62,976 nucleotides of DNA, taken from positions 1 through 62,976 of the forward strand of contig JADFAL010000015.1 of assembly GCA_015665275.1 (NCBI GenBank), given 5' to 3'. The notes beneath the pieces were generated by a model that saw only the letters and a program-made list of their open reading frames with translations, had not been told where the DNA came from and made no database searches. The DNA is from Flavobacteriales bacterium (GTDB lineage: Bacteria > Bacteroidota > Bacteroidia > Flavobacteriales_D > Crocinitomicaceae). Made by a program: the position numbers and the translations under genes. How positions within the stretch are numbered: position 1 is the first letter of the stretch; each line of letters begins with the position of its first letter. This document shows, piece by piece, positions 1-62,976 of the stretch.

Positions 1-191
1 AAAACAGAACTTTAAAAGCAAGAAAAAAGCAGTATCAGAATTTTAACCTAAATTAGACAGAACTCTATCTTATTTTTTAAGCCAAAAAGTTCAAATATCG
101 CTGAAGACCTGCACGATCGCCCACTAGACATTGACACAGAAGGTTTGAAAGTCTACAACGAAGATACATAGTCGGTCCTATTTCCTTACCC

Positions 192-524
192 CTACAACAA
201 ATGCTTCAATGCCCTAAGCATATTGGCCTCTAAGGTATCTACGCTCCCATCGGCATTAAATACCGTTTGAACGTCCTGAATTAATGCATCGAGATCGTCT
301 CTCTTATACCCGAACTTCTCAATGTTATGCAGAATCTTCTGTATGCGCTGGTAGTCGTTGTCTTTATCCAATTCGCGGTGAATGTCTTTGTAAACATCAT
401 CCTTCACCAAATCATGAATAAGATCTTGTTCCTCCTCCGATTCGAAAAAGTTCGCGTTCGCTGCGTACAACAGCAAGTATGCTTTGAATTCCTTCTTCGA
501 CCAATCTGTAGTTACTTCTTTCAT
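192..524 (-). CDS. Small TerB-like acidic protein
   Basis: A protein of 110 residues if translation starts at the ATG at 524 (MKEVTTDWSKKEF). The frame is open 15 codons further upstream, but that stretch is not conserved-looking and the ATG at 524 follows an A/T-rich leader. The sequence is highly charged and all-helical in character, with no signal peptide. The C-terminal half (DALIQDVQTVFNADGSVDTLE) resembles the tail of TerB/TerB-like helical domains, in which an acidic Asp-Gly-x-Val-Asp loop precedes a final helix. A cytoplasmic location is likely. It lies 73 bp downstream of the ferredoxin gene on the same strand and may be co-transcribed with it. The function is unknown; the TerB resemblance is from memory of the family and is weak. 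Confidence 0.7.
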   Translation of the reverse strand: MKEVTTDWSKKEFKAYLLLYAANANFFESEEEQDLIHDLVKDDVYKDIHRELDKDNDYQRIQKILHNIEKFGYKRDDLDALIQDVQTVFNADGSVDTLEANMLRALKHLL

Positions 525-597
525 AATGATGCGTTTATATCGGCAAGATACTGCGGTTGCTTCGATCAAATAATGACGATCGTCAGTTTTAAATAAA

Positions 598-927
598 TCA
601 TTTCCCCTGTCCCCATTTGCCTGACTCTTTCGTTAGTACCAAATCCGACAATGGCTTGCACTGACAGGCCAAACGAAGCCCCTTTTCAAGTCCATTCTTA
701 TGCGGAGGGAAGTTCAAACGCCATTGCTCCATTTTTGTTGGAGGAGTCAAATCGCCTTCTATTTTCATTGCGCAGGTACCACACGAGCCCAATCCACGGC
801 AATGTATTGCACGAACGGATGGATGATATAGCTCATCCCAATACAATTTCAAACTAGTACGAAGCTTTTGATTCGGATCAACTTCAACCTTTTTCCCACT
901 TGGTAATACCACTTTCATCACATCCAT
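598..927 (-). CDS. 2Fe-2S ferredoxin (plant/adrenodoxin-type fold)
   Basis: A protein of 109 residues. The cluster-binding segment is clear: C43-RGLGS-C49-GT-C52, followed by the C-terminal C88-Q-C90. This matches the CxxxxxCxxC...C layout of 2Fe-2S ferredoxin domains (Fer2). There is no signal peptide, so it should act in the cytoplasm as a one-electron carrier. The partner is not identifiable from neighbours: upstream lies a DUF6268-like outer-membrane protein and downstream a TerB-like protein. The initiator is taken as the ATG at 927, with MKVVLPS three codons later as an alternative. The length is normal for a stand-alone ferredoxin. Confidence 0.88.
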   Translation of the reverse strand: MDVMKVVLPSGKKVEVDPNQKLRTSLKLYWDELYHPSVRAIHCRGLGSCGTCAMKIEGDLTPPTKMEQWRLNFPPHKNGLEKGLRLACQCKPLSDLVLTKESGKWGQGK

Positions 928-945
928 AAAGATACGGAAGATGAA

Positions 946-1845
946 TTACAACTTCAATCGATAGAAAGCGGCTACTTTGAGTAAACAACCGTCACTGAAA
1001 TCGGTATTCAACTGAGTTCGATCATCATTGAAATAAAACAGTGGCATGGAGAACGGCACTTTTTCATTGTATACACGATAATTTCTTCCAATCGAATGTC
1101 CACCGTGAATTTGGAAGTGAATCCCATTTGATAGCGCATACTGCACAAAAGCGTACGCCTCATTCGTCGAACGCGCCAAATAGCGCTCCTCCTCTGCCCC
1201 ATATGACTGTGTCATGTCGTAACTTCGAATCTGGCCGCGATACGTCAATCCCACACTGAAATTGCCCACAAAATTGTAATTCAACCCAACTGATAAAGGC
1301 AATAAGGCTTTTGCTTCGAACTTCTCGTTTTCGCTGAGGTAGTAAAATCCAAAAATGGGCACGAAGAACGGCCCGAATAATTCCTGGTTGTAATACCCTC
1401 CGAATTTGTAATTGAATCGTTCCGATTTTGTATACTTCATCAAAACGGCGCCCCCCAATTGAAAATCGCGTGAAGTTAGCGGACCAAAATCCGAGGAGAC
1501 CTTAGGTAATAACAAGTAGGTTCCAGACCAACGTTCATTGTGTTGCAATTTCAAGCCCAACTTGAGAGATACTCCCGTTACGGATTCTGTTCTTCTCCCC
1601 AGATCGAAAGAAGCTTGGGTATTTTCATAAGTTAGCCCTGTTAGAAAAGCATTGTTTTCTCCAAATTGAATCGGCGCTGTAACATCAGCGTTGATCTCCT
1701 GCATTGGGGTACTCAGTGTACTGGAGTCAAAAACATTTGGAGGGGTAATGGTATAATCGAACTTAGCCAAATCTACATACTGTTGCGCCTGGACAGTGCA
1801 ACAAAGAATCGTAGTAATTACATATAAGAATGGTACTCTTAGCAT
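946..1845 (-). CDS. DUF6268-like outer-membrane beta-barrel protein
   Basis: A protein of 299 residues with an N-terminal signal peptide (about residues 1-20, ending in VQAQQ). The rest is rich in alternating aromatic and polar strands (for example NYKFGGYYNQELFGPFFVP and LLPLSVGLNYNFVGNFSVGL), typical of a small outer-membrane barrel. The pattern resembles the DUF6268 family of Bacteroidota, whose function is unknown. It is 18 bp upstream of the ferredoxin gene on the same strand, so the two may share a transcript although they act in different compartments. The family assignment is from recollection of the pattern; the envelope location is well supported. Confidence 0.75.
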   Translation of the reverse strand: MLRVPFLYVITTILCCTVQAQQYVDLAKFDYTITPPNVFDSSTLSTPMQEINADVTAPIQFGENNAFLTGLTYENTQASFDLGRRTESVTGVSLKLGLKLQHNERWSGTYLLLPKVSSDFGPLTSRDFQLGGAVLMKYTKSERFNYKFGGYYNQELFGPFFVPIFGFYYLSENEKFEAKALLPLSVGLNYNFVGNFSVGLTYRGQIRSYDMTQSYGAEEERYLARSTNEAYAFVQYALSNGIHFQIHGGHSIGRNYRVYNEKVPFSMPLFYFNDDRTQLNTDFSDGCLLKVAAFYRLKL

Positions 1846-2023
1846 GTTCGGTTTTTAAAGATAGCTTTTTTGATCACAAGAAGTCCAAACCACAAAACCA
1901 CGAACCGAGCACCGCTCTCGCAAAGCTTTAGGGCAGCTAAGCGAAGCCGACCCCTCCACCTGCTACCTCACACCTGCATCGTGGGCTGAGGCACTCGAAG
2001 CCCAACCATCTTCCAACAAGTAC

Positions 2024-2060
2024 AAACAAAAAATCCCGGCACTCAATGAATACCGGGAAT
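2024..2060 (-). terminator. Rho-independent terminator after rpmH
   Basis: On the minus strand the stem cccgg/ccggg (2053-2057 with 2035-2039) is followed by a run of T residues (the aaaaaa at 2028-2033 on the plus strand). It lies 27 bp beyond the rpmH stop codon. Confidence 0.75.
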
Positions 2061-2086
2061 TAAATTCCTTGAAAAGAAAGCGTTTA

Positions 2087-2245
2087 CTAACGCTTGTGCA
2101 TTCCTTCGTCAGAAACAGTCAATTTCTTACGACCTTTTCTGCGACGAGCCGCCAATACACGACGACCGTTCTTAGTAGCCATACGGCTGCGGAATCCGTG
2201 TTTGTTTCTTCTCTTTCTTACCGATGGTTGAAACGTTCTTTTCAT
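2087..2245 (-). CDS. rpmH: 50S ribosomal protein L34
   Basis: A 52-residue, very basic protein: [20 protein letters not shown] followed by [21 protein letters not shown] and a short acidic tail ending GMHKR. This is the textbook L34 sequence (MKRTFQPS...KRKRxHGFRxRMxTxxGRxVLxxRRxKGRxxL), a component of the large ribosomal subunit. The ATG is at 2245 and the stop at 2087-2089. It is divergent from the ABC exporter gene (start 2391), so the 145 bp between should contain both promoters. The gene is followed by a terminator and appears monocistronic; the rnpA neighbour found in many bacteria is absent here. Confidence 0.97.
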
Positions 2246-2390
2246 GTTATATATCTTTTCCTCTTGTTGTCAAAAATTCGGACTGCAAAGATAGCTATTT
2301 TTTCTATCTGTCAAAACCGTTTTACAAAAATATTGAATTTCTAATAGGATCGGGATATTGTGTGTAATTTTGAGAGATCAAATTTAATTC

Positions 2391-4217
2391 ATGTTTCGAC
2401 CGAGAAAAGAAAAATCAAAACGCGAAAAACTCTCCAAAGACAGTATTAAAAAAGCGCGTCGAATTTTCGTCTATCTGAAGCCATATAGAACTATGTTCGC
2501 TATAGGCTGGATCTTCTTGGTCATTTCCAGCGTCTTAGGACTTGCATTCCCATTACTAATGGGACAATTATTAGGAGGTTCTTCTGATATGGGATCGGGA
2601 GGCGCAATGGGTTCTTTTTGGGAGAATGTGAATATTACCAACGTTACAACTGTAGCACTTGCCTTATTTATTTCGTTTGGAGCACAGGCATTAACCGGAT
2701 TCTTTCGGATTCTTTTATTTACGAAAGTGACGGAAAATGCGCTGAGAGATATTCGAAAGGATGCTTTTGCCCGATTGGTTTACATGCCGATGGATTTCTT
2801 TAACTCCAACAAGGTAGGGGAACTCACAAGTCGGATTTCTGCAGATATTACTCAGGTGCAAGATGTACTAAGAACAAGCGTTGCTGAGTTCTTCCGCCAA
2901 TTTGTAATTATTGCCGGTGGTATCACCTTTCTCGTGATTTTATCCTGGAAGCTCGCTTTAATTATGCTTGCGACATTGCCTGTATTAGCAATTGTTGCTG
3001 TATTCTTTGGACGATTTGTCCGAAAACTATCCAAACAAGCACAGGACGAATCGGCAAGTTCCAATACAATTATCGAAGAAGCGTTAATGGGAATTTCCAA
3101 TGTAAAGTCCTTCACGAATGAATTATTTACCATTGGCAAATACAAAAAAGCCATAGATAACATCCGAGATCTTAATGTAAAAAGTGGCCTCTGGCGTGGA
3201 TTCTTTGCTTCGTTCGTGATCATCTTCATTATGGGAGCCATTGTATTTATTGTTTGGCAGGGAGTGCTTTTAACGCAAGGTCCTAACCCGGAGATGAATC
3301 CAAATGATTTCTTTACGTTTATGATGTTTACCATTATGATGGGGGCCTCATTTGGATCACTACCCGAACTTTTCGCTAGTATTCAAAAAGCAATTGGCGC
3401 AACGGAAAATTTGATGGAAATCATTGCTACTCCGAACGAGAAGGACATGCGTACAGGTTCTTTAAAACCGGAATTAACAGGAAGTGTAGCATTTAAATCT
3501 GTGAATTTCCATTATCCGCAGCGCAAGGATGTACAGGTGCTCAATGATGTGTCGTTTGAAAGTCAATCCAATCAAACAATCGCATTGGTTGGATCATCCG
3601 GTGCTGGTAAATCTACGGTGGCTTCCCTCCTACTGCAGTATTACGATCTATCAGGCGGTTCTATCGAGTTTGATGGTGTGGATAGCACAAAAATAGAATT
3701 AGAGCATCTAAGAAGTCATATGGCGTTCGTACCACAAGAAGTTATTCTATTCTCTGGAACGATTCGCGAGAATATCGCTTTTGGTGACTTGGATGCATCC
3801 GAAGAAGAAATCATCGAGGCGGCGAAAAAGGCGAATGCTTGGGACTTTATTGAAACCTTTCCCGACAAACTGGAAACGGAAGTTGGAGATCGCGGAATTC
3901 AATTATCGGGAGGTCAGAAACAGCGTATTGCGATTGCCCGCGCCATTTTGAAGAATCCTAAAATTTTGATCTTAGATGAAGCTACCTCGGCCTTGGATTC
4001 AGAATCGGAAAAAGCTGTGCAATCTGCATTGGATGGACTAATGAAAGGTCGAACTTCATTTGTAATTGCACACCGACTCTCAACGATCAAGAAAGCGGAT
4101 ACGATATTGGTCTTTGATCATGGAAAGATTGTAGAATCTGGCCAGCATGATTCGCTTATTGAAATGAATGGCGTATATGCGAATTTGGTTTCGTTACAAG
4201 GGGTTGAGCATAGTTAA
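2391..4217 (+). CDS. ABC exporter, fused permease-ATPase (MsbA-like)
   Basis: A protein of 608 residues with the half-transporter plan: a membrane domain (about residues 30-330, six predicted helices) followed by an ATPase domain (about 365-605). The ATPase motifs are all intact: Walker A GSSGAGKST (about 400), Q-loop VPQEV, signature LSGGQKQR (about 504), Walker B ILILDEATSALD (about 524) and the switch His in IAHRLS. Such proteins work as homodimers that flip lipids or export drugs and peptides across the inner membrane; in Bacteroidota this subtype is often annotated MsbA/LmrA-like. The substrate cannot be told from sequence. It stands alone, divergent from rpmH. Confidence 0.93.
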   Translation: MFRPRKEKSKREKLSKDSIKKARRIFVYLKPYRTMFAIGWIFLVISSVLGLAFPLLMGQLLGGSSDMGSGGAMGSFWENVNITNVTTVALALFISFGAQALTGFFRILLFTKVTENALRDIRKDAFARLVYMPMDFFNSNKVGELTSRISADITQVQDVLRTSVAEFFRQFVIIAGGITFLVILSWKLALIMLATLPVLAIVAVFFGRFVRKLSKQAQDESASSNTIIEEALMGISNVKSFTNELFTIGKYKKAIDNIRDLNVKSGLWRGFFASFVIIFIMGAIVFIVWQGVLLTQGPNPEMNPNDFFTFMMFTIMMGASFGSLPELFASIQKAIGATENLMEIIATPNEKDMRTGSLKPELTGSVAFKSVNFHYPQRKDVQVLNDVSFESQSNQTIALVGSSGAGKSTVASLLLQYYDLSGGSIEFDGVDSTKIELEHLRSHMAFVPQEVILFSGTIRENIAFGDLDASEEEIIEAAKKANAWDFIETFPDKLETEVGDRGIQLSGGQKQRIAIARAILKNPKILILDEATSALDSESEKAVQSALDGLMKGRTSFVIAHRLSTIKKADTILVFDHGKIVESGQHDSLIEMNGVYANLVSLQGVEHS

Positions 4218-4349
4218 GAAAAGTCTTTCGTACGTCGGAGTACCTGAATATTCGAATATCGGAATATTCCGATTAAAAAGTTGATCAGGTTTTTGTAATT
4301 GATAATTAATCTTCTTAAATTCTAGAAGACCTTCCTGAATTCTGCAAGC

Positions 4350-4733
4350 CTAGCCGATATGCACACGGCAATCTGTTATAGAAGTACTACCGTAAATTTC
4401 GGCCGTACGATAAAATAACACTCCTATTTTAACTCGATTTTCGTGAGAATCACATGGCATTTCAATGGAATAGTTCTCTTCGCTCAATACATCTTTGAAA
4501 CCTAGCTTCAATATAGAATTCTTCTGATCTTCAGATAATTGATCCCCTTCAACTAAAAACTCATTACTCACGGCCTCGCAATAGACTTTATGAGCACCAC
4601 GACTTGAAGCAATCTGAAGATAATAATCCCCGACTTCTATGATTACGAAGTTTTGAGGTTTACCAAAATCACCTTCAAAAAGAGTCTTTTCAAGACTTGT
4701 AACTACAATATTTACAAACGAACTTCTGTCCAC
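4350..4733 (-). CDS. Hypothetical cytoplasmic protein, TY-Chap-like pattern
   Basis: A protein of 127 residues with no signal peptide or membrane segment. The core runs FVIIEVGDYYLQIASSRG, then CEAVSNEFL, then LSEDQKNSILKLGFKDV, then a final ENY motif. This succession (strand with a YxQxA motif, an E-x-VSN-x-[FY]-L motif, a helix leading to LGF/LGW, and an N-[FWY] ending) recalls small chaperone-like TY-Chap domains, which belong to the YbjN/type III chaperone fold. The match is by eye and tentative. It starts 10 bp after the end of the DUF819 gene on the same strand, so it is probably co-transcribed. The function is unknown. Confidence 0.6.
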   Translation of the reverse strand: MDRSSFVNIVVTSLEKTLFEGDFGKPQNFVIIEVGDYYLQIASSRGAHKVYCEAVSNEFLVEGDQLSEDQKNSILKLGFKDVLSEENYSIEMPCDSHENRVKIGVLFYRTAEIYGSTSITDCRVHIG

Positions 4734-4743
4734 CAGCGCTCAT

Positions 4744-6369
4744 TTATGGTGCCACCGCCGACATCAACTCTGCACAAATCAAAGCAGCAAAAGATCCAAT
4801 CGCGTAACCCAAAACAGCCAATAATACTCCAACGCTTGCTAATGACGGATGGAACGCCGCAGCCACTACAGGAGCCGATGCTGCCCCCCCTACATTTGCT
4901 TTCGATCCTACAGCTAAGAAGAAGAACGGTGCTTTGATCCACTTGGCCACTGCAAAGAGTAGTAATGCGTGGAAGGCCATCCAGATTATACCAACCAGAA
5001 TCAATTGTGGTTCTTGAAGGGCAACGTGAATATCCATTTTCATACCGATAATAGCTACCAAGATGTAAATGAAGACACTCCCCAATTTGGAGGCTCCAGC
5101 TCCCTCATACTTACGAGCTCTGGTTCCAGCATAAATTAACGCACCAATCGTACAAATAACAATCAGCCAGAAAAAGTCACTAGCCAATGGAGATGTAGAT
5201 CCCCAAAGATCTTTAAAGAACGGCCCCAAATAAGAGGAAATCCAATGTGCAAATCCTACCAATCCAAAGGACAATCCCAGCATCAACATATAATCTTTCA
5301 AGACAGGTTTTCGCGAGTTCTGCGCCTCATAATTCTCCATTCGATTCTTCAAATCCTCAATTGCTGAACTATCCGCTTTCAACCATTTATCGAACATCTT
5401 GTGACGCGCAGCTCCCCAAAGAAGGAAGATCATCCAAAGTTGCGCAACAATGATGTCTACAGTTACCATTTTACCGAAAAGACTCTTCTTGTAATCATAC
5501 AATTCCAACATTGCCATTTGGTTGGCACCTCCACCAATCCAGCTTCCAGCAAGTGTCGACATTCCTCTCCAGGCAGCTTCATCTCCAACTCCACCAACAA
5601 CTTCAGGACTGATCAATGAGTATATCCAAATGGCCAATGGGCCGCCCAAAATAATTCCAATCGTACCGGTAAAGAACATGATCAATGCCTTGGGACCTAG
5701 GTTAAGAATTCCTTTAAAATCGATTCCGATTGTCATGAGGATCAATGCGGCAGGGAGTAAATACGTTTTGGCTGCACTATACAACCCGCTGTATTCGCTC
5801 GAAATGATTCCCAAGGTACTTAACAATCCAGGAATCAGATAGCACAGGAGAAGCGCCGGAATGATACTATAGAATTTCTTCCAGTTCTTATTAGAAGAGT
5901 TGGCAGTGTAGAAAATCATTGCCAATACGATAGCTAACAATCCGAACGTAATACCATCATCTGTAATCCATGGTTTTCGGGCCACTTTAATGGAGGCAGT
6001 CAAGGTTTTTTCACCCGAAGCATGAAATTCCAACGTATCACCACGATGATGCATGGTAACGCTCACTTCAATTTCCTTTTCAATATCCTTAATCAGATAC
6101 GGAGATAACCTAGTGAACGTTTTTTTTGTTTTCCCGGCCGTTACGGTTACAGAATCAACATCTCGTAATGGATAATCCGCAGGAATGAAATACACTAAGA
6201 CATCACCTTTACTGTCTAGTAACATTTTGGACTCCATCCCCATCGCGATAGCGTTTCCTTTGGCGAAATCGAAAGTCTTCTCCTCATCAGCCGATAACGA
6301 CTGAATTTGTTGACCAAAACTACTGTTGGCTAGGAATAAGAAGGACAGAATGAATAGCAACTGCTTCAT
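4744..6369 (-). CDS. DUF819 family membrane protein with extracytoplasmic N-terminal domain
   Basis: A protein of 541 residues. Residues 1-19 form a signal peptide or signal anchor (ending NSSFGQQ). Residues 20-135 form a beta-rich, soluble extracytoplasmic domain, and residues from about 136 to the end hold some ten or more membrane helices. The membrane part carries the glycine-rich GSWIGGGANQMAM segment and GSKANVGGAASAPVVAAAF near the C-terminus, typical of DUF819 (YjcL-like) proteins, a transporter-like family of unknown substrate. The N-terminal domain is additional to the usual family length of about 400 residues. A terminator separates it from the upstream POT gene, so it should have its own promoter. 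Confidence 0.85.
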   Translation of the reverse strand: MKQLLFILSFLFLANSSFGQQIQSLSADEEKTFDFAKGNAIAMGMESKMLLDSKGDVLVYFIPADYPLRDVDSVTVTAGKTKKTFTRLSPYLIKDIEKEIEVSVTMHHRGDTLEFHASGEKTLTASIKVARKPWITDDGITFGLLAIVLAMIFYTANSSNKNWKKFYSIIPALLLCYLIPGLLSTLGIISSEYSGLYSAAKTYLLPAALILMTIGIDFKGILNLGPKALIMFFTGTIGIILGGPLAIWIYSLISPEVVGGVGDEAAWRGMSTLAGSWIGGGANQMAMLELYDYKKSLFGKMVTVDIIVAQLWMIFLLWGAARHKMFDKWLKADSSAIEDLKNRMENYEAQNSRKPVLKDYMLMLGLSFGLVGFAHWISSYLGPFFKDLWGSTSPLASDFFWLIVICTIGALIYAGTRARKYEGAGASKLGSVFIYILVAIIGMKMDIHVALQEPQLILVGIIWMAFHALLLFAVAKWIKAPFFFLAVGSKANVGGAASAPVVAAAFHPSLASVGVLLAVLGYAIGSFAALICAELMSAVAP

Positions 6370-6381
6370 AAAAATGAGTTT

Positions 6382-6423
6382 AAAAGAAACAGCCCTAACA
6401 ATCCCGATTGGTTGTTAGGGCTG
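6382..6423 (-). terminator. Terminator between POT transporter and DUF819 gene
   Basis: A 12-bp perfect stem, cagccctaacaa (6390-6401) with ttgttagggctg (6412-6423). On the minus strand it is followed by a T-rich tail (TTTCTTTT), as expected for termination of the upstream POT transporter transcript. Confidence 0.85.
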
Positions 6424-6443
6424 CCCCATTGCATATATAAAGT

Positions 6444-8804
6444 TTATTTTACTCCGTGCATTAGTTTTTTAACGACACGTGTAAGTAAGATTCCGACAAT
6501 CCCCAACCCGATTGGGATGAGCGTAAAGATTAGGAAGAAGGTCTGCATGCTGTAGCTTTCCGTAATCGCATCAATTTGTCCCCCTAGCAATCCAGCAAGC
6601 TTGTTACCAATGGCTACGGCAATGTACCAGATACCAAACATCATGGCGATCATTCGACCTGGAACCAATTTACTCACATACGATAGCGCTACTGGTGATA
6701 GACATAGTTCACCAAGCGTGTGGAACAAGTATGCCAACACCAACCAAATGATACTAACCGAAGCTGTTTTAGCTCCTGGCTCTATGCTTGAGGCTCCCAT
6801 TGCAAGGGCTCCGAAACCGACTCCAAGTAGAATCAAGCCCAATCCGTACTTCGCAGCAGCACTTGGGTTGTACTTACTTTCCCACCAACGTGAGAACAAC
6901 GGGGCAAATGCAATGATAAACAGTGAGTTCAAAATCAAGAACCAAGTAGCCGGAATTTCCAACTCGTTCTTCTTTATTTCTACCACAGAAGCAGCAACAA
7001 TATCTGTATCTGACTTCTTCTTTTTCGCTGCTTTACGAATCCGCTTTTCTTTTTCCTTAGAAAGGTAAATGACTTTGTCCCCTGCATTCATTGCAACGAT
7101 ATCTTGCCCTTCTTTCAATTTAACCGGCTCAATAATAATTGACTTCTTATCTACGATAATTTCCCCTTCCGCGTATTCTGTTTCTTCCGTAATTACGGTT
7201 TCAAAATACAGATCGGACATCTTCAACTTTTTCTCTTTACCCTTTTCAGAATAAACTATTGTTGCTTTGGAAGTATTCTCAATAGCTAAAACAGCTTCAA
7301 CGTATTCTTTATCAAATTTCTTTTGCTCTGCCTCACGATCCCAGCGTACAGGCTTTTCAGAATGCTTGTGTTTAATTTCCTTTCCTTCGTAAACAATCTT
7401 TGCTGGAGTAATCGGTTCTACACCTTTTTTCCCCTTTTGGACATAAACATGGCTGAAAGAACCATCGTTTTTTAAGGTTTCTTTAAAGGCATCCAATCGA
7501 CTTTCGTGCATGTTGTATGCATCGGCCGTAAGCTCTGTTTTAATCGCTTTATACCCGATATCATAAGAAGTCGAGTTCAAATCACGGTTGATTGTCCAGA
7601 ATACAATCCCCCAGATGATCAAGAAACTAAAACCTAGAATCGTATTCGCAAGTTTATAATTCTTGAATGTTTGCTTGAACAATTTGAACAATACCCAAGT
7701 GATAATTCCAATCGGAACTACGGTAATCAGAATATTTGCGATTAGGAAAATGGTATAATAATTTCCTGCCATTACACGATCCGTATAATCACTTGCGAAT
7801 ATCGTCATGGAACCTCCTGCTTGCTCGAAACACATCCAGAAGATCACGGTCATCAATGCGAATATGACAATCGCAATCATACGATCACGCGTAATCTTAG
7901 GATAACGCAAAATTCTCGATACAAGAAGAATAAAGAAAATGATCAATCCGATTACAATGTAGAGGTTTGAATAATCAATCCCCCCAATTTCAAGGAAGCT
8001 GTATTCCGGACCAGCGATTTTAGATATTGGATCATTCAATACCCATGTTACTCCAATGATGGCACTAATGGCAATCATTATTTTATCGAACATAGTGAAT
8101 GGATTCAAACGATCTCCTTCATATTCTAGCTTCGTCGTTTCATCTTCTTCGTCCCCCTCCGTTTTAACTGGTTTCTTACCGATTTCACCGAAGATGTTTT
8201 GTGAGAAGTGGAACTGCAACATTCCTAGCAACATGAAGATTCCGGCCAAACCGAATCCGTAACTCCATCCTACTTTCTCTCCCAGGTATCCACAAAGCAA
8301 AATTCCGAGGAAGGCTCCGGCGTTTACTCCCATGTAGAAAATGGTATAGGCACCGTCTTTCTTTTCAGGAGTGTCCTTGTACATATGAGAGATAATAGAT
8401 GTCATGTTCGGTTTAAAGAATCCGTTACCGATAATCAACAATCCAATTCCGATGTACAAGAAAATGTGATGCGTTTCTATGGCCATGGAAACGTGTCCAA
8501 GGGTCATAATTACGGCTCCAATGACGACGGCCTTTCGATAGCCTATCATTTTATCAGCGACATATCCCCCTAGAATTGGTGTAATGTATACTAGTGCGGT
8601 ATAGGTCCCGTACAAGGCAAGTGCATGCTCACGAGGCCAGCTCCACCCTCCCAATCCGAAGGCGCTAACAAGGAACAACACGAGTAAAGCACGCATTCCG
8701 TAATAAGAAAAGCGTTCCCACATTTCCGTAAAGAAGAGTACAAAAAGTCCGGATGGATGTCCGAGAACTTTTGATTTAAACATGTCGTTATTCTGGTTTG
8801 ACAT
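6444..8804 (-). CDS. POT family proton:peptide symporter with large inserted domain
   Basis: A protein of 786 residues. The N-terminal part shows the POT/PTR2 hallmark FFTEMWERFSYYGMRALL (E-x-x-E-R-F-x-Y-Y-G). The second family signature, around FYMGVNAGAFLG, and the late helices (LGELCLSPVALSYVSKL) are also present. Such carriers import di- and tripeptides with protons. The usual length is 450-500 residues; here about 210 residues (roughly 405-615) are inserted between membrane helices. They are rich in Lys and Glu and predicted soluble (for example KEKRIRKAAKKKKSDTD). The gene is 35 bp downstream of a second POT gene on the same strand, so the pair is probably an operon. The insert's side of the membrane is not settled by eye. 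Confidence 0.92.
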   Translation of the reverse strand: MSNQNNDMFKSKVLGHPSGLFVLFFTEMWERFSYYGMRALLVLFLVSAFGLGGWSWPREHALALYGTYTALVYITPILGGYVADKMIGYRKAVVIGAVIMTLGHVSMAIETHHIFLYIGIGLLIIGNGFFKPNMTSIISHMYKDTPEKKDGAYTIFYMGVNAGAFLGILLCGYLGEKVGWSYGFGLAGIFMLLGMLQFHFSQNIFGEIGKKPVKTEGDEEDETTKLEYEGDRLNPFTMFDKIMIAISAIIGVTWVLNDPISKIAGPEYSFLEIGGIDYSNLYIVIGLIIFFILLVSRILRYPKITRDRMIAIVIFALMTVIFWMCFEQAGGSMTIFASDYTDRVMAGNYYTIFLIANILITVVPIGIITWVLFKLFKQTFKNYKLANTILGFSFLIIWGIVFWTINRDLNSTSYDIGYKAIKTELTADAYNMHESRLDAFKETLKNDGSFSHVYVQKGKKGVEPITPAKIVYEGKEIKHKHSEKPVRWDREAEQKKFDKEYVEAVLAIENTSKATIVYSEKGKEKKLKMSDLYFETVITEETEYAEGEIIVDKKSIIIEPVKLKEGQDIVAMNAGDKVIYLSKEKEKRIRKAAKKKKSDTDIVAASVVEIKKNELEIPATWFLILNSLFIIAFAPLFSRWWESKYNPSAAAKYGLGLILLGVGFGALAMGASSIEPGAKTASVSIIWLVLAYLFHTLGELCLSPVALSYVSKLVPGRMIAMMFGIWYIAVAIGNKLAGLLGGQIDAITESYSMQTFFLIFTLIPIGLGIVGILLTRVVKKLMHGVK

Positions 8805-8839
8805 AGATATTGATTTTGTCTGTTATTTACTAGTTTGTA

Positions 8840-10609
8840 TTATTCGCCGTCGGCTAGTTCAAATCCTTCGGCTTCTTCATTGATGGTACCTTCATTGTCC
8901 TCAGCACCATGAGTCAATCGTTTCAATGGCTTCAGTAGCATTATTACAATCAATCCGAATACTCCGGTTAAAATGAATATAAACAAGAAGATCTTGTATT
9001 CTTTATCGTTCTGAACTTCTTCAATGATGAAGGCTCCAGCGTATTTTTTACCGTCACCCTTGTTAGCTTTAATTTTAGCGGCCTCCACGTCTTTTTCGAA
9101 TTTGAAATTCGCGTGACAAGGCTTATCGGCAGTAGCTTTATTCTCTTTAAGCAAGGCTTTCACTCTTCCAAGTGATTTTCTTTTCTCTCCTTCATTCTCT
9201 CCAGAGAAGTCGAAAATACCTGAAACGTCTTTTCCATCTTTATAGCTAAGAGCAACAAGAGAATCATTTTCGAGATAGATTTTCGCCTTGATGGCAAAGG
9301 CTTCATCTTTAGCCACCAAAGTATCGGCACGATTGAAGTCTTTTAAGTCGTCTTTCTCAGCTACAAATTCAATTTTCACAGGCTCTGATTGAGACGCCTC
9401 GCCAATTGTTCCAGCCAACTTGTTTCCAAATCCAGTAGCCGCGAAATAAACACCCATCATTATGGATGCGTATTTTACTGGAGCCAATTTCGTAATGAAG
9501 GAAAGCGCTGTCGGAGAAGCGCAAAGCTCACCAATGGTATGAAGTAGATAAGCTCCAGTCAACCACCAGAAACTCGCCGTTCCAAATTCAGTTGCACCAG
9601 CTTCTTTACTCGCTCCTACCATCAACAAGAATCCAAGTCCCATGATGATAGTACCAATTCCCATTTTCAATAGGGTTGATGTTTCTTTTCCTTTTAATTT
9701 TCGCTGGGCCCAGAACCACGCGACACCAGCACCGAAAATGATAATGAATGCTGCATTAAATGATTGGAACCAAGTAGATGGCATTTCCCAACCTAAAATA
9801 GTTCGATTGATTTTCTCGTCAGCATAAATGTTCAGAAGTCCACCTGCCTGCTCAAAAGCTCCCCAGAAAACAATGATAATTAAGAACGAAAGGGAAAGCA
9901 CTATCATTCGATCCTTTTCAATCTTCGTAAGCGGCTTCTTAAGTAGTTCGCGTTCTTCTTCGTTATCTGATTTACCCAAGAAGTTCCCTACAGTTTCAAG
10001 ATATTTCTGACCGCGAATGTAAACTACCAACCCAAGTAACATACCCACTCCAGCTAGACCAAACCCGTAGTGCCAACCATATGTCTGTCCAATATACCCC
10101 ACGATTAGCGCAGATAAGAAGGCTCCAATGTTAATTCCAATGTAGAAAATCGTAAATCCTTTGTCTCGACGAATGTCACCTTTCTTATACAACCCACCAA
10201 CCATGGTTGAGATATTAGGCTTCAACATTCCAACTCCGAATATGATCAAGGCCAATCCCGTGTAGAACGCCCACATCTGTTCAATGGCCAGTATTCCGTG
10301 TCCGGCTACGAGAATTATTGCACCATAAAGCACTGATTTCTTCTGCCCTAGTAATCGATCGGCTACAATCCCTCCAGGAATTGACATTACATACACCAAC
10401 ATGGTATACCAACCGTATAATTCAAGAGCACTTGCCTTCGTCCAACCAAGACCTCCATCACCAACTGTCGACGAAATATACAATACAAGTAATGCACGCA
10501 TCCCGTAATAAGAAAAACGCTCCCACATTTCAGTGAAGAAGAGTACAAATAATCCAGCGGGATGTCCGAGAATAGTTTTCTCAGATTGCATTGCATGGGG
10601 TTCACTCAT
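8840..10609 (-). CDS. POT family proton:peptide symporter (second copy)
   Basis: A protein of 589 residues with the same hallmark, FFTEMWERFSYYGMRALL, and further family motifs (FYIGINIGAFLSAL, GELCASPTALSFITKLAPVKY). It is a paralog of the downstream 786-residue gene. Its extra domain is placed differently: about 130 soluble residues (roughly 407-537) sit before the last membrane helix and a short acidic cytoplasmic tail (EDNEGTINEEAEGFELADGE). It probably imports small peptides. It is the first gene of the two-gene unit; the 191 bp upstream, shared with the divergent aminopeptidase gene, should hold the promoter. Co-location with a secreted aminopeptidase suggests peptide scavenging. Confidence 0.92.
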   Translation of the reverse strand: MSEPHAMQSEKTILGHPAGLFVLFFTEMWERFSYYGMRALLVLYISSTVGDGGLGWTKASALELYGWYTMLVYVMSIPGGIVADRLLGQKKSVLYGAIILVAGHGILAIEQMWAFYTGLALIIFGVGMLKPNISTMVGGLYKKGDIRRDKGFTIFYIGINIGAFLSALIVGYIGQTYGWHYGFGLAGVGMLLGLVVYIRGQKYLETVGNFLGKSDNEEERELLKKPLTKIEKDRMIVLSLSFLIIIVFWGAFEQAGGLLNIYADEKINRTILGWEMPSTWFQSFNAAFIIIFGAGVAWFWAQRKLKGKETSTLLKMGIGTIIMGLGFLLMVGASKEAGATEFGTASFWWLTGAYLLHTIGELCASPTALSFITKLAPVKYASIMMGVYFAATGFGNKLAGTIGEASQSEPVKIEFVAEKDDLKDFNRADTLVAKDEAFAIKAKIYLENDSLVALSYKDGKDVSGIFDFSGENEGEKRKSLGRVKALLKENKATADKPCHANFKFEKDVEAAKIKANKGDGKKYAGAFIIEEVQNDKEYKIFLFIFILTGVFGLIVIMLLKPLKRLTHGAEDNEGTINEEAEGFELADGE

Positions 10610-10800
10610 AATAGCTCAATTTCGGTGTGTGAATTTAAGAAAAAATAACGAGAGTTTTTCAAATTATTTCACAAGCGGTTCGAGCGATTGCAGGCAAAAA
10701 TCGATCCGAAAAAAGGCCTCAGAACCGATAATCTTCCTCAATACTTCATTTATATCTTCTTAACCTTATCTTTACAGTCCTTTACACTCTAAAATAGAAG

Positions 10801-12696
10801 ATGCGATATTTCTCCCTTTTGTTGCTGATTTTTGTATTGTTTGCATGCAATAGCGAACCTATTGAGGCTGATAAAAAAAATACCTCCTCCAAAACACAAG
10901 ATCCACACTCTTATGCGAACGTGCACGAAATCCGAACGGAACACCTGCATTTGGAATTAGATGTCAACTTTGACAACCAAACAATTTATGGTGTCGCGAG
11001 ACATACCATGAGCAAACACAAAACGTCCGAGGCTATTTTCGATGTGAAAGGTCTGGAAATTATGAAAGTTACCCTCGGGAAAGAAGGAAAGGAAAAAGCA
11101 ACTGAATACTCCGTAGGTAAAAACGATGAATTGTTGGGCGCTCCTTTGAAGGTGAAAGTTGGTAAAAACGATCGCAACATCAATATTTATTACAAAACAA
11201 CAGAAGCCACAGAAGCTTTGGATTGGTTGCCTCCATCATTAACTGCAGGAAAAGAACACCCATTCCTGTATACGCAAGGACAAGCCATCTTAACCCGATC
11301 TTGGATTCCGCTGCAAGACACTCCCTTGAGCCGTATCACCTACTCTGCCGATATTACAGTTCCTTCAGATTTGATGGCGGTAATGAGCTCAAAAAACCCC
11401 ACGGAACGCAATGATGCTGGAGAATACCATTTTGAAATGAATCAACCGATTCCTGCCTATTTGATTGCAATGGCAGTAGGAAATTTGGAATACGTGTCAC
11501 TTGGAAATAAGTGCGGTGTATACGCAGAACCACAATTGACAGCAAGCGCAGCGTACGAATTTCAGGATGTTCCGAAAATGATGCAAGCTGCAGAAGAATT
11601 GTACGGAGATTATCAGTGGGATCAATACGATATCGTTCTATTGCCTTATTCCTTCCCTTTCGGTGGAATGGAAAATCCGCGACTGACCTTTGCAAACCCA
11701 ACCTTACTTGCAGGAGACCAAAGTCTGGTTTCGGTTATTGCGCATGAATTAGCACACTCATGGTCTGGAAACCTAGTCACCAATGCTACTTGGAATGACT
11801 TCTGGCTCAACGAAGGATTCACTGTTTACTTCGAGAACCGAATCATGGAAAAACTCTACGGCAAAGAAACCGCAGACATTCTCGCATTGATTGAGTTCCA
11901 AGACTTGACCGTTGCTCTTGAAGACATGGCCGCGAGTGAACATCCAGAAGACACACACCTGAAATTAGAATTAGATCACCGCAGCCCTGATGAAGGAATG
12001 ACGGACATTCCTTACGTAAAAGGAGCGTACTTCTTGAGAACCTTGGAACAGAAAGTCGGGAGGCCGAAAATGGATGCATTTCTAGAAAGGTATTTTAGTG
12101 AGTTTGCTTTCAAAACAATTACAACGGCCGATTTCGAAACGTATTTGACGGAAAACTTGTTGAAACCGAATAAGATTCAATTCAATACTAAAGAATGGAT
12201 CTATGAAAACGGACTTCCTGAAAATTGTACTGAAATCACATCGAATCGATTGGATGATATGATTGAAACAGCGCAAGCGTTTAACGCCGTTCCAGCTCAA
12301 AAGCAGAAAATTTCTTCTTTTTTAGTAAAAAAGCGCAGCGACTTTATCACGCAAGAATGGCAAACATTCATCAGAAATTTAGATCACAATCTTGACCCCG
12401 CATTGATGGGGCAACTGGATAAAGCGTTTGAATTTTCAACAAATGCGAATCCAGCAATTAAATCAGACTGGTTCAAGTTGTGCGTTCGCACAGGATACAC
12501 TGCAGCACGCCCTGAAATGAAAGCGTATTTATGCAAGATTGGTCGTAGATGGTTTATTGAGTCGGTTTACCAATGTCTCGTAGATTCAGATACAGAGGGC
12601 GATTACGAATTTGCTTTGGAAGTTTTTGAAGCAGCGAAGAACAACTATCATTATGTTTCGCGCAGCACTATTGAAGCGTTGCTAAAAAAGAACTAA
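10801..12696 (+). CDS. M1 family aminopeptidase, lipoprotein (LTA4 hydrolase-like)
   Basis: A protein of 631 residues. The N-terminus has a lipoprotein signal ending LFACNSE (lipobox Cys about residue 16), so the enzyme is anchored on the periplasmic or outer face. The exopeptidase motif GGMEN is at 288-292. The zinc site H315-E-L-A-H319 is followed 18 residues later by E338 in NEGFTVY, the canonical HEXXH-(X18)-E of M1 gluzincins. The PFGGMENP context and the C-terminal helical region resemble leukotriene A4 hydrolase-type aminopeptidases. It removes N-terminal residues from peptides. It is divergent from the two POT peptide transporters, which fits extracellular trimming followed by uptake. 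Confidence 0.95.
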   Translation: MRYFSLLLLIFVLFACNSEPIEADKKNTSSKTQDPHSYANVHEIRTEHLHLELDVNFDNQTIYGVARHTMSKHKTSEAIFDVKGLEIMKVTLGKEGKEKATEYSVGKNDELLGAPLKVKVGKNDRNINIYYKTTEATEALDWLPPSLTAGKEHPFLYTQGQAILTRSWIPLQDTPLSRITYSADITVPSDLMAVMSSKNPTERNDAGEYHFEMNQPIPAYLIAMAVGNLEYVSLGNKCGVYAEPQLTASAAYEFQDVPKMMQAAEELYGDYQWDQYDIVLLPYSFPFGGMENPRLTFANPTLLAGDQSLVSVIAHELAHSWSGNLVTNATWNDFWLNEGFTVYFENRIMEKLYGKETADILALIEFQDLTVALEDMAASEHPEDTHLKLELDHRSPDEGMTDIPYVKGAYFLRTLEQKVGRPKMDAFLERYFSEFAFKTITTADFETYLTENLLKPNKIQFNTKEWIYENGLPENCTEITSNRLDDMIETAQAFNAVPAQKQKISSFLVKKRSDFITQEWQTFIRNLDHNLDPALMGQLDKAFEFSTNANPAIKSDWFKLCVRTGYTAARPEMKAYLCKIGRRWFIESVYQCLVDSDTEGDYEFALEVFEAAKNNYHYVSRSTIEALLKKN

Positions 12697-12729
12697 TCTC
12701 GGGTTTTACCGCAATTCTCAAGGTAATTT

Positions 12730-12752
12730 ACCGCAAGGAACGCAAAGGGCGC
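12730..12752 (+). repeat. Interspersed repeat copy, 'accgcaaag..cgc' type
   Basis: The segment accgcaaggaacgcaaaggg, followed by cgc, recurs in related form at 13715-13740 (reverse strand) and 58791-58818. Similar strings sit between genes in many Bacteroidota as short interspersed repeats. No coding function is visible. Confidence 0.45.
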
Positions 12753-12914
12753 AATATTTTATTGGTTGAAACTTTTCGCTTTGCTCTAAGTGCTTCTTGA
12801 ATTCCGCGAACTACAATGATTAGAACTTGATCTAGCTAGATTTTCTATACTGTTATCCTAACTCCTTTCCTTACCGATCCTACTTTACTCCATTACCCAC
12901 TTTCAATTGATAAA

Positions 12915-12951
12915 AAACAAAAAAAGGGTAAGATTTCTCCTACCCTTTCCT
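12915..12951 (-). terminator. Terminator after the LURP/tubby-like gene
   Basis: On the minus strand the stem aagggta/taccctt is followed by a long T run (the aaaaaaa on the plus strand at about 12919-12925). Almost the same sequence ends valS at 13828-13860. Confidence 0.8.
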
Positions 12952-12970
12952 AATAAATAGTTTCTCAGGG

Positions 12971-13621
12971 TTATCCTCTGCGGCGTTCCAACAATGACAT
13001 CATCATCAGCGAAAGCAACACGCGCTCTCCTTGTTCTTTATTCAATTCACCTACCTTTTCCAAAGTAAAATGGCGACCAAAGAAAGACGGCTTCTTCTTG
13101 AAACGAATTACAGCCTGCCCATTTGGATCTTCAACTACGTAACGAGGATTTGCAAAATACCCTGTGAGCATGTTAACTACAGGGATTTCACCGAGCAATG
13201 CATCCCATACCTTGGCCCATGGATTCTCCTCTCTAATTGTATACTCGAGGTTATCATCCACATCGAAAACTTCGTAAGTTGCCTTCCAAAGAGACTTACG
13301 TCCTTTTCGCCCGACGCGCCCTGTTGCCGTTTCCGATTCACCAATTGTAAAACGGTAACTGGCATTGTAATCAATCCAGCGATCTGCAGAGATCTTATAC
13401 AGAAGCACAGATTTCGCATCATTGTTATATACGCTCACAGCCTCTTTTAGCTTGAACATTTTTTGTCGGACATAAGCGACCGTTGCACCGTTTGCATCTT
13501 TCGCTACGAAGTCATTCCAAATAGTTCCAATTTTAAAAGTAAACTCCATTGGATAACTCCAGTCTTCCATTGACGCGCCTGCGACAGCGACATTATCCAG
13601 AAGATCATTTTCCTCGCTCAT
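12971..13621 (-). CDS. LURP-one/tubby-C-like beta-barrel protein
   Basis: A protein of 216 residues starting at the ATG at 13621 (MSEENDLLDNV). An open frame extends 48 codons further upstream, but that part overlaps an interspersed repeat and looks non-coding. The body is beta-rich without a signal peptide: FTFKIGTIWNDFVAKDANG, then YVRQKMFKLKEAVSVYND-like and RYVVEDPNGQAVIRFKKKP. This succession (a probe for 'xVYxD...', repeated short strands, a D-x-x-G turn) recalls the tubby C-terminal/LURP-one-related fold, some members of which bind phosphoinositides or act like scramblases. It lies between two near-identical terminators, downstream of valS. The fold assignment is tentative; the gene itself is solid. 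Confidence 0.75.
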   Translation of the reverse strand: MSEENDLLDNVAVAGASMEDWSYPMEFTFKIGTIWNDFVAKDANGATVAYVRQKMFKLKEAVSVYNNDAKSVLLYKISADRWIDYNASYRFTIGESETATGRVGRKGRKSLWKATYEVFDVDDNLEYTIREENPWAKVWDALLGEIPVVNMLTGYFANPRYVVEDPNGQAVIRFKKKPSFFGRHFTLEKVGELNKEQGERVLLSLMMMSLLERRRG

Positions 13622-13714
13622 ATGTGTAGTTTTTAGGTTTTTTTCAATTTCACGGACAAGATAAAAAATTAGAATCAATCTCTTCTCAAACGGAATAAGC
13701 ATACACTGCGCCCC

Positions 13715-13740
13715 TCGTGCTCTTTGTTCCTTTGCGGCAA
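13715..13740 (-). repeat. Interspersed repeat copy (reverse orientation)
   Basis: The reverse complement reads ttgccgcaaaggaacaaaga then gcacg, the same family as 12730-12752 and 58791-58818. It lies in the space between valS and the LURP/tubby-like gene. Confidence 0.4.
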
Positions 13741-13827
13741 AAAAAGACTCTAGACACGTCTGCAAAGCTAAATCCAGTTACTGTGAACTTTGCGCTTCAA
13801 GGACCTCGGTGCTCGTTAGACAGAAAC

Positions 13828-13860
13828 AAAAAAGGGTAAGATCACTCCTACCCTTTCCAG
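13828..13860 (-). terminator. valS terminator
   Basis: The stem aagggta/taccctt, with a T run on the minus strand, lies 19 bp past the valS stop. It matches the 12915-12951 terminator except in the loop. Confidence 0.8.
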
Positions 13861-13878
13861 TATTATTATTCATCGAAA

Positions 13879-16509
13879 CTAATTTAGCGATTCGATCTTC
13901 TCTTCTAAAATGGCGATTTTACTCAGTGCATCTGATTCTTTCTTACGCTCAACATCTACCACTTGGTCTGGAGCGTTGTTTACGAATCGTTCGTTCTGCA
14001 ATTTCTTCTGAACGGACTTCAAGAATCCTTGCGTGTACTCCAACTCTGTTGTGAGCTTTTCACGTTCTGCATCTACATCAATCGCATCGCCAAACGGAAT
14101 GAAGTATTCGTTTCCTCCTACAAGGAAAGAATTTGAATTCTCTACTTTCTCTGAAACATATTCAAATTGCGAAAGGTTCCCCATTTTCACTATTACTGAG
14201 TCAAAATCAGTAGAAAGGTCGTTGTTCTTTTTCACGAACAAATCCATTTTGACTTTGTTGGCGATACCGTTATCTTTTCGAACGCTTCGGATATTCGTAA
14301 TCACCTCCGTAGCCGATGTAAACTGTTTCAATACAGCTGAATCAAAGTCATTTACTTCTGGCCAACTCGCAACAATGATGTCTTCACCTTCATTTCTATC
14401 TCTTAGTTTGTGCCACAAATCCTCAGAAATAAATGGCGTAAACGGATGCGTCAACTTCAACAATTCTTCGAAAAACTCGATTGTTTTGTCCAAAGTCTTG
14501 CGATCAATTGGATGCTGATACCCTGGCTTTACCATTTCAAGGTACCAAGCGCAGAAATCATCCCAAACCAATTTGTAAGTAGCCATCAAGGCCTCTGAGA
14601 TTTTGAAACGATCAAACAAACTGTTGATGTTCTTCAACTCCTCTTGGAAACGTGCCTCAAACCACTCAATTGCTTTAATGGACGATTCTGGTTGTTCCAA
14701 ATCTTCGTTCACGGTCCATGCATCTACCAATCGGTGTGCATTCCACATTTTGTTCGCAAAATTACGTCCCTGTTCACACTGAGATGTATCAAACGGAAGG
14801 TCATTTCCAGCTGGTGAAGAGATCAAAATCCCCAATCGAACACCGTCTGCTCCATACTTATTCATCAATTCAATTGGATCTGGTGAATTCCCCAATTGCT
14901 TCGACATTTTACGCCCCAGTTTATCACGGATAATTCCTGTGAAATAAACGTTCTCAAAAGGCTTTGCGTCTTTGTATTCATATCCGGCCATGATCATGCG
15001 GGCCACCCAAAAGAAAATGATATCCGGTCCGGTTACCAAATCATTGGTAGAATAGTAATAGTTAATCTCCTCGTTGTCTGGGTCGGTCAATCCATTGAAT
15101 ACCGAAATCGGCCATACCCAACTAGAGAACCAAGTATCCATTACGTCTTCATCTTGACGAATATCCGCTGAGGTCAATTCTTTTCCAACCTTTTCAGAGG
15201 CCAATTTCAAAGCTTCCTCCCCTGTCTTGGCAACAACATAGTTTTCTTGGCCTTCACCAATGTACCACGCTGGAATACGATGTCCCCACCACAATTGACG
15301 TGAAATACACCAATCTTTGATATTTTCCATCCAATGGCGATAGGTATTCTTAAACTTCTCTGGATAAAACTTAACCTCGTCATTCTCCACGTTCTCCAAT
15401 GCTGGAGCGGCCAGATCTTTCATATCCACAAACCACTGCGGAGACAATTTCGGCTCAATCACAGCATTTGTTCTTTCGGAATACCCCACCTTATTAATGT
15501 GATCTTCCGTATCGATCAAATAACCTTTGTCGTACAGTTCTTTCTCAATCTCTTTTCGTACCACAAAGCGATCTTTCCCTTCGTAATGCAATCCTTGAGC
15601 GTTCAACGTTCCATTATCATTGAAAATATCGATCGTTTCAAGCTTGTGACGTTGACCAATTTCATAATCATTGGTATCATGCGCAGGCGTTACTTTCAAA
15701 CATCCTGTTCCGAACTCCATGTCTACGTAATCATCCGCAATAATTGGAATTTCGCGATTGGCAATTGGCACAACGGCTTTCTTGCCCACTAGATTGGCGT
15801 AGCGCGCATCATTCGGATTCACACAAATCGCAGAATCTCCCAAAATTGTTTCCGGACGCGTGGTTGCAATGGTTAACCATTGATCTTCCGAATCGGCAAT
15901 TTTATAGCGAACGTGAAACAGCTTCGAATTCACCTCTTTGTGAATTACCTCTTCATCAGAAACGGCAGTCAATGCTTCAGGATCCCAATTTACCATACGA
16001 ACGCCGCGGTAAATCTTTCCTTTGCTATACAAATCAATGAATACATTAATAATTGACTCGGAATACTCTGGATCCATCGTAAAACTTGTACGATCCCAAT
16101 CACAAGAGGCTCCAAGCTTTTTCAACTGCTCCAAAATTATTCCTCCGTGCTTGTCTTTCCATTCAAATGCATGCGCCAAGAACTCATCGCGTGTTAAATC
16201 TGACTTCTTGATTCCTTCTTGACGGAGTTTGTTTACCACTTTCGCCTCTGTAGCGATCGATGCGTGATCTGTCCCCGGTACCCAACATGCATTTTTACCT
16301 TGCATGCGCGCACGGCGTACCAATACATCCTGAATGGTATTGTTCAACATATGTCCCATGTGTAACACACCCGTTACGTTTGGCGGTGGAATGACGACCG
16401 TATATGGTTCACGTTCATCAGGTTTCGAGTGGAAATAACGTTTTTCCATCCAATGCGCGTACCAACGATCTTCCAACTGTTGCGGGGCGTACTTTTCGGT
16501 GTTGTCCAT
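13879..16509 (-). CDS. valS: Valine--tRNA ligase
   Basis: A protein of 876 residues, normal for bacterial ValRS. The class I synthetase motifs are intact: the HIGH counterpart H50-M-G-H53 within [14 protein letters not shown], and the KMSKS counterpart K534-M-S-K-Q. The editing (CP1) domain is present ([17 protein letters not shown]), as are the anticodon-binding region and the C-terminal coiled coil with the usual KLxNExFVxxAPxxVVxxER pattern. It charges tRNA-Val with valine and clears mischarged threonine. It is transcribed alone and closed by its own terminator. The 780 bp upstream is non-coding, rearranged DNA. Confidence 0.98.
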
Positions 16510-16731
16510 GTTACATAAATATTTCCGGCAAAATTAGTAAATCCGGTGGGGATAGCGGTATAAAAAGAATGAGTTTGGAGAAAAAGGTGGTTCTCGAGAA
16601 TTGGTAATCAGTTGACTTGAATAAGCAACCTAGTCGTGATAACCTACAAGACATAAAAGGTGTACAATAACTACCAATATTGGATGTAATGTGCTATTTT
16701 GGTGTAGATATAAGCTAGTTATAGTTAATGA

Positions 16732-16772
16732 CAAGCTTTGCTGAATTCCCACAGCCTGCTATGCAAAGCTTG
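16732..16772. repeat. Perfect 10-bp inverted repeat
   Basis: caagctttgc (16732-16741) and gcaaagcttg (16763-16772) are perfect reverse complements separated by 21 bp. The outer flanks gttaa/ttaac extend the symmetry. No T run follows, so it is not an obvious terminator. Confidence 0.7.
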
Positions 16773-16848
16773 GTTAACCGTCTCCCCCAACCCAGCTGCT
16801 GAATTTGATATCCAAAAGTTGACAATCTGCGTGTTTTTGACTAACTTA

Positions 16849-16882
16849 TATTTACAAGTCAAGTACGACTTGCTTGTAAATA
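16849..16882. repeat. Long near-perfect hairpin, 10+5 bp arms
   Basis: tatttacaag (16849-16858) pairs with cttgtaaata (16873-16882). Inside, caagt (16860-16864) pairs with acttg (16868-16872) around an acg loop. Only the t at 16859 is unpaired. It is a very stable cruciform or RNA hairpin with no T run. Confidence 0.75.
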
Positions 16883-16939
16883 CTAAGGCTAGAAAAACAC
16901 CTGTCGGGGTGTCGCACAAAAGGCTAGGATCTGCGTTGT

Positions 16940-16955
16940 ACTGAGCATGTCGAAG
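16940..16955 (-). repeat. CTTCGAnnnnCTCAGT-type interspersed motif
   Basis: The reverse complement reads cttcgacatgctcagt. Related copies lie at 1986-2000 (minus), 31765-31779, 46185-46200 and 48128-48143, all between genes. Confidence 0.5.
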
Positions 16956-16995
16956 TGACGAACTTGATACGCGCATTGTAGAACTGTCCTTGGGC

Positions 16996-17078
16996 CCCTT
17001 CGACCTAAGTGACTTTAAAAATTGGAGCTGTTTGAGCGTAGCGAGTTCTTCAATTTTAAGTCAGGTGGTCTTGAAGGG
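16996..17078. repeat. 83-bp imperfect palindromic element
   Basis: The outer arms cccttcgac (16996-17004) and gtcttgaaggg (17068-17078), and the inner arms gactttaaaaattg and caattttaagtc, are imperfect reverse complements around a gagcgtagcgag centre. The layout fits a REP/MITE-like element. No protein is encoded. Confidence 0.5.
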
Positions 17079-17179
17079 TAAGGTTATTCTACTGGCGCGA
17101 GGGCTTTTTTGCTTACTTTTTTAGCTCATGAAAAAAGTATGATACTTAGCAGCATGGCTCGGAGCAGTGGTTAAGACTA

Positions 17180-17263
17180 ACTATAACAGCACCTCACAAA
17201 TCAAGCCGCAAAAGTGTTATATTCGAGAAGCGGCTCGCTTCGTAGCTGCCAAACGTTATGTGC
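17180..17263 (+). repeat. attC-like palindromic element A
   Basis: An imperfect palindrome beginning ctataacagcacc and ending gctgccaaacgttatgtgc (17245-17263), with a central stem agccgc/gcggct. The outer boxes ATAAC and GTTATGTGC are arranged like the R''/R' core sites of integron attC sites (RYYYAAC...GTTRRRY), with one departure from consensus in each core. A lipoprotein gene starts 29 bp downstream. The alternative is a MITE with inverted ends. Confidence 0.45.
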
Positions 17264-17291
17264 AATTACATACAGAATTTTTATCTTCACA

Positions 17292-17717
17292 ATGAAAACA
17301 AAAACTAAAAACATGTACAGATTCCTTTCATTTCTTCTAGTAAGTTTATTCATCGCTTCTTGCAGTTCAACCGACGACAACACAACTGATGATAAACAAA
17401 AAGAACAAGTTCAAAAAGAAGAGCAAACTTCATCAGAATTTAAAATTGTTGGTAAATGGATTTTATATGAAGATTTTGATACAAAAGGTCTAAGCGATGA
17501 AAAGGGCACCTTTATATTCCAGGATAATGGAGAAGTTATTATGGTAAAGGACGTCAAAAACCAAAAGAAGGGTAAATATGAGTTTAGCCAAGAATTCAAG
17601 ACTCTGTCAATAGAAGGTGAGATGGTGGATATCGAAATTGAAGACAACAATAATGTTTTACTCAAAGGGAAGCATAGTAGTGGTAACAAATTCGTTTCTA
17701 AATTGGTGCGCCAATAA
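17292..17717 (+). CDS. Small lipocalin-like lipoprotein
   Basis: A protein of 141 residues from the ATG at 17292 (MKTKTKNMYRFLSF). The longer frame from 17214 runs through the attC-like element and is rejected. A lipoprotein signal ends IASCSST (lipobox Cys about residue 24), followed by a charged Asp/Lys/Gln linker. The globular part starts IVGKWILYEDFD, then TFIFQDNGEVIMV, GKYEFSQEFKTLSIEG and VLLKGKHSSGNKFVSKLVRQ. That is the GxW...F.xxG...Y.....L pattern of Bacteroidota lipocalin-like lipoproteins of unknown ligand. It lies between attC-like elements A and B and has its own terminator, like a gene cassette. Confidence 0.82.
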   Translation: MKTKTKNMYRFLSFLLVSLFIASCSSTDDNTTDDKQKEQVQKEEQTSSEFKIVGKWILYEDFDTKGLSDEKGTFIFQDNGEVIMVKDVKNQKKGKYEFSQEFKTLSIEGEMVDIEIEDNNNVLLKGKHSSGNKFVSKLVRQ

Positions 17718-17737
17718 TGGAAAATAAAAATTCAACT

Positions 17738-17766
17738 AAGCCCTTCAGAAATGAGGGGCTTTTTTG
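17738..17766 (+). terminator. Terminator after lipocalin-like gene
   Basis: aagccc (17739-17744) pairs with gggctt (17756-17761), followed by tttttt. It lies 22 bp after the stop codon. Confidence 0.8.
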
Positions 17767-17768
17767 AT

Positions 17769-17866
17769 GCACATAACAGCACCTATACTCCACCGCCGTT
17801 TCTATTTCAGCGAATTCAATTATATTTAAAGATGCGGCGTTAGCATAGTTGCGAACCGTTATGTGC
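17769..17866 (+). repeat. attC-like palindromic element B
   Basis: The 98-bp element has exactly complementary 9-bp ends, GCACATAAC (17769-17777) and GTTATGTGC (17858-17866). The left inner box agcacc, right inner box gttgcgaacc and central stem ccgccg/cggcg give the multi-box palindrome expected of an attC site. It has the same orientation as elements A, C and E, judged by the extra 4-5 bases before the right GTTAT box. Confidence 0.5.
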
Positions 17867-17985
17867 AATGGACGTGTTTCGCATATGTAACGGATACAAA
17901 AACCATTTATCATGGCTTAGTCAAAACAACATTCGAATTAGCTCTCCAAAATTCTGGAGGCAAATCGATAATAACTCATAGGAGC

Positions 17986-19257
17986 TTATTCAAAATATGA
18001 CAGCAAAAACTTTTCGTCAAATATTGGATAGTTCAGTTGTTTAGCTATTCCAAGATATTCGTTCTTTAACTCTTTGTTTTTCTTTGATGAATTATAATAC
18101 AAGGCAATAACATAGAAAAGATTGAAAAAGTCATAATAACTATTAACCCATAACTCAGGTTTTATTTTTGTAAGCAGATCAATCTGTTTTTTCTCATCTT
18201 TTCGACTAATGTAGAACAATAGATCAGTCAAGCAACTGACTTGATAGTGAGATATATGATAATACTCCTGAATATGCGTTTCTTTGTGAGCCGATCTCAA
18301 CCATCCCATAAGTTCGAAATCTGCAAGTGTAATTGCAATGATATGTACTTCATAGAAATAGTCAATTCGTCTTATTTTTTCAGATCTATAACGATCCATC
18401 AACTTATCAAAAACGCCTCTTTTTTCTTTTGGCTGATAACGATATTTCAACAGTTCAATTGATGCAATTCTACCAATCAGTATTGGATGAGCGTCAAATG
18501 TTGTAAAATCACAATTAGATTTAATACTTATATCTTTCAACAAGAGTAGTTCGCGAAAATAGCCTAAGCACTTAAAAAACTGATTTTCATTTTCCCGAAA
18601 AATTTCGTTGTGCTTTTTTGCCAAGACTACGACAGTACCGTATCCTTTATTCAAACTAGTATAGTCAACAAAAATTAAAAATACATTCCTTACAAAGCAC
18701 TTGTTATTCAATAAAAATATACAATCTTCATCTCTTAAATTAATGTCACGAAGCAACATCCCAATAGCATTCCCGATATAAATTGATTCTGAATAACTTA
18801 ATTCATCCAGTTTCAATTCAGGACATCTGTATACTTTATCAACCGTATCAATTTTGCCAAAAAGTAACAACTCCCGAACTCCTTTAATAAAGAAATTAAT
18901 GAATGATACATTCTTCCTTCGCTTTTTCACGAAATATAAAATGATCTGTTCTGATTTACCAGAATGAAAGATTGAATACCATTCCTCCTGGAACTCACTA
19001 ACACCAACACTAGAAACTTTTTTACAAAATCCATAGTACGATTCATATCCTAAAAACCTAGAAAGAACATTTAGCGTATTGATACTAGGCACAACTTCAG
19101 AGCCCTTTTCAACTCCAAAAAATCTCCGAATCGTATTATAATTGATGGTCTCACCGAACTCAACCAAAATAGCATCTGACAGGAACTGACACTCTCCTCT
19201 GTGTTTTATGCTAACCCCTAACTTCTGCTCTATCTCGGATTGTAAAATTTCGATCAT
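17986..19257 (-). CDS. Putative regulator with Bacteroidota HTH-like N-terminal domain
   Basis: A protein of 423 residues. Residues 1-85 show a pattern common in Bacteroidota regulators: a helix, then GECQFLSDAILVEFGETINYNTIRRFFG, then PSINTLNVLSRFLGYESYYGF. Such domains are thought to bind DNA. The remaining 340 residues are helical with no signal peptide and no recognised domain; they could form helical repeats that act as a sensor. The gene is AT-rich relative to the core genes. It diverges from a small lipoprotein gene, and the shared 107 bp contain four exact 11-bp repeats, suggesting that the protein or a partner binds there and controls itself and the lipoprotein. The function is inferred only. 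Confidence 0.7.
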   Translation of the reverse strand: MIEILQSEIEQKLGVSIKHRGECQFLSDAILVEFGETINYNTIRRFFGVEKGSEVVPSINTLNVLSRFLGYESYYGFCKKVSSVGVSEFQEEWYSIFHSGKSEQIILYFVKKRRKNVSFINFFIKGVRELLLFGKIDTVDKVYRCPELKLDELSYSESIYIGNAIGMLLRDINLRDEDCIFLLNNKCFVRNVFLIFVDYTSLNKGYGTVVVLAKKHNEIFRENENQFFKCLGYFRELLLLKDISIKSNCDFTTFDAHPILIGRIASIELLKYRYQPKEKRGVFDKLMDRYRSEKIRRIDYFYEVHIIAITLADFELMGWLRSAHKETHIQEYYHISHYQVSCLTDLLFYISRKDEKKQIDLLTKIKPELWVNSYYDFFNLFYVIALYYNSSKKNKELKNEYLGIAKQLNYPIFDEKFLLSYFE

Positions 19258-19268
19258 CTATTTTAGAT

Positions 19269-19320
19269 ATGTATCATGAATGTATCATGAATGTATCATG
19301 AATGTATCATGAATGTATCA
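19269..19320. promoter_or_regulatory. 11-bp tandem repeat array, candidate operator
   Basis: Four exact copies of ATGTATCATGA (19269-19312) plus an 8-bp partial fifth copy. The period equals about one helical turn and each unit contains the palindrome TCATGA. The array starts 12 bp upstream of the start codon of the minus-strand putative regulator and 45 bp upstream of the lipoprotein ATG. It could be an operator array or a slippage-prone repeat that varies promoter spacing. Confidence 0.55.
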
Positions 19321-19364
19321 AATATTAATCATCTTATAGAGATCTTTGATAAAAATATGAAAAT

Positions 19365-19793
19365 ATGAAAAAACAAAACTTACTTATCCTTTCAGGAATT
19401 ATTGCGATGACCTTAGCTTCATGCGGAGGATCAACGGAAACTGAAGCACAAGATAGTCTTGACGACCTTATGGAGAATTACGAGGAAAACTTGGAGGAAA
19501 CTGACGCATCTACACAAGAAGATGAAGTAGAGATTGCCGATGATTCTTCCCCTTCTGATGAATGGAATGAGACATTGGACGACTATGAGGAATACGTCGA
19601 CAACTATGTATCGCTCATCAAAAAACAAAAAGCAGACCCAACCGATATGTCAATAATGACCGAGTACCAAGAATTGATGCAAAAAGGAACTAAATGGTCG
19701 ACAAAAATGTCAGAAATGTCCTCAGATTTTGGACCTGAGCAATTATCAAGAATGCAAAAAATTCAATCAAAGCTTTCAAAAGCGGCATTGTAA
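19365..19793 (+). CDS. Small acidic lipoprotein, DUF6591-like
   Basis: A protein of 142 residues with a lipoprotein signal ending LASCGGS (lipobox Cys about residue 20). A very acidic spacer (residues 25-65) is followed by a helical domain: DDYEEYVDNYVSLIKKQK, then MSIMTEYQELMQKGTKWSTKM, and a C-terminal KIQSKLSKAAL. The pattern matches the DUF6591 type of Bacteroidota lipoproteins; the function is unknown. The gene has its own perfect terminator. It diverges from the putative regulator over the 11-bp repeat array and lies between attC-like elements B and C. Confidence 0.82.
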   Translation: MKKQNLLILSGIIAMTLASCGGSTETEAQDSLDDLMENYEENLEETDASTQEDEVEIADDSSPSDEWNETLDDYEEYVDNYVSLIKKQKADPTDMSIMTEYQELMQKGTKWSTKMSEMSSDFGPEQLSRMQKIQSKLSKAAL

Positions 19794-19811
19794 ATTCACA
19801 ACGTTTAGATT

Positions 19812-19840
19812 AAAAGAGGGGGCTAGCGCCCTCTTTTTTT
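19812..19840 (+). terminator. Terminator after DUF6591-like gene
   Basis: aaaagaggg (19812-19820) pairs with ccctctttt (19829-19837), followed by further T. It could work in both directions. Confidence 0.88.
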
Positions 19841-19875
19841 GTTTAAGCTACAATGTTGTGACTATTCGATAATAC

Positions 19876-20009
19876 GCACATAACACAAGCTAAATTTCAG
19901 CGCCACTGCTGGCTTCGAGAGTTTTTCGTTTCTTTTAAGGAAAAAAGTTCCTACACTTGAAACCGGTCTGGGAAAGCGCCGAAACATAGCTTTGTCCGTC
20001 GTTATGGGT
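19876..20009 (+). repeat. attC-like palindromic element C
   Basis: A 134-bp imperfect palindrome. The left end is GCACATAAC (19876-19884), followed by acaagctaaatttcagcgcc. The right side ends gttatgggt (20001-20009), and its reverse complement contains acaaagctatgtttcggcgc. The two arms align almost end to end around a variable central loop. The downstream gene's ATG begins at 20011, two bases after the element, the way many integron cassettes start. Confidence 0.5.
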
Positions 20010-20010
20010 A

Positions 20011-20547
20011 ATGAAAAGCATAACAAAAAAACTATTAATCGTCGGATGTCTGTTATGGGCAAATGCCTCTTTCTCATGCAGCTGCGGTGAGGAAGGTAGT
20101 GTTGAAGAATCCTTTGCGGGAGCTGACATTGTAATCCACGGAACTGCTGTGCAGCGATCAGACACAACTATTAAGGAAACTTTGAATCCGAATTTAGGAG
20201 ATTCTTTAGAAGAACTAGTTTCAATTAGAGATAAGGACTTACTAAATTCTGAGCTGGCTACTAAGATTCAAGTTCAAGTGAATAAAATTTACAACGGAAA
20301 AGTAATATCTGACACTGTTAAAGTTTATACTGCTCAACAGTCTTCAGCATTTGGTTATACCCAATTTAAAATTGGAGAAGAGTACATTATATATGGAGAT
20401 AAAGAAAGTTACTTTTCTTCAATGATGTTATATGAAAAAATTGCTGATTCAGAAAAGAATGGGACCTTTTGGACTAATCAATGTACCAGAACAACCAGCT
20501 ATAACGAACTAGAAGCGAATCAGCTAGATCGATTAGCGAAGAATTAA
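20011..20547 (+). CDS. Secreted TIMP/netrin-like (NTR) protein
   Basis: A protein of 178 residues with a signal peptide ending ANASFS. The mature protein begins C23-S-C25-G, the N-terminal Cys-x-Cys hallmark of tissue-inhibitor-of-metalloproteinase-like domains. It continues ADIVIHGTAV, then VQVNKIYNGKVISDTVKVYTA, FKIGEEYIIYG, and a late Cys in NQCTRTTSY that could pair with the N-terminal cysteines. Bacterial members are secreted and of unknown role; protease inhibition is a guess from the fold. The start codon directly abuts attC-like element C and the gene is followed by element D, so the unit has the form of a single-gene cassette. Confidence 0.78.
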   Translation: MKSITKKLLIVGCLLWANASFSCSCGEEGSVEESFAGADIVIHGTAVQRSDTTIKETLNPNLGDSLEELVSIRDKDLLNSELATKIQVQVNKIYNGKVISDTVKVYTAQQSSAFGYTQFKIGEEYIIYGDKESYFSSMMLYEKIADSEKNGTFWTNQCTRTTSYNELEANQLDRLAKN

Positions 20548-20550
20548 TAC

Positions 20551-20634
20551 CTTTAACATCGCCTCATGCTTCATGCCTTTTATTCCCTATATTCGAGAGG
20601 CGGCACGAAAGCGTAGCACAAACCCTTTATGTAT
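20551..20634 (+). repeat. attC-like palindromic element D (degenerate)
   Basis: The left box ctttaacatcgcc (20551-20563) and right box acaaaccctttatgtat flank arms catgcttcatgcc and (reverse complement) tacgctttcgtgcc. The outer box has drifted from GTTATGTGC to TTTATGTAT. It lies just behind the TIMP-like gene. It is less convincing than B or C. Confidence 0.35.
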
Positions 20635-20639
20635 AATTT

Positions 20640-21392
20640 GAAAAAAATCACGTGCACGGAATCAGCTAAAAAAAGTGATTCACCATGTCTAATTGGTGCT
20701 AAACGTAAAAAGTGACGGTTCTTTCCAAACGCTGTCAGCGCACCTACAGATCTCGATGATTCAATGAAAAAGGGAATTGACGCTTACAAGAAAACAATCC
20801 GTGAATTTCAGAATATTCACGTTGAAAACCACCTGGACAGTGCATTATAAGTTAATTAAATGCTCAGAACAACAGACTTGGAGATGGGATAGGCCCTACG
20901 AACTTTGTCATCGACCAACTGACAAATATGGATGGAAAACGGAACCTTACAACTTATCGAAACCGCAAACACTTCGTCTAAAGTCTACATGTTTGGAGAT
21001 TGACAAATCAGAGTAGTCTGACATTGATCTAATCCGACTAGTTTATGAAAAAAATGAGACAATTTCGTGGAGTTGTCTCGCTAGTTCATTCTGTCAAATA
21101 GAAGATTCTGTGCTAAAAAATGTTAATTATCCACTTTTAGGAATTCAACAATAAACTACCATTCTATTGCTTTTTGGCTCGACGAATGCCCATTGAATTT
21201 GCCCCACTTGTATCTAGCGTGCGACGGGCTTAAATTGATCGAAAGTGAAAGACAAGAACAATTCGTTATTTATGAAAAACGGAGCCGACTGGATTGAAAG
21301 CGTAGATGCTTTTTTGTTTAATAAAAATTATAATAGATTAAACATATTTAACTATTTGTTGTTAACTTCAAACAAACTTAAAAATTTTAGTT
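20640..21392 (+). other. Gene remnants and leader upstream of proteorhodopsin
   Basis: No intact gene. Two short protein-like stretches survive in different frames. At 20764-20850 the frame reads MKKGIDAYKKTIREFQNI and then HVENHLDSAL before a stop. A frame ending at 20981 reads GDGIGPTNFVIDQLTNMDGK and then RNLTTYRNRKHFV before a stop. Both look like pieces of a decayed gene or genes. From about 21300 the DNA becomes very AT-rich (ttaataaaaattataataga), as expected for the proteorhodopsin promoter and leader. No exact Bacteroidota -7/-33 pair could be fixed by eye. Confidence 0.45.
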
Positions 21393-22139
21393 ATGTCTGA
21401 TGTTCTTATTATTCCGCCAGATGATGCGGTAGCTTTTACCTTCTTTACGGGTTACATGGCAATGCTGGCAGCTTCCATTTTCTTTATTTTTGAGCGAGGT
21501 CGTGTCGCAGAAAAATGGAAACTGTCCCTATTGGTATCCGCACTTATTACATTCATCGCAGCAGTGCATTATTACTACATGCGAGACTATTACTTGGCCA
21601 CGGGTGAAAACCCAACGGCACTCAGGTACATTGATTGGACACTCACGGTTCCTTTGATGTGTGTTGAGTTCTTCCTGCTCACCAAGGCCGCTGGGGCAAA
21701 GCTTGGTCTTCTCTGGAAACTGATTCTCGCTTCGGTGTGGATGCTAGTCGCAGGATATATCGGCGAAGCGTTTAATCCTGAAGGTGGTGATTCAACGCAC
21801 TCTTTCTTGTGGGGCTTCTTGTCAACGCTTGGATATCTTTACATTTTGTGGACCGCATGGTTTGGAGAAGTGGCAAAACTCGCTGCATCCAGCAATGACC
21901 CTGTGGTCAAGAGAGGCGTAAGAACACTCGCTTGGTTTGTACTCGTGGGATGGGCGATCTATCCAATTGGATACATGTGTATGCCAGGAGGATGGTTAAA
22001 CACTGCCTTCGGATGGGGGTCTGAAAACGTAGACTTGTTCTACAATATAGCAGATGCCATCAATAAAATTGGATTCGGATTGGTTGTTTACAACATTGCT
22101 GTGACTTCCAAAACTAAGGGCGAGACTAAAACCGCTTAG
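21393..22139 (+). CDS. Proteorhodopsin, light-driven proton pump
   Basis: A protein of 248 residues with seven predicted helices. The key residues are in place. Helix C reads RYI-D81-WTL-T85-VPL-M89-CV-E92, so it has the DTE motif of a proton pump (proton acceptor D81, donor E92). Helix G reads ADAIN-K225-IGFG, the lysine that binds retinal as a Schiff base. H59 matches the histidine that pairs with the acceptor in proteorhodopsins. The tuning position (105 in the reference green pigment) is M89, which is typical of flavobacterial green-absorbing forms. It moves protons outward across the inner membrane in light. It is followed by blh, with a strong hairpin between. Confidence 0.97.
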   Translation: MSDVLIIPPDDAVAFTFFTGYMAMLAASIFFIFERGRVAEKWKLSLLVSALITFIAAVHYYYMRDYYLATGENPTALRYIDWTLTVPLMCVEFFLLTKAAGAKLGLLWKLILASVWMLVAGYIGEAFNPEGGDSTHSFLWGFLSTLGYLYILWTAWFGEVAKLAASSNDPVVKRGVRTLAWFVLVGWAIYPIGYMCMPGGWLNTAFGWGSENVDLFYNIADAINKIGFGLVVYNIAVTSKTKGETKTA

Positions 22140-22161
22140 TAATTATTCCAGTGAAATTTCT

Positions 22162-22190
22162 CCCCGCGTCAAGTGACGCGGGGTTAATTT
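22162..22190 (+). terminator. Strong hairpin between proteorhodopsin and blh (attenuator candidate)
   Basis: ccccgcgtc (22162-22170) and gacgcgggg (22175-22183) form a perfect 9-bp GC-rich stem with an aagt loop, followed by a weak T tract (ttaattt). It lies 22 bp after the proteorhodopsin stop and 13 bp before the blh ATG. It may terminate most transcripts and let some through, or protect the 3' end of the rhodopsin mRNA. Confidence 0.8.
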
Positions 22191-22196
22191 GCCTTC

Positions 22197-23138
22197 ATGA
22201 CCAGGACCATTTTCATATTCATAGCGACCCTTTTCTTATTCGCTCCAGCCATCATTCTCTACGAAAGTTTACCCAACTTAGAGAGTCAATTACTGTTAGT
22301 TGGACCGATACTTTTGATTTTAGGAATCCCACATGGCGCTATAGATCATGTCCTGTATCAACGTAGTCAGACGATCAGTAATTTTCGCTTTATTGCCACT
22401 TACCTCTCGATCGTTTTGACCATTCTTGTTCTTTGGTGGATTTTTCCAATAATCACATACATCCTCTTTCTCGGCACTTCTGCATATCACTTTGGTCAAT
22501 CTCAGTTTTCCCATTATTTTAAAAAGCAAAATATGCGAACGAGACTGCTTTTTATGAGTTGGGGGACCTTACTCTTATCCACTTTGATGTTGTTCAATTC
22601 AGCAGAACTTGATAGCCTCGCTAGGGACTATTCTGAGTTTGGATCCATTCATGTGTTGAACTCCACGCTCCTACTCTATTTGGTCGTCATTAGTGGATTA
22701 TTTACAGTGTCCCTCATTTTCATAATGATCGCTCGGAATGAATTACTGAAACCACATGCATTGATGGAGCTGGTTGTTGCCTTTATGCTATTGGTGAGTT
22801 TTTACCTGCTGCCGTTTCTCATCGGGTTCACTTTGTATTTCATTATTCTTCACGCCTGGAAGGTGATGCAAGAAGAGTTTGGCTTCCTGAAGAAGTCAGG
22901 AGTAGTGAAAAACCCAATCGATTTTATCAAGATTCTAAGTCCATTTTCAATCGTTTCATTCATGGGAATTGGACTCGTATACACAGCCATTTACAATCAA
23001 TGGTTGAACATTTCTTTCGGATACGCTCTACTCATCGTGATATCAGCAATTACCATTCCGCATGCCTTTGTGATGGATCAATTTTATGGATTACTCTTCA
23101 AACGAAAGTTCTATCAGAACGAACAAGTAATTGATTAA
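22197..23138 (+). CDS. blh: Beta-carotene 15,15'-dioxygenase, Brp/Blh family
   Basis: A protein of 313 residues, nearly all membrane-embedded. The conserved histidines of the Brp/Blh family are visible: GIP-H46-GAID-H51, SAY-H98-FGQ, L-H219-AWKV and TIP-H289-AFVMD. They should bind the iron that cleaves beta-carotene into two retinal molecules. The product is the chromophore for the proteorhodopsin encoded 58 bp upstream on the same strand. No carotenoid synthesis genes (crtE, B, I, Y) lie in the window, so beta-carotene must be made from another locus. The ATG at 22197 comes directly after the intergenic hairpin. Confidence 0.94.
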   Translation: MTRTIFIFIATLFLFAPAIILYESLPNLESQLLLVGPILLILGIPHGAIDHVLYQRSQTISNFRFIATYLSIVLTILVLWWIFPIITYILFLGTSAYHFGQSQFSHYFKKQNMRTRLLFMSWGTLLLSTLMLFNSAELDSLARDYSEFGSIHVLNSTLLLYLVVISGLFTVSLIFIMIARNELLKPHALMELVVAFMLLVSFYLLPFLIGFTLYFIILHAWKVMQEEFGFLKKSGVVKNPIDFIKILSPFSIVSFMGIGLVYTAIYNQWLNISFGYALLIVISAITIPHAFVMDQFYGLLFKRKFYQNEQVID

Positions 23139-23990
23139 ACTAAAAATGAAGTCAGATATCTGAATCATTCAAGCCTCTGCTGCTTCAACATGAATCACGG
23201 CGGTTTTCTACCATTTTATTCCTCCCATTGCTGATACATTTCAACTCATTCGTGCTCATAAATAGTCTTATTTCGCTTTACTGATGTTACCAAAAAAACA
23301 GCCATTCCTCGATTTTCGATAGATCAATCAAATAATTGTTCATGTGAAAGCCTGATTTAACGTCGACTTATGCACGCTGAGAAACCGAAAGTATAAGTGA
23401 TCTCTGGCGATTAGGTGCTTTTGTACGCGATTTCCTCTTTAAAGTTTAGAATACCTTTTCGGAGGTTACTAGTCCTAGAATAGCTCTTATTGCATCTTGA
23501 AATAAAGCCTATCTCTGACTAGATAGAAATCAACGTTGGATAGCGAAAGAAAAAAATGTAGATCACCTGAAAGAGATCTGTTTTTTCAATTTAGTATCTT
23601 AGTAACAACAACCAAGTATCGGAAACTAAAACCGCCTTTGACAAAAAAAACCGCAAAAGACAAGTGTAATCCCGATAGCTATCTGGGGAACACATAAGTT
23701 GACACTTTTGTTCACTTGCTTTTAATCGTTCGCGCACATCGTTTGACAACCATTGCGCACGTACTCGGTTTGTTTTTGAATACAGGTGGTTGTGTGGGTA
23801 TGGTGTTTTCTGACTGATTCGTACGCAAGGTATACGCTAGCGCTCCCCCCTTGTTCGACTTGGTTGACAGAAAACCTGTTGTTTATGTTGCGGTTCACCT
23901 AGAATTGACATTCGACATTCCAATTTTTGCTTGGTGGTCGGGCAAATTTTGGTGCTTACATCCAGTTTTGACTTGGTTGTGAAAATGTTT
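23139..23990. other. Long intergenic stretch without recognisable genes
   Basis: The 850 bp behind blh hold no convincing open frame on either strand. There are scattered T-rich and A-rich tracts (for example gacaaaaaaaaccgcaaaag near 23639), and stop codons in all frames. It may be decayed cassette DNA preceding attC-like element E. Confidence 0.5.
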
Positions 23991-24127
23991 GCGCATAACA
24001 GCAGTTGCACTTCATGTGGTCAATTACTTCGAATTGATAAATTGTGTGTTAACAAATCAATCCTTAACTTTGAGAGAACTATTTTGGTAGCAATCCGCAC
24101 GTTGCGTAGCTGCCAGCCGTTATCCAC
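23991..24127 (+). repeat. attC-like palindromic element E
   Basis: A 137-bp imperfect palindrome. The left end is GCGCATAACAGCAGTTGCAC. The right end gtagctgccagccgttatcc has a reverse complement containing GGATAACGGCTGGCAGC, and further in gcaacgtgcgg matches the left ttgcac part. It has the same orientation as A-C, with extra bases before the right GTTAT box. It separates blh and its trailing non-coding DNA from the amidohydrolase gene. Confidence 0.45.
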
Positions 24128-24203
24128 TTCTCACATCTCTAATAAGACTCTTTATTGAGCCATTCATTCCTTCTCATTACCTTCGTAGGACAAATCTGTA
24201 CTT

Positions 24204-25967
24204 ATGAAAGCGTTTTTATCCATCCTCTTATTAGCTCTTCTTACTCTCTCTTCCTGCATGAAAGGTGAAGATGTTGATCTTATCATACACAATGCTAGAA
24301 TCCATACCATGGTGGATGGAGACGATAAGGTATATGATGCCATTGCAATCAAGGATGGAAAGATAGTGGAAATTGGCCCTGAACGTCAAATTCTCAATAA
24401 ATACAGCGCAAAAGAGTACGTTGATGCAGAAAAGAAAGATGTGTACCCTGGTTGGGTCGACGCACACGGTCATATGATGAACTACGCGCGGTCTCGAATA
24501 AGCGTGGATTTGATCGGCTGTAAATCGTTTGATGAAATGATTTTGAGGATCGAGAAATACCAAAGCAAGTACAAACGTCCATTTATCATTGGCCGCGGTT
24601 GGGACCAGAGTTTGTGGGGAGACGAAATGCCTACCAACGAGAAATTGAACGAGATGTTTCCAGACATCCCGGTTTGTCTATTCAGAATAGACGGTCATGC
24701 ACTACTTGCAAACGATTACCTAATTCAGAAAGCGAATATCTTTAAGGCGTATCGAAAAGATTCTGAACTACACAATGGCGGCCACTATGAATCAAATGAT
24801 GGTCCAGTAGAGTTGGCTGACCTAGTAAAGAAGTTGGATGGTATTTACACCATAAAGCCAGTTAAATCTCTTAAAATTGAACGATCTATTGATGTGCCTG
24901 CACTTGCAGCCGAAATTGCCAAGCCAACAGGAGTTTTTGTCGATAATGCCATGAATCCCATTTTGGCCATACTGCCAGACTTCCCGCAAAATGAATTGGC
25001 AGCATCGCTCATGGAAGTTCAAAACGAGTTGTTGATGTATGGAATTACAGGCGTTCACGAAGCTGGATTGAACGACAAGGACTTCAAACTTTTCCGACGT
25101 ATGGTCGATAAGCGCAAACTGAAGTTGAACATCTACGCCATGTTACTCACCACTCCTGAGAATGTGAAATTTGCCAAGGATAAGGGATTCTGGAGAAATA
25201 AGAACTTGTATGTGCGAAGCTTTAAAGTATACGGAGACGGCGCATTGGGATCACGCGGTGCCTTTCTGAAACACCCTTATTCAGATAGACACGATCATTC
25301 TGGCTATATGACCACTTCCCCAGAACGCATGAAGGAAATCTATGATCTTTGCATGTTGACGGGCTATCAGATGAACACGCATGCCATTGGTGATTCCACG
25401 AATAAAATCATGTTAGACATGTATGCCGATATGTTTGAATTGAATCCAGATCACAGGTGGCGCATTGAGCATGCGCAAATTGTAGATCCCGCAGATTTCA
25501 ATCTATTCGCTAAATCCGGTGCAATTCCGAGTGTACAGCCGACACACGCCACAAGTGATCAACGCTGGGCAGAAGCACGACTGGGTGAAGACCGTATGGA
25601 AGGCGCTTATGCCTTTAAATCACTGATGAATCAATCTGGATTACTCGCCATTGGGACTGACTTCCCCGTTGAATATACCGATCCGTTCAAAACAATTCAC
25701 TCTGCGGTAGAACGCAAAAACGGTGAGAATTTCCCTTCGGAAGGATTCCGCGCTGAAGAAGCAATTACGTTGGATGAATGTATTTTAGGAATGACGCGTT
25801 GGGCGGCATTTGCCTCCTTCCAAGAAGACAAGATGGGAACTTTGGAAAAAGGAAAAGACGCAACGATCAGTATGTTCCAAAATCCAGTTGTTTCAAAATC
25901 TACGTTCCAATCCAACTTTGCCGAACTGGTTCTAATAAAAGGAAAAAAGGTTTATTCTGCTGAATAA
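24204..25967 (+). CDS. Amidohydrolase family lipoprotein (YtcJ-like)
   Basis: A protein of 587 residues with a lipoprotein signal ending LSSCMKG (lipobox Cys about residue 18). The amidohydrolase features are clear: the N-terminal composite barrel DLIIHNARIHTM, the first metal motif GWVDAHGHM, a middle TGVHEAG, histidines in QMNTHAIGDS and RIEHAQI, the late Asp in AIGTDFPVEY, and the C-terminal strand GTLEKGKDATISMF. This order matches amidohydrolase family 3 (YtcJ-like), metal-dependent hydrolases of amide or related bonds with unknown substrate here. Its length of nearly 590 is usual for the group. It is probably transcribed alone; the last codons form part of a terminator hairpin. Confidence 0.92.
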   Translation: MKAFLSILLLALLTLSSCMKGEDVDLIIHNARIHTMVDGDDKVYDAIAIKDGKIVEIGPERQILNKYSAKEYVDAEKKDVYPGWVDAHGHMMNYARSRISVDLIGCKSFDEMILRIEKYQSKYKRPFIIGRGWDQSLWGDEMPTNEKLNEMFPDIPVCLFRIDGHALLANDYLIQKANIFKAYRKDSELHNGGHYESNDGPVELADLVKKLDGIYTIKPVKSLKIERSIDVPALAAEIAKPTGVFVDNAMNPILAILPDFPQNELAASLMEVQNELLMYGITGVHEAGLNDKDFKLFRRMVDKRKLKLNIYAMLLTTPENVKFAKDKGFWRNKNLYVRSFKVYGDGALGSRGAFLKHPYSDRHDHSGYMTTSPERMKEIYDLCMLTGYQMNTHAIGDSTNKIMLDMYADMFELNPDHRWRIEHAQIVDPADFNLFAKSGAIPSVQPTHATSDQRWAEARLGEDRMEGAYAFKSLMNQSGLLAIGTDFPVEYTDPFKTIHSAVERKNGENFPSEGFRAEEAITLDECILGMTRWAAFASFQEDKMGTLEKGKDATISMFQNPVVSKSTFQSNFAELVLIKGKKVYSAE

Positions 25968-25974
25968 ACCTTTT
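25945..25974. terminator. Bidirectional terminator overlapping a stop codon
   Basis: aaaaggtttattc (25945-25957) and gaataaacctttt (25962-25974) form a perfect 13-bp stem with a tgct loop. The stem contains the last codons and the TAA of the amidohydrolase gene. T runs flank both sides, so it can also end the convergent PorP transcript. Confidence 0.88.
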
Positions 25975-26029
25975 ACTGCAAGCTCGATTTCACAAACCAG
26001 AAAAGTAAACCGAGACTATCTTTCGTGCC

Positions 26030-26986
26030 CTAGAAAGAAGGACAAGAGATTGTTTTGAACGTAGGGAGTTTGTCCTTACAATTCAATAGCAACCCAAGTG
26101 AGATTTCGTGTGATCCACCAGATACTCCGTTATTCAAACGTGAAACGGTGATATCGTAACTATATCCTAATCGGAATTTTCCTGTATCCACTCCAATAGT
26201 TAAGATAAATGCATCGCGATTACGGAACCAACCACCGGCTGTAAAGGCTCCATATTGAACGTACGTACCAAACATCAATTCTTGGAATCCATTCTGATAT
26301 TGGTAAATCACGTTCGGCATAATCGAAGTAACGTTCTTGTATTGAGATTTTGATCCCAAAGGAATTTTTGCTCCCATGTGACCTGTCATACGGATTGGCA
26401 AACGAGAAGACCCAATGATCATGGATTCATCTGGACGATTCAAGTGGTGCGCCGCAAATCCGAAGAAGAAATGCTTATTGTATCCAACCATTCCGGCAGA
26501 TGCATCAAAGAAGTAACGATTTCCACCGCGCTGTACATCTCCTGTTTGGTAGATAAAACCACGACGGGGATCAATCATATCTCCAAATGTCAGTTTACTC
26601 CAATCCAAATACTTATTGAACATGGCTGCTTTGGCTCCGAACATCATTTTGAATTTTCTTGAAACATCCAAATGATACGAGTACACAGCACCAATACTGG
26701 AAGTAAAGATCGTTCCTTGCCCCTGCTGATCGTGTGTCGCTATTACCCCAAAACCACCCGAAATGTTTTTGAAATATTGATCGTACGATGCCGAATACGT
26801 TACATAATTTCCTGTTAAACTTGGCCATTCATTTCTATAGTTCATGGCAATTCTAGGACAACCGTGTGAACCGGCAAAAGCTGGGTTCAAATAAATCGGG
26901 TTGGCATAGAATTGCGTAAACTGTGGATCTTGTGCCGAAGCGGTAAACCCAATTGTGATGGCAATAATTGCTAAAACTTTTTTCAT
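26030..26986 (-). CDS. PorP/SprF family type IX secretion membrane protein
   Basis: A protein of 318 residues with a signal peptide ending TASA. The mature N-terminus reads QDPQFTQFYANPIYLNPAFAGS, the signature of PorP/SprF proteins (DPxFSQYMxNxxxxNPAxAG), followed by alternating outer-membrane barrel strands to the C-terminus. PorP/SprF proteins work with the type IX secretion system, some of them tied to gliding adhesin export or bound to peptidoglycan partners. It is the third gene of a unit with an ECF sigma factor and an anti-sigma/barrel fusion, 9 bp behind the latter. The unit suggests that its expression follows envelope or T9SS state. Confidence 0.93.
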   Translation of the reverse strand: MKKVLAIIAITIGFTASAQDPQFTQFYANPIYLNPAFAGSHGCPRIAMNYRNEWPSLTGNYVTYSASYDQYFKNISGGFGVIATHDQQGQGTIFTSSIGAVYSYHLDVSRKFKMMFGAKAAMFNKYLDWSKLTFGDMIDPRRGFIYQTGDVQRGGNRYFFDASAGMVGYNKHFFFGFAAHHLNRPDESMIIGSSRLPIRMTGHMGAKIPLGSKSQYKNVTSIMPNVIYQYQNGFQELMFGTYVQYGAFTAGGWFRNRDAFILTIGVDTGKFRLGYSYDITVSRLNNGVSGGSHEISLGLLLNCKDKLPTFKTISCPSF

Positions 26987-26995
26987 AGCATTAAT

Positions 26996-28903
26996 TTAAT
27001 TTCGTCGTCCTATTCTACTCTGTTTCCCCACTATTCTCAACGTCAACTGATGAGACAACGAGCGTTCATTCGTCATGAAACTACGCGAGTAATCTGCGTT
27101 GTACATTAACGAAAAGCGTTTATCACTTGAGACTACGCCCAAGGAGGCAGCTGGATCTCCATTGCTTGATACCGAAGCACCAACTGTTAACCAGTAAGCA
27201 CGGAAGTTCGCGCCTGCCCATAATTCATTTACGTTTTCATAATTGCGATACACTAGGTATGGAGAGAGACTGAATTTAGAACGTTTCGTCTCCCATTGTG
27301 AATCATCAGATTCCCAGTCTGTACCCAACGTAGCTACAAAATACGTTCCAGCTCTGCGCTTCCAACCCAAATCGTTGGAATAAATGTTATCGTTATGGCG
27401 GAAAATATTGTCTACTTGCGCACTAGCATAGAACCATTCTGTGTTCACATTCAAGCCCAATCCCATATCTCGGTACCACAACATTCTGCCCACTGGAGCT
27501 GTTCCGTCTTGATAGTAATCAATCGTGTTTCCAGGGATGAACTCAACTTGATCCGTTCCTTCCATTCGGTCAGAGTTCAACATTTTATTCCCCATTTTAA
27601 ATCGAAAGGCTGGCTCAATAGAAAGCTTGCGATTCACTGAGAATTTAGGCGAGTAGGTAATTGCTACTTCTCCTGATTGAATTCCTCCATTGTTATAATA
27701 ATGGTGCGTCATTTGAACACCAACTCCACCACGCGCACCATGTACATAACCATCAAGTCCGATTTGATTGGTAAATAATTCGTTTTCATTGTCAAGTCCT
27801 TGCAAACGAGACATCGCTTGGAATCGAGGCGCAATCATTGTTCCGGTTGCTCCGAAATTCAAATCCGTAACCGTCATTCCCGGTACATGATGATATGCAT
27901 CGCGATAATTCTTCAGCGCAATTGGATTGTTCGCCATATTTCGCAGTTGACGAACAAATTTTGACACCTTATGCTTGTACGAACTTTCATAATTCACCGA
28001 ACGTCCCTGACTTTCATTCGCACTTGCAATTGTCTCGGTTCCATCGTTACTCACAACAGACTTACCATACAACTCACGACTTACGGGGGCAACGGCAAGT
28101 CTCTGAGACTCAAGGAAAGTCGGCTTCATTGAAGACATTGGCTGCATTGTTCTGACTGGCGCTGCATTTGCCAAGGCTTGTATTGATGTTCCTGCGGTGT
28201 TTGTATTCTGTATCCCACTCGCGCCCTGCATTCCAGTTGCACTTTGAGTCCCAGATGTGCTCGGTAATCCTGAAGTATTATTGGTACTCTGTGCAGTTCT
28301 ATTCGAAGCATTGGAAGCAATTAATGAACGCTGTCCTGCCCCTATTGGACGTAACTCACGGCCATTTCCGCTATCAATTCCTGTTATTGTTGCGTCCAAA
28401 GTTGCAACTATCCCTTGATTTCCATTTTGGTTTCTACCAGCGGTAGTATTCGATCGCTGTAATTGATCTTCAAGTGTGGTTACCAACGCTTTCAAATCAG
28501 ACAGCTCTTGACGCAATTCTCTTTCTGTTGCTGTTTCTTCTAATAGCTGATAAGCAAACTCCTCGGCGTACGCTACGGTTTCAGAGAATTGTTCTTCGCT
28601 CGATTGAGATTCGTCTATTCCGAAGAAAGCAAAACTTCCAAAGATGAGAATGATCATTGTTAAGTCTCCGGCACCTGCCGCCCAATAAGCCCCTATTGGC
28701 TTGCGTTTAATTAAAGCGTTTTGATCCGAATAGACAACTTCCTCTTGCTTCACTTGTGCCATCTCCCACATGTCACGCTCGACATCCAATTCAGGGTGCT
28801 GCAAAATGAACAACTCGAGTTTTGCCACTTGGTCATCTGTCAGATTTCCTTCGGCATACTCGAAGAGCCATAAGTCTATATTTGAAAAGGAAGGTTTACT
28901 CAT
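26996..28903 (-). CDS. Trans-envelope anti-sigma factor fused to PorP-like beta-barrel
   Basis: A protein of 635 residues with a striking domain order. Residues 1-70 are cytoplasmic, with an anti-sigma-like start (LWLFEYAEGNLTDDQVAKLE, then FILQHPELDVERDMWEMA). Residues about 74-95 are one membrane helix. About 104-152 form a coiled coil (ELRQELSDLKALVTTLEDQL). About 153-260 are rich in Asn, Gln, Ser, Thr and Gly, a flexible periplasmic tether. About 340-635 form a PorP/SprF-like outer-membrane barrel. It overlaps the ECF sigma gene by 4 nt (ATGA), as anti-sigma genes do. The architecture resembles the dual membrane-spanning anti-sigma factors described in Bacteroides. It probably senses the outer membrane and releases the sigma factor. 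Confidence 0.85.
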   Translation of the reverse strand: MSKPSFSNIDLWLFEYAEGNLTDDQVAKLELFILQHPELDVERDMWEMAQVKQEEVVYSDQNALIKRKPIGAYWAAGAGDLTMIILIFGSFAFFGIDESQSSEEQFSETVAYAEEFAYQLLEETATERELRQELSDLKALVTTLEDQLQRSNTTAGRNQNGNQGIVATLDATITGIDSGNGRELRPIGAGQRSLIASNASNRTAQSTNNTSGLPSTSGTQSATGMQGASGIQNTNTAGTSIQALANAAPVRTMQPMSSMKPTFLESQRLAVAPVSRELYGKSVVSNDGTETIASANESQGRSVNYESSYKHKVSKFVRQLRNMANNPIALKNYRDAYHHVPGMTVTDLNFGATGTMIAPRFQAMSRLQGLDNENELFTNQIGLDGYVHGARGGVGVQMTHHYYNNGGIQSGEVAITYSPKFSVNRKLSIEPAFRFKMGNKMLNSDRMEGTDQVEFIPGNTIDYYQDGTAPVGRMLWYRDMGLGLNVNTEWFYASAQVDNIFRHNDNIYSNDLGWKRRAGTYFVATLGTDWESDDSQWETKRSKFSLSPYLVYRNYENVNELWAGANFRAYWLTVGASVSSNGDPAASLGVVSSDKRFSLMYNADYSRSFMTNERSLSHQLTLRIVGKQSRIGRRN

Positions 28904-29388
28904 ACCAGTTCGATCAATCCTTTTAACTGCTTTTTAATTTTGTTCCTTGCTCGGAACAAATAAACTTTTACTTGAGAGTCTGATAAATTCAAAATATCTC
29001 CAATTTCCTTATAAGAGTACCCTTCAAGATCTCGAAGAAGGATAACACTTTTTTGAATTGGAGGCAAAATGCTTACAGCTCGCTCGACCACTTGATTCGA
29101 TTCGAAGCTATTTGGCGTCACTTCCCCTTTTTCATAGTTTGCAATCTCATTGGAAAGAGTCGTTCTTCCTTTTCGATTTGCAAAATTGATCATGGTGTTG
29201 TGCGCTGTTGTAAACATCCAGGATTTTGCTTTCTCAAACTCTACCTTGTTTCTATGGATCCACAATTTTTCAAAAACGTCCTGAACAATATCTTTCGCAT
29301 CCTCCTTGTTTCGCAAGAATCGAATCGCATAACCATATAAATTGGTTGAATGCTCTTTAACGACGATATTATATTCCTTTCTTTTCAA
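28900..29388 (-). CDS. ECF-type RNA polymerase sigma factor
   Basis: A protein of 162 residues, usual for an ECF sigma factor. Region 2 is visible in AIRFLRNKEDAKDIVQDVFE followed by KLW (about residues 22-43). Region 4 is visible in LPPIQKSVILLRDLEGYSYK with EIGDILNLSDSQVKVYLFRA (about 108-150), the helix-turn-helix that reads the -35 element. It directs RNA polymerase to a small regulon, probably including its own operon. The stop overlaps the start of the anti-sigma/barrel gene by 4 nt, indicating translational coupling. The 210 bp upstream, shared with the divergent acyl-CoA synthetase gene, is where its promoter should lie. Confidence 0.95.
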   Translation of the reverse strand: MKRKEYNIVVKEHSTNLYGYAIRFLRNKEDAKDIVQDVFEKLWIHRNKVEFEKAKSWMFTTAHNTMINFANRKGRTTLSNEIANYEKGEVTPNSFESNQVVERAVSILPPIQKSVILLRDLEGYSYKEIGDILNLSDSQVKVYLFRARNKIKKQLKGLIELV

Positions 29389-29598
29389 ATTTTGGTATCC
29401 AATCAGCAGTTAAAACAATTATCGCACTGATAATGTTACAGTAATAACATGCAATAACACGATTTAGGTACATTTCTCCAAGGCGGTTTAACATCAGAGC
29501 ATGTTTGTCGACTAAAGCGCCGTTTCTGTTGAATATTTTCTAACCCCTTTTTGAGGTTTTTATCGTTATATTCGTGTCAACAAGTTTTACTAAAATTT

Positions 29599-31359
29599 AT
29601 GAGCACTCCACAACGATTATTTGATATTCCGCATTACCAGCTTTCACAGCATCCGAACGACACTATGTTTACTTCAAAAATTGAAGGAAAATGGCTTTCT
29701 GTTTCTACCCAAGAATTTCTGGATGAAGCAATGGAAGTGAGTCGGGCATTGATTGCAAAAGGAGTTGCTGTTGGCGACCGTGTAGGAATCGTTTCTGGTA
29801 CTCGTTATGAGTGGAACGTAATGGATATTGCCATTCAACAAGTGGGGGCCATTGTGGTTCCTTTTTACCCTAACATTTCCGAAAGCGATTACCGATATAT
29901 CTTCAATGATGCAGGTATAAAATTGTGCGTGGTCGGGGACGATGAATTGTATCAAAAGATCTCTAATATCAAAGGAGATGTTCCGTCCTTGGAGCACTTG
30001 TATGTTATGGAAACAAGTGACAGTCAAACGCACTGGTCGAAACTGAAAGAAGCCGGCTCGTCCGACTCCGATGATGAGATCAAATCGCGCATGGAAGCTG
30101 TGAAAAATGAAGAGTTAGCAACCATCATTTATACCTCTGGAACAACTGGAAACCCGAAAGGAGTAATGCTTTCGCACAACAACATCTTATCAAATGTTTA
30201 CGCGTGTGAGGAACCTATTCCCGCTGATAAAAACTCAAAAGTTTTGAGTTTCCTTCCAGTGTGTCACGTGTATGAGCGCATGTTGCATTATTTGTATATG
30301 TACTTGGGGTGTTCCATCTACTTTGCGGAATCTTTGGACACTATTGGAGACAATATTCGTGAAGTAAAACCGGATGTATTTACTGCAGTTCCTCGCTTGA
30401 TTGAGAAAGTATTCGATAAGATTATGGCGAAAGGAGATGAATTGTCAGGAATAAAGAAAAGACTGTTCTTCATGGCCGTTGAATTGGCCGAAGATTACGA
30501 TCCTGTAAATCGCAGTGGTTGGTATAACTTCAAATTGAAAATTGCGCGCAAATTGATCTTTTCAAAATGGCAAGAAGCTTTGGGGGGTAATGTTCGTGCA
30601 ATTGCATCGGGAAGTGCTGCTTTACAGCCTCGATTGGCACAAATATTCTTAGCGGCGGATATTCCAATTCTAGAAGGATACGGATTAACAGAAACATCTC
30701 CAGTAGTGTCGGTAAACTGCTTTCATAAAGGAATCCGTATTGGAACTGTTGGAGCATTGATTGAAGACGTAGAAGTAAAAATTGCGAAAGACGGAGAAAT
30801 TCTTGTGAAAGGACCGAACGTGATGCTTGGATATTACAACCTTCCTGAGAAGACTGCCGAAGTAATCAAAGATGGGTGGTTCCACACTGGAGATATAGGT
30901 GAAATGGTTGAAGGTAAGTATCTGAAGATCACAGATCGTAAGAAAGAAATCTTCAAGACAAGCGGAGGAAAGTATATTGTTCCTCAAGCCATAGAAAACA
31001 AACTGAAAGAATCTCGTTTCATCGAACAAGCTATGGTTATTGGAGAGGGAGAAAAATTCCCGGCAGCATTACTTGTTCCTACCTATGATTTCGTTCGTGA
31101 GTGGGCAAGACGAAAGGAAATTCAGCTTAAAGATGATTCCAATGCAGCACTTTGTTCCAACGAAGCTGTTTGTGCGCGAATTCAAAAGGAGTTGGATGAA
31201 CTGAACAAAGAACTTGGAAACTGGGAGCAAATCAAACAATTTGAACTGCTACATCAAGAAATGTCTATTGACGGCGGAGAATTGACTCCAACCTTGAAAC
31301 TAAAGCGTAAGAAGATCATGGAGATTCACAAAGACAGTGTCTCTAAAATCTACGGCTAG
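29599..31359 (+). CDS. Long-chain acyl-CoA synthetase (AMP-forming)
   Basis: A protein of 586 residues from the ATG at 29599 (MSTPQRLFDIPHYQ). An upstream in-frame start at 29551 would add 16 implausible residues. The adenylate-forming motifs are intact: TIIYTSGTTGNPKGVMLSHN (about residues 175-194), EGYGLTETSP (about 360) and GWFHTGDIGE (about 430), with ITDRKKEIFKTSGGKYI near the end. It activates fatty acids to acyl-CoA with ATP, for degradation or lipid synthesis, and probably works at the inner membrane. This long form resembles the FadD15/long-chain ligase type. Its stop overlaps that of a convergent small gene by 4 nt. Confidence 0.93.
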   Translation: MSTPQRLFDIPHYQLSQHPNDTMFTSKIEGKWLSVSTQEFLDEAMEVSRALIAKGVAVGDRVGIVSGTRYEWNVMDIAIQQVGAIVVPFYPNISESDYRYIFNDAGIKLCVVGDDELYQKISNIKGDVPSLEHLYVMETSDSQTHWSKLKEAGSSDSDDEIKSRMEAVKNEELATIIYTSGTTGNPKGVMLSHNNILSNVYACEEPIPADKNSKVLSFLPVCHVYERMLHYLYMYLGCSIYFAESLDTIGDNIREVKPDVFTAVPRLIEKVFDKIMAKGDELSGIKKRLFFMAVELAEDYDPVNRSGWYNFKLKIARKLIFSKWQEALGGNVRAIASGSAALQPRLAQIFLAADIPILEGYGLTETSPVVSVNCFHKGIRIGTVGALIEDVEVKIAKDGEILVKGPNVMLGYYNLPEKTAEVIKDGWFHTGDIGEMVEGKYLKITDRKKEIFKTSGGKYIVPQAIENKLKESRFIEQAMVIGEGEKFPAALLVPTYDFVREWARRKEIQLKDDSNAALCSNEAVCARIQKELDELNKELGNWEQIKQFELLHQEMSIDGGELTPTLKLKRKKIMEIHKDSVSKIYG

Positions 31360-31721
31360 TCGATTATAATTTCTAATTCTTTCGGCGGATTCTCCCATTT
31401 GACCATGGTAATGCGTACTACCGCATTGTGAAATTTTGGATAATGAGTTCCGGCTATTAACTTGATTTTCAAAGCATGCTTCTTGGCTTCAAGTTTGTCT
31501 ATCGAACTTTTCAAATTCGTCTCTTCCAGCTGTGCTGAAGTTACATTTCCATTCCGATCGACGGCGATTGAAAATTTCGCCCATCCTTCACTTGCCCCTT
31601 CAATTTCGAAAACAGTTTCGGGAATTACATCACGGCCATCAGCAGCTACATCTTCCCATGATAACTGAGCATGAGCTTGGGGAGCGAGAAATGACAAGAA
31701 GAAAATTAGAACGAGCTTCAT
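31356..31721 (-). CDS. Small secreted protein with TonB-C-like domain
   Basis: A protein of 121 residues with a signal peptide ending APQAHAQ. The mature part GWAKFSIAVDRNGNVTSAQL (the F-x-I-D-x-x-G-x-V-x-x pattern) followed by a basic helix and a final strand pair recalls the C-terminal domain of TonB-like periplasmic proteins, but without the N-terminal anchor and Pro-rich span of a true TonB. It is likely periplasmic; the role is unknown. It is convergent with the acyl-CoA synthetase, overlapping its stop codon by 4 nt. Confidence 0.75.
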   Translation of the reverse strand: MKLVLIFFLSFLAPQAHAQLSWEDVAADGRDVIPETVFEIEGASEGWAKFSIAVDRNGNVTSAQLEETNLKSSIDKLEAKKHALKIKLIAGTHYPKFHNAVVRITMVKWENPPKELEIIID

Positions 31722-31764
31722 TTAATTTGTTTTCAGGAATATAATAGATTTTTTTTGAACCGGA

Positions 31765-31779
31765 CCTCGAGAGCCTCAG
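31765..31779 (+). repeat. CTTCGAnnnnCTCAG-type interspersed motif
   Basis: cctcgagagcctcag lies between the TonB-C-like gene and recG. It is one of five related copies in the window (see 16940-16955). Confidence 0.4.
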
Positions 31780-31839
31780 CCCTCGAATAGTTAGACTTTA
31801 TTTACAACCGTGGTAAAAACTCGAAGCCAATAAACATAG

Positions 31840-33933
31840 CTACGCTATTTTTCCCCAGTCAGGGCGACTTTTCAATGCATGTATCAATTGACCGCGAAGC
31901 CCTGAATGGTCTTCTTTTTCCAGATTTGGATCATCTTGAAGTATTTCGATAGCGACCTTTCGTGCGAGTGCGACCAAATGCCCATCTCGTGCAAGATTCG
32001 CAATCTTCAAATCCAGAACACCGCTTTGTTGTGTTCCCATTAAATCACCCGGACCCCGTAATTGCAAATCCACTTCAGCGATTTCAAAGCCGTCATTTGT
32101 ACGCACCATCGTATTCATGCGTTTCTTGCTATCCGGCGAAATTTTATCTCCTGTCATTAGAATACAGAAAGATTTCTCTGCTCCTCGCCCTACTCTGCCT
32201 CTAAGTTGATGCAATTGAGACAAGCCAAATCTTTCAGCACTTTCAATTACCATTACAGACGCGTTCGGAACATTAACTCCTACTTCGATCACCGTTGTCG
32301 CGACCATAATTTGAGTTTCACCACGAACGAATCGGTTCATCTCAAATTCCTTATCTGCTGGTTTTTGCTGACCATGAACAATACTCACACGATATTCGGG
32401 CAACGGAAATGCTCTTTGAATCGCTTCGTAGCCTTCCATCAAGTTATTGTAATCCAACTTTTCCGATTCATGAATTAATGGATATACAATGTATACTTGA
32501 CGTCCTTTCGCAATTTCCTCCTTCATAAAACCAAACACTCTTAGGCGTTGTTCATCCTTTTTGTGAACGGTCGTAATCGGCTTTCTTCCTGGAGGTAATT
32601 CATCTATTACAGAAACGTCCAAATCTCCATAAAACGTCATCGCCAATGTTCTTGGAATAGGAGTTGCCGTCATGATTAACACATGCGGTGGTGTTGTATT
32701 TTTGCGCCACATTCTTGCTCGTTGGGCCACGCCGAATCTATGTTGTTCATCGATAACAACAAGTCCCAAATTCTTAAACTGAACTGTATCTTCCAGCAAG
32801 GCGTGCGTTCCGATCAGTAATTGCATTTCTCCATTCTGCAATGCCTCATGCAACACTCGGCGATCCTTTTGTTTCGTGGAACCGGTTAACAAACCAACTT
32901 TGATCTCCATCCCATCTAAAAATTCCTTCAGCGATTCGTGATGTTGAATTGCCAAAATCTCCGTGGGAGCCATTAGTGTAGCCTGAAACCCGTTATCCAA
33001 TGCCAGTAGCATCGTTAACAAGGCCACCAACGTTTTCCCACTTCCCACATCTCCTTGCAACAAGCGGTTCATGTGATGCCCAGTGGTCATATCCGAACGA
33101 ATTTCTTTGAGCACACGCTTTTGAGCGCCTGTTAATTCGAAGGGTAAATGTTTTTCGTAGAACGTATTGAAATTGGTCCCAACCTTATCGTAAATGAAGC
33201 CTTCCGATTTCGTTAACGCAATCTTCTTTCGCACCAACAACTCCAATTGAAGCAATAATAATTCTTCGAACTTGAGGCGTAGCTTAGCCGCTTCCGCTTG
33301 TTCTTGCGTTTTCGGAAAATGCACCCAAAGCATGGCCTGATTTCTTGTGATCAAGCGGTTTTCTTTGAGAATGGATTCGGGCAACCAATCTTCAAAAACA
33401 ATCGGAACTTGTTCTTTCAAGTTCAATTGTAACTTGTGCAATCCTCTTGAGTCCAGGTGAGATGCCGAAAGTTTTTCGGTGCTTGGATACACTGGCTGCA
33501 GTCCCTTTTCGTGTTGCTGAATCGGGGTCATTTCTGGATGCGGAATGTTCCATTTGTTGCCGTATTGAGCAGCCTTACCGTAAAGTACTATCGTTTCGTT
33601 GATTTTGATCGATTTCTTAATCCATTGTGCCCCCTTAAACCAAACGAGTTGGATCATCCCCGATGTATCTTGAAAGTTCGCCACGAGTCGTTTGCGTCTT
33701 CCTGCTCCTTCTTCTCGCATCCCGGTGATTCGCCCCTTCAATTGCACGGGTGTATTCGCCATCTCGGGAATATCCGCAATTTGATGAAAAACGGATCGAT
33801 CTACGTAACGAAAAGGGAAATAATAGAGGAAGTCTTGAAATGTGTGGACCCCGATTTCCTTCTTGAGTACTTCGGCTCGTTTCGGCCCAACACCCTTTAG
33901 GAATTCGATCGGCGTCATCCACTTATCATTCAT
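31840..33933 (-). CDS. recG: ATP-dependent DNA helicase RecG
   Basis: A protein of 697 residues, the normal RecG length. The N-terminal wedge/OB domain reads FLKGVGPKRAEVLKKE and ITGMREEGAGRRKRLVANFQ. The helicase core has Walker A GDVGSGKT (about residue 294), the RecG-type DEQHRFG box (about 392), TATPIPRTLA, and late motifs VATTVIEVGVNVPNA and QLRGRVGRG. RecG remodels stalled forks and Holliday junctions during repair. It lies upstream of no close partner; a strong terminator separates its start from the end of the dsbD-like unit. Confidence 0.97.
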   Translation of the reverse strand: MNDKWMTPIEFLKGVGPKRAEVLKKEIGVHTFQDFLYYFPFRYVDRSVFHQIADIPEMANTPVQLKGRITGMREEGAGRRKRLVANFQDTSGMIQLVWFKGAQWIKKSIKINETIVLYGKAAQYGNKWNIPHPEMTPIQQHEKGLQPVYPSTEKLSASHLDSRGLHKLQLNLKEQVPIVFEDWLPESILKENRLITRNQAMLWVHFPKTQEQAEAAKLRLKFEELLLLQLELLVRKKIALTKSEGFIYDKVGTNFNTFYEKHLPFELTGAQKRVLKEIRSDMTTGHHMNRLLQGDVGSGKTLVALLTMLLALDNGFQATLMAPTEILAIQHHESLKEFLDGMEIKVGLLTGSTKQKDRRVLHEALQNGEMQLLIGTHALLEDTVQFKNLGLVVIDEQHRFGVAQRARMWRKNTTPPHVLIMTATPIPRTLAMTFYGDLDVSVIDELPPGRKPITTVHKKDEQRLRVFGFMKEEIAKGRQVYIVYPLIHESEKLDYNNLMEGYEAIQRAFPLPEYRVSIVHGQQKPADKEFEMNRFVRGETQIMVATTVIEVGVNVPNASVMVIESAERFGLSQLHQLRGRVGRGAEKSFCILMTGDKISPDSKKRMNTMVRTNDGFEIAEVDLQLRGPGDLMGTQQSGVLDLKIANLARDGHLVALARKVAIEILQDDPNLEKEDHSGLRGQLIHALKSRPDWGKIA

Positions 33934-33944
33934 AAAGTAAAGCT

Positions 33945-33978
33945 AAAAAAAATCCCTCTGAGCGTTTCAGAGGGATTT
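33945..33978 (-). terminator. Terminator after the dsbD operon
   Basis: aaatccctctga (33950-33961) pairs with tcagagggattt (33967-33978) in a 12-bp perfect stem, with a T run on the minus strand. It lies 14 bp after the dsbD-like stop. Confidence 0.9.
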
Positions 33979-33991
33979 GATCTATTTTGAA

Positions 33992-35767
33992 TTATTCTTT
34001 ATTCTTTTCGAATTCTTTAAGACCTTTCTTCAACCATGCCTTGAATTTCGCAGGTGAACCATGATTTCTGAAATTAGCCGTTCCAACTGGTATATCCGTA
34101 CCGTCTGGATACTGCAAGATGTACTGCGGTTGCGAGGACGTCTGATAATCCATCATTTGTTTGGCCGTCCATTTATCCCCAATGGTTACAATGCTTTTCT
34201 TGCGACCATCAATGGTTACTGTTTTTTGCTCTGACTTCGGAAGCTTTGTTCTTTCGTCTACATATAACGAGACTACCACAACGTCATTTCTTAAATGTTC
34301 GATAATCCCTGGTTTTGGCCAAACGGATTGTTCCATTTTACGACAGTTCACACATCCCCATCCTGTAAAATCGATGAACAGTGGTTTATTCACTTCCTTG
34401 GCATACGCAAGGGCTTTGTCATAATCTTTAAATGCCATTATTCCTTGAGGGCCTTTGTGCATTCCATCGACATGTGCTACCGCAGTACCGCCGCCACTTG
34501 AGCCACCGCCGCCGCCAATACCACCTGGAGATTCAGCATAGAAATCTGGCGGTAAGAAAGCATTAACTAGGTTTAGCGGTGCGCCCCATAATCCGGGCAC
34601 TAGATAAAGTGTAAAGGCGAGAACAAACGTAGCCACCATTGTTCGACCAACAGAAAGCTTACTGACAGGACTATCATGCGGCAATTGAATTTTACCAAAC
34701 ATGTACAGAGTTAAGGTGAGGAAGACAGCGATCCAAATTGATATAAAAATCTCTCTTTCCAAAATATGCCACTGCATGGTTGTATCTGCTGTCGACAAAA
34801 ACTTGAATGCGAATGCGATTTCTAAAAATCCCAAGAATACTTTTACAACATTCAACCATCCACCTGAACTAGGCATTGAATTCAACATTGCAGGGAAAAT
34901 TGAAAAAAGCATGAATGGAAGTGCAAGTGCCAATCCAAATCCAAACATTCCTATCATCAATGCTGCACTTCCACCGCTTTGGGAGAGTGCTCCTAACAAA
35001 CTTCCGAGAATCGGTCCTGTACAAGAGAATGAAGCTAATGAAAGAACTAGCGCCATAAAAAAGATACCTACAACACCCCCCTTATCTGCTTTACTATCAG
35101 CTTTGTTTACCCAAGAGGCCGGTAATTGAATCTCAAATGCCCCTAGGAAAGAAAGACCGAAAACAAACAACATTAAAAAGAAGAATAAGTTAAAATATAC
35201 ATTGGTAGACATTGTATTCAATAACTCTCCTGCCCCCGTAATTACAACGATACCTCCTAGCACAACATGGATCAGCACTATACTTGTTCCATATAGCATC
35301 GCATTTTTAATCCCTTTTGCGCGAGTAGGACTTCTTTTCGTGAAGAAACTCACTGTCATTGGGATCATTGGGAATACGCACGGCATGATTAAAGCGGCAA
35401 ATCCTGCTCCAAATGCAGCGAGAAAAATAACCCACATTGATCTTTGTTTCTCTTTCGGCTTCTTTGGCTTCTTTGTCGTTTTCTCAGGACCTGCCTCTGT
35501 TCCATCATCTGCCTTTTGAGCTTTCCATGCAGCAGCATTGAAATCCAACTTTTCAGCAAGCTCATCGATTTTAGTCGTCAGTTCGCTATTGGCCTTCAGC
35601 TCTTCAGCATTGTCTGCAGATAAAAGCAAATCAACGGCATCTTGTAAGTCTTTTTCCGTACTTACAACATTCAAAAGTTCTTTTGAATTGTCTACACTAA
35701 TGTCACTTGCAAACGCACCAAAAAAGGTAAATAAGGCAGCAACTAAAACAATTAGGTTATTTCTCAT
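33992..35767 (-). CDS. DsbD-type thiol:disulfide interchange protein (membrane + thioredoxin domains)
   Basis: A protein of 591 residues. A signal peptide (1-20) and a helical charged spacer (21-110) precede an eight-helix CcdA/DsbD membrane domain. Its redox cysteines are C130 in LIMPCVFPMIPMTV and C249 in SFSCTGPILGS. A Gly/Ser-rich hinge (around 415-430, GGIGGGGGSSGGGT) leads to a thioredoxin-like domain with C472-V-N-C475. It carries electrons from cytoplasmic thioredoxin to periplasmic partners for disulfide reduction or cytochrome c assembly. The usual N-terminal alpha domain is missing, but two separate alpha-domain genes lie just upstream, each overlapping the next by 11 nt, so the system is split across three genes. 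Confidence 0.92.
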   Translation of the reverse strand: MRNNLIVLVAALFTFFGAFASDISVDNSKELLNVVSTEKDLQDAVDLLLSADNAEELKANSELTTKIDELAEKLDFNAAAWKAQKADDGTEAGPEKTTKKPKKPKEKQRSMWVIFLAAFGAGFAALIMPCVFPMIPMTVSFFTKRSPTRAKGIKNAMLYGTSIVLIHVVLGGIVVITGAGELLNTMSTNVYFNLFFFLMLFVFGLSFLGAFEIQLPASWVNKADSKADKGGVVGIFFMALVLSLASFSCTGPILGSLLGALSQSGGSAALMIGMFGFGLALALPFMLFSIFPAMLNSMPSSGGWLNVVKVFLGFLEIAFAFKFLSTADTTMQWHILEREIFISIWIAVFLTLTLYMFGKIQLPHDSPVSKLSVGRTMVATFVLAFTLYLVPGLWGAPLNLVNAFLPPDFYAESPGGIGGGGGSSGGGTAVAHVDGMHKGPQGIMAFKDYDKALAYAKEVNKPLFIDFTGWGCVNCRKMEQSVWPKPGIIEHLRNDVVVVSLYVDERTKLPKSEQKTVTIDGRKKSIVTIGDKWTAKQMMDYQTSSQPQYILQYPDGTDIPVGTANFRNHGSPAKFKAWLKKGLKEFEKNKE

Positions 35768-36404
35768 CTCTTCCTGCTAATTCAACGTATTTTTTATAAA
35801 ATTCTTTGCTGTTTCCTTCCGGAACTTGATGCCATTTGTCATTTACCTTCACAAATACATTCCCCTCAGCATCAGTCACCTCATCGCCTTTAGCGTTCTC
35901 AAATAAATCTTCTGGTACTTCCTCTTTTGGCTCTACTCCTTTCACATTGACAGTGAAATCGGCAGAATGCGGAGGCAAACAATGGTCGTCATCACATGTT
36001 TGGAAAGAAAACGATCCATTGATTGTAAAATCCTTTTCAGAAAGCACTTTGATTTTACGCTTCAGTATTACCGTATTGGAATGATAATAAAGATCCTCAC
36101 CCGCAAGTTCGTCGTGTTTGAAAATTGGTTTTGGCTCACGAACCCCGCCAATCGCCTTGTAGCTCTTGTTAGGATCTAAACTAATTTCCGTTGGAATGGA
36201 AAAAGCACCTTCGGGCAAGTTTGCCGCATAAACGTGCCAATGCTCTACCATCGTGATCGTTCCAACGATGTATGCATCTTCACCATCTTGTTCAACGGTA
36301 AACTTCCAACTTACCTTGTCCTCGGGATACTCAATTTGTCCATAACTTACTTTCGCTGCACTAACGAGCAACAAAAGCAAGAGCAATGCTCCTTTAATTT
36401 TCAT
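35757..36404 (-). CDS. DsbD alpha-domain-like periplasmic protein
   Basis: A protein of 215 residues with a signal peptide ending VSYGQ. The immunoglobulin-like domain carries QTCDDDHCLPP (two cysteines about residues 135 and 140), the active-site form of the DsbD N-terminal (alpha) domain, and the upstream WHVYAANLPEGAFSIPTEI motif. A C-terminal extension of about 60 acidic residues ends in KKYVELAGRDEK. It should receive electrons from the membrane protein encoded downstream and pass them to periplasmic substrates. It overlaps both neighbours by 11 nt. Confidence 0.88.
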   Translation of the reverse strand: MKIKGALLLLLLLVSAAKVSYGQIEYPEDKVSWKFTVEQDGEDAYIVGTITMVEHWHVYAANLPEGAFSIPTEISLDPNKSYKAIGGVREPKPIFKHDELAGEDLYYHSNTVILKRKIKVLSEKDFTINGSFSFQTCDDDHCLPPHSADFTVNVKGVEPKEEVPEDLFENAKGDEVTDAEGNVFVKVNDKWHQVPEGNSKEFYKKYVELAGRDEK

Positions 36405-36882
36405 GTGCTAATTCAATTGTGAATTTATAATCTACGGGAGGCATGCACATTTCATCGTTACATACCATATAAGTAATAGTGCCATTCAATTCCTGGGCAC
36501 CATTCAGTTCAATTTCTTGTGAGAAAGTCACAGATTTTTCGAAGTAATACAAGGTTTCTCCAAAGTTTGGATCGAAGGAAACTTTTGGAGTAGGCTCGTG
36601 CAATTTCCCTACCATTTCTACTCCTTCTGCTTTTTCAAAAACAATCTCTGTTGGAATTGGACCTAGATCCGTCGCTTTTTCCGTGCTGTATAAATGCCAC
36701 CCATCGCCGATAGCAGCACTCACCAGCACTTCGCTTTCGTTTGAATCGTAGGAAATGTCCCACGAAACTTCATTCTGAGCCTGTGTTGCTAAAATGCATA
36801 CGAAAAGAAAGATGCAGGTAATTCCGATTTTCACGCTTATAGATTTATAAGAATCAAAACTACGAATAAGGTTAGAATCCAA
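36394..36882 (-). CDS. Second DsbD alpha-domain-like periplasmic protein
   Basis: A protein of 162 residues if started at the ATG at 36882. A GTG at 36834 would give a cleaner signal peptide (KIGITCIFLFVCILATQAQ) and may be the real start. The domain repeats the alpha-domain plan: GDGWHLYSTEKATDLGPIPT, then MVCNDEMCMPP with the paired cysteines, ending FTIELAHEN. It is a paralog of the next gene without the acidic tail. It is the first gene of the three-gene dsbD unit. Two alpha domains could serve different substrates. Confidence 0.85.
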   Translation of the reverse strand: MDSNLIRSFDSYKSISVKIGITCIFLFVCILATQAQNEVSWDISYDSNESEVLVSAAIGDGWHLYSTEKATDLGPIPTEIVFEKAEGVEMVGKLHEPTPKVSFDPNFGETLYYFEKSVTFSQEIELNGAQELNGTITYMVCNDEMCMPPVDYKFTIELAHEN

Positions 36883-36894
36883 CGTGGGTTATAA

Positions 36895-36929
36895 TAAAAT
36901 AACCTTGGATTCCCAACCCAAGGTTATTT
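36895..36929 (-). terminator. Terminator upstream of the dsbD unit
   Basis: aataaccttgg (36898-36908) pairs with ccaaggttatt (36918-36928), with a T-rich tail on the minus strand. It ends the transcript of the 93-residue gene at 36965. Confidence 0.85.
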
Positions 36930-36964
36930 CAAAAACATATAGTTAAATAAACTGATTTACAGTT

Positions 36965-37246
36965 TCATGCTTTAATTTCCACAATACGATCTATCGGTAA
37001 CCACATGCCTCCTTTAAGACAAATGTATTTAGCACCGTGCGCCCATATTGTTGTCTCGACACGCTTTATGCCGTTATCGTCGTGAAATACAATAGAAACC
37101 TTTCCACGGTAAGCGTTTCCTAACCGTGTCGCACTCTTGATTTGGTCCATCAATTTGGGGTGCTGTTTGATTGGCTCTCTGGTTTTAAATGTCAAGGAGG
37201 TAATAGACTCCTTCTCGATGAGTTGAGGTGTTACAGTCGCTTGCAT
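36965..37246 (-). CDS. Small conserved-looking protein of unknown function
   Basis: A protein of 93 residues from the ATG at 37246 (MQATVTPQLIEKESITSLTF). The frame is open another 58 codons upstream, but that part overlaps the end of tsaD and is not protein-like. The body is soluble and basic: RLGNAYRGKVSIVFHDDNGI, then RVETTIWAHGAKYICLKGGM followed by WLPIDRIVEIKA. The final strand-rich part looks like a small beta-barrel, as seen in Bacteroidota proteins next to tsaD. No function can be given. It sits 85 bp downstream of tsaD on the same strand. Confidence 0.75.
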   Translation of the reverse strand: MQATVTPQLIEKESITSLTFKTREPIKQHPKLMDQIKSATRLGNAYRGKVSIVFHDDNGIKRVETTIWAHGAKYICLKGGMWLPIDRIVEIKA

Positions 37247-37331
37247 AATTATTGGTTTGATTCGAAATAAGATACAAAGTATTGTTAACACAAGTGTAAC
37301 ATTACTAAACCGGTTTAATATTTCTGATGTT

Positions 37332-38360
37332 TCAACGAGTAAACGGAGCCCTTGGTTGAGCAACAATGCTTTGATCAGCGAAAAATCTTTGATCGTACAT
37401 ATATCGTCCTGCAATAGCAATCATGGCTGCATTATCCGTACAATATTCAAACTTAGGGATGAAGGTATTCCAACCCAATTGTTTTCCCGTTTCAGTAAGC
37501 GTGCTTCTCAATTCCGAATTGGCTGAAACCCCTCCTGCTATTGCCACATCGGTAATATTATAGTCCTTAGCCACGCGTTTCAACTGCTTCATTAAAATGC
37601 TAACAATAGTATACTGAATGGATGCACAGAGATCTGCCAAATTTTTCTGAATGAAATCCGAGTCCTTCTTCTCCTCTGCCTGTAAGAAATAGAGAATTGC
37701 CGTCTTCAAGCCACTGAAACTGAAGTTGTACCCATCTACTCTTGGTTTGGAAAATGTAAAGCGTTCTGGATCTCCTTCTTTGGCGTATTTATCAATCAGG
37801 GGGCCGCCGGGATATTCGAACCCCAACATTTTGGCCGCTTTATCGAAGGCTTCACCTGCTGCATCGTCCAATGTTGTGCCCACAATTTCCATGTCCAAAT
37901 AATCCTTCACAATTACCAATTGCGTATGCCCTCCAGATATCGTCATGCATAAGAATGGAAAGTTTGGTTTGGATTCGCCGGCGTCTTCAATAAAATGTGC
38001 CAAAATATGTCCATGCATGTGGTTTACATCGATCAATGGAATATCTAATGCTAACGCCAACGATTTTGCAAAAGAAGTCCCAACTACCAACGATCCCATC
38101 AAACCTGGACCTTTGGTAAATGCTATGGCATCTAAATCAGACAATTGCATTCCTGACTCCTTCAATGCACTATCTACTACCGGAAGTACGTTCTGCATAT
38201 GTGCGCGACTGGCCAATTCAGGAACGACGCCTCCATATTTTCTGTGAACTTCTTGTCCAGCAATAAAATTGGACAAAATGGTGTCATTTTTGAGGATAGC
38301 AGCAGAGGTATCGTCACAAGACGACTCAATACCGAGAATTATAGGCTCTTTTTGCGGCAC
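37332..38360 (-). CDS. tsaD: tRNA N6-adenosine threonylcarbamoyltransferase
   Basis: A protein of 342 residues, the usual length. The ASKHA ATPase-type features are clear: ILGIESSCDDTSAAI at the start, metal ligands in N-H114-MHG-H118 (HMHGHILAHF), GGHTQLV, and the late GGVSANSELR and CTDNAAMIA motifs. With TsaB, TsaC and TsaE it makes t6A at position 37 of tRNAs that read ANN codons. It is divergent from the tamB-like gene by only 20 bp, so the two promoters must overlap the opposite genes or be very compact; this pairing is common in Bacteroidota. Confidence 0.97.
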   Translation of the reverse strand: MPQKEPIILGIESSCDDTSAAILKNDTILSNFIAGQEVHRKYGGVVPELASRAHMQNVLPVVDSALKESGMQLSDLDAIAFTKGPGLMGSLVVGTSFAKSLALALDIPLIDVNHMHGHILAHFIEDAGESKPNFPFLCMTISGGHTQLVIVKDYLDMEIVGTTLDDAAGEAFDKAAKMLGFEYPGGPLIDKYAKEGDPERFTFSKPRVDGYNFSFSGLKTAILYFLQAEEKKDSDFIQKNLADLCASIQYTIVSILMKQLKRVAKDYNITDVAIAGGVSANSELRSTLTETGKQLGWNTFIPKFEYCTDNAAMIAIAGRYMYDQRFFADQSIVAQPRAPFTR

Positions 38361-38380
38361 AATATTGTAAGTTTGTACAA

Positions 38381-41300
38381 ATGGTAAAATTACTCAAATT
38401 TCTAGGACGGACTTTGGGCGGGATCGTTGAATGGACGATGATCTTGGTGATTTTACTTGCCTTTTTGATTCGTACCTCTTCGGTACAAACCTATCTCGCC
38501 AAACAAACGGCATCCTACCTTTCTAAGGAACTTGATGCGAAAGTTGAAATTGATAAAGTTGATATTTACTTCTTTGATCGTGTCGCACTTAAGGGAATCA
38601 ACGTTGAAGATCAACAAGGAGAAACGCTTCTTAACTCACAACAGATTCTTGTTAATTTGGACAAAATCAGTTTCAAAAAGAAATCTTATGCGATTGGAGC
38701 AGCGGAGATTCATAAAGCATTCATTCACATTCAACGAGACAAGGACGGTGTTTTCAACTACGCATTCATCAAAGATTATTTCGTAAAACCGAAAAAGGAA
38801 AAAAGCTACATAGATTTCAATTTGCGCTATGCAAGTCTCTCCGAAACACGTTTTTTGTATGACGATCACATGCACGAAAAGAAGGAGAAAGGAATGGATT
38901 ATTTCCATTTGGACGTTCGTGATATTGCCGGCGAAGTGCTCAATTTAAAAATTGATAAAGACACCATTTTCGGAGATATTCAAGGATTCACAGCGAAAGA
39001 AAAATGTGGTTTTGATCTACAGTGCTTATCGACACATGCAAAGGTTTCTCCGAAAGGAATTTATTTATCTGGCCTTGAAATCTTCACCAAAGACTCTTGG
39101 GTGAAGACCAAGCATTTCGATATGATCTCGGACAGCTATTCGAACTTCAAACATTTCGTGGATAGCGTAACCTTTGATGCTCAGATTGATGCCAGTGATG
39201 TCTCCTTAGAGGAAATTGTACATTTTGCCCCTGCCTTGGAAGGAATGAACGATCGAGTCAAGTTGCATTCCAAAATTTACGGTTCGGTGTCTACCATGCG
39301 ATTGCCGCAGTTTGAGTTGCATTATGCAGAGAAAACGTACGTCAAAGGAAAAATTAAAATAGCGGATTATCGAAATTTTGAAAACGGATTCTTTGATGAG
39401 CGAATCCATGATTTCTATATCGACTTTAAAGAACTGAAACAATTCCGTTTACCGAATTCAGCACCAGATCCATACATTGTCTTGAGTCCTGAATTGGAGC
39501 GCTTACAGTTTATAGAAGGAGAAAAGCTATCGCTAACAGGAGGGCGACAGGAATTCATCTTTTTTGCAGATAAATTCAACACAGCCCTTGGAAATATTGA
39601 GTTGCACTATGGAGTTAACTTCGAACTTGGCAAAACAGAAGACCACTACCTCTTTTCCCCACCAAAGAACGTGACGGGTAACAATATGATTGTCAATAAT
39701 TTTGACATTGGCACTTATATTGATAATTCTGACGTTGGCGTTGTAGATGGTTCGTTAAAATTGACCGGACGGGCATACTCTCCTTCTGACATTCGTTTTA
39801 CTAGCATCCTTGGAGACATTAACAAATTTGAATATCTAAACTATCCCTATTCCAACATAACGATCAACGAAGGGACATTCATTAACAAGCGATTCACAGG
39901 TGACATTACCGTAAACGATGAGTTCTTGAGTTTGTCCTACAAAGGGTATTTGGATTTCAATGGTGAGAACCATATGAGTTTCGATGTGAATATCAAGAAT
40001 TCGGATTTGGCAGAATTAAATCTAACCGAGACCCAAGCCCAGTTCCTCTCTAAAATTTCCGTCGACATTACTGGGAAAAATATTGATGCTTATGACGGAA
40101 CCGTGGTTTTTGATTGCCTTTCATACGCCATTGAAGATCCTGAGACCAAAAAGGTCCGAAATTTTGAGGTGGACGATTTTGCCTTGAAAATTGTACGTGG
40201 ACAAGTAAGAGACAGCTTCATCGTTTCTGGAAGCGCCATCAAAGCAGAAATCACAGGTACGTTGAACGTAAGTTCGATTATTGATAATTTCAATTATCAA
40301 TTCAGTAAAATTTTCCCTGCCCTTTATAGTGAGAAGGCCAAAGATTATGACGCTGAAAGTAGCGACAACTTTGATTATGATGTTACCTTCCACTCTCCTA
40401 ATCACTTGGTGCATTTGTTCTACCCGGATTTACACATTGCGCCTGGAACACACATTAAGGGAAACTACAGTCCTGAGCAGAATGATATTCAATTGAAAAT
40501 TGATTCTGATAGTTTGCGCTATAAAACCATAAAGTTCACCGACCTCGATTTAGAACAATGGTTGGAAGACGACAAAGTTCGAGCGAATTATACCATTGCT
40601 AAAATCAAGTATAGTGATTCATTGTACTTCGATGACATTCACTTCAATACGAATGGTGGCAACAACAAATTGGATCATATCCTTACTTGGACAGACTTAA
40701 AACTGAAGGAAACATCCAAGGTGAACTGGGACACACATGTGAAAGACTCGGATCATTACGGCTTCAAGTTGAACCCTTCGTATTTCTTTATACGTGGGCA
40801 CAAATGGGATATTTCCCATGCATCGAATGTAGAGTTTAAATCGGATACGATTCGCGTTGACGCCTTTGAGTTATCGCGAAACGGTCAGAAAATATTGATT
40901 GATGGCCAGGTCTCTGACAAGGTTCAAGACAAACTTCATTTCGAAGTGGAAAATTTGGAGCTAGCCGAACTCTCACCGTTCATTACTTCGGACTATCCAA
41001 TGACAGGGATTATCAACCTAAATGCTTCCATATCGGATCCATTAAATAATCTTGGTTACGAAGGTGAAGGCTCTTTGAAGAAATTCTTTGTTAAAAATCA
41101 GAAAATTGGAGACCTGAATGTCAGCAGTGAATGGGATGAGCTCAAGAAAGGGATCAAGACTACCGGAAACCTTTATTACGCGGACGAGAAGACCTTCGAC
41201 TTTGATGGTTATTATTATTTGTTCGAGAAAGAGGAAAATCTCGATTTCAACTTAAACTTCGATCTTACCAACCTCCAGTTCACGAACGCCTTCATGGACC

Positions 41301-43009
41301 CTGATGTTGTTTCGAACATTCGCGGATTCCTAGACGGAAAACTAAGTCTTACTGGAAACACTTCTCTTCCTGTTCTTGCCGGGGACATCGCATTGCGAAG
41401 CGGGAGTGCCTTTATCGATTTGTTAGGTGTGCACTTCGGATTAGATGGACCGATAGAAGTAGACGAATATGGATTCTACATCAACGGAATTCCAGTTTTC
41501 GATCAGGACGGAAATTCTGGAATCCTGGTGGGCTCTGTGTTCCATGACAATTTCTCAAATTTCAACTTCGACCTCCAATTTGATCTAGAACCTCAACTTT
41601 TAGCATCAAACGAACCTGTTTTCGGGCCGGATTATATCCAACGATTCCTCGTAATGGATTTGCCGTACACCCACGACGCGCTTTATTACGGTAAAGGTTA
41701 CGTAACTGGATTTGCCAATATTTTTGGTTACACAGACAATCTAGAAATTACGGTCGACTTTAAAACCGAGAAAGGAACCGAGTTGAACATTCCAATGTTT
41801 GGTGTCGGCGAAATTGAAGAGGAAGACTTTATTCAGTTTGTGACGGACAGTATTGATACAGCGGTTACCATTGAACCACCTTTGTTTGATTTAACGGGCG
41901 TATACATGGACCTGAACTTCGAAGCTACGACCGATGCGGATGTAAACATCATATTTAATGAGGAGATCGGCGATGTGATTCGAGCAAATGGAACCGGAGA
42001 CATAAGCATTCGACTGGATAATCAGAACGAATTGAACATGGAGGGCACGTATACAGTCTCCGATGGAGAGTACAACTTCGCCATGGATCCGATTTCAAAA
42101 AATGCGATCGCCATCAAGCAATTGTTTATTATAGAGCCTGGCGGAACAATTAGCTGGACCGGAGATCCATATAGGGCACAAGTCGATCTTCAAACCTACT
42201 ATCGCCTTAGCGCTAACCTCAGTGAAATAAGTGGTGGAAGTGATCTTGGATCATCCGGAGGCGGTCATCAGCCTGTTTACCCGTACCTATTGATCACAGG
42301 AACAATGGAGGATCCGATAATTCAATTTGATATTCGTGCACCGCAGTCAGATGATATTGGCCAATCTTTATTGAATAGAATCAAAAACGACCCAGATGAA
42401 TTGAACCGACAGTTCTTCTCATTGATGTTAGCACGACAATTCCAAGCGATTGCAGGAACCAACAATTCAGGCGGAGGCGGTGCGTTAGAAATCATTACCA
42501 CCCAAATCAATCAGGCACTAGCAAGAGTATCGAAAGATTACCGCCTGAAATTAGATATTGACAATGACATCGTTTCTGGTGACAACACCTTTGAATTTGG
42601 TGTTTCAAAAGGATTTCTTGACGATCGTTTGATTCTTTCCGGAAGTTTTGGAGTAGAAAGTTACGGTGAAGAAGAAGTAGACGACAATGGCCAAGTACAC
42701 ACCGGGCAATTGATAGGAGATTTGAACCTTGAATACCTCTTGAACGAATCAGGGACTTTCCGCGTAAATATCTTCAACGAGTCCAACGACCATACGGTTA
42801 TTCAAGAAGGAGGACAAGGTGATTTTACGCAAGGTGCTGGTCTTTCCTATCAAGAAGATTTCGAAACAATTGAAGACTTTAAAGTTGCGCAATACGTGCT
42901 AGACATCTTCCGTAAAAGGGAGAATCGTCGTTATCTTGGTAAAGGTGGAAGACGCCAACGCAGAGAGGTTCCTAAGAGCGATGTTGTTGTCCCTAAAGAA
43001 GAAGAGTAA
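38381..43009 (+). CDS. tamB: TamB-like inner-membrane-anchored translocation/assembly protein
   Basis: A protein of 1542 residues. One N-terminal membrane helix (about 17-32, WTMILVILLAFLI) is followed by an AsmA/TamB-type start (YLSKELDAKVEIDKVDIYFF) and more than a thousand residues of beta-strand repeats. The C-terminal third is the TamB domain (DUF490): GDISIRLDNQNELNMEGTYT, YPYLLITGTMEDPIIQFDI, LARQFQAI and LNLEYLLNESGTFRVNIFNE. Such proteins bridge the periplasm and help lipid transport or outer-membrane protein assembly. The last 40 residues are basic and charged (RKRENRRYLGKGGRRQRREV). It is divergent from tsaD. Confidence 0.93.
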   Translation: MVKLLKFLGRTLGGIVEWTMILVILLAFLIRTSSVQTYLAKQTASYLSKELDAKVEIDKVDIYFFDRVALKGINVEDQQGETLLNSQQILVNLDKISFKKKSYAIGAAEIHKAFIHIQRDKDGVFNYAFIKDYFVKPKKEKSYIDFNLRYASLSETRFLYDDHMHEKKEKGMDYFHLDVRDIAGEVLNLKIDKDTIFGDIQGFTAKEKCGFDLQCLSTHAKVSPKGIYLSGLEIFTKDSWVKTKHFDMISDSYSNFKHFVDSVTFDAQIDASDVSLEEIVHFAPALEGMNDRVKLHSKIYGSVSTMRLPQFELHYAEKTYVKGKIKIADYRNFENGFFDERIHDFYIDFKELKQFRLPNSAPDPYIVLSPELERLQFIEGEKLSLTGGRQEFIFFADKFNTALGNIELHYGVNFELGKTEDHYLFSPPKNVTGNNMIVNNFDIGTYIDNSDVGVVDGSLKLTGRAYSPSDIRFTSILGDINKFEYLNYPYSNITINEGTFINKRFTGDITVNDEFLSLSYKGYLDFNGENHMSFDVNIKNSDLAELNLTETQAQFLSKISVDITGKNIDAYDGTVVFDCLSYAIEDPETKKVRNFEVDDFALKIVRGQVRDSFIVSGSAIKAEITGTLNVSSIIDNFNYQFSKIFPALYSEKAKDYDAESSDNFDYDVTFHSPNHLVHLFYPDLHIAPGTHIKGNYSPEQNDIQLKIDSDSLRYKTIKFTDLDLEQWLEDDKVRANYTIAKIKYSDSLYFDDIHFNTNGGNNKLDHILTWTDLKLKETSKVNWDTHVKDSDHYGFKLNPSYFFIRGHKWDISHASNVEFKSDTIRVDAFELSRNGQKILIDGQVSDKVQDKLHFEVENLELAELSPFITSDYPMTGIINLNASISDPLNNLGYEGEGSLKKFFVKNQKIGDLNVSSEWDELKKGIKTTGNLYYADEKTFDFDGYYYLFEKEENLDFNLNFDLTNLQFTNAFMDPDVVSNIRGFLDGKLSLTGNTSLPVLAGDIALRSGSAFIDLLGVHFGLDGPIEVDEYGFYINGIPVFDQDGNSGILVGSVFHDNFSNFNFDLQFDLEPQLLASNEPVFGPDYIQRFLVMDLPYTHDALYYGKGYVTGFANIFGYTDNLEITVDFKTEKGTELNIPMFGVGEIEEEDFIQFVTDSIDTAVTIEPPLFDLTGVYMDLNFEATTDADVNIIFNEEIGDVIRANGTGDISIRLDNQNELNMEGTYTVSDGEYNFAMDPISKNAIAIKQLFIIEPGGTISWTGDPYRAQVDLQTYYRLSANLSEISGGSDLGSSGGGHQPVYPYLLITGTMEDPIIQFDIRAPQSDDIGQSLLNRIKNDPDELNRQFFSLMLARQFQAIAGTNNSGGGGALEIITTQINQALARVSKDYRLKLDIDNDIVSGDNTFEFGVSKGFLDDRLILSGSFGVESYGEEEVDDNGQVHTGQLIGDLNLEYLLNESGTFRVNIFNESNDHTVIQEGGQGDFTQGAGLSYQEDFETIEDFKVAQYVLDIFRKRENRRYLGKGGRRQRREVPKSDVVVPKEEE

Positions 43010-43104
43010 ACACCTCATTCCACCCGTTCAGGTTTCCGAATAATTCCTAAATTCGCACGTGCCGAAATATTACTGTAGATCGGACTATTCGAAAGAGCTT
43101 ATAT

Positions 43105-44589
43105 ATGAAGAAAGTACTGATAGCAAACCGTGGAGAGATTGCAAGACGTGTAATCAGAACGTTGAAGAAAATGGATATTGCGAGCGTTGCGATTTATTCG
43201 GACGCAGATGCTAATGCACCACACGTGATGGAAGCTGATGAAGCTGTTTATGTAGGTGAAAGTCCATCCGCGCAGAGCTACCTGAGACAAGATGTAATTC
43301 TGGAAGCATGTAAAAAACTTGGAGTTGATGGAATTCACCCTGGTTATGGTTTCTTATCTGAAAATGCAGAGTTTGCTCGCAAGGTTTCACAAGCTGGAAT
43401 TGCGTTTATCGGTCCTTCTCCCGAAGCTATGGAAGTTATGGGGGATAAGCTCAGTGCAAAGCAAGCCGTTAAGGAGTTCAATGTTCCGTTAGTACCAGGA
43501 ATTGACAAAGCCATTTCTGACGTTACCGAAGCAAAAAGCATTGCAGATCAAATTGGTTATCCTGTGTTGATTAAGGCATCTGCCGGAGGCGGTGGAAAAG
43601 GAATGCGATTGGTTGAGCATGCAGAAGAATTGGAAGAACAAATGCGATTGGCACAAAACGAGGCACGCTCCTCCTTTGGAAATGATGCTTGTTTCGTAGA
43701 GAAATTTGTAACAAAGCCACGCCATATCGAGATTCAGGTTTTTGCAGATAGTAAAGGAAATACGGTATACTTATTCGAGCGCGAATGTTCTATACAACGT
43801 CGTCACCAGAAAGTCGTTGAAGAGGCACCTTCTGCTCTATTAACTCCTGAATTACGTGAACAAATGGGGCAGGCTGCCATTAACGTTTGTCGTGCTTGTA
43901 ACTACGAAGGAGCCGGAACGGTTGAGTTCCTTGTGGACGGAGATATGAAGTTTTACTTCCTTGAAATGAATACGCGTTTGCAAGTAGAGCATCCCGTAAC
44001 GGAAGAAATTACAGGATTGGATCTTGTAGAATGGCAAATTCGCGTAGCTCGTGGTGAGGAATTACCGAAAAAGCAAGAAGAACTCAGTATTAATGGACAC
44101 GCGATTGAAGTCCGCGTCTATGCAGAAGATACCTTAAACGGATTTACCCCAGATATCGGAAATTTAGAACGCTACCGCATTCCTTCAGGGCGTGCCGTTC
44201 GTGTAGACGATGCCTTCTTAGAAGGAATGGACATTCCCATTTATTACGATCCAATGATTGCGAAGTTGGTTGTTTGGGGGAAAGATCGTAAATCGGCCAT
44301 CTCTAGAACATTGAAAGCTATTGATGAGTACCAAATTAGCGGTTTGAAAACAACTTTGGATTTCGGTAAATACGTCTTAAAACACGATGCTTTCGTAAGC
44401 GGAGATTTCGATACGAATTTCGTAAAACATTATTTCAGCAATCCATTGGTGATGCATGAGTCGATGCAAGAAGAGGAAGAAGCATTGTCTCATGCGATAG
44501 GACAAATCTGGGATGATATAAAGGAACGAGATCAAGAGGAGTACGCTTCGCGACCAATTGGAAGTCATTGGCAGCACAAACGTTCATAA
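43105..44589 (+). CDS. accC: Biotin carboxylase subunit (accC-like)
   Basis: A protein of 494 residues with the biotin carboxylase plan: N-terminal KKVLIANRGEIARRVIRTLK, HPGYGFLSENAEFA, the glycine-rich ATP-grasp loop KASAGGGGKGMRLV, FVEKFVTKPRHIEIQ, and the catalytic region EMNTRLQVEHPVTEEITGLD. It carboxylates biotin on a carrier protein using bicarbonate and ATP. It is some 40-45 residues longer than the classical AccC, with a charged tail after residue 450 (ESMQEEEEALSHAIGQIWDD). That and the absence of accB beside it leave open whether it serves acetyl-CoA or propionyl/acyl-CoA carboxylase. Confidence 0.9.
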   Translation: MKKVLIANRGEIARRVIRTLKKMDIASVAIYSDADANAPHVMEADEAVYVGESPSAQSYLRQDVILEACKKLGVDGIHPGYGFLSENAEFARKVSQAGIAFIGPSPEAMEVMGDKLSAKQAVKEFNVPLVPGIDKAISDVTEAKSIADQIGYPVLIKASAGGGGKGMRLVEHAEELEEQMRLAQNEARSSFGNDACFVEKFVTKPRHIEIQVFADSKGNTVYLFERECSIQRRHQKVVEEAPSALLTPELREQMGQAAINVCRACNYEGAGTVEFLVDGDMKFYFLEMNTRLQVEHPVTEEITGLDLVEWQIRVARGEELPKKQEELSINGHAIEVRVYAEDTLNGFTPDIGNLERYRIPSGRAVRVDDAFLEGMDIPIYYDPMIAKLVVWGKDRKSAISRTLKAIDEYQISGLKTTLDFGKYVLKHDAFVSGDFDTNFVKHYFSNPLVMHESMQEEEEALSHAIGQIWDDIKERDQEEYASRPIGSHWQHKRS

Positions 44590-44940
44590 GAGAATTGGGC
44601 GTTTTTTAGAGCTATTGAAGGATAGGGTAAAAACTGTTGAAAAATAGTTGCGTTGTTAATAATGTTGTAATCAAAAGAAAATCAATTTATTACGCAAAAA
44701 CTAAAAAAAGCAAAAACGCATTTTTGCGTGTAAGAACTCGGGAAATTCATTGGATATTATAATTCGTTTTCTTATCTTTTTGATTACCCATCCTTCTACG
44801 AAACACTTTCAGCAATCACATTTCAGGCCTCTTAGCTACCAACTTTCCGTCACCGTGGAAAACTTCTAAAAATTAGTCCTCGGTACATGCCCTGACTACA
44901 GGAATTCGTATTATTTTTATCTCGCAAAATTTAAAGAAGC
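44590..44940. other. Intergenic stretch between accC and sucC
   Basis: No gene. A small hairpin, gcaaaaa (44710-44716) with tttttgc (44721-44727), may be a weak terminator for accC. The remainder is AT-rich and should contain the sucC promoter close to 44,880-44,930. Confidence 0.45.
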
Positions 44941-46152
44941 ATGAATTTACACGAGTATCAAGGGAAATCAATACTGAACAGCTTTGGAGTTGCCATTCAA
45001 GAAGGAAAGGTAGTTAGCAAAGTAGAGGATGCCGTTGCTGCGGCGAAAGAGTTATCGGCAGAAACCGGTACTGAGTGGTTTGTTGTGAAAGCACAAATTC
45101 ACGCAGGCGGACGAGGAAAAGGAACAGTAGAAGAAACAGGATCTCATGGTGTTGTTTTGGCCAAAGGAATTGATAAGGTTGAAGAAACCGTAAAAGGAAT
45201 TTTGGGAGGACACCTTGAAACAGCTCAAACAAATGGAGTTGGAAAACGTGTAAATCAAGTTTTGATCGCACAGGATGTATATTACCCTGGAGACAGTGAG
45301 CCATCTGAATTCTATATGTCGGTTCTTTTAGATCGTGAGCGTGGACGTAACATCATCATGTACTCTACAGAGGGGGGAATGGATATCGAAGCGGTTGCTG
45401 AAAATACGCCACACCTAATCTTCAAGGAAGAAATTGATCCACGCGTTGGTTTGCAAGGATTCCAAGCACGTAAAATTGCGTTCAACCTTGGACTTTCTGG
45501 ACAAGCATTCAAACAGATGACAAAATTCGTTGCTTCGTTGTACGCTGCATATGAAGGATGTGATGCTTCTATGTTTGAGATCAACCCAGTACTTAAGACT
45601 TCCGACGATAAAATTATCGCAGTAGATGCGAAAGTGACATTGGATGGAAATGGATTGTTCCGCCATGCAGATTATGCTGCAATGCGTGATAAGACAGAAG
45701 AAGATCCAACAGAAGTGGAAGCTGATGAAGCTGGACTGAACTTCGTAAAACTTGACGGAAACGTGGGTTGTATGGTAAACGGAGCTGGATTGGCAATGGC
45801 GACTATGGACATCATTAAATTGTCTGGAGGTAACCCGGCAAACTTCCTTGATGTTGGTGGTACTGCAGACGCAGAGCGCGTAGAGAAAGCATTTAGCATC
45901 ATCTTGAAAGACGAAAATGTAAAAGCTATTTTGATCAATATCTTCGGAGGAATTGTTCGTTGTGATCGCGTTGCACAAGGAGTTGTAGACGCCTATAAGA
46001 ACTTTGGAAACTTCCCAGTCCCATTGATCGTACGTTTGCAAGGAACAAATGCTGAAGAAGCGAAAAAATTAATCGACGAATCAGGATTGGATGTACACTC
46101 TGTAGTATTGCTTCAAGAAGCTGCAGACAAAGTAAAAGAAGTATTGGCTTAG
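44941..46152 (+). CDS. sucC: Succinate--CoA ligase beta subunit
   Basis: A protein of 403 residues, slightly above the usual 390-400. It has the ATP-grasp start MNLHEYQGKSILNSFGV, KAQIHAGGRGKG, MFEINPVL, and GNVGCMVNGAGLAMATMDII with LSGGNPANFLDVGG, ending INIFGGIVRCDRVAQGVV. It joins SucD in the TCA-cycle step from succinyl-CoA to succinate with nucleotide triphosphate formation. As in many Bacteroidota, sucD is not adjacent. It is closed by a strong terminator. Confidence 0.97.
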   Translation: MNLHEYQGKSILNSFGVAIQEGKVVSKVEDAVAAAKELSAETGTEWFVVKAQIHAGGRGKGTVEETGSHGVVLAKGIDKVEETVKGILGGHLETAQTNGVGKRVNQVLIAQDVYYPGDSEPSEFYMSVLLDRERGRNIIMYSTEGGMDIEAVAENTPHLIFKEEIDPRVGLQGFQARKIAFNLGLSGQAFKQMTKFVASLYAAYEGCDASMFEINPVLKTSDDKIIAVDAKVTLDGNGLFRHADYAAMRDKTEEDPTEVEADEAGLNFVKLDGNVGCMVNGAGLAMATMDIIKLSGGNPANFLDVGGTADAERVEKAFSIILKDENVKAILINIFGGIVRCDRVAQGVVDAYKNFGNFPVPLIVRLQGTNAEEAKKLIDESGLDVHSVVLLQEAADKVKEVLA

Positions 46153-46171
46153 GTCAATTCAAACATAATAG

Positions 46172-46213
46172 AAAAAAGCCGGCACTTCGAGAACCTCAGT
46201 GACCGGCTTTTTT
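46172..46213 (+). terminator. sucC terminator
   Basis: aaaaaagccgg (46172-46182) pairs with ccggctttttt (46203-46213). The loop contains a copy of the cttcgagaacctcagt interspersed motif (46185-46200). Confidence 0.88.
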
Positions 46214-46233
46214 AATGAACAACTTTTGATTTT

Positions 46234-48072
46234 ATGAAGGACTCACAACTGAACGCTTTTCTGACAGAATTAATTGAAAACATGCCCAATGATTGGCTAC
46301 GATTGACTACGCATCGATTGGATATTTACGATGAGTCACAAGCCAAGACGCAATTTCTGGAACAATTGGAAGCACTTTTTCAATCAGGAACCACCAGTGA
46401 ATCAGCGCTAAGTGAATTACCAACGGCATTCGATTATATCCGCTTGGGACATCCCCTTTCCTGTGTTTTGGAATGGGCTTTGGCTAAGGAGATTGGCGTT
46501 CCTTCAGATCAGATTATTTCATTTTCATCTCGCGTAACACCCATTTTAGCCGTGTTGCGAAAAAACCTTTTGGATGGAGTCCGAACTCAGATCTTTTATA
46601 AAACTGGTACCCCAGAACCTATTTATGCAAGAGACTTACGTAGTGTTTATGGATATGATTTCAGCCTTGACAAAATTGATTCAGTAGATGCGATTCCTGA
46701 ATTTGAGGGAAGCACAATTTATGTTTCCAACGAAGGAATTTCCGAAATTCAATTATCAGAAGCTATCGATTTTTGCGTAACTGTTGATGCACGTTATGGC
46801 AGTATTATAGCGGCAAGTAATACGAATCAAACGTACGTTGGAGAAATTCAACACGTAAGACGCCGCGAATCTATCGCAATGACTCCAGCAGATTGCAATA
46901 CCGTTTTAAGAAGAATGGTTGGATTGCCCGCTGAAGACTTTGACATTTCTCAAAGCCAAGCAAATTCAGATAAAGTAGTTCAATGCGTTCAAGAAATAAC
47001 TGGCTCTGAAACTATTCCAGTTGTTGGCTCGAGTGGACTTTCTGTTCAATATGCCTTAATGATGGGAGTAATTGATTGGTCACAACAATTTTATCCAGAT
47101 AAGAAAGTGATGGCCATTATTCCTCCAAATTGTTATGGCGGAACGAACGATCAGGCCCGACGTGTTGCAGCATGTTTGAACCATGTTGAGGTAGTGGACC
47201 TTCCCGTTGATGGCGGAAAGAATATGGTGGAGAGTCTAGACCTTGTCTTAGATCGAGTAGCGCAAGAAGATGCAGTACCGTTCATCATTGTAGAAATCCC
47301 AACGAATCCACGAGTTGAAGTTCCCGATTTGATAAAACTGAAGGACGTTCTCACTAAAACAAGACATACTCAAGGTGCTCTAAATTCGGTGGAACCTATT
47401 TTCGTAATCGATCAAACTTTCTGTCCTAACTTTCATTTTCTAGGTAACGACGCAATTCTGTCAGGTGTTCAAACACTATCTTATGTCAGTGGATCTAAGT
47501 TTCCGAGCGGCGGATTGTGCACGGCAGGATACGTTACTTCCAATGAAAAAGGCCATCCGTTAATGAGCAAGATTAGGAGTCATATGGAAATTTGCGATAA
47601 TTTGGCAACCAATCTTCAAATGGACATTCTTGCAAAACAACTACCCTCGATGCTTGATCGTATTGCTGGTGCGTATCAAAATACGCGAGCGTTTGTGAAT
47701 TTCATTAACGAGACATTGCCAGAAGCGAAAATCAACTTTGTTTCTGAGGAATTGGCTGCACAAGGATTCACACCTTCCGTATTCTCTTTGGACCTTCCAA
47801 CTAAGGGAGCTACGGATGAGGAACGAGAAATGTACAAGCGAGAATTGAACCTGAAACTTATCGACATGATGATTGAGGCAATTCCAGAAGAAAGCAAGTA
47901 CTGTGTAAGCTACGGTCAGCTAAAAGGGTGTTACTGGACAATTCCGGCGACATCTACGCAAGGAACAACCAAAGAAGGAGACAAAGATTATATCGCACGT
48001 GTGGCCCTTTCACAGAACATGAATTTAGAAAAGCACAAGGAAGTGTTTGCTGAATTCGTTGCTGGGTTGTAG
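46234..48072 (+). CDS. PLP-dependent enzyme, cystathionine gamma-synthase-like, with N-terminal extension
   Basis: A protein of 612 residues. Residues from about 225 follow the Cys/Met-metabolism PLP enzyme fold: QYALMMGVIDWSQQFYPDKK, VDLPVDGGKNMVESL, VEIPTNPRVEVPDL (the TNP motif), FVIDQTFCPN (the Asp that holds PLP) and SGSK422FPSGG, whose Lys422 should bind PLP. Family members are about 380-400 residues; here about 220 residues come first, with no clear domain. The exact reaction (gamma-synthase, lyase or sulfhydrylase) cannot be chosen. The gene starts 20 bp after the sucC terminator. Confidence 0.82.
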   Translation: MKDSQLNAFLTELIENMPNDWLRLTTHRLDIYDESQAKTQFLEQLEALFQSGTTSESALSELPTAFDYIRLGHPLSCVLEWALAKEIGVPSDQIISFSSRVTPILAVLRKNLLDGVRTQIFYKTGTPEPIYARDLRSVYGYDFSLDKIDSVDAIPEFEGSTIYVSNEGISEIQLSEAIDFCVTVDARYGSIIAASNTNQTYVGEIQHVRRRESIAMTPADCNTVLRRMVGLPAEDFDISQSQANSDKVVQCVQEITGSETIPVVGSSGLSVQYALMMGVIDWSQQFYPDKKVMAIIPPNCYGGTNDQARRVAACLNHVEVVDLPVDGGKNMVESLDLVLDRVAQEDAVPFIIVEIPTNPRVEVPDLIKLKDVLTKTRHTQGALNSVEPIFVIDQTFCPNFHFLGNDAILSGVQTLSYVSGSKFPSGGLCTAGYVTSNEKGHPLMSKIRSHMEICDNLATNLQMDILAKQLPSMLDRIAGAYQNTRAFVNFINETLPEAKINFVSEELAAQGFTPSVFSLDLPTKGATDEEREMYKRELNLKLIDMMIEAIPEESKYCVSYGQLKGCYWTIPATSTQGTTKEGDKDYIARVALSQNMNLEKHKEVFAEFVAGL

Positions 48073-48127
48073 TAAGGCTTCTCGACGTTTAGACATTTCG
48101 AATTCTCGTTGCTTCGGCTTCTTGATG

Positions 48128-48143
48128 CTTCGACAGGCTCAGT
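48128..48143 (+). repeat. CTTCGAnnnnCTCAGT interspersed motif
   Basis: cttcgacaggctcagt, in the space between the PLP enzyme and the convergent barrel gene. It is the same family as 16940-16955 and 46185-46200. Confidence 0.5.
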
Positions 48144-48205
48144 AAAGCGCTGGTTCGAAGAGTTTACAAAATAATCGTAGCCCTAAAAAACAGAATAGCA
48201 AGAGC

Positions 48206-48244
48206 AAAAAAAAACGCCTTCCGAAGAATCGAAAGGCGTTTTTA
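48206..48244. terminator. Convergent bidirectional terminator
   Basis: aaaacgcctt (48211-48220) pairs with aaggcgtttt (48233-48242), with A and T runs on either side. It can end both the PLP-enzyme transcript and the minus-strand barrel transcript. Confidence 0.88.
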
Positions 48245-48259
48245 ATATCGTTTTACTTC

Positions 48260-49009
48260 TTAGTAATCCCACAAGAAGTTATATCCAAGGGTAATTGTTG
48301 CTAGATTTTGCTTTAGCACGCTAAAATCGCTTGCTAAAGTTGCCTCAGGCGTTACTCTTGATGCAGGATTCATCATAAACTGGTAGCGGAAATCTACATT
48401 CAGACCAAAGCCAAATGTGAATTGAATTCCAGCCAATCCGCTTACTTGAAAAGGAGAAAAATAATTTTTCAAATCGCCTTTATCCAGCGTAGTTTCGTTT
48501 TGCGTCACTGTTGTTTGTCCAGAAGCATCCACTCGGAAAGTCTCTTGCTGTGTTCCTTTCGTTAACATAAGAATGTGCGTTGACGTTCCTCCATAGAAGA
48601 ATAAGTACTTCTTATCGCCATACTTTCTTTTCGTAAGATTTAATCCATACTTTGCCAACAGGGGAATTTCAAGATAGTTGTTCGTGTAATGCGTATATGT
48701 TTGGGTAATTGTTGATACCTGTCCATCGTAAACGCTCGTTGAAATTTCATTCCACATTCTGTTCGACAACAACAATTCCGCTTGTAAGAAAAGGTCATCC
48801 ATGGGAGTGTAATTATAATATCCTCCAAGAACGAATCCTCCTCCGTTTAATTCCTGAGTGCTTGAGGTACTCGGAGAAGTTGTAAGAAGGTTATCGTACT
48901 TAAGGAACAAGTGATTGTAACCCGCTTTCGCCCCAACTTGGTGATCCATTTGGGCATATCCGAAAGCCGTCGCTGAAACAGCAACCGCCAATGCTATTAA
49001 TCTCTTCAT
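48260..49009 (-). CDS. Outer-membrane beta-barrel protein (PorT-like family)
   Basis: A protein of 249 residues with a signal peptide ending TAFGYAQ. Alternating strands include GAKAGYNHLFLKYDNL, YNYTPMDDLFLQAELLLSNR, YLEIPLLAKYGLNLTKRKY, YFSPFQVSGLAGIQFTFGFG and a C-terminal aromatic strand ITLGYNFLWDY. The LEIPLLxKY motif is typical of the Bacteroidota 'outer membrane beta-barrel' family related to PorT. Function unknown. It starts 2 bp after the end of the Omp28-like gene on the same strand, so they form an operon. Confidence 0.88.
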   Translation of the reverse strand: MKRLIALAVAVSATAFGYAQMDHQVGAKAGYNHLFLKYDNLLTTSPSTSSTQELNGGGFVLGGYYNYTPMDDLFLQAELLLSNRMWNEISTSVYDGQVSTITQTYTHYTNNYLEIPLLAKYGLNLTKRKYGDKKYLFFYGGTSTHILMLTKGTQQETFRVDASGQTTVTQNETTLDKGDLKNYFSPFQVSGLAGIQFTFGFGLNVDFRYQFMMNPASRVTPEATLASDFSVLKQNLATITLGYNFLWDY

Positions 49010-49011
49010 AG

Positions 49012-49788
49012 TTACTTTGTGAAAGTGTTAACCAATCCGTATGAATCGTTTCCTTGATCTCTGAAAATCATCAAAGCAAAGGAAATATCAGCAGGATCCC
49101 AACTTGGATCAATATCTACTTCACATTCCAAATTCACTGTGTAACCATCCTTGATGTCACCATCAGCAATCACATATCCAGCGTAATTTGAAGTAGCAGC
49201 TCCAATTGGTCTTGCAACATCTACTGGTACTTTCTTGTGCGCTGTATTAGCCCCATCTGGATGTCCAGACTGATTTCCAATCAAATTGTCTACGATGAGG
49301 TACGGAGCAATACGGAATGTCCCTTGTGTTTCCTGAAAGAACTTCGTTGTTGTTTTCAGAATGACTTTATCTCCCTGAATTTCCATTTCATAGTTCGCAT
49401 TGGCAATTACTCCTTGAGCATCCATCTGATCTTTCGCTAAACCAACGCTAAGCGTTTCATCTAGGTTGTTATGGAATGTAGGTGTAGCCCCTGGAATGCT
49501 GAACGTATTTTGGAACCAATCGTAAATGACTTGGTTGTCATAACCTCCTACATTACCGCGTTTAAACGCGATATGTACTTCATCTGGATTGTTATCCATC
49601 AAACTTTGGAAATTTGTAAACCCCCATCCGCCACATGGTCCACATCCTGTCCAAGTGTGCTTCGCGATCAAAACGGAATTTCGTTCTTCAACTTCCAGCG
49701 TATCTGTCGGTTCTTCAGTTGATACCTTTTTACATGCAGTCAGCGCTAGAACCGAAAGCAACGATAGGAATAATAGATTTCTTTTCAT
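49012..49788 (-). CDS. Omp28-related lipoprotein with thioredoxin-like motif
   Basis: A protein of 258 residues with a lipoprotein signal ending ALTACKK (lipobox Cys about residue 19). The mature part starts VLIAKHTWTGCGPCGGWGFT, carrying the C-x-x-C-type TGCGPCG segment of Omp28-like proteins, which have a thioredoxin-like fold. It continues AFKRGN, FSIPGATPTFHNN and AHKKVPVD. Omp28 proteins are surface antigens in Porphyromonas; a redox role is possible but unproven. It is first gene of a two-gene unit with the barrel protein 2 bp downstream. Confidence 0.88.
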   Translation of the reverse strand: MKRNLLFLSLLSVLALTACKKVSTEEPTDTLEVEERNSVLIAKHTWTGCGPCGGWGFTNFQSLMDNNPDEVHIAFKRGNVGGYDNQVIYDWFQNTFSIPGATPTFHNNLDETLSVGLAKDQMDAQGVIANANYEMEIQGDKVILKTTTKFFQETQGTFRIAPYLIVDNLIGNQSGHPDGANTAHKKVPVDVARPIGAATSNYAGYVIADGDIKDGYTVNLECEVDIDPSWDPADISFALMIFRDQGNDSYGLVNTFTK

Positions 49789-50022
49789 TATAATAGTATG
49801 ACTTGTTAGTTATCAAGTAGACGTCCCTCATTACGAAAGGGTTGCATTCTTCCCATTAAATTAACAATTAAAGAAGAGACTCACAACATCCTATAGACTT
49901 TGTATACCATCTCCCGCTGAAATATTCATGTCTAGTTTTGAGTCCACTTACTTCTAAAGTGAATCATACCTCTAGCATTCAGACGAAACTACTACCTTTG
50001 CAAACGACAAGAACATCACCTT

Positions 50023-50802
50023 ATGATTGTACTAAAAACAGCTCAGGAAATTGAAATTATGCGCGATGCAGCTCAGGTTGTAAGTCGTACTCTTGGGAAA
50101 ATTGCAGAGAAAATTGGCCCGGGAGTCACTGGGAACGAATTGGATACTCTAGCGGAAGAATACATTTTATCACAAAACGCAGTTCCTGGATTTAAAGGTC
50201 TGTATGGATGTCCGAGTACTGTTTTGGTTTCTGTAAATGAACAAGTCGTGCATGGTTTGCCCTCTGACATTCCTTTCAAGGAAGGTGATATCGTTTCTGT
50301 TGATTGCGGTGCCGTTTACAAGGATTATTATGGTGATCACGCCTTTACTTTTGAGATTGGCGAAGTAGATCCTGAGGTGAGTCAATTGCTAAAAGTTACC
50401 CGAGAGTGTTTGTATTTAGGCATCGATGAAACCCGTGCGGGTAAACGCATTGGCGATATCGGCTTTGTTATTCAGCAACATGCAGAAAAGCATGGATATG
50501 GTGTTGTTCGTGATTTGGTAGGACACGGTTTGGGAACTAAATTGCATGAAGAACCTCAGGTTCCAAACTATGGACGTCGTGGTCGTGGAAAGAAAATTCA
50601 AAATGGATTAACCATTGCTATTGAGCCTATGATCAACATGGGAACGGATGCTGTCAAGCAACTCGATGATAATTGGACGATTGTTACACAAGATGGCTTG
50701 CCTAGCGCTCATTTCGAACACGATGTAGCTGTCGTTGATGGGGAACCGGTAATCCTGTCCACTTTTGATTACGTTGAAGAAGCACTTGCGGCCAAGAAAT
50801 GA
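50023..50802 (+). CDS. map: Methionine aminopeptidase, type I
   Basis: A protein of 259 residues, normal for type Ia enzymes. Metal ligands of the pita-bread fold are visible: D94 and D105 (VSVD-CGAVYKDYYGD-HAF), H168 (LVGHGLG) and E201 (IAIEPM), plus a final Glu in the C-terminal part; H78 (VVHGLP) is the conserved substrate-side His. It removes N-terminal methionine from new proteins. The stop overlaps the next gene's start by 4 nt (ATGA). Confidence 0.97.
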   Translation: MIVLKTAQEIEIMRDAAQVVSRTLGKIAEKIGPGVTGNELDTLAEEYILSQNAVPGFKGLYGCPSTVLVSVNEQVVHGLPSDIPFKEGDIVSVDCGAVYKDYYGDHAFTFEIGEVDPEVSQLLKVTRECLYLGIDETRAGKRIGDIGFVIQQHAEKHGYGVVRDLVGHGLGTKLHEEPQVPNYGRRGRGKKIQNGLTIAIEPMINMGTDAVKQLDDNWTIVTQDGLPSAHFEHDVAVVDGEPVILSTFDYVEEALAAKK

Positions 50803-51359
50803 ATCGTGAAGAACGTGCTGTAGCCCTTGCCGGACTAACATTCTTTATGTTCGGATTGAGCATTTTCCTAGATAAAGGATCGTTCGTAGTTCCTTTTCCC
50901 TTGAATGAATTTGCGCTGCTCATTGTAAGTTTTCTATTCTTGATTTGGCATCCGAAGAAAGGTGCTCTCCCCTATTTGTATTTTGGATCTACGTTAGCAG
51001 GTGTTCTGGGAAGTTTGGTGTTCTGGGAAACGGTAATGTCCATGGAGAACCTCACCAATTTTTATAGGAATTACACAGTCATCGATCTTGCAAAACTGAC
51101 TCAGGCCATTTTCCTCGTAGCAACCATGTTCGTATTCTTTGCCACCTATCGTGAGTGGTATTTCAAGGCCATTGTTCTCACTGCCATTGGTATTTATAGC
51201 TATGGGTTTGTAGCCTATCATCCAAATTTCATGTTGTTGGCTTTCATTGTTTTAATGGTCACCAACATTCTTAAGCCTGTTCGCAAACCCTTCCATTTGA
51301 TGTGGGTACTGTACTTCCTGTTGTTAGGTATGCAGTGGGTGAGCGTCAATTTTGCATAA
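50799..51359 (+). CDS. Small multi-pass membrane protein, function unknown
   Basis: A protein of 186 residues with about six hydrophobic segments (for example VALAGLTFFMFGLSIFL, EFALLIVSFLFLIW, TLAGVLGSLVFW, FLVATMFVFFATY, AIVLTAIGIYSYGFV, MLLAFIVLMVTNIL). There is no family signature I recognise. It is translationally coupled to map through a 4-nt overlap, but nothing in the sequence points to a shared task. Confidence 0.8.
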   Translation: MNREERAVALAGLTFFMFGLSIFLDKGSFVVPFPLNEFALLIVSFLFLIWHPKKGALPYLYFGSTLAGVLGSLVFWETVMSMENLTNFYRNYTVIDLAKLTQAIFLVATMFVFFATYREWYFKAIVLTAIGIYSYGFVAYHPNFMLLAFIVLMVTNILKPVRKPFHLMWVLYFLLLGMQWVSVNFA

Positions 51360-51489
51360 CCTTGCTCTGATTCAGTGACATCACGAAAAATGCTAACAAT
51401 TTTCCATTTTTTATTTTGCAGAGTAGATGCTTTTACTAATTTTGCCATCCCTCCCAATAAGGGTTGGACAAAGTTCAAAATTGAACAAT

Positions 51490-51578
51490 GGAGAGGTGCC
51501 TGAGTGGCCGAAAGGACTTGTTTGCTAAACAAGCGTACTCTTAACGGGGTACCCGGGGTTCGAATCCCCGTCTCTCCG
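51490..51578 (+). tRNA. tRNA-Ser (GCT)
   Basis: An 89-nt tRNA with a long variable arm (gtactcttaacggggtac region), as expected for class II. Acceptor ggagagg pairs with tctctcc (51571-51577), discriminator G at 51578. The anticodon stem cttgt/acaag encloses loop ttgctaa with anticodon GCT, so it reads AGC/AGT. The T arm is cgggg-ttcgaat-ccccg. The CCA end is not encoded. The 3' end is repeated downstream at 53805-53821. Confidence 0.97.
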
Positions 51579-51580
51579 CG

Positions 51581-51622
51581 AACCAAAAATGCCCACCAAA
51601 TGGTGGGCATTTTTGGTTTAAA
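51581..51622 (+). terminator. tRNA-Ser terminator
   Basis: aaccaaaaatgcccacca (51581-51598) and tggtgggcatttttggtt (51601-51618) form a perfect 18-bp stem, directly behind the tRNA. Confidence 0.9.
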
Positions 51623-51769
51623 ATCTCTTATTTTCAGAGTTATTTGTTAAAATGACCAGTGTATGGTGGGCAAAAGTAGACTAAATACCTCGCTAGTTCA
51701 TTTATACTCCCAACCTTCTTAAGGACGCTGTCGTTCTTTTGAGTACATTGTATTCCGAAAACAAATCAA

Positions 51770-52219
51770 ATGAAACGCCTACTCTCCCTCTTTACCTTAC
51801 TATTTCTTGTGCTATTCATATTTGGATGTGAGAAGAAGATTTCTAACGTCAGAAAAAAATATGTCGGCACATGGGAAATGACTATCACAAACAATTCGAC
51901 TCACTTTAGTACCGACATGGGGGGAAATACAGTAGTCACCGAAAATACATCCGTTTCTGTCAAAGAAGTAGAAATTTCTATTGATGAATCCACTAAAAAT
52001 GGCCTCATATTTCAAATTCCAGGCTTTGAACCAAAAAAAGTACGACTAACCAGCAGTAGTAACTTTCAAAAACAATGCAATGCTAGTTCTCCAGTAATTT
52101 CGGGTCACTTTCAATCTAAAAAGAAAATGACAATGTCAATGTCAAATTATGGGGGAAGTTGTTATTCATACTCCGCAGGCGGCTATTCAAATCAAACCGT
52201 AGTAGGAGTCAAAAAATAG
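51770..52219 (+). CDS. Small lipocalin-like lipoprotein (full-length copy)
   Basis: A protein of 149 residues with lipoprotein signal ending LFIFGCEKK (Cys about residue 20). The body reads KKYVGTWEMTITNNSTHFST, then VKEVEISIDESTKNGLIFQI, PVISGHFQSKKKMTMSMSNY, the GxW-strand pattern of small lipocalin-like lipoproteins. A truncated second copy lies at 53988-54248. It is first gene of a short run of secreted proteins on the small island behind tRNA-Ser. Function unknown. Confidence 0.8.
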   Translation: MKRLLSLFTLLFLVLFIFGCEKKISNVRKKYVGTWEMTITNNSTHFSTDMGGNTVVTENTSVSVKEVEISIDESTKNGLIFQIPGFEPKKVRLTSSSNFQKQCNASSPVISGHFQSKKKMTMSMSNYGGSCYSYSAGGYSNQTVVGVKK

Positions 52220-52228
52220 AATTCAACT

Positions 52229-52975
52229 ATGAAAAGTATATTCATAATCTGCTGCACAATCAGCCTTTTATTGTCATTTACGGCATGTAAAAAAGAACCT
52301 GGTCCGTACGAAGAAGGAACGAACACGAATTATAACTATGAACATTACGTTGGTAAATATTATGGTGTTCAATCAAACGAGGCTTTGTCCTTTTATTCCT
52401 CAAGTGAGTATGATGTCGTAGCAAGTAGTAAGGTTGTAAATAATCAAGTAGTTTTTTTAAACGAGGCGTTTGATTTGTCTACGCCAGATATTACCAGTTT
52501 CAGTCAACAACAGGCATATCCATTGTTCACACAACTAGATTTTAGTCCGGATTATGAGCAAATAACATTTAATCAGAGAAGGGATGCGGGAGTAACAAGG
52601 GTTAACGTCGATTTTTTGGGACAAAAAACAGTACTTGATTCCACGGATGGATCAGAGCATCCTTTAAAGAATGAACTGGAAGGATTATTTGAGTTACAAG
52701 TGTCAAAATATGAAAATCTAAATGGAATTGATATTACTGAAATTGACACACTCTTTGTATCTATGTCTGGCTACGACCCTGTGATAAATTCTGTTCAATA
52801 TGATGCTCCAAATTTTTATTCCTTTTACAATTCAGCTTGGAGTTATGGTTATATAGACGCGAATCATCAGCTGTACTGGGTACAGGATAGCATTTATTTA
52901 AACTATTTCACTGTTGATAGTCAATCTGGAGTTCTCGATACCGTCCATCATATTTATGAGGGGGTTCGACTGTAG
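52229..52975 (+). CDS. Lipoprotein of unknown function
   Basis: A protein of 248 residues with lipoprotein signal ending SFTACKK (Cys about residue 20). The mature protein is Tyr-, Asn- and Ser-rich (YNYEHYVGKYYGVQSNE, FYSFYNSAWSYGYIDANH) and beta-rich, with no domain I recognise. It lies 9 bp after the preceding lipoprotein gene, so they are probably co-transcribed. Base composition is more AT-rich than core genes nearby, fitting an acquired island. Confidence 0.75.
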   Translation: MKSIFIICCTISLLLSFTACKKEPGPYEEGTNTNYNYEHYVGKYYGVQSNEALSFYSSSEYDVVASSKVVNNQVVFLNEAFDLSTPDITSFSQQQAYPLFTQLDFSPDYEQITFNQRRDAGVTRVNVDFLGQKTVLDSTDGSEHPLKNELEGLFELQVSKYENLNGIDITEIDTLFVSMSGYDPVINSVQYDAPNFYSFYNSAWSYGYIDANHQLYWVQDSIYLNYFTVDSQSGVLDTVHHIYEGVRL

Positions 52976-53071
52976 TATTCTTTTCTGATAACGTTTGTGT
53001 TTCTTTTAAATTGAGACTTAAATTTTGCATTTGAACAGGTCTTGTCAAAGACCTAAACTTGAATTAAAAAA

Positions 53072-53491
53072 ATGAAGCAACTATCATTGATACTTTTTCT
53101 TTTGATCTCATCGTCTAATATTGCTCAAACTGACATTCACGAGATAGATTTGAGAAATTCTCAATGCCACGATACAGATACGAATCAAAATACTTTTGGA
53201 ATGATTCAATGTGAAGAGGTCGCTCGTCAAGAGTGGTTCACTGAAATGAATAAATACTACAACTTACTTTTAGATACCCTATCGGAAGAAACTGCCGAAT
53301 TGCTTGTGTCGTCTCAGGAGGCTTGGAATGAATTTAATTTGAAAGAACACTCTTTTTCGAGTTCTATGTATTATTCGGATATGGATGGTACGATGTGGCG
53401 TGTGGTCAATGCTCAAAGAGTCAAAGATATCGTTCGCACAAGAGCGTTGGAATTGAAAGACTATTACGATTCTTATACGTTTGTGCGGTAA
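53072..53491 (+). CDS. LprI/DUF1311-like secreted protein
   Basis: A protein of 139 residues with signal peptide ending SSSNIAQ. The mature part CHDTDTNQNTFGMIQCEEVA, then WFTEMNKYYNLLLDTLSEET and LLVSSQEAWNEFNLKE follows the LprI N-terminal (DUF1311) pattern: two cysteines, Q/E-rich first helix, then the Q-x-x-W-x-x-[FY] motif. LprI of Mycobacterium inhibits lysozyme; whether this one does is unknown. It sits on the small island behind tRNA-Ser. Confidence 0.82.
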   Translation: MKQLSLILFLLISSSNIAQTDIHEIDLRNSQCHDTDTNQNTFGMIQCEEVARQEWFTEMNKYYNLLLDTLSEETAELLVSSQEAWNEFNLKEHSFSSSMYYSDMDGTMWRVVNAQRVKDIVRTRALELKDYYDSYTFVR

Positions 53492-53674
53492 TTATTATTC
53501 CCACTTTTCTGTATTCGGGAAACATAATAGGAATATCGGTCTAAATTAATCTTAACCTCCTCAAAATTCCGTTTCTATTACCTTATCCGTCATTTAATCA
53601 ATTTCTTAACTAAGCGAGGATTTACTATTTATCTCCTTTTCTAGTCTATGTAATTGTTCCAATTCCCCAATAAT

Positions 53675-53705
53675 GGGGTTCGAGAACAGCCCCCTTCTCT
53701 CCGCA
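53675..53705 (+). other. tRNA-Ser 3'-end fragment 1
   Basis: ggggttcgagaacagccccc (53675-53694) followed by ttctctccgca looks like the T arm, 3' acceptor strand and end of a tRNA-Ser, without the rest of the gene. A terminator hairpin follows immediately. Confidence 0.6.
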
Positions 53706-53707
53706 GA

Positions 53708-53737
53708 AAGCTCAACCGAAAGGTTGGGCTTTTTTCG
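53708..53737 (+). terminator. Terminator behind tRNA fragment 1
   Basis: aagctcaacc and ggttgggctt pair around a gaaa tetraloop (one G-T pair), followed by tttttt. It is what one expects behind a functional tRNA gene. Confidence 0.85.
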
Positions 53738-53804
53738 TTAAGCGACGCGATGAGAACCCGTTCGACCTGAGGAGGTACGACGAAAGCATGGAGCGGAGCG
53801 GAAT

Positions 53805-53835
53805 AATCCCCGTCTCTCCGCAAACCCAAAATGCC
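53805..53835 (+). other. tRNA-Ser 3'-end fragment 2 (direct repeat of 51563-51593)
   Basis: aatccccgtctctccgc (53805-53821) is identical to 51563-51579, the 3' part of the intact tRNA-Ser(GCT). The next 14 bases (aaacccaaaatgcc against gaaccaaaaatgcc) also match with two changes. The upstream part of the tRNA is missing. The pair of repeats brackets about 2.2 kb. Confidence 0.85.
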
Positions 53836-53987
53836 TTTTCGCTGGTTATCATTGGTTTTGCTCACCAATTGATGGTCAGAGGCGAAGGAAACTCCATTTC
53901 TAATTTCAAGGTTACTTATCATTCATCCAACCATGTAAGATACGTTGACGTTCTTTTAAGTACATTGCACCTCCCAAAACGAATCGA

Positions 53988-54248
53988 TTGAAACGCTTTC
54001 TCTTCCCCATTACCTTTTCACTCCTTGTACTCTTCAGCTTCGGTTGTAAGAAGAAGCTTTTCGATTCGAGGAAAAAATATGAGGGAACTTGGGAGATTAC
54101 TTTAACAAATGTTACAACCACGTTCAGTACAGACACGACAGGAAACCCCATGACCACTGAAAATACATACATCTTTGTTCAAGAGGTTGAGATTTCTATT
54201 GACGAGTCCAATGAGAATGGGCTGATAATTCCTTTTGGACCACCCTAA
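53988..54248 (+). pseudogene. Truncated second copy of the lipocalin-like lipoprotein gene
   Basis: An 86-codon frame closely related to the first 85 residues of the 149-residue gene at 51770: KKYEGTWEITLTNVTTTFST against KKYVGTWEMTITNNSTHFST, and VQEVEISIDESNENGLI against VKEVEISIDESTKNGLI. It ends early (IIPFGPP). The start codon is TTG where the full copy has ATG in matching context (TTGAAACGC against ATGAAACGC). With the duplicated upstream and tRNA sequences this marks a segmental duplication with decay of one copy. Confidence 0.8.
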
Positions 54249-54257
54249 AATAAAGAA

Positions 54258-54290
54258 GGCTTCAAATTTCTTTGAAGCCATTCTATTACA
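54258..54290 (-). terminator. Terminator of the large T9SS protein gene
   Basis: ggcttcaaa (54258-54266) pairs with tttgaagcc (54271-54279). On the minus strand a T-rich tail (TTCTTTATTTTA) follows. It lies 23 bp after the stop of the 1263-residue gene. Confidence 0.8.
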
Positions 54291-54301
54291 TAATCTTATT
54301 T

Positions 54302-57300
54302 CTAACGAAGAATCGTTAAGTGACCGTTTACCGTATGGCGTTCGTCATTATTGATGTCTCCGAACTCAATCGTCCAGGTAAAGACATTGTCAGCTACTAA
54401 TTTGCCTCCATATGTTCCGTCCCAACCTACTTCATGATTATACGATTCGAAGACCACTTCACCCCAACGATTGTAAATCATTAAGTGATAATCAGAAGCG
54501 TCAAATCCGGACGTGAAAATTGGTTGCCAAACATTATTGAACTCGTCGCCATCTGGCGTAAATGCATTCGGAACGTAGAAAATGAGTTCCTCTCGGATGT
54601 CCAAATACATTTGGATTGAATCTGTACAACCTTCAGCCGATTCTACATGAAGCGTTACAGTAAACGTTCCCGTTCCATCAAAGGTATGAGAGGGATTCTG
54701 CTGCGTTGATGTTGTTGTTCCGTTAAAATCCCAAAGCCATGACGTCGCATTTGTCGATTGATCTTGAAAATTCAATTGATCGCCTGGTTCTGGATTCAAT
54801 GGAGTGAATGAGAGCATTGCCAGCGGTTCCGGATAAATGATAATTTGAATGCTTCTTGAATACGTTGCCTGACAACCATTTACCGTAGTTACTGTCAAAC
54901 TCACGGTGTAGTTTCCTGATGCTCCATATTGATGGGTTGGATTCTGATTCGATGAAGTAAATGAATCTCCGAATTCCCAGAACCAATTGGTAATTGTGCT
55001 TTCTGGAGTTGAAGATTCATCCGTGAACGACGTAAAGAAATCCGTACACCCCGTTGTGTCCATAACCGAAAATAACGGATCTGGCTGGAAGTAATCTACG
55101 TTTATCGTATCCGTTGCATCACATATTCCTAAAGTTACATCTACATAATAGGTTCCGTTTTGCGACACATCGAAGGTTTGATTGGTCGAATTATCTTGCC
55201 ACAAGAACGTTGCCCCAGGGTTGCCAGCATCTAAGGTTAATATGGCCCCTGCACACATCAAGGTATCGTTCGGTAGTAATGTGGCAATACTTCCTGCTGT
55301 AATTTCAGTAGTATCAGCTGCGGTACAACCTCCAGCATCAACCTCCACCCAATACGTCCCAATGGTTGTAACATCAAATGTCTGGTTGGTTGAATTATCC
55401 TGCCACAAATACGTTGCTCCCGGATTTCCAGCGTCCAATGTCATTATTGGCGTACATGTTTGAAGATCTGGACCTAAATCCACCACAGGATTCCCAACAA
55501 CAATATTCACCGTATCACTTGCCAAACATCCTCCTACGCTCACTTCTACCGAATAGGTTCCAGTGGTGGTAACATTAAACGTTTGATTCGTTGAGTTATC
55601 TTGCCATGTGTATGTAGCTCCCGCATTACCTGCATCGAGAAGCACGTTTCCATTACAAATTATAGTATCGTTACCGAGATCAACAACTGGTGGGGCTACT
55701 ACCGTAATCGTGAGATAGTTTGTATCCGCAATGTTACATGTTCCAGAATCAATGGCAACAAGCATTACGTCGTAAACTCCAGGGTTGACAAAAGTATAGG
55801 TTGGATCTTCAAGTGTGCTTGTAGCTCCGTTATCATCAAAATCCCAAATCCACTGGTTTCCGCTTCCCGTATTTTGAAAATCAACGGTAAATGGAGCACA
55901 TCCTGTAGCAGAAGGCGCTGCTGAAGCAATTGCAGTAGTTCCCTGCGCTTCAAAATCGATTTTGAAAACACCAACATCATACCCTGCGGGATACGTTGAC
56001 GACCATGCCCCCGGAGAAGTGTTAAATCCTGAGAAGGTGCACGCTGCTTGATAGACAATCCCATCAGGATCGAATCGGCTCGTTCCTCCATCTACGTGAC
56101 CTCCAGGTCCACCATAATACGTTGCAAAACTCAAACTCACAGCTCCAGGGTCTAATACTCCAAGATAGAATCCACCTGTGGTTTGAAATGCTCCAGGAGA
56201 TGTATTCAAACCTGCCATAGCGGAATGCCCTGAGAAGTATATAAACTTGCAATTATCCACCATGAAGGCAATTGGAATGAAATCATATCCGAAGCCTCCT
56301 CCTGAACCAGAACCAATTTGTGTGGAGAATTCAAGGTTTGCTAGGTTCTCATCCATTTTTGCAATGAACTGATTGCTATTTGCGTTTGAATAAACTCCGG
56401 GAGAAATAGGTGAACCCGCGTTCGCGCTTTGACCGTAGATATAAACATCTCCATCGTTATCGATATCCAAGAAGAACGCAAAATCTTGATCTGTAAATCC
56501 CCAATAAGTACTTGCCGTCACAGCGCTTCCCGTGCTATTGAATCGAAGAACATAGCCATCAGCAGTTCCTCCTCCGTATGTCGTTTGGACACCTGTTCCA
56601 GCAAAGAATTGATTGTCTGCTCCTCCACACATGTATACATGACCAGCCTCCAATCGCAATCCAAATCCTACCTCATGTCCGGTTCCCCCAGCATAGGTTG
56701 ACCAGTTCAATGCTGAACACGTCGGATTCAAACTGAACAATACAGCATCTTGATTTCCACCTCCATAAACTGTTTGGTACGCTCCTGCCGTTACTGGGAA
56801 GTCCATAGACTCTGAACAGGAAGCAATGCAAATATTTCCTGCACCGTCTAGTACAATTTCTCCTCGGTACGTATCTCCGTAATTCCATGAAAGCGAGTTA
56901 CTTCCATCTCCAAGTGTACCCCCAACGTAGGTTGAACCTATAATTCCTGTTCCGGTAGCATTGAAATGCGTTACCGTTATATCGTTAAATCCATTCAAAG
57001 TTGTGCTTAAAGCTCCTGCTGATGTTGGGAAATCGGCTGAACTAGAAGTTCCAAAGACGTGCAATTCTCCTTGAGGATTCACAATCATACTGTGTGGATA
57101 GTCGACTCCACTTCCCCCAAGATAGGTTGCGTATAATAAAGTAGTCGCGTCTGCTGACAAACAACTTAAGGAAATGTCTGTGCCGCCTGCTCCGAAGGTT
57201 GTTTGAAAGGCCCCAACAGTTGCTGGATATCCGAGTCCAAAGCAGATCGCTCCTGTGTAGATGTTGCCCGCATCATCGTATGTTGCACAATGTCCGTAGT

Positions 57301-58093
57301 TTTCTGTTCCAACCGTACCTGAAAGCGTTGCTCCTACCAAAATGGGATCAATAATCAATTCTACGGTAGCATCATAGCCATTTGGAAATTCGAAAGAAAC
57401 GACGTCGTTATTAATCGCATACTCACAGGCTACCTTAACTTTCTGTCCATTAATATTCTGATATGCGTAAGGTTCCATTTCAAGGAAATCTCCCACGGAT
57501 GTTTTTAGTTTCAGGTTTCCATCTTCAAGCGAAAAGTTATCTATACCGGCATAACTCCAAGCAATCTGATCGGAAGAAATACCCGGAGCAACTATCAAAT
57601 CATACTTAAACGCTCCTTCCTGACTGTAGACTGCCATATCAATTCCATCATAGAAATCTACATAATACACGGAATTGTAAGCTCCTACATTACCTGCCCA
57701 TTTATTAGGATCGTTGCCAAGAAAGAAATTGTAGTATTCGTCGCGTAATTGCTGTCCTTGCGCACTAGTCTGATCGTTGGTTCCGATAAACTCTGTTCTC
57801 CAAGAATGTCCATGAATGATAACATCTTCGCCTGCCAATTGATTTTCGTGCTTAACGTCATGGTGTGTTTCGAAATCTTTCCCCAAATAACGTGTGTGCG
57901 TGAATGCAGCTTTTTCTAGGTAAACAGTGCCATTCGGGACTGAAACGCGATGGTTTACATCAGACTCCCATTGTCCGTTGTTCTCAATAAAGGAAAGTTG
58001 ACTAGTGTTTTGTCCGAATCCAAAAAATGTGGCAAAGGCAATAATACAAAAGCCGGTAAGGTAACTTCGTAGCATGTGAAAATGTGTTTTCAT
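54302..58093 (-). CDS. Large T9SS-exported protein: DUF7948-like, beta-propeller, PKD, CHU_C tail
   Basis: A protein of 1263 residues. A signal peptide (about 1-27) is followed by a DUF7948-like domain (FIENNGQWESDVNHRVSVPN) to about 250, then SBBP-type propeller repeats to about 720 (GSGVDYPHSMIVNPQGELHV, with many DFP-x-T-x-GA strings). A PKD domain lies near 730-800. Three near-identical modules of about 67 residues follow (about 801-1000, each with GATYLWQDNSTNQTFDV or close). Two PKD domains come next, then from about 1168 the gliding-motility-associated C-terminal domain (FTPDGDEFNNVWQP, YNRWGEVVFES) that routes proteins through type IX secretion. A surface adhesin or polymer-binding role is likely. 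Confidence 0.93.
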   Translation of the reverse strand: MKTHFHMLRSYLTGFCIIAFATFFGFGQNTSQLSFIENNGQWESDVNHRVSVPNGTVYLEKAAFTHTRYLGKDFETHHDVKHENQLAGEDVIIHGHSWRTEFIGTNDQTSAQGQQLRDEYYNFFLGNDPNKWAGNVGAYNSVYYVDFYDGIDMAVYSQEGAFKYDLIVAPGISSDQIAWSYAGIDNFSLEDGNLKLKTSVGDFLEMEPYAYQNINGQKVKVACEYAINNDVVSFEFPNGYDATVELIIDPILVGATLSGTVGTENYGHCATYDDAGNIYTGAICFGLGYPATVGAFQTTFGAGGTDISLSCLSADATTLLYATYLGGSGVDYPHSMIVNPQGELHVFGTSSSADFPTSAGALSTTLNGFNDITVTHFNATGTGIIGSTYVGGTLGDGSNSLSWNYGDTYRGEIVLDGAGNICIASCSESMDFPVTAGAYQTVYGGGNQDAVLFSLNPTCSALNWSTYAGGTGHEVGFGLRLEAGHVYMCGGADNQFFAGTGVQTTYGGGTADGYVLRFNSTGSAVTASTYWGFTDQDFAFFLDIDNDGDVYIYGQSANAGSPISPGVYSNANSNQFIAKMDENLANLEFSTQIGSGSGGGFGYDFIPIAFMVDNCKFIYFSGHSAMAGLNTSPGAFQTTGGFYLGVLDPGAVSLSFATYYGGPGGHVDGGTSRFDPDGIVYQAACTFSGFNTSPGAWSSTYPAGYDVGVFKIDFEAQGTTAIASAAPSATGCAPFTVDFQNTGSGNQWIWDFDDNGATSTLEDPTYTFVNPGVYDVMLVAIDSGTCNIADTNYLTITVVAPPVVDLGNDTIICNGNVLLDAGNAGATYTWQDNSTNQTFNVTTTGTYSVEVSVGGCLASDTVNIVVGNPVVDLGPDLQTCTPIMTLDAGNPGATYLWQDNSTNQTFDVTTIGTYWVEVDAGGCTAADTTEITAGSIATLLPNDTLMCAGAILTLDAGNPGATFLWQDNSTNQTFDVSQNGTYYVDVTLGICDATDTINVDYFQPDPLFSVMDTTGCTDFFTSFTDESSTPESTITNWFWEFGDSFTSSNQNPTHQYGASGNYTVSLTVTTVNGCQATYSRSIQIIIYPEPLAMLSFTPLNPEPGDQLNFQDQSTNATSWLWDFNGTTTSTQQNPSHTFDGTGTFTVTLHVESAEGCTDSIQMYLDIREELIFYVPNAFTPDGDEFNNVWQPIFTSGFDASDYHLMIYNRWGEVVFESYNHEVGWDGTYGGKLVADNVFTWTIEFGDINNDERHTVNGHLTILR

Positions 58094-58393
58094 GTGGTCA
58101 GTAGTTGTAAATCGATTTCATCTTAAGCAACAATCGAATTATTTCCATCTGGTTACTAGACGCTTACTTTCTTCAAAACGCTGCTCCTATTTTAAAAAAA
58201 ATAATTTCGGATTCGAGTCATTCTTGTAATCCAAACTTGTTGATTTTCAATTCAAAGGGCTAAGACTCTCTTCAGGTGAAGTGAATCGGGACAAAAAAAC
58301 TCCAACTTCCGTTCATATTTGCTTGTAGAATTAAATTTTATAGTTAGTTTTGCCCTCGCTTTACGATAAGAACGATTATCATTTTTAAGCAAT

Positions 58394-58468
58394 CGGGGTG
58401 TAGCGTAGCCCGGTCATCGCGCTTGGTTTGGGACCAAGAGGTCGCAGGTTCGAATCCTGCCACCCCGA
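58394..58468 (+). tRNA. tRNA-Pro (TGG)
   Basis: A 75-nt tRNA. Acceptor cggggtg (58394-58400) pairs with caccccg (58461-58467), discriminator A. The anticodon stem cttgg/ccaag encloses loop tttggga with anticodon TGG. T arm gcagg-ttcgaat-cctgc. CCA is not encoded. A terminator follows. Confidence 0.97.
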
Positions 58469-58470
58469 CC

Positions 58471-58504
58471 GGAAGCCTTCAGTTAAAACTGGAGGCTTTT
58501 TTTT
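58471..58504 (+). terminator. tRNA-Pro terminator
   Basis: aagccttcagt pairs with actggaggctt (one mismatch) around taaa, followed by eight T. Almost identical to 58705-58736. Confidence 0.9.
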
Positions 58505-58631
58505 GCCTTAAACTTTTTTATGCACCCATTATTAGCTGGATGAGAACCTTCCTGGTGCTATCACTTGGTTTTCAAAAGCAGTGCTTTTTCTTGAACCGAA
58601 ACCGAGTAGAGTTCAATGACATTTGGGAGGT

Positions 58632-58736
58632 AATCCTGCCACCAGAGCAATCGAAGATTGTGAAGACTGAGACCGAGTCCAGCAAGACGAGATAGTCGAA
58701 GGACGGAAGCCTTCAGTGAAAACTGGAGGCTTTTTT
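58632..58736 (+). repeat. Duplicated tRNA-Pro 3' piece and terminator
   Basis: aatcctgccacc (58632-58643) copies the 3' side of the tRNA-Pro T arm and part of the acceptor. 62 bp further, 58705-58736 repeats the tRNA-Pro terminator (ggaagccttcagtgaaaact, then ggaggctttttt) with two adjacent base differences. The intervening DNA is not a gene. It indicates a local duplication or an excised insertion at the tRNA. Confidence 0.75.
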
Positions 58737-58790
58737 GTTTCTAGGAACTCGAATTGGAGAAGACTGAAGTACCTGTGTTTAATAGTTTAC

Positions 58791-58818
58791 ACCGCAAAGG
58801 GCGCGAAGAACTCAAAGG
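58791..58818 (+). repeat. Interspersed repeat copy, 'accgcaaag..cgc' type
   Basis: accgcaaagggcgcgaagaa then ctcaaagg, related to 12730-12752 and 13715-13740. Confidence 0.45.
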
Positions 58819-58958
58819 ACAACCGGAATGCTTTTGTTAGTTAGGGAACGTGATCGACGCAAGCGACGGCCAGAGCATTTATTCTTCGATTTTAACATTT
58901 CCGAACCCAACGACTCTTTTTCATTCGCGTTGTAGTGAGTACGTTTAGTGCACTATTT

Positions 58959-60491
58959 ATGAAATATTCAATCCTTGGACTGTTGTTCTTCATGAACTCA
59001 TTCTGTCAAGCTCAATTATTTTGGAGGCAAGAATTACCTACCATTCTTGATACTCCATGGGAAATAGAATTTGGTCCTGATCGTTATCTCTGGGTCACAG
59101 AGGCCGGCGGCAAAGTTTCAAGAGTAGATCCGAATACTGGGGACAAACTAGATGTGTATGTTGCTCCCGATTATTTTGCGGGAGATTCTTCCGAAGCGAA
59201 TGTATTTTGCCCGAACAAGCAAATTGGCTTTGGAACCTTTGGATTGGCGCTGCACCCAGAATTCTTAGTTCCAGATTCAGCCTTCATCTATTATGTATAT
59301 TCCTACAATCACGGTGATGCCCAAAATCCTGATACGAAATTCAAAATTGTTCGATTGAAATGGGATGAGAATACGACTTCGGTAACACAAACTGATGATC
59401 TTATCATAAATCTTCCAAATGGATACGATCATTGGGGAGGAAGACTAATTAGTGCAAAGATGTCAGGTAACAATTATCTCTTCTACTCCAATGGCGATTT
59501 AGGAATTTCTGAAGATGCAGACCCAAGCTGTTATTCCAATCAGGCAGATAATCCAAATAATTTCACTCAAGATCCGGATTCTTTGCAAGGCAAAATTCAT
59601 CGTTTTAATATGGATGGGAGCATTCCTGCAGACAATCCTATTTCAGGGAACTCCTTTTATTCTCGCGGACATAGAAACCCACAAGGACTGGCATTCAATC
59701 CAACGAAAGAATTGATATACGGTGTGGAACACGGAGACAGAATCGATGATGAGGTAAATGTCTTACGCGCTGGAATGAACTATGGCTGGAAAGACGTACG
59801 CGGATTTGCTAACGATGGCAGCCACGTTGGTGAACAACAATTTGCCAATACCTATGCCCCACATCCGAATATTGCCGGAGATCAATTAGTAGACCCCATT
59901 TATGCGTGGTGTTCAGACCCAAGTTTGAATGGTTCTAGCTGGAATGAATGGTGCACTGTTGCGCCTTCCGGAGCAGAATATATAGGCAATAGTGAAATTC
60001 CAGAATGGCAAAACAGCCTCATCGTAACTACTTTGAAAGATGGTGATTATACCGATAAATCTTTGCGTGTTTTGAGACTAAACGACAACGGCGATGAAGT
60101 CATTTATGAACAAACTTTCTTCGCTGAAGATCAGGATACCAATGGTCGTTTGAGAGATGTGGCCGTGGCCGATTTCGGAACCGTTTTTCTGATTAATAAT
60201 GGAGGTGCCGATAGAGATAAGATCACCGCATATCACTACATTATGGTTTGTGGTCCTTGGCCTCCGCTTGACTTAGAAATATTCCCCAACCCTTCTAATG
60301 GCGTTTTCAACTTTCATTCACCAGACACGATTGTTTCTGCCTACGTGTATTCGCTTACAGGAGATTTGGTTGACGAACAACATGGAGAACTATACTTCAT
60401 TGATTTGAGGCACGTTTCGAATGGGTATTATCGAATAAAATTAGTTGATTCCGAAGGTCGGATTAGAAATGAAATGATTCTTAGAGAATAA
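58959..60491 (+). CDS. Secreted PQQ-type sugar dehydrogenase with T9SS type A tail
   Basis: A protein of 510 residues from the ATG at 58959 (MKYSILGLLFFMNSFCQAQ, a signal peptide). A GTG 24 bp upstream is in frame but gives a worse signal. The body is a glucose/sorbosone dehydrogenase-type beta-propeller: LDTPWEIEFGPDRYLWVTEA, GLALHPEF, DHWGGRLISAKM, YSRGHRNPQGLAFNPTKELI and YGVEHGDRIDDEVNVLRAGM. From about residue 437 a type IX secretion sorting tail follows (LEIFPNPSNGVFNF...LVDSEGRIRNEMILRE). It probably oxidises sugars on or outside the cell with PQQ. Stands 9 bp from the convergent OYE gene. Confidence 0.92.
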   Translation: MKYSILGLLFFMNSFCQAQLFWRQELPTILDTPWEIEFGPDRYLWVTEAGGKVSRVDPNTGDKLDVYVAPDYFAGDSSEANVFCPNKQIGFGTFGLALHPEFLVPDSAFIYYVYSYNHGDAQNPDTKFKIVRLKWDENTTSVTQTDDLIINLPNGYDHWGGRLISAKMSGNNYLFYSNGDLGISEDADPSCYSNQADNPNNFTQDPDSLQGKIHRFNMDGSIPADNPISGNSFYSRGHRNPQGLAFNPTKELIYGVEHGDRIDDEVNVLRAGMNYGWKDVRGFANDGSHVGEQQFANTYAPHPNIAGDQLVDPIYAWCSDPSLNGSSWNEWCTVAPSGAEYIGNSEIPEWQNSLIVTTLKDGDYTDKSLRVLRLNDNGDEVIYEQTFFAEDQDTNGRLRDVAVADFGTVFLINNGGADRDKITAYHYIMVCGPWPPLDLEIFPNPSNGVFNFHSPDTIVSAYVYSLTGDLVDEQHGELYFIDLRHVSNGYYRIKLVDSEGRIRNEMILRE

Positions 60492-60500
60492 TCATTTTTT

Positions 60501-61571
60501 TTATCCATAATTGGGATAATCCGAGTACCCCTCTGCCCCATCACCGTACCAAAGTGAATTATCTCTTTCTGCTAATGGCCAATCGTTCTTTAAGCGAGTA
60601 ACCAAATCAGGATTGGCGATAAAATCACGTCCGAAGGCAATCATATCAGCGCGTCCTTCTAGTAAAGCTTGATCTGCTGTTTCCTTAGTGAAATCTCCAC
60701 ACAACATGATCTTACCTTGGTAAATACTCCTGATGGTTTCCCACATTTCGAATTTCACAGGAACGGGATCGCCCATATGACTTAAATGCAAGTATGCTAA
60801 ATCCATTGGATTCAACATTTCAACCACCTCGGTATACGTAGCTATTAATTCTTGTTCTTCATCATCCACATCGGCATAACTGAAGGAAGAAATCCGTAAT
60901 CCTACTTTTTCAGAGCCTACCGCCGAACAGCATTCCTCCAATAATTCTCTCAAGAATCGCAATCGATTCTCTCTGGAACCGCCATATGCATCTGTACGTA
61001 CGTTTCTTGAAGGCAAGAGAAATTGATTGGGCAAATAACCGTGTGCACCGTGAATTTCTACCCCATCGAAACCGGCTTGGATGGCCATTTCTGTACAAAT
61101 TCGAAACTCCTGAACGGCTTCCCTTACCTCTTCAGTTGTCATGGCTTCTGGCGTGGGATACGGTTGACGATCTAAGTCGTAGGTACTAATGTCTCCTTTC
61201 TGAGCAATTGCTGACGGTGCCAACAAACGGGCTCCCTCTGGCAAATTGTTTGTATGCCCGACTCTACCGGTATGCATAATCTGTAAGAAGATACGACCGC
61301 CTTCTTCATGAACGGCTTTCGTGATGGGTTTCCATCCTTCCAATTGCCGATGATTGAACAATCCTGGAATATTTCGATAGCCCAAACCGTTTGGTGACGG
61401 CGATGTACCCTCTGCAATGATCAATCCGGCGCCGGCACGCTGGCGGTAATAATCTACCATAATTTCATTTGGCGTGTTTTGATCTACGGCACGACAACGT
61501 GTTAACGGCGCCATTGCAATTCGCGACGTGAGTAACATTCCCCCTATTTGGATGGATTCAAAAAGTTTCAT
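60501..61571 (-). CDS. Old Yellow Enzyme family alkene reductase
   Basis: A protein of 356 residues, normal for the group. The FMN barrel shows IGGMLLTSRIAMAPLTRCRA at the start, RAGAGLIIAEGTS, IFLQIMHTGRVGH, GFDGVEIHGAHGYLPNQFLL with the substrate-binding histidines, and late MLCGDFTKETADQALLEGRA and DMIAFGRDFIANPDL. It resembles N-ethylmaleimide reductase-type enzymes, which reduce activated alkenes or nitro compounds with NAD(P)H. Cytoplasmic. First gene downstream of a run of small envelope genes on the same strand (14 bp from the next), so possibly the end of an operon. Confidence 0.95.
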   Translation of the reverse strand: MKLFESIQIGGMLLTSRIAMAPLTRCRAVDQNTPNEIMVDYYRQRAGAGLIIAEGTSPSPNGLGYRNIPGLFNHRQLEGWKPITKAVHEEGGRIFLQIMHTGRVGHTNNLPEGARLLAPSAIAQKGDISTYDLDRQPYPTPEAMTTEEVREAVQEFRICTEMAIQAGFDGVEIHGAHGYLPNQFLLPSRNVRTDAYGGSRENRLRFLRELLEECCSAVGSEKVGLRISSFSYADVDDEEQELIATYTEVVEMLNPMDLAYLHLSHMGDPVPVKFEMWETIRSIYQGKIMLCGDFTKETADQALLEGRADMIAFGRDFIANPDLVTRLKNDWPLAERDNSLWYGDGAEGYSDYPNYG

Positions 61572-61585
61572 TCGAAGTATTTCTT

Positions 61586-62215
61586 TTAATGAATGGAAGA
61601 TTGATATGAGCGTACGGAATGACTAGGAATGTTCCATCGCATACCAAGTCCGTTTTGACTTAATTCAATTTGATCCAGAAACCCGTTCAGCTTTTTATTG
61701 TAATGTCTTTTGTGAAGGATATAGGCAGTTAGGTCAAAAACGAATAAGAATCCGCCTTGCAGCAACAAACTATTGCCATATCCTGTCCATTGATCCTTTC
61801 GCTCGGGATTGAATCGTGCTTCGCTGCGCAATAATAATCCGCTAGACATGTAGGCAATATCGAGCCCTGAATTGATTAGAAATATGGTTTCTGTTTTATT
61901 TTGCGCTCGAAGGGTTTCTGCAAAGTTTAAGTTGGAAGATTCTTTTCGGGCTTTCAGGTAACCGGGAACTGCCAAAGCGACATTCACCGTGTTCCAGAAG
62001 AAATTCATTTGATGAAAATAATGTGCTTCGCCTTTCGGTGTCGTTGCCCATCCAATGCCTCCTACGGCCAAATTGGTTGTAGCCCAACTTCCCAATGAAA
62101 GCATCAATCGCTTGTCCATTTGCAGACGTTCCTGATTGTATTCATTTAATTGTGCATTCGAATTAACTACAAACAGCAGCACCAAAAGCATCAATCCCAG
62201 TCTCACTAATTTCAT
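61586..62215 (-). CDS. DUF6992-like secreted or membrane protein
   Basis: A protein of 209 residues with signal peptide ending VNSNAQ. Body motifs MLSLGSWATTNLAVGGIGWA, YFHQMNFFWNTVNVALAVPG and SLLLQGGFLFVFDLTAYILH contain three or four hydrophobic helices, so it may be an integral envelope protein. The arrangement recalls DUF6992 of Bacteroidota, function unknown. It lies 6 bp from the next gene upstream and 14 bp from the OYE gene downstream. Confidence 0.72.
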   Translation of the reverse strand: MKLVRLGLMLLVLLFVVNSNAQLNEYNQERLQMDKRLMLSLGSWATTNLAVGGIGWATTPKGEAHYFHQMNFFWNTVNVALAVPGYLKARKESSNLNFAETLRAQNKTETIFLINSGLDIAYMSSGLLLRSEARFNPERKDQWTGYGNSLLLQGGFLFVFDLTAYILHKRHYNKKLNGFLDQIELSQNGLGMRWNIPSHSVRSYQSSIH

Positions 62216-62221
62216 TCTTCT

Positions 62222-62560
62222 CTACTTTACAACCGTGACGTTTCCGTTGTAATTTGCCTTTTCCATATTGCAGTAGGTAACTTCCACCATCCATACAAAC
62301 GATCCTTCCTCTACTTCCGAGCTATCAAAATGAACTTCAGGATCGTCTGATTCAAACAACACCATTCCCCATCGATTGAAAACCTTGATTTCATAGGCCA
62401 GGAAGGAACATTCGGAACGAACGATTAGTAATTCGCAATTGTCACCTTCACAATCGGGTGTAAGAACATTGGGAACATAAATGGCGCATAATTCAGGGCA
62501 ATCTTGTGCGTTCCCTGAAAATGTGAGCACTGCAAACAAGAACAGTATCAACGATTTCAT
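62222..62560 (-). CDS. Stand-alone CHU_C-like small secreted protein
   Basis: A protein of 112 residues from the ATG at 62560 (MKSLILFLFAVLTFSGNAQ, a signal peptide); an ATG six codons earlier is also in frame. The mature part is little more than a gliding-motility/T9SS type B C-terminal domain: IYVPNVLTPDCEGDNCELLI, YEIKVFNRWGMVLFESDDPE and YNGNVTVVK, compare NRWGEVVFES in the 1263-residue protein. Four extra cysteines (CPELC, DCEGDNC) are unusual for such a tail. Whether it is a freestanding sorting domain or a remnant of a larger gene is unclear. Confidence 0.75.
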   Translation of the reverse strand: MKSLILFLFAVLTFSGNAQDCPELCAIYVPNVLTPDCEGDNCELLIVRSECSFLAYEIKVFNRWGMVLFESDDPEVHFDSSEVEEGSFVWMVEVTYCNMEKANYNGNVTVVK

Positions 62561-62581
62561 ATCCTTAAATTTAAGCATATT

Positions 62582-62825
62582 CTAGCGGAAGTACTTTTTA
62601 ACTCTGCTCAATGGCTCTACCGTCAAATACATCTTACCTTCAAAAATGCCACCTCCGACCAAAACGCCCACAAGGTAACCGCTGGCATCTACAACCGGTG
62701 AGCCACTCATACCTATTGCCTTGAAAATACTCTTGGATTTCACAATCAGCGTTTCGTTATCGTATTCATCATACGTTACTTTAAAACTACTTTGATTCCC
62801 TGTAGTGTGTGACGTCAGCAAAAAG
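62582..62825 (-). pseudogene. C-terminal remnant of a trypsin-like serine protease
   Basis: The frame reads VTYDEYDNETLIVKSKSIFK, then AIGMSGSPVVDASGYLVGVL and VGGGIFEGKMYLTVEPLSRV before its stop. GMSGSPV carries the catalytic Ser of chymotrypsin/DegP-like proteases; the His and Asp parts are missing. The frame has no ATG; only TTG at 62821 is available. The break falls where IS3-like DNA begins, so the gene was most probably cut by insertion. Confidence 0.7.
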
Positions 62826-62976
62826 TGAACTAGAACGAGCTTAAACTTAAGATAGAGGTTTAATATTTATTTTAACCTTTAAATCGACCAGTAATGGCAA
62901 AAAAGAAAAGTACAAGCTCACTTATTAGTGATCTAAAACGTAAGACAAGGAAATCTTACAGTTCAGAAGAAAAAAT
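62826..62976 (+). mobile_element. Left end of a probable IS3-family element (truncated by window)
   Basis: The sequence from tgaactagaacgagcttaaa (62826-62845) has the TG start usual for IS3 inverted ends and leads 68 bp later to a transposase-like ORF. It abuts the broken protease gene. The right end lies outside the window. Confidence 0.55.
62894..62976 (+). CDS. Partial transposase OrfA-like protein (IS3 type)
   Basis: Only the first 27 codons are present, open to the window edge: MAKKKSTSSLISDLKRKTRK then SYSSEEK. The RKxYSxEEK(I) string matches the start of IS3-type OrfA proteins, where it precedes the helix-turn-helix (compare R-x-x-[YF]-S-x-E-E-K-I-R-I-V). A-rich leader. The call rests on this short motif and the position next to a broken gene. 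Confidence 0.5.
   Translation, partial: MAKKKSTSSLISDLKRKTRKSYSSEEK

Follow-up and report, generated by a model that had tools for sequence, protein, structure and literature searches.

Can a run of palindromes with no integrase gene beside it belong to an integron, one of the systems that shuffle resistance genes as swappable cassettes, and if so, which enzyme would serve it? The question arises from a 62,976-nucleotide stretch of a Flavobacteriales genome (the window), in which a sequence-only reading had described five attC-like palindromes, A to E, as an integron-like cassette region. Our analysis supports the interpretation of this region as an integron-type cassette array. Four findings back the earlier claim: the cassette register, a site of attI type, a conserved locus whose content varies and, elsewhere in the genome, a further array next to an integrase gene.

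The array beside valS

The features of the region are as follows.

16709..16726, plus strand: attI-type site TATAAGCTAG^TTATAGTT, start of the array, with the valS start about 200 bp away
16719..17255, plus strand: cassette 0, without a convincing gene
17179..17263, plus strand: site A, R'' at 17179-17187 and R' at 17255-17263
17256..17858, plus strand: cassette 1, between A and B, with a small lipoprotein-like gene (17292-17717)
17769..17866, plus strand: site B, exact pattern match, strong fold
17859..20001, plus strand: cassette 2, bounded by sites B and C
19876..20009, plus strand: site C, register match to B, stem score 23
20002..20626, plus strand: cassette 3, with a 178-aa gene (20011-20547)
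20549..20634, plus strand: site D, decayed, right core TTTATGTAT in place of GTTNNNNNN
20627..24119, plus strand: D-E segment, candidate cassette, with proteorhodopsin (21393-22139) and a blh-like gene (22197-23138)
23991..24127, plus strand: site E, last site, arms like A and B

Sites A, B, C and E were present with the ends described for them, in one orientation and with intact cores. D is a decayed site: TTT stands in place of GTT in its right core and no fold is seen, despite A-like arms (90% over 20 nt). Except in D, AAC...GTT cores were found together with an imperfect palindrome. Site B was the sole exact element of the form GCACATAAC-N60-90-GTTATGTGC in the window, with none arising in 100 shuffles, and site A shared 87% identity over 76 nt with the only site that a relative, G020, has at this locus. 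The right arm of E resembled A (78% over 32 nt) and its left arm B (76% over 25 nt). Judged by sequence, A, B and C are attC-type sites, and E is one more weakly. When folded as bottom-strand DNA, A (z -2.4) and B (z -3.7) were better than shuffles, and C (-1.1), D (-0.2) and E (-0.9) were not clearly so. A covariance model built from eight sites, including A, B and E, gave these three 56, 92 and 61 bits, respectively, matches that are no independent test, as all three sites had gone into it; C and D escape the model. Over the 3.64-Mb genome (150 of 439 candidates scored), it had 12 matches, of which eight were the training sites, three lay in another array on contig 82 and one was weak. Rfam at gathering scores found two tRNAs only in the window.

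Cassette 2 contains a 423-aa gene on the minus strand (17986-19257) and a lipoprotein-like gene assigned to DUF6591 in Pfam (19365-19793). Proteorhodopsin-blh, which had been counted among the cassettes, does lie between D and E, but is at most a candidate one: D is decayed, and neither the window nor G020, G017 or G012 yielded an exact partner that could serve the R'' of E as 5′ core. Two matches in G026 looked like chance. Past E, homology to G020 and to another relative (G025) restarts at 24162-24163; from about 24162 on, conserved sequence leads up to an amidohydrolase gene.

In 23 of 25 relatives with valS and the amidohydrolase gene on one contig, the gap between match ends is 85-252 bp; in the window genome it is 7.7 kb. 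At the same locus, G020 has a different cassette after an attI-type site, and G008 has a 2.4-kb insertion at valS without a covariance model match. The pattern TATAARYWAGTTR matched the window once, within 16709-16726, and never in 100 shuffles, although over the whole genome this 13-mer lacks specificity, with 5 matches against 4 when the pattern is reversed. By eye, the motif was found 3′ of the integrase stop codon in 14 of 20 integrase loci, was altered in one and was not seen in five; several of the contigs stop shortly past the integrase gene. Two plasmids of Chryseobacterium share 95.8% identity across the integrase gene and diverge at the GTT of attI. Since the array begins beside valS with an attI-type site of its own, it is, in our interpretation, an integrase-less platform and not a plain attC cluster; the former label of CALIN holds as far as at least two attC sites and no neighbouring integrase are concerned.

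Cassette register

In the array, a left core, when reverse-complemented, gives exactly the right core of the site before it and not that of its own site, from attI to A and from B to C. Reverse-complementing GTTATAGTT at 16718-16726 yields precisely the R'' of A, AACTATAAC (17179-17187; by eye), and the R'' of C is likewise the reverse complement of the R' of B (9/9); the own R' of C, GTTATGGGT, agrees with its R'' at 4/6 variable bases. The boundary cores of cassette 1 are uninformative alone, as they match both the right core of A and that of B at 9/9, and the R'' of D, ACCTTTAAC, agrees with the R' of C at 4/6 variable bases (by eye). Two further arrays of this genome had the same register. 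Among 15 successive model-called pairs from eight loci, the preceding core was matched at 6/6 variable bases in 12, 5/6 in two and 1/6 in one, a site with right core GCT; own cores in the same pairs (script reading) matched at 0-6 bases (median 3).

A naive link detector, applied to 22 loci, was rejected because five shuffles yielded 15, 5, 11, 3 and 1 links, and was replaced with an adjacency test and a walk with permuted controls. Among 56 loci walked from the integrase stop codon, 24 had one exact link or more, seven had two and five had three; three permuted controls gave one link in 4, 4 and 1 loci and two links in none, so a few of the 24 positive loci may be due to chance. An exact chain was absent in 32 of the 56 loci, 15 of them outside Bacteroidota as judged by record title, and the contig 44 locus described below does not pass the exact walk, its first link being 8/9 (by eye). 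Pairing of a right core with the left core of the next site characterizes IntI-type integrons, and the same register was present in true IntI integrons used as a positive control (12 loci whose integrases exceed the IntI cut-off, without shuffle control): clear chains occurred in five, L197 had two links and the rest few or none. An earlier control, nine contigs (L152-L174) called IntI by insertion length, had one link in all and was dropped.

An I2-less recombinase and its probable sites

No integrase was found in the window, and no TIGR02249 match on its contig. A search of the genome for an IntI-type recombinase, suggested in the sequence-only reading, did reveal a related tyrosine recombinase, though not a true IntI. 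Its gene is located on a separate contig (44), where attI lies just 3′ of the stop codon and is followed by five sites in line, a layout of integrase, attI and array that recurs across Bacteroidota, with a clear array for instance in Flavobacterium aciduliphilum (L097). The protein carries the usual catalytic residues. The candidate integrase is not an IntI, as the IntI-specific insertion (I2), near patch III, is absent: the KDR-HTLRH spacing is 52-57 residues in these integrases versus 94 in 12/12 above the curated IntI cut-off, and the insertion stretch was also skipped in the alignment to 2A3V. No IntI above cut-off was detected in this draft genome, and a true IntI occurred in 1/295 genomes of this class.

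The absence of I2 is shared with XerA/XerC/XerD, and the curated model with the best score for the integrase was the XerA-like NF040815 (221.3 bits, cut-off 220). Unlike in those proteins, attI and cassette arrays follow the gene here. In the tree, which had only four Xer-like rows and long branches flagged by the program, two Xer-like proteins of the same genome and two others were separated from the integrases by a 100/98 branch, and the integrases did not group with housekeeping XerC/XerD. The tree omits L155, and the integrase alignment omits L142 and a contig-69 recombinase, both of them short rows.

The sites differ in a corresponding feature. The insertion is described as docking extrahelical bases (PMC7790495) and as essential for integron function, though incompletely conserved in an integron-like subgroup (PMC8138268). 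One extrahelical base was present in 6 of 57 sites and more in none, compared with at least one in 29 of the 31 same-phylum IntI sites. Five walk sites (L112, L117, L122, L158 and the second of L108), doubtful or outside Bacteroidota, had been removed by hand from the 57-site set; with these added back, an extrahelical-type bulge was present in 7/62. Zero bulges were assigned to three of the 57 (E of the window, one of G054 and one of L111), whose arms lack a single outer stem. The IntI set had been reduced from 35 to 31 by removal of two false sites (GTC required before the core) and, by hand, two duplicate readings; before this cut, a looser count gave bulges in 32/35 IntI sites versus 16/57.

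These systems resemble IntI integrons in the GTT core, in the cassette register and in having attI next to the integrase gene. Their sites, of 59-142 bp, are likewise hairpins with the longer spacer ahead of the right core, the median being 5/1 compared with 6/2 in same-phylum IntI sites. The right spacer exceeded the left in 57/57 sites, including all five of the window, which bears out the extra bases noticed before the right GTT. The one-base departure of the cores is not special to this system: GTTATAC, GTTATGC and GTTATGT occur in true IntI integrons of the phylum as well. The differences are the missing I2/additional domain, the missing extrahelical bases, more frequent symmetric mismatches and an integrase gene oriented like the cassettes. 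Orientation of the integrase with the array is shared with spirochaete reverse-orientation integrons, compared by description only, in which the enzymes are called IntI (PMC9668308).

Origin of the array and alternative readings

We consider that the locus is very probably a chromosomal integron-type platform without its own integrase, served by an I2-less recombinase. Cassettes would be inserted one at a time at the attI-type site TATAARYWAG^TTR beside valS. A cut next to GTT would join a circular cassette, so that the bases after GTT would travel with the incoming cassette and pair with the left core of that cassette. The most likely enzyme is the tyrosine recombinase of contig 44, related to IntI but without the I2 insertion, acting in trans. 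The sequences themselves show the register, attI, the layout, a locus of variable content and the lack of both the insertion and the bulges. We infer that this enzyme recombines the sites of the array, that its action on the valS array is in trans, that its substrate is the folded bottom strand, and that the window array could still be mobile.

The last point may be doubted. An array formed by the same route and now immobile is a possibility, if not the one we prefer: there is no integrase in cis, D is decayed, cassette 0 has no gene, and C and E fold weakly, whereas an integrase with usual catalytic residues is present in the genome, A and B are intact, and a different cassette follows an attI-type site in G020. 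It is rather unlikely that the recombinase uses the palindromes as ordinary double-stranded sites, with two-strand exchange and a minor role for hairpins. Absence of both the I2 helix and the extrahelical bases would fit such a mode, as would the description of I2 as impeding the second exchange on folded sites (PMC7790495). However, the two arms of one site pair much better with each other than arms taken from separate sites do (stem score 26.8 vs 12.6, part of the sites having been picked with a stem threshold), and the 57/57 spacer asymmetry suggests strand choice on a folded strand. A canonical CALIN, with cassettes moved by a true IntI from elsewhere, shares the register and GTT core with IntI arrays, but is very improbable given the lack of an IntI above cut-off in this draft genome, the scarcity of IntI in the class, sites without extrahelical bases and a site model that matches none of the 12 IntI loci. 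The MITE or other dispersed palindrome family once considered, despite imperfect terminal inverted repeats, is rejected on the register, because the left core of a site pairs with the right core of the preceding site and not with its own, which MITEs do not do; in addition, model matches among the 150 of 439 candidates scored in the 3.64 Mb cluster in arrays, and arrays follow integrase genes.

Returning to the I2-less platform, we propose that these arrays represent a second kind of integron without the pair of I2 and extrahelical bases. Arrays of this enzyme family have hairpin sites without such bases. That they form a separate integron branch, widespread in one Bacteroidota class and lacking both the I2 helix and attC extrahelical bases, appears on balance probable. 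At least one integron survey picked integrases by the IntI additional domain (PMC2426708), a selection by which an I2-less system would be passed over. IntegronFinder 2.0 reports complete integrons in Chlorobi and Ignavibacteriae and one in Bacteroidetes proper, in Salinibacter ruber; earlier, only integrases without cassettes were given for Bacteroidetes (PMC9024848). A review places Bacteroidota among integron-bearing phyla (PMC8618304). No description of such a system was found in the open-access literature searched. In the flavobacterium Riemerella anatipestifer, homology-free gene uptake involves a 140-bp 3′ flank that folds like attC, a likeness by description only; its authors suggest a site-specific mechanism, not yet elucidated, and the available part of the paper names no integrase (PMC13148043).

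If our proposal is true, cassette capture on folded sites would need no I2, the branch may have given rise to IntI integrons or run parallel with them, and the reported homology-free gene uptake in flavobacteria would have a mechanism. I2-less arrays would make the origin of integrons directly testable and would add a large unexplored pool of mobile cassettes, and their recombinase hints at a second route of gene capture.

A cassette array between valS and an amidohydrolase gene

The window corresponds to contig 19 of a draft genome of 3.64 Mb, and all five palindromic elements, A to E, lie in a 7.7-kb interval between two genes:

13879-16509, minus strand, valS
24204-25967, plus strand, amidohydrolase gene

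The sequence-only reading had described these elements as attC-like sites of an array without an integrase. Of these, A, B and C are indeed of attC type, E is so more weakly, and D is degenerate. Absence of an integrase from the array was borne out, as a search with TIGR02249 found nothing on contig 19. Tandem 11-bp units (ATGTATCATGA; 19258-19332) between the divergent genes of the second cassette are perhaps operator repeats for a 423-aa protein. One cassette of this genome carries a type IX secretion domain; together with the closest integrases that have named records, this suggests a host in Bacteroidota.

Integrons are cut within GTT; the bases that follow GTT are thus brought in by the arriving cassette, whose own left core they complement. 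In the window, the left core of C pairs with B at 9 of 9 positions, and that of A pairs (9/9, by eye) with GTTATAGTT at 16718, in the attI-type array start; in both cases the site's own right core differs. On contig 44 of the same genome, sites G, J, I and H each have a left core exactly complementary to the preceding right core, and by eye this also holds for a left core truncated by the contig start. In a third array, on contig 82, two successive links were exact by the adjacency test and another by eye. Among 15 successive pairs called by the covariance model at eight loci, 12 matched at 6/6 variable bases, two at 5/6 and one at 1/6; one of the 5/6 pairs joins B to E, which are not true neighbours, as the model passed over C and D. 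The right core was misread by the script in two sites (H and one in genome G030), affecting own-core counts of those two.

Integrase and sites compared with IntI integrons

A recombinase of IntI type, sought in the same genome, was not recovered: no TIGR02249 match exceeded the cut-off. The best was a tyrosine recombinase of 288 aa encoded on contig 44 (9122-9988), which scored 221.3 with the XerA-like model NF040815, just above its cut-off of 220, and 209.8 with integrase_gron, below the cut-off of 265. The residues R, K, H, R, H and Y, commonly given as catalytic, are invariant across 19 aligned sequences. TATAAACAAG^TTATGTGA directly follows the stop codon of this gene, and after this attI-type site come a first cassette that ends in site F (link 8/9, by eye) and then G, J, I and H, with integrase and all sites in one common direction.

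The spacing from KDR to HTLRH is 52-57 residues in Bacteroidota integrases (a range that leaves out L155, a truncated row), 56 and 60 in Xer-like proteins of this genome, and 60 in L173, a Bacteroidota row grouping with Xer. Nine alignment rows with 94-95 residues were labelled IntI on that ground; independently, a spacing of 94 was found in all 12 integrases that pass the curated IntI cut-off. In a 68-row tree, for which the program warned of long branches, the nine IntI rows form one clade (100/100), four Xer-like rows fall outside (100/98), and the cassette integrases group with IntI, but not within its clade. Across the phylum, 105 of 395 sampled genomes had IntI above the curated cut-off, against 1 of 295 genomes in the class to which the window belongs (both are the database's groups for this genome).

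Arm folding was compared between 57 sites of this system, many picked with a stem threshold, and 31 IntI sites (six loci, sister classes) from the same detector and threshold. L''-side bulges of one or two bases were present in 6/57 versus 29/31 sites (7/62 when five initially omitted sites were added), and symmetric mismatches in 34/57 versus 7/31. Sites that share a locus are not independent; averaged per locus, the number of bulges was 1.7-3 for IntI (six loci) and 0-1 for this system (24 groups). A passage of PMC7790495 describes I2, the IntI-specific insertion, as docking the extrahelical bases, so joint absence of both would be mechanically sensible, and we infer that the two absences are linked in this way.

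The layout is that of an integron, but two defining features of the IntI integron are absent. On this basis, we class the system as a new variant outside the IntI integron family. No description of such a system was found in the open-access literature searched.

Recurrence across genomes

The integrase search covered 99 genomes, all with a tyrosine recombinase of some kind, and, from a species-level collection, 80 loci whose records are named, the best 80 among the matches listed. Chains were followed from 56 integrase loci that had 800 or more bases of downstream sequence, each step requiring an exact link and a hairpin (stem score threshold 18). A first link was found in 24 loci, two links in 7 and at least three in 5. 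Three permutations of the six variable letters gave one link in 4, 4 and 1 loci, and two links in none. The contig 44 locus scores 0 because its first link is 8/9, and G027 does so because the stem score of its first site is 16.5.

Longest chains (links)
Flavobacteriaceae bacterium S0862, 5
Bacteroidetes bacterium GWF2_41_31, 5
Sphingobacteriales MAG, 4
Seonamhaeicola aphaedonensis, 4
Flavobacterium aciduliphilum, 3

By eye, an attI-type motif directly 3' of the integrase was present in 14 of 20 loci inspected, altered in G002 and not seen in G078, G066, G020, G012 and G007. A second attI type, ending TATCCAATTGTTG or similar, lies 3' of integrases of another branch (L103, L110, L111, L117). 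At E ≤0.01, the site model had matches in 65 of the 199 genomes searched from the order and in 0 of 40 genomes placed outside Bacteroidota by record title; at E up to 1, it matched none of 12 IntI loci. The walk-test positives include L122, a Spirochaetota MAG with an insertion-less integrase and one exact cassette link, which is either a system outside Bacteroidota or a binning error.

Variable cargo at attI-type sites

Over 1190 bp spanning the integrase gene, a plasmid of Chryseobacterium sp. SNU WT5 and one of C. oryzae share 95.8% identity; the alignment stops at CATATAAACAAGTT, beyond which each carries different genes. An exact chain runs from attI on the SNU WT5 plasmid, and none was found from attI on that of C. 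oryzae. In the Chryseobacterium plasmid record L186 (NZ_CP041688), the array contains, at 12000-16490, genes of an IS110-family element and of a group II intron, and beyond each of them the sequence resumes in an apparent attC-like arm. Such an arrangement is known from classical integrons.

The sequence-only reading had placed proteorhodopsin-blh (21393-23138) among the cassettes. The pair does sit between the decayed D and E, but no 5' core partner adjoins it: the best candidates to pair with E's left core, each matching at 8/9, are located at A, B and 20052, all away from these genes. We do not claim it as a cassette. Proteorhodopsin occurs in 9 of 34 genomes of the genus, including this one, and four other loci among these nine gave no site-model match. 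Here the pair is beside valS; in the close relative G020 (proteorhodopsin 88% identical), the pair and valS lie on separate contigs. Given this difference in linkage and the occurrence in 9/34 genomes, proteorhodopsin-blh is a patchy, relocating pair.

In 26 of the 34 genomes, own included, valS and the amidohydrolase gene share a contig, and in 23 of these the gap between match ends is 85-252 bp; larger gaps occur in G008 (2.4 kb), G020 (2.9 kb) and the present genome (7.7 kb). Beside valS in G020 are an attI-type site, a single cassette whose gene looks TPR-like by eye, and a single site that shares 87% identity with A. An attI-type site is also present in G025, adjoining other genes and one weak model match (E 0.35). 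The G008 gap (L083) holds a 2.4-kb insertion with a long, by eye AAA-ATPase-like gene; a site-model search found no match in it, and this intergenic spot therefore accepts other insertions too. The valS locus is thus an attI platform whose cargo varies, and in the present genome it lacks its own integrase.
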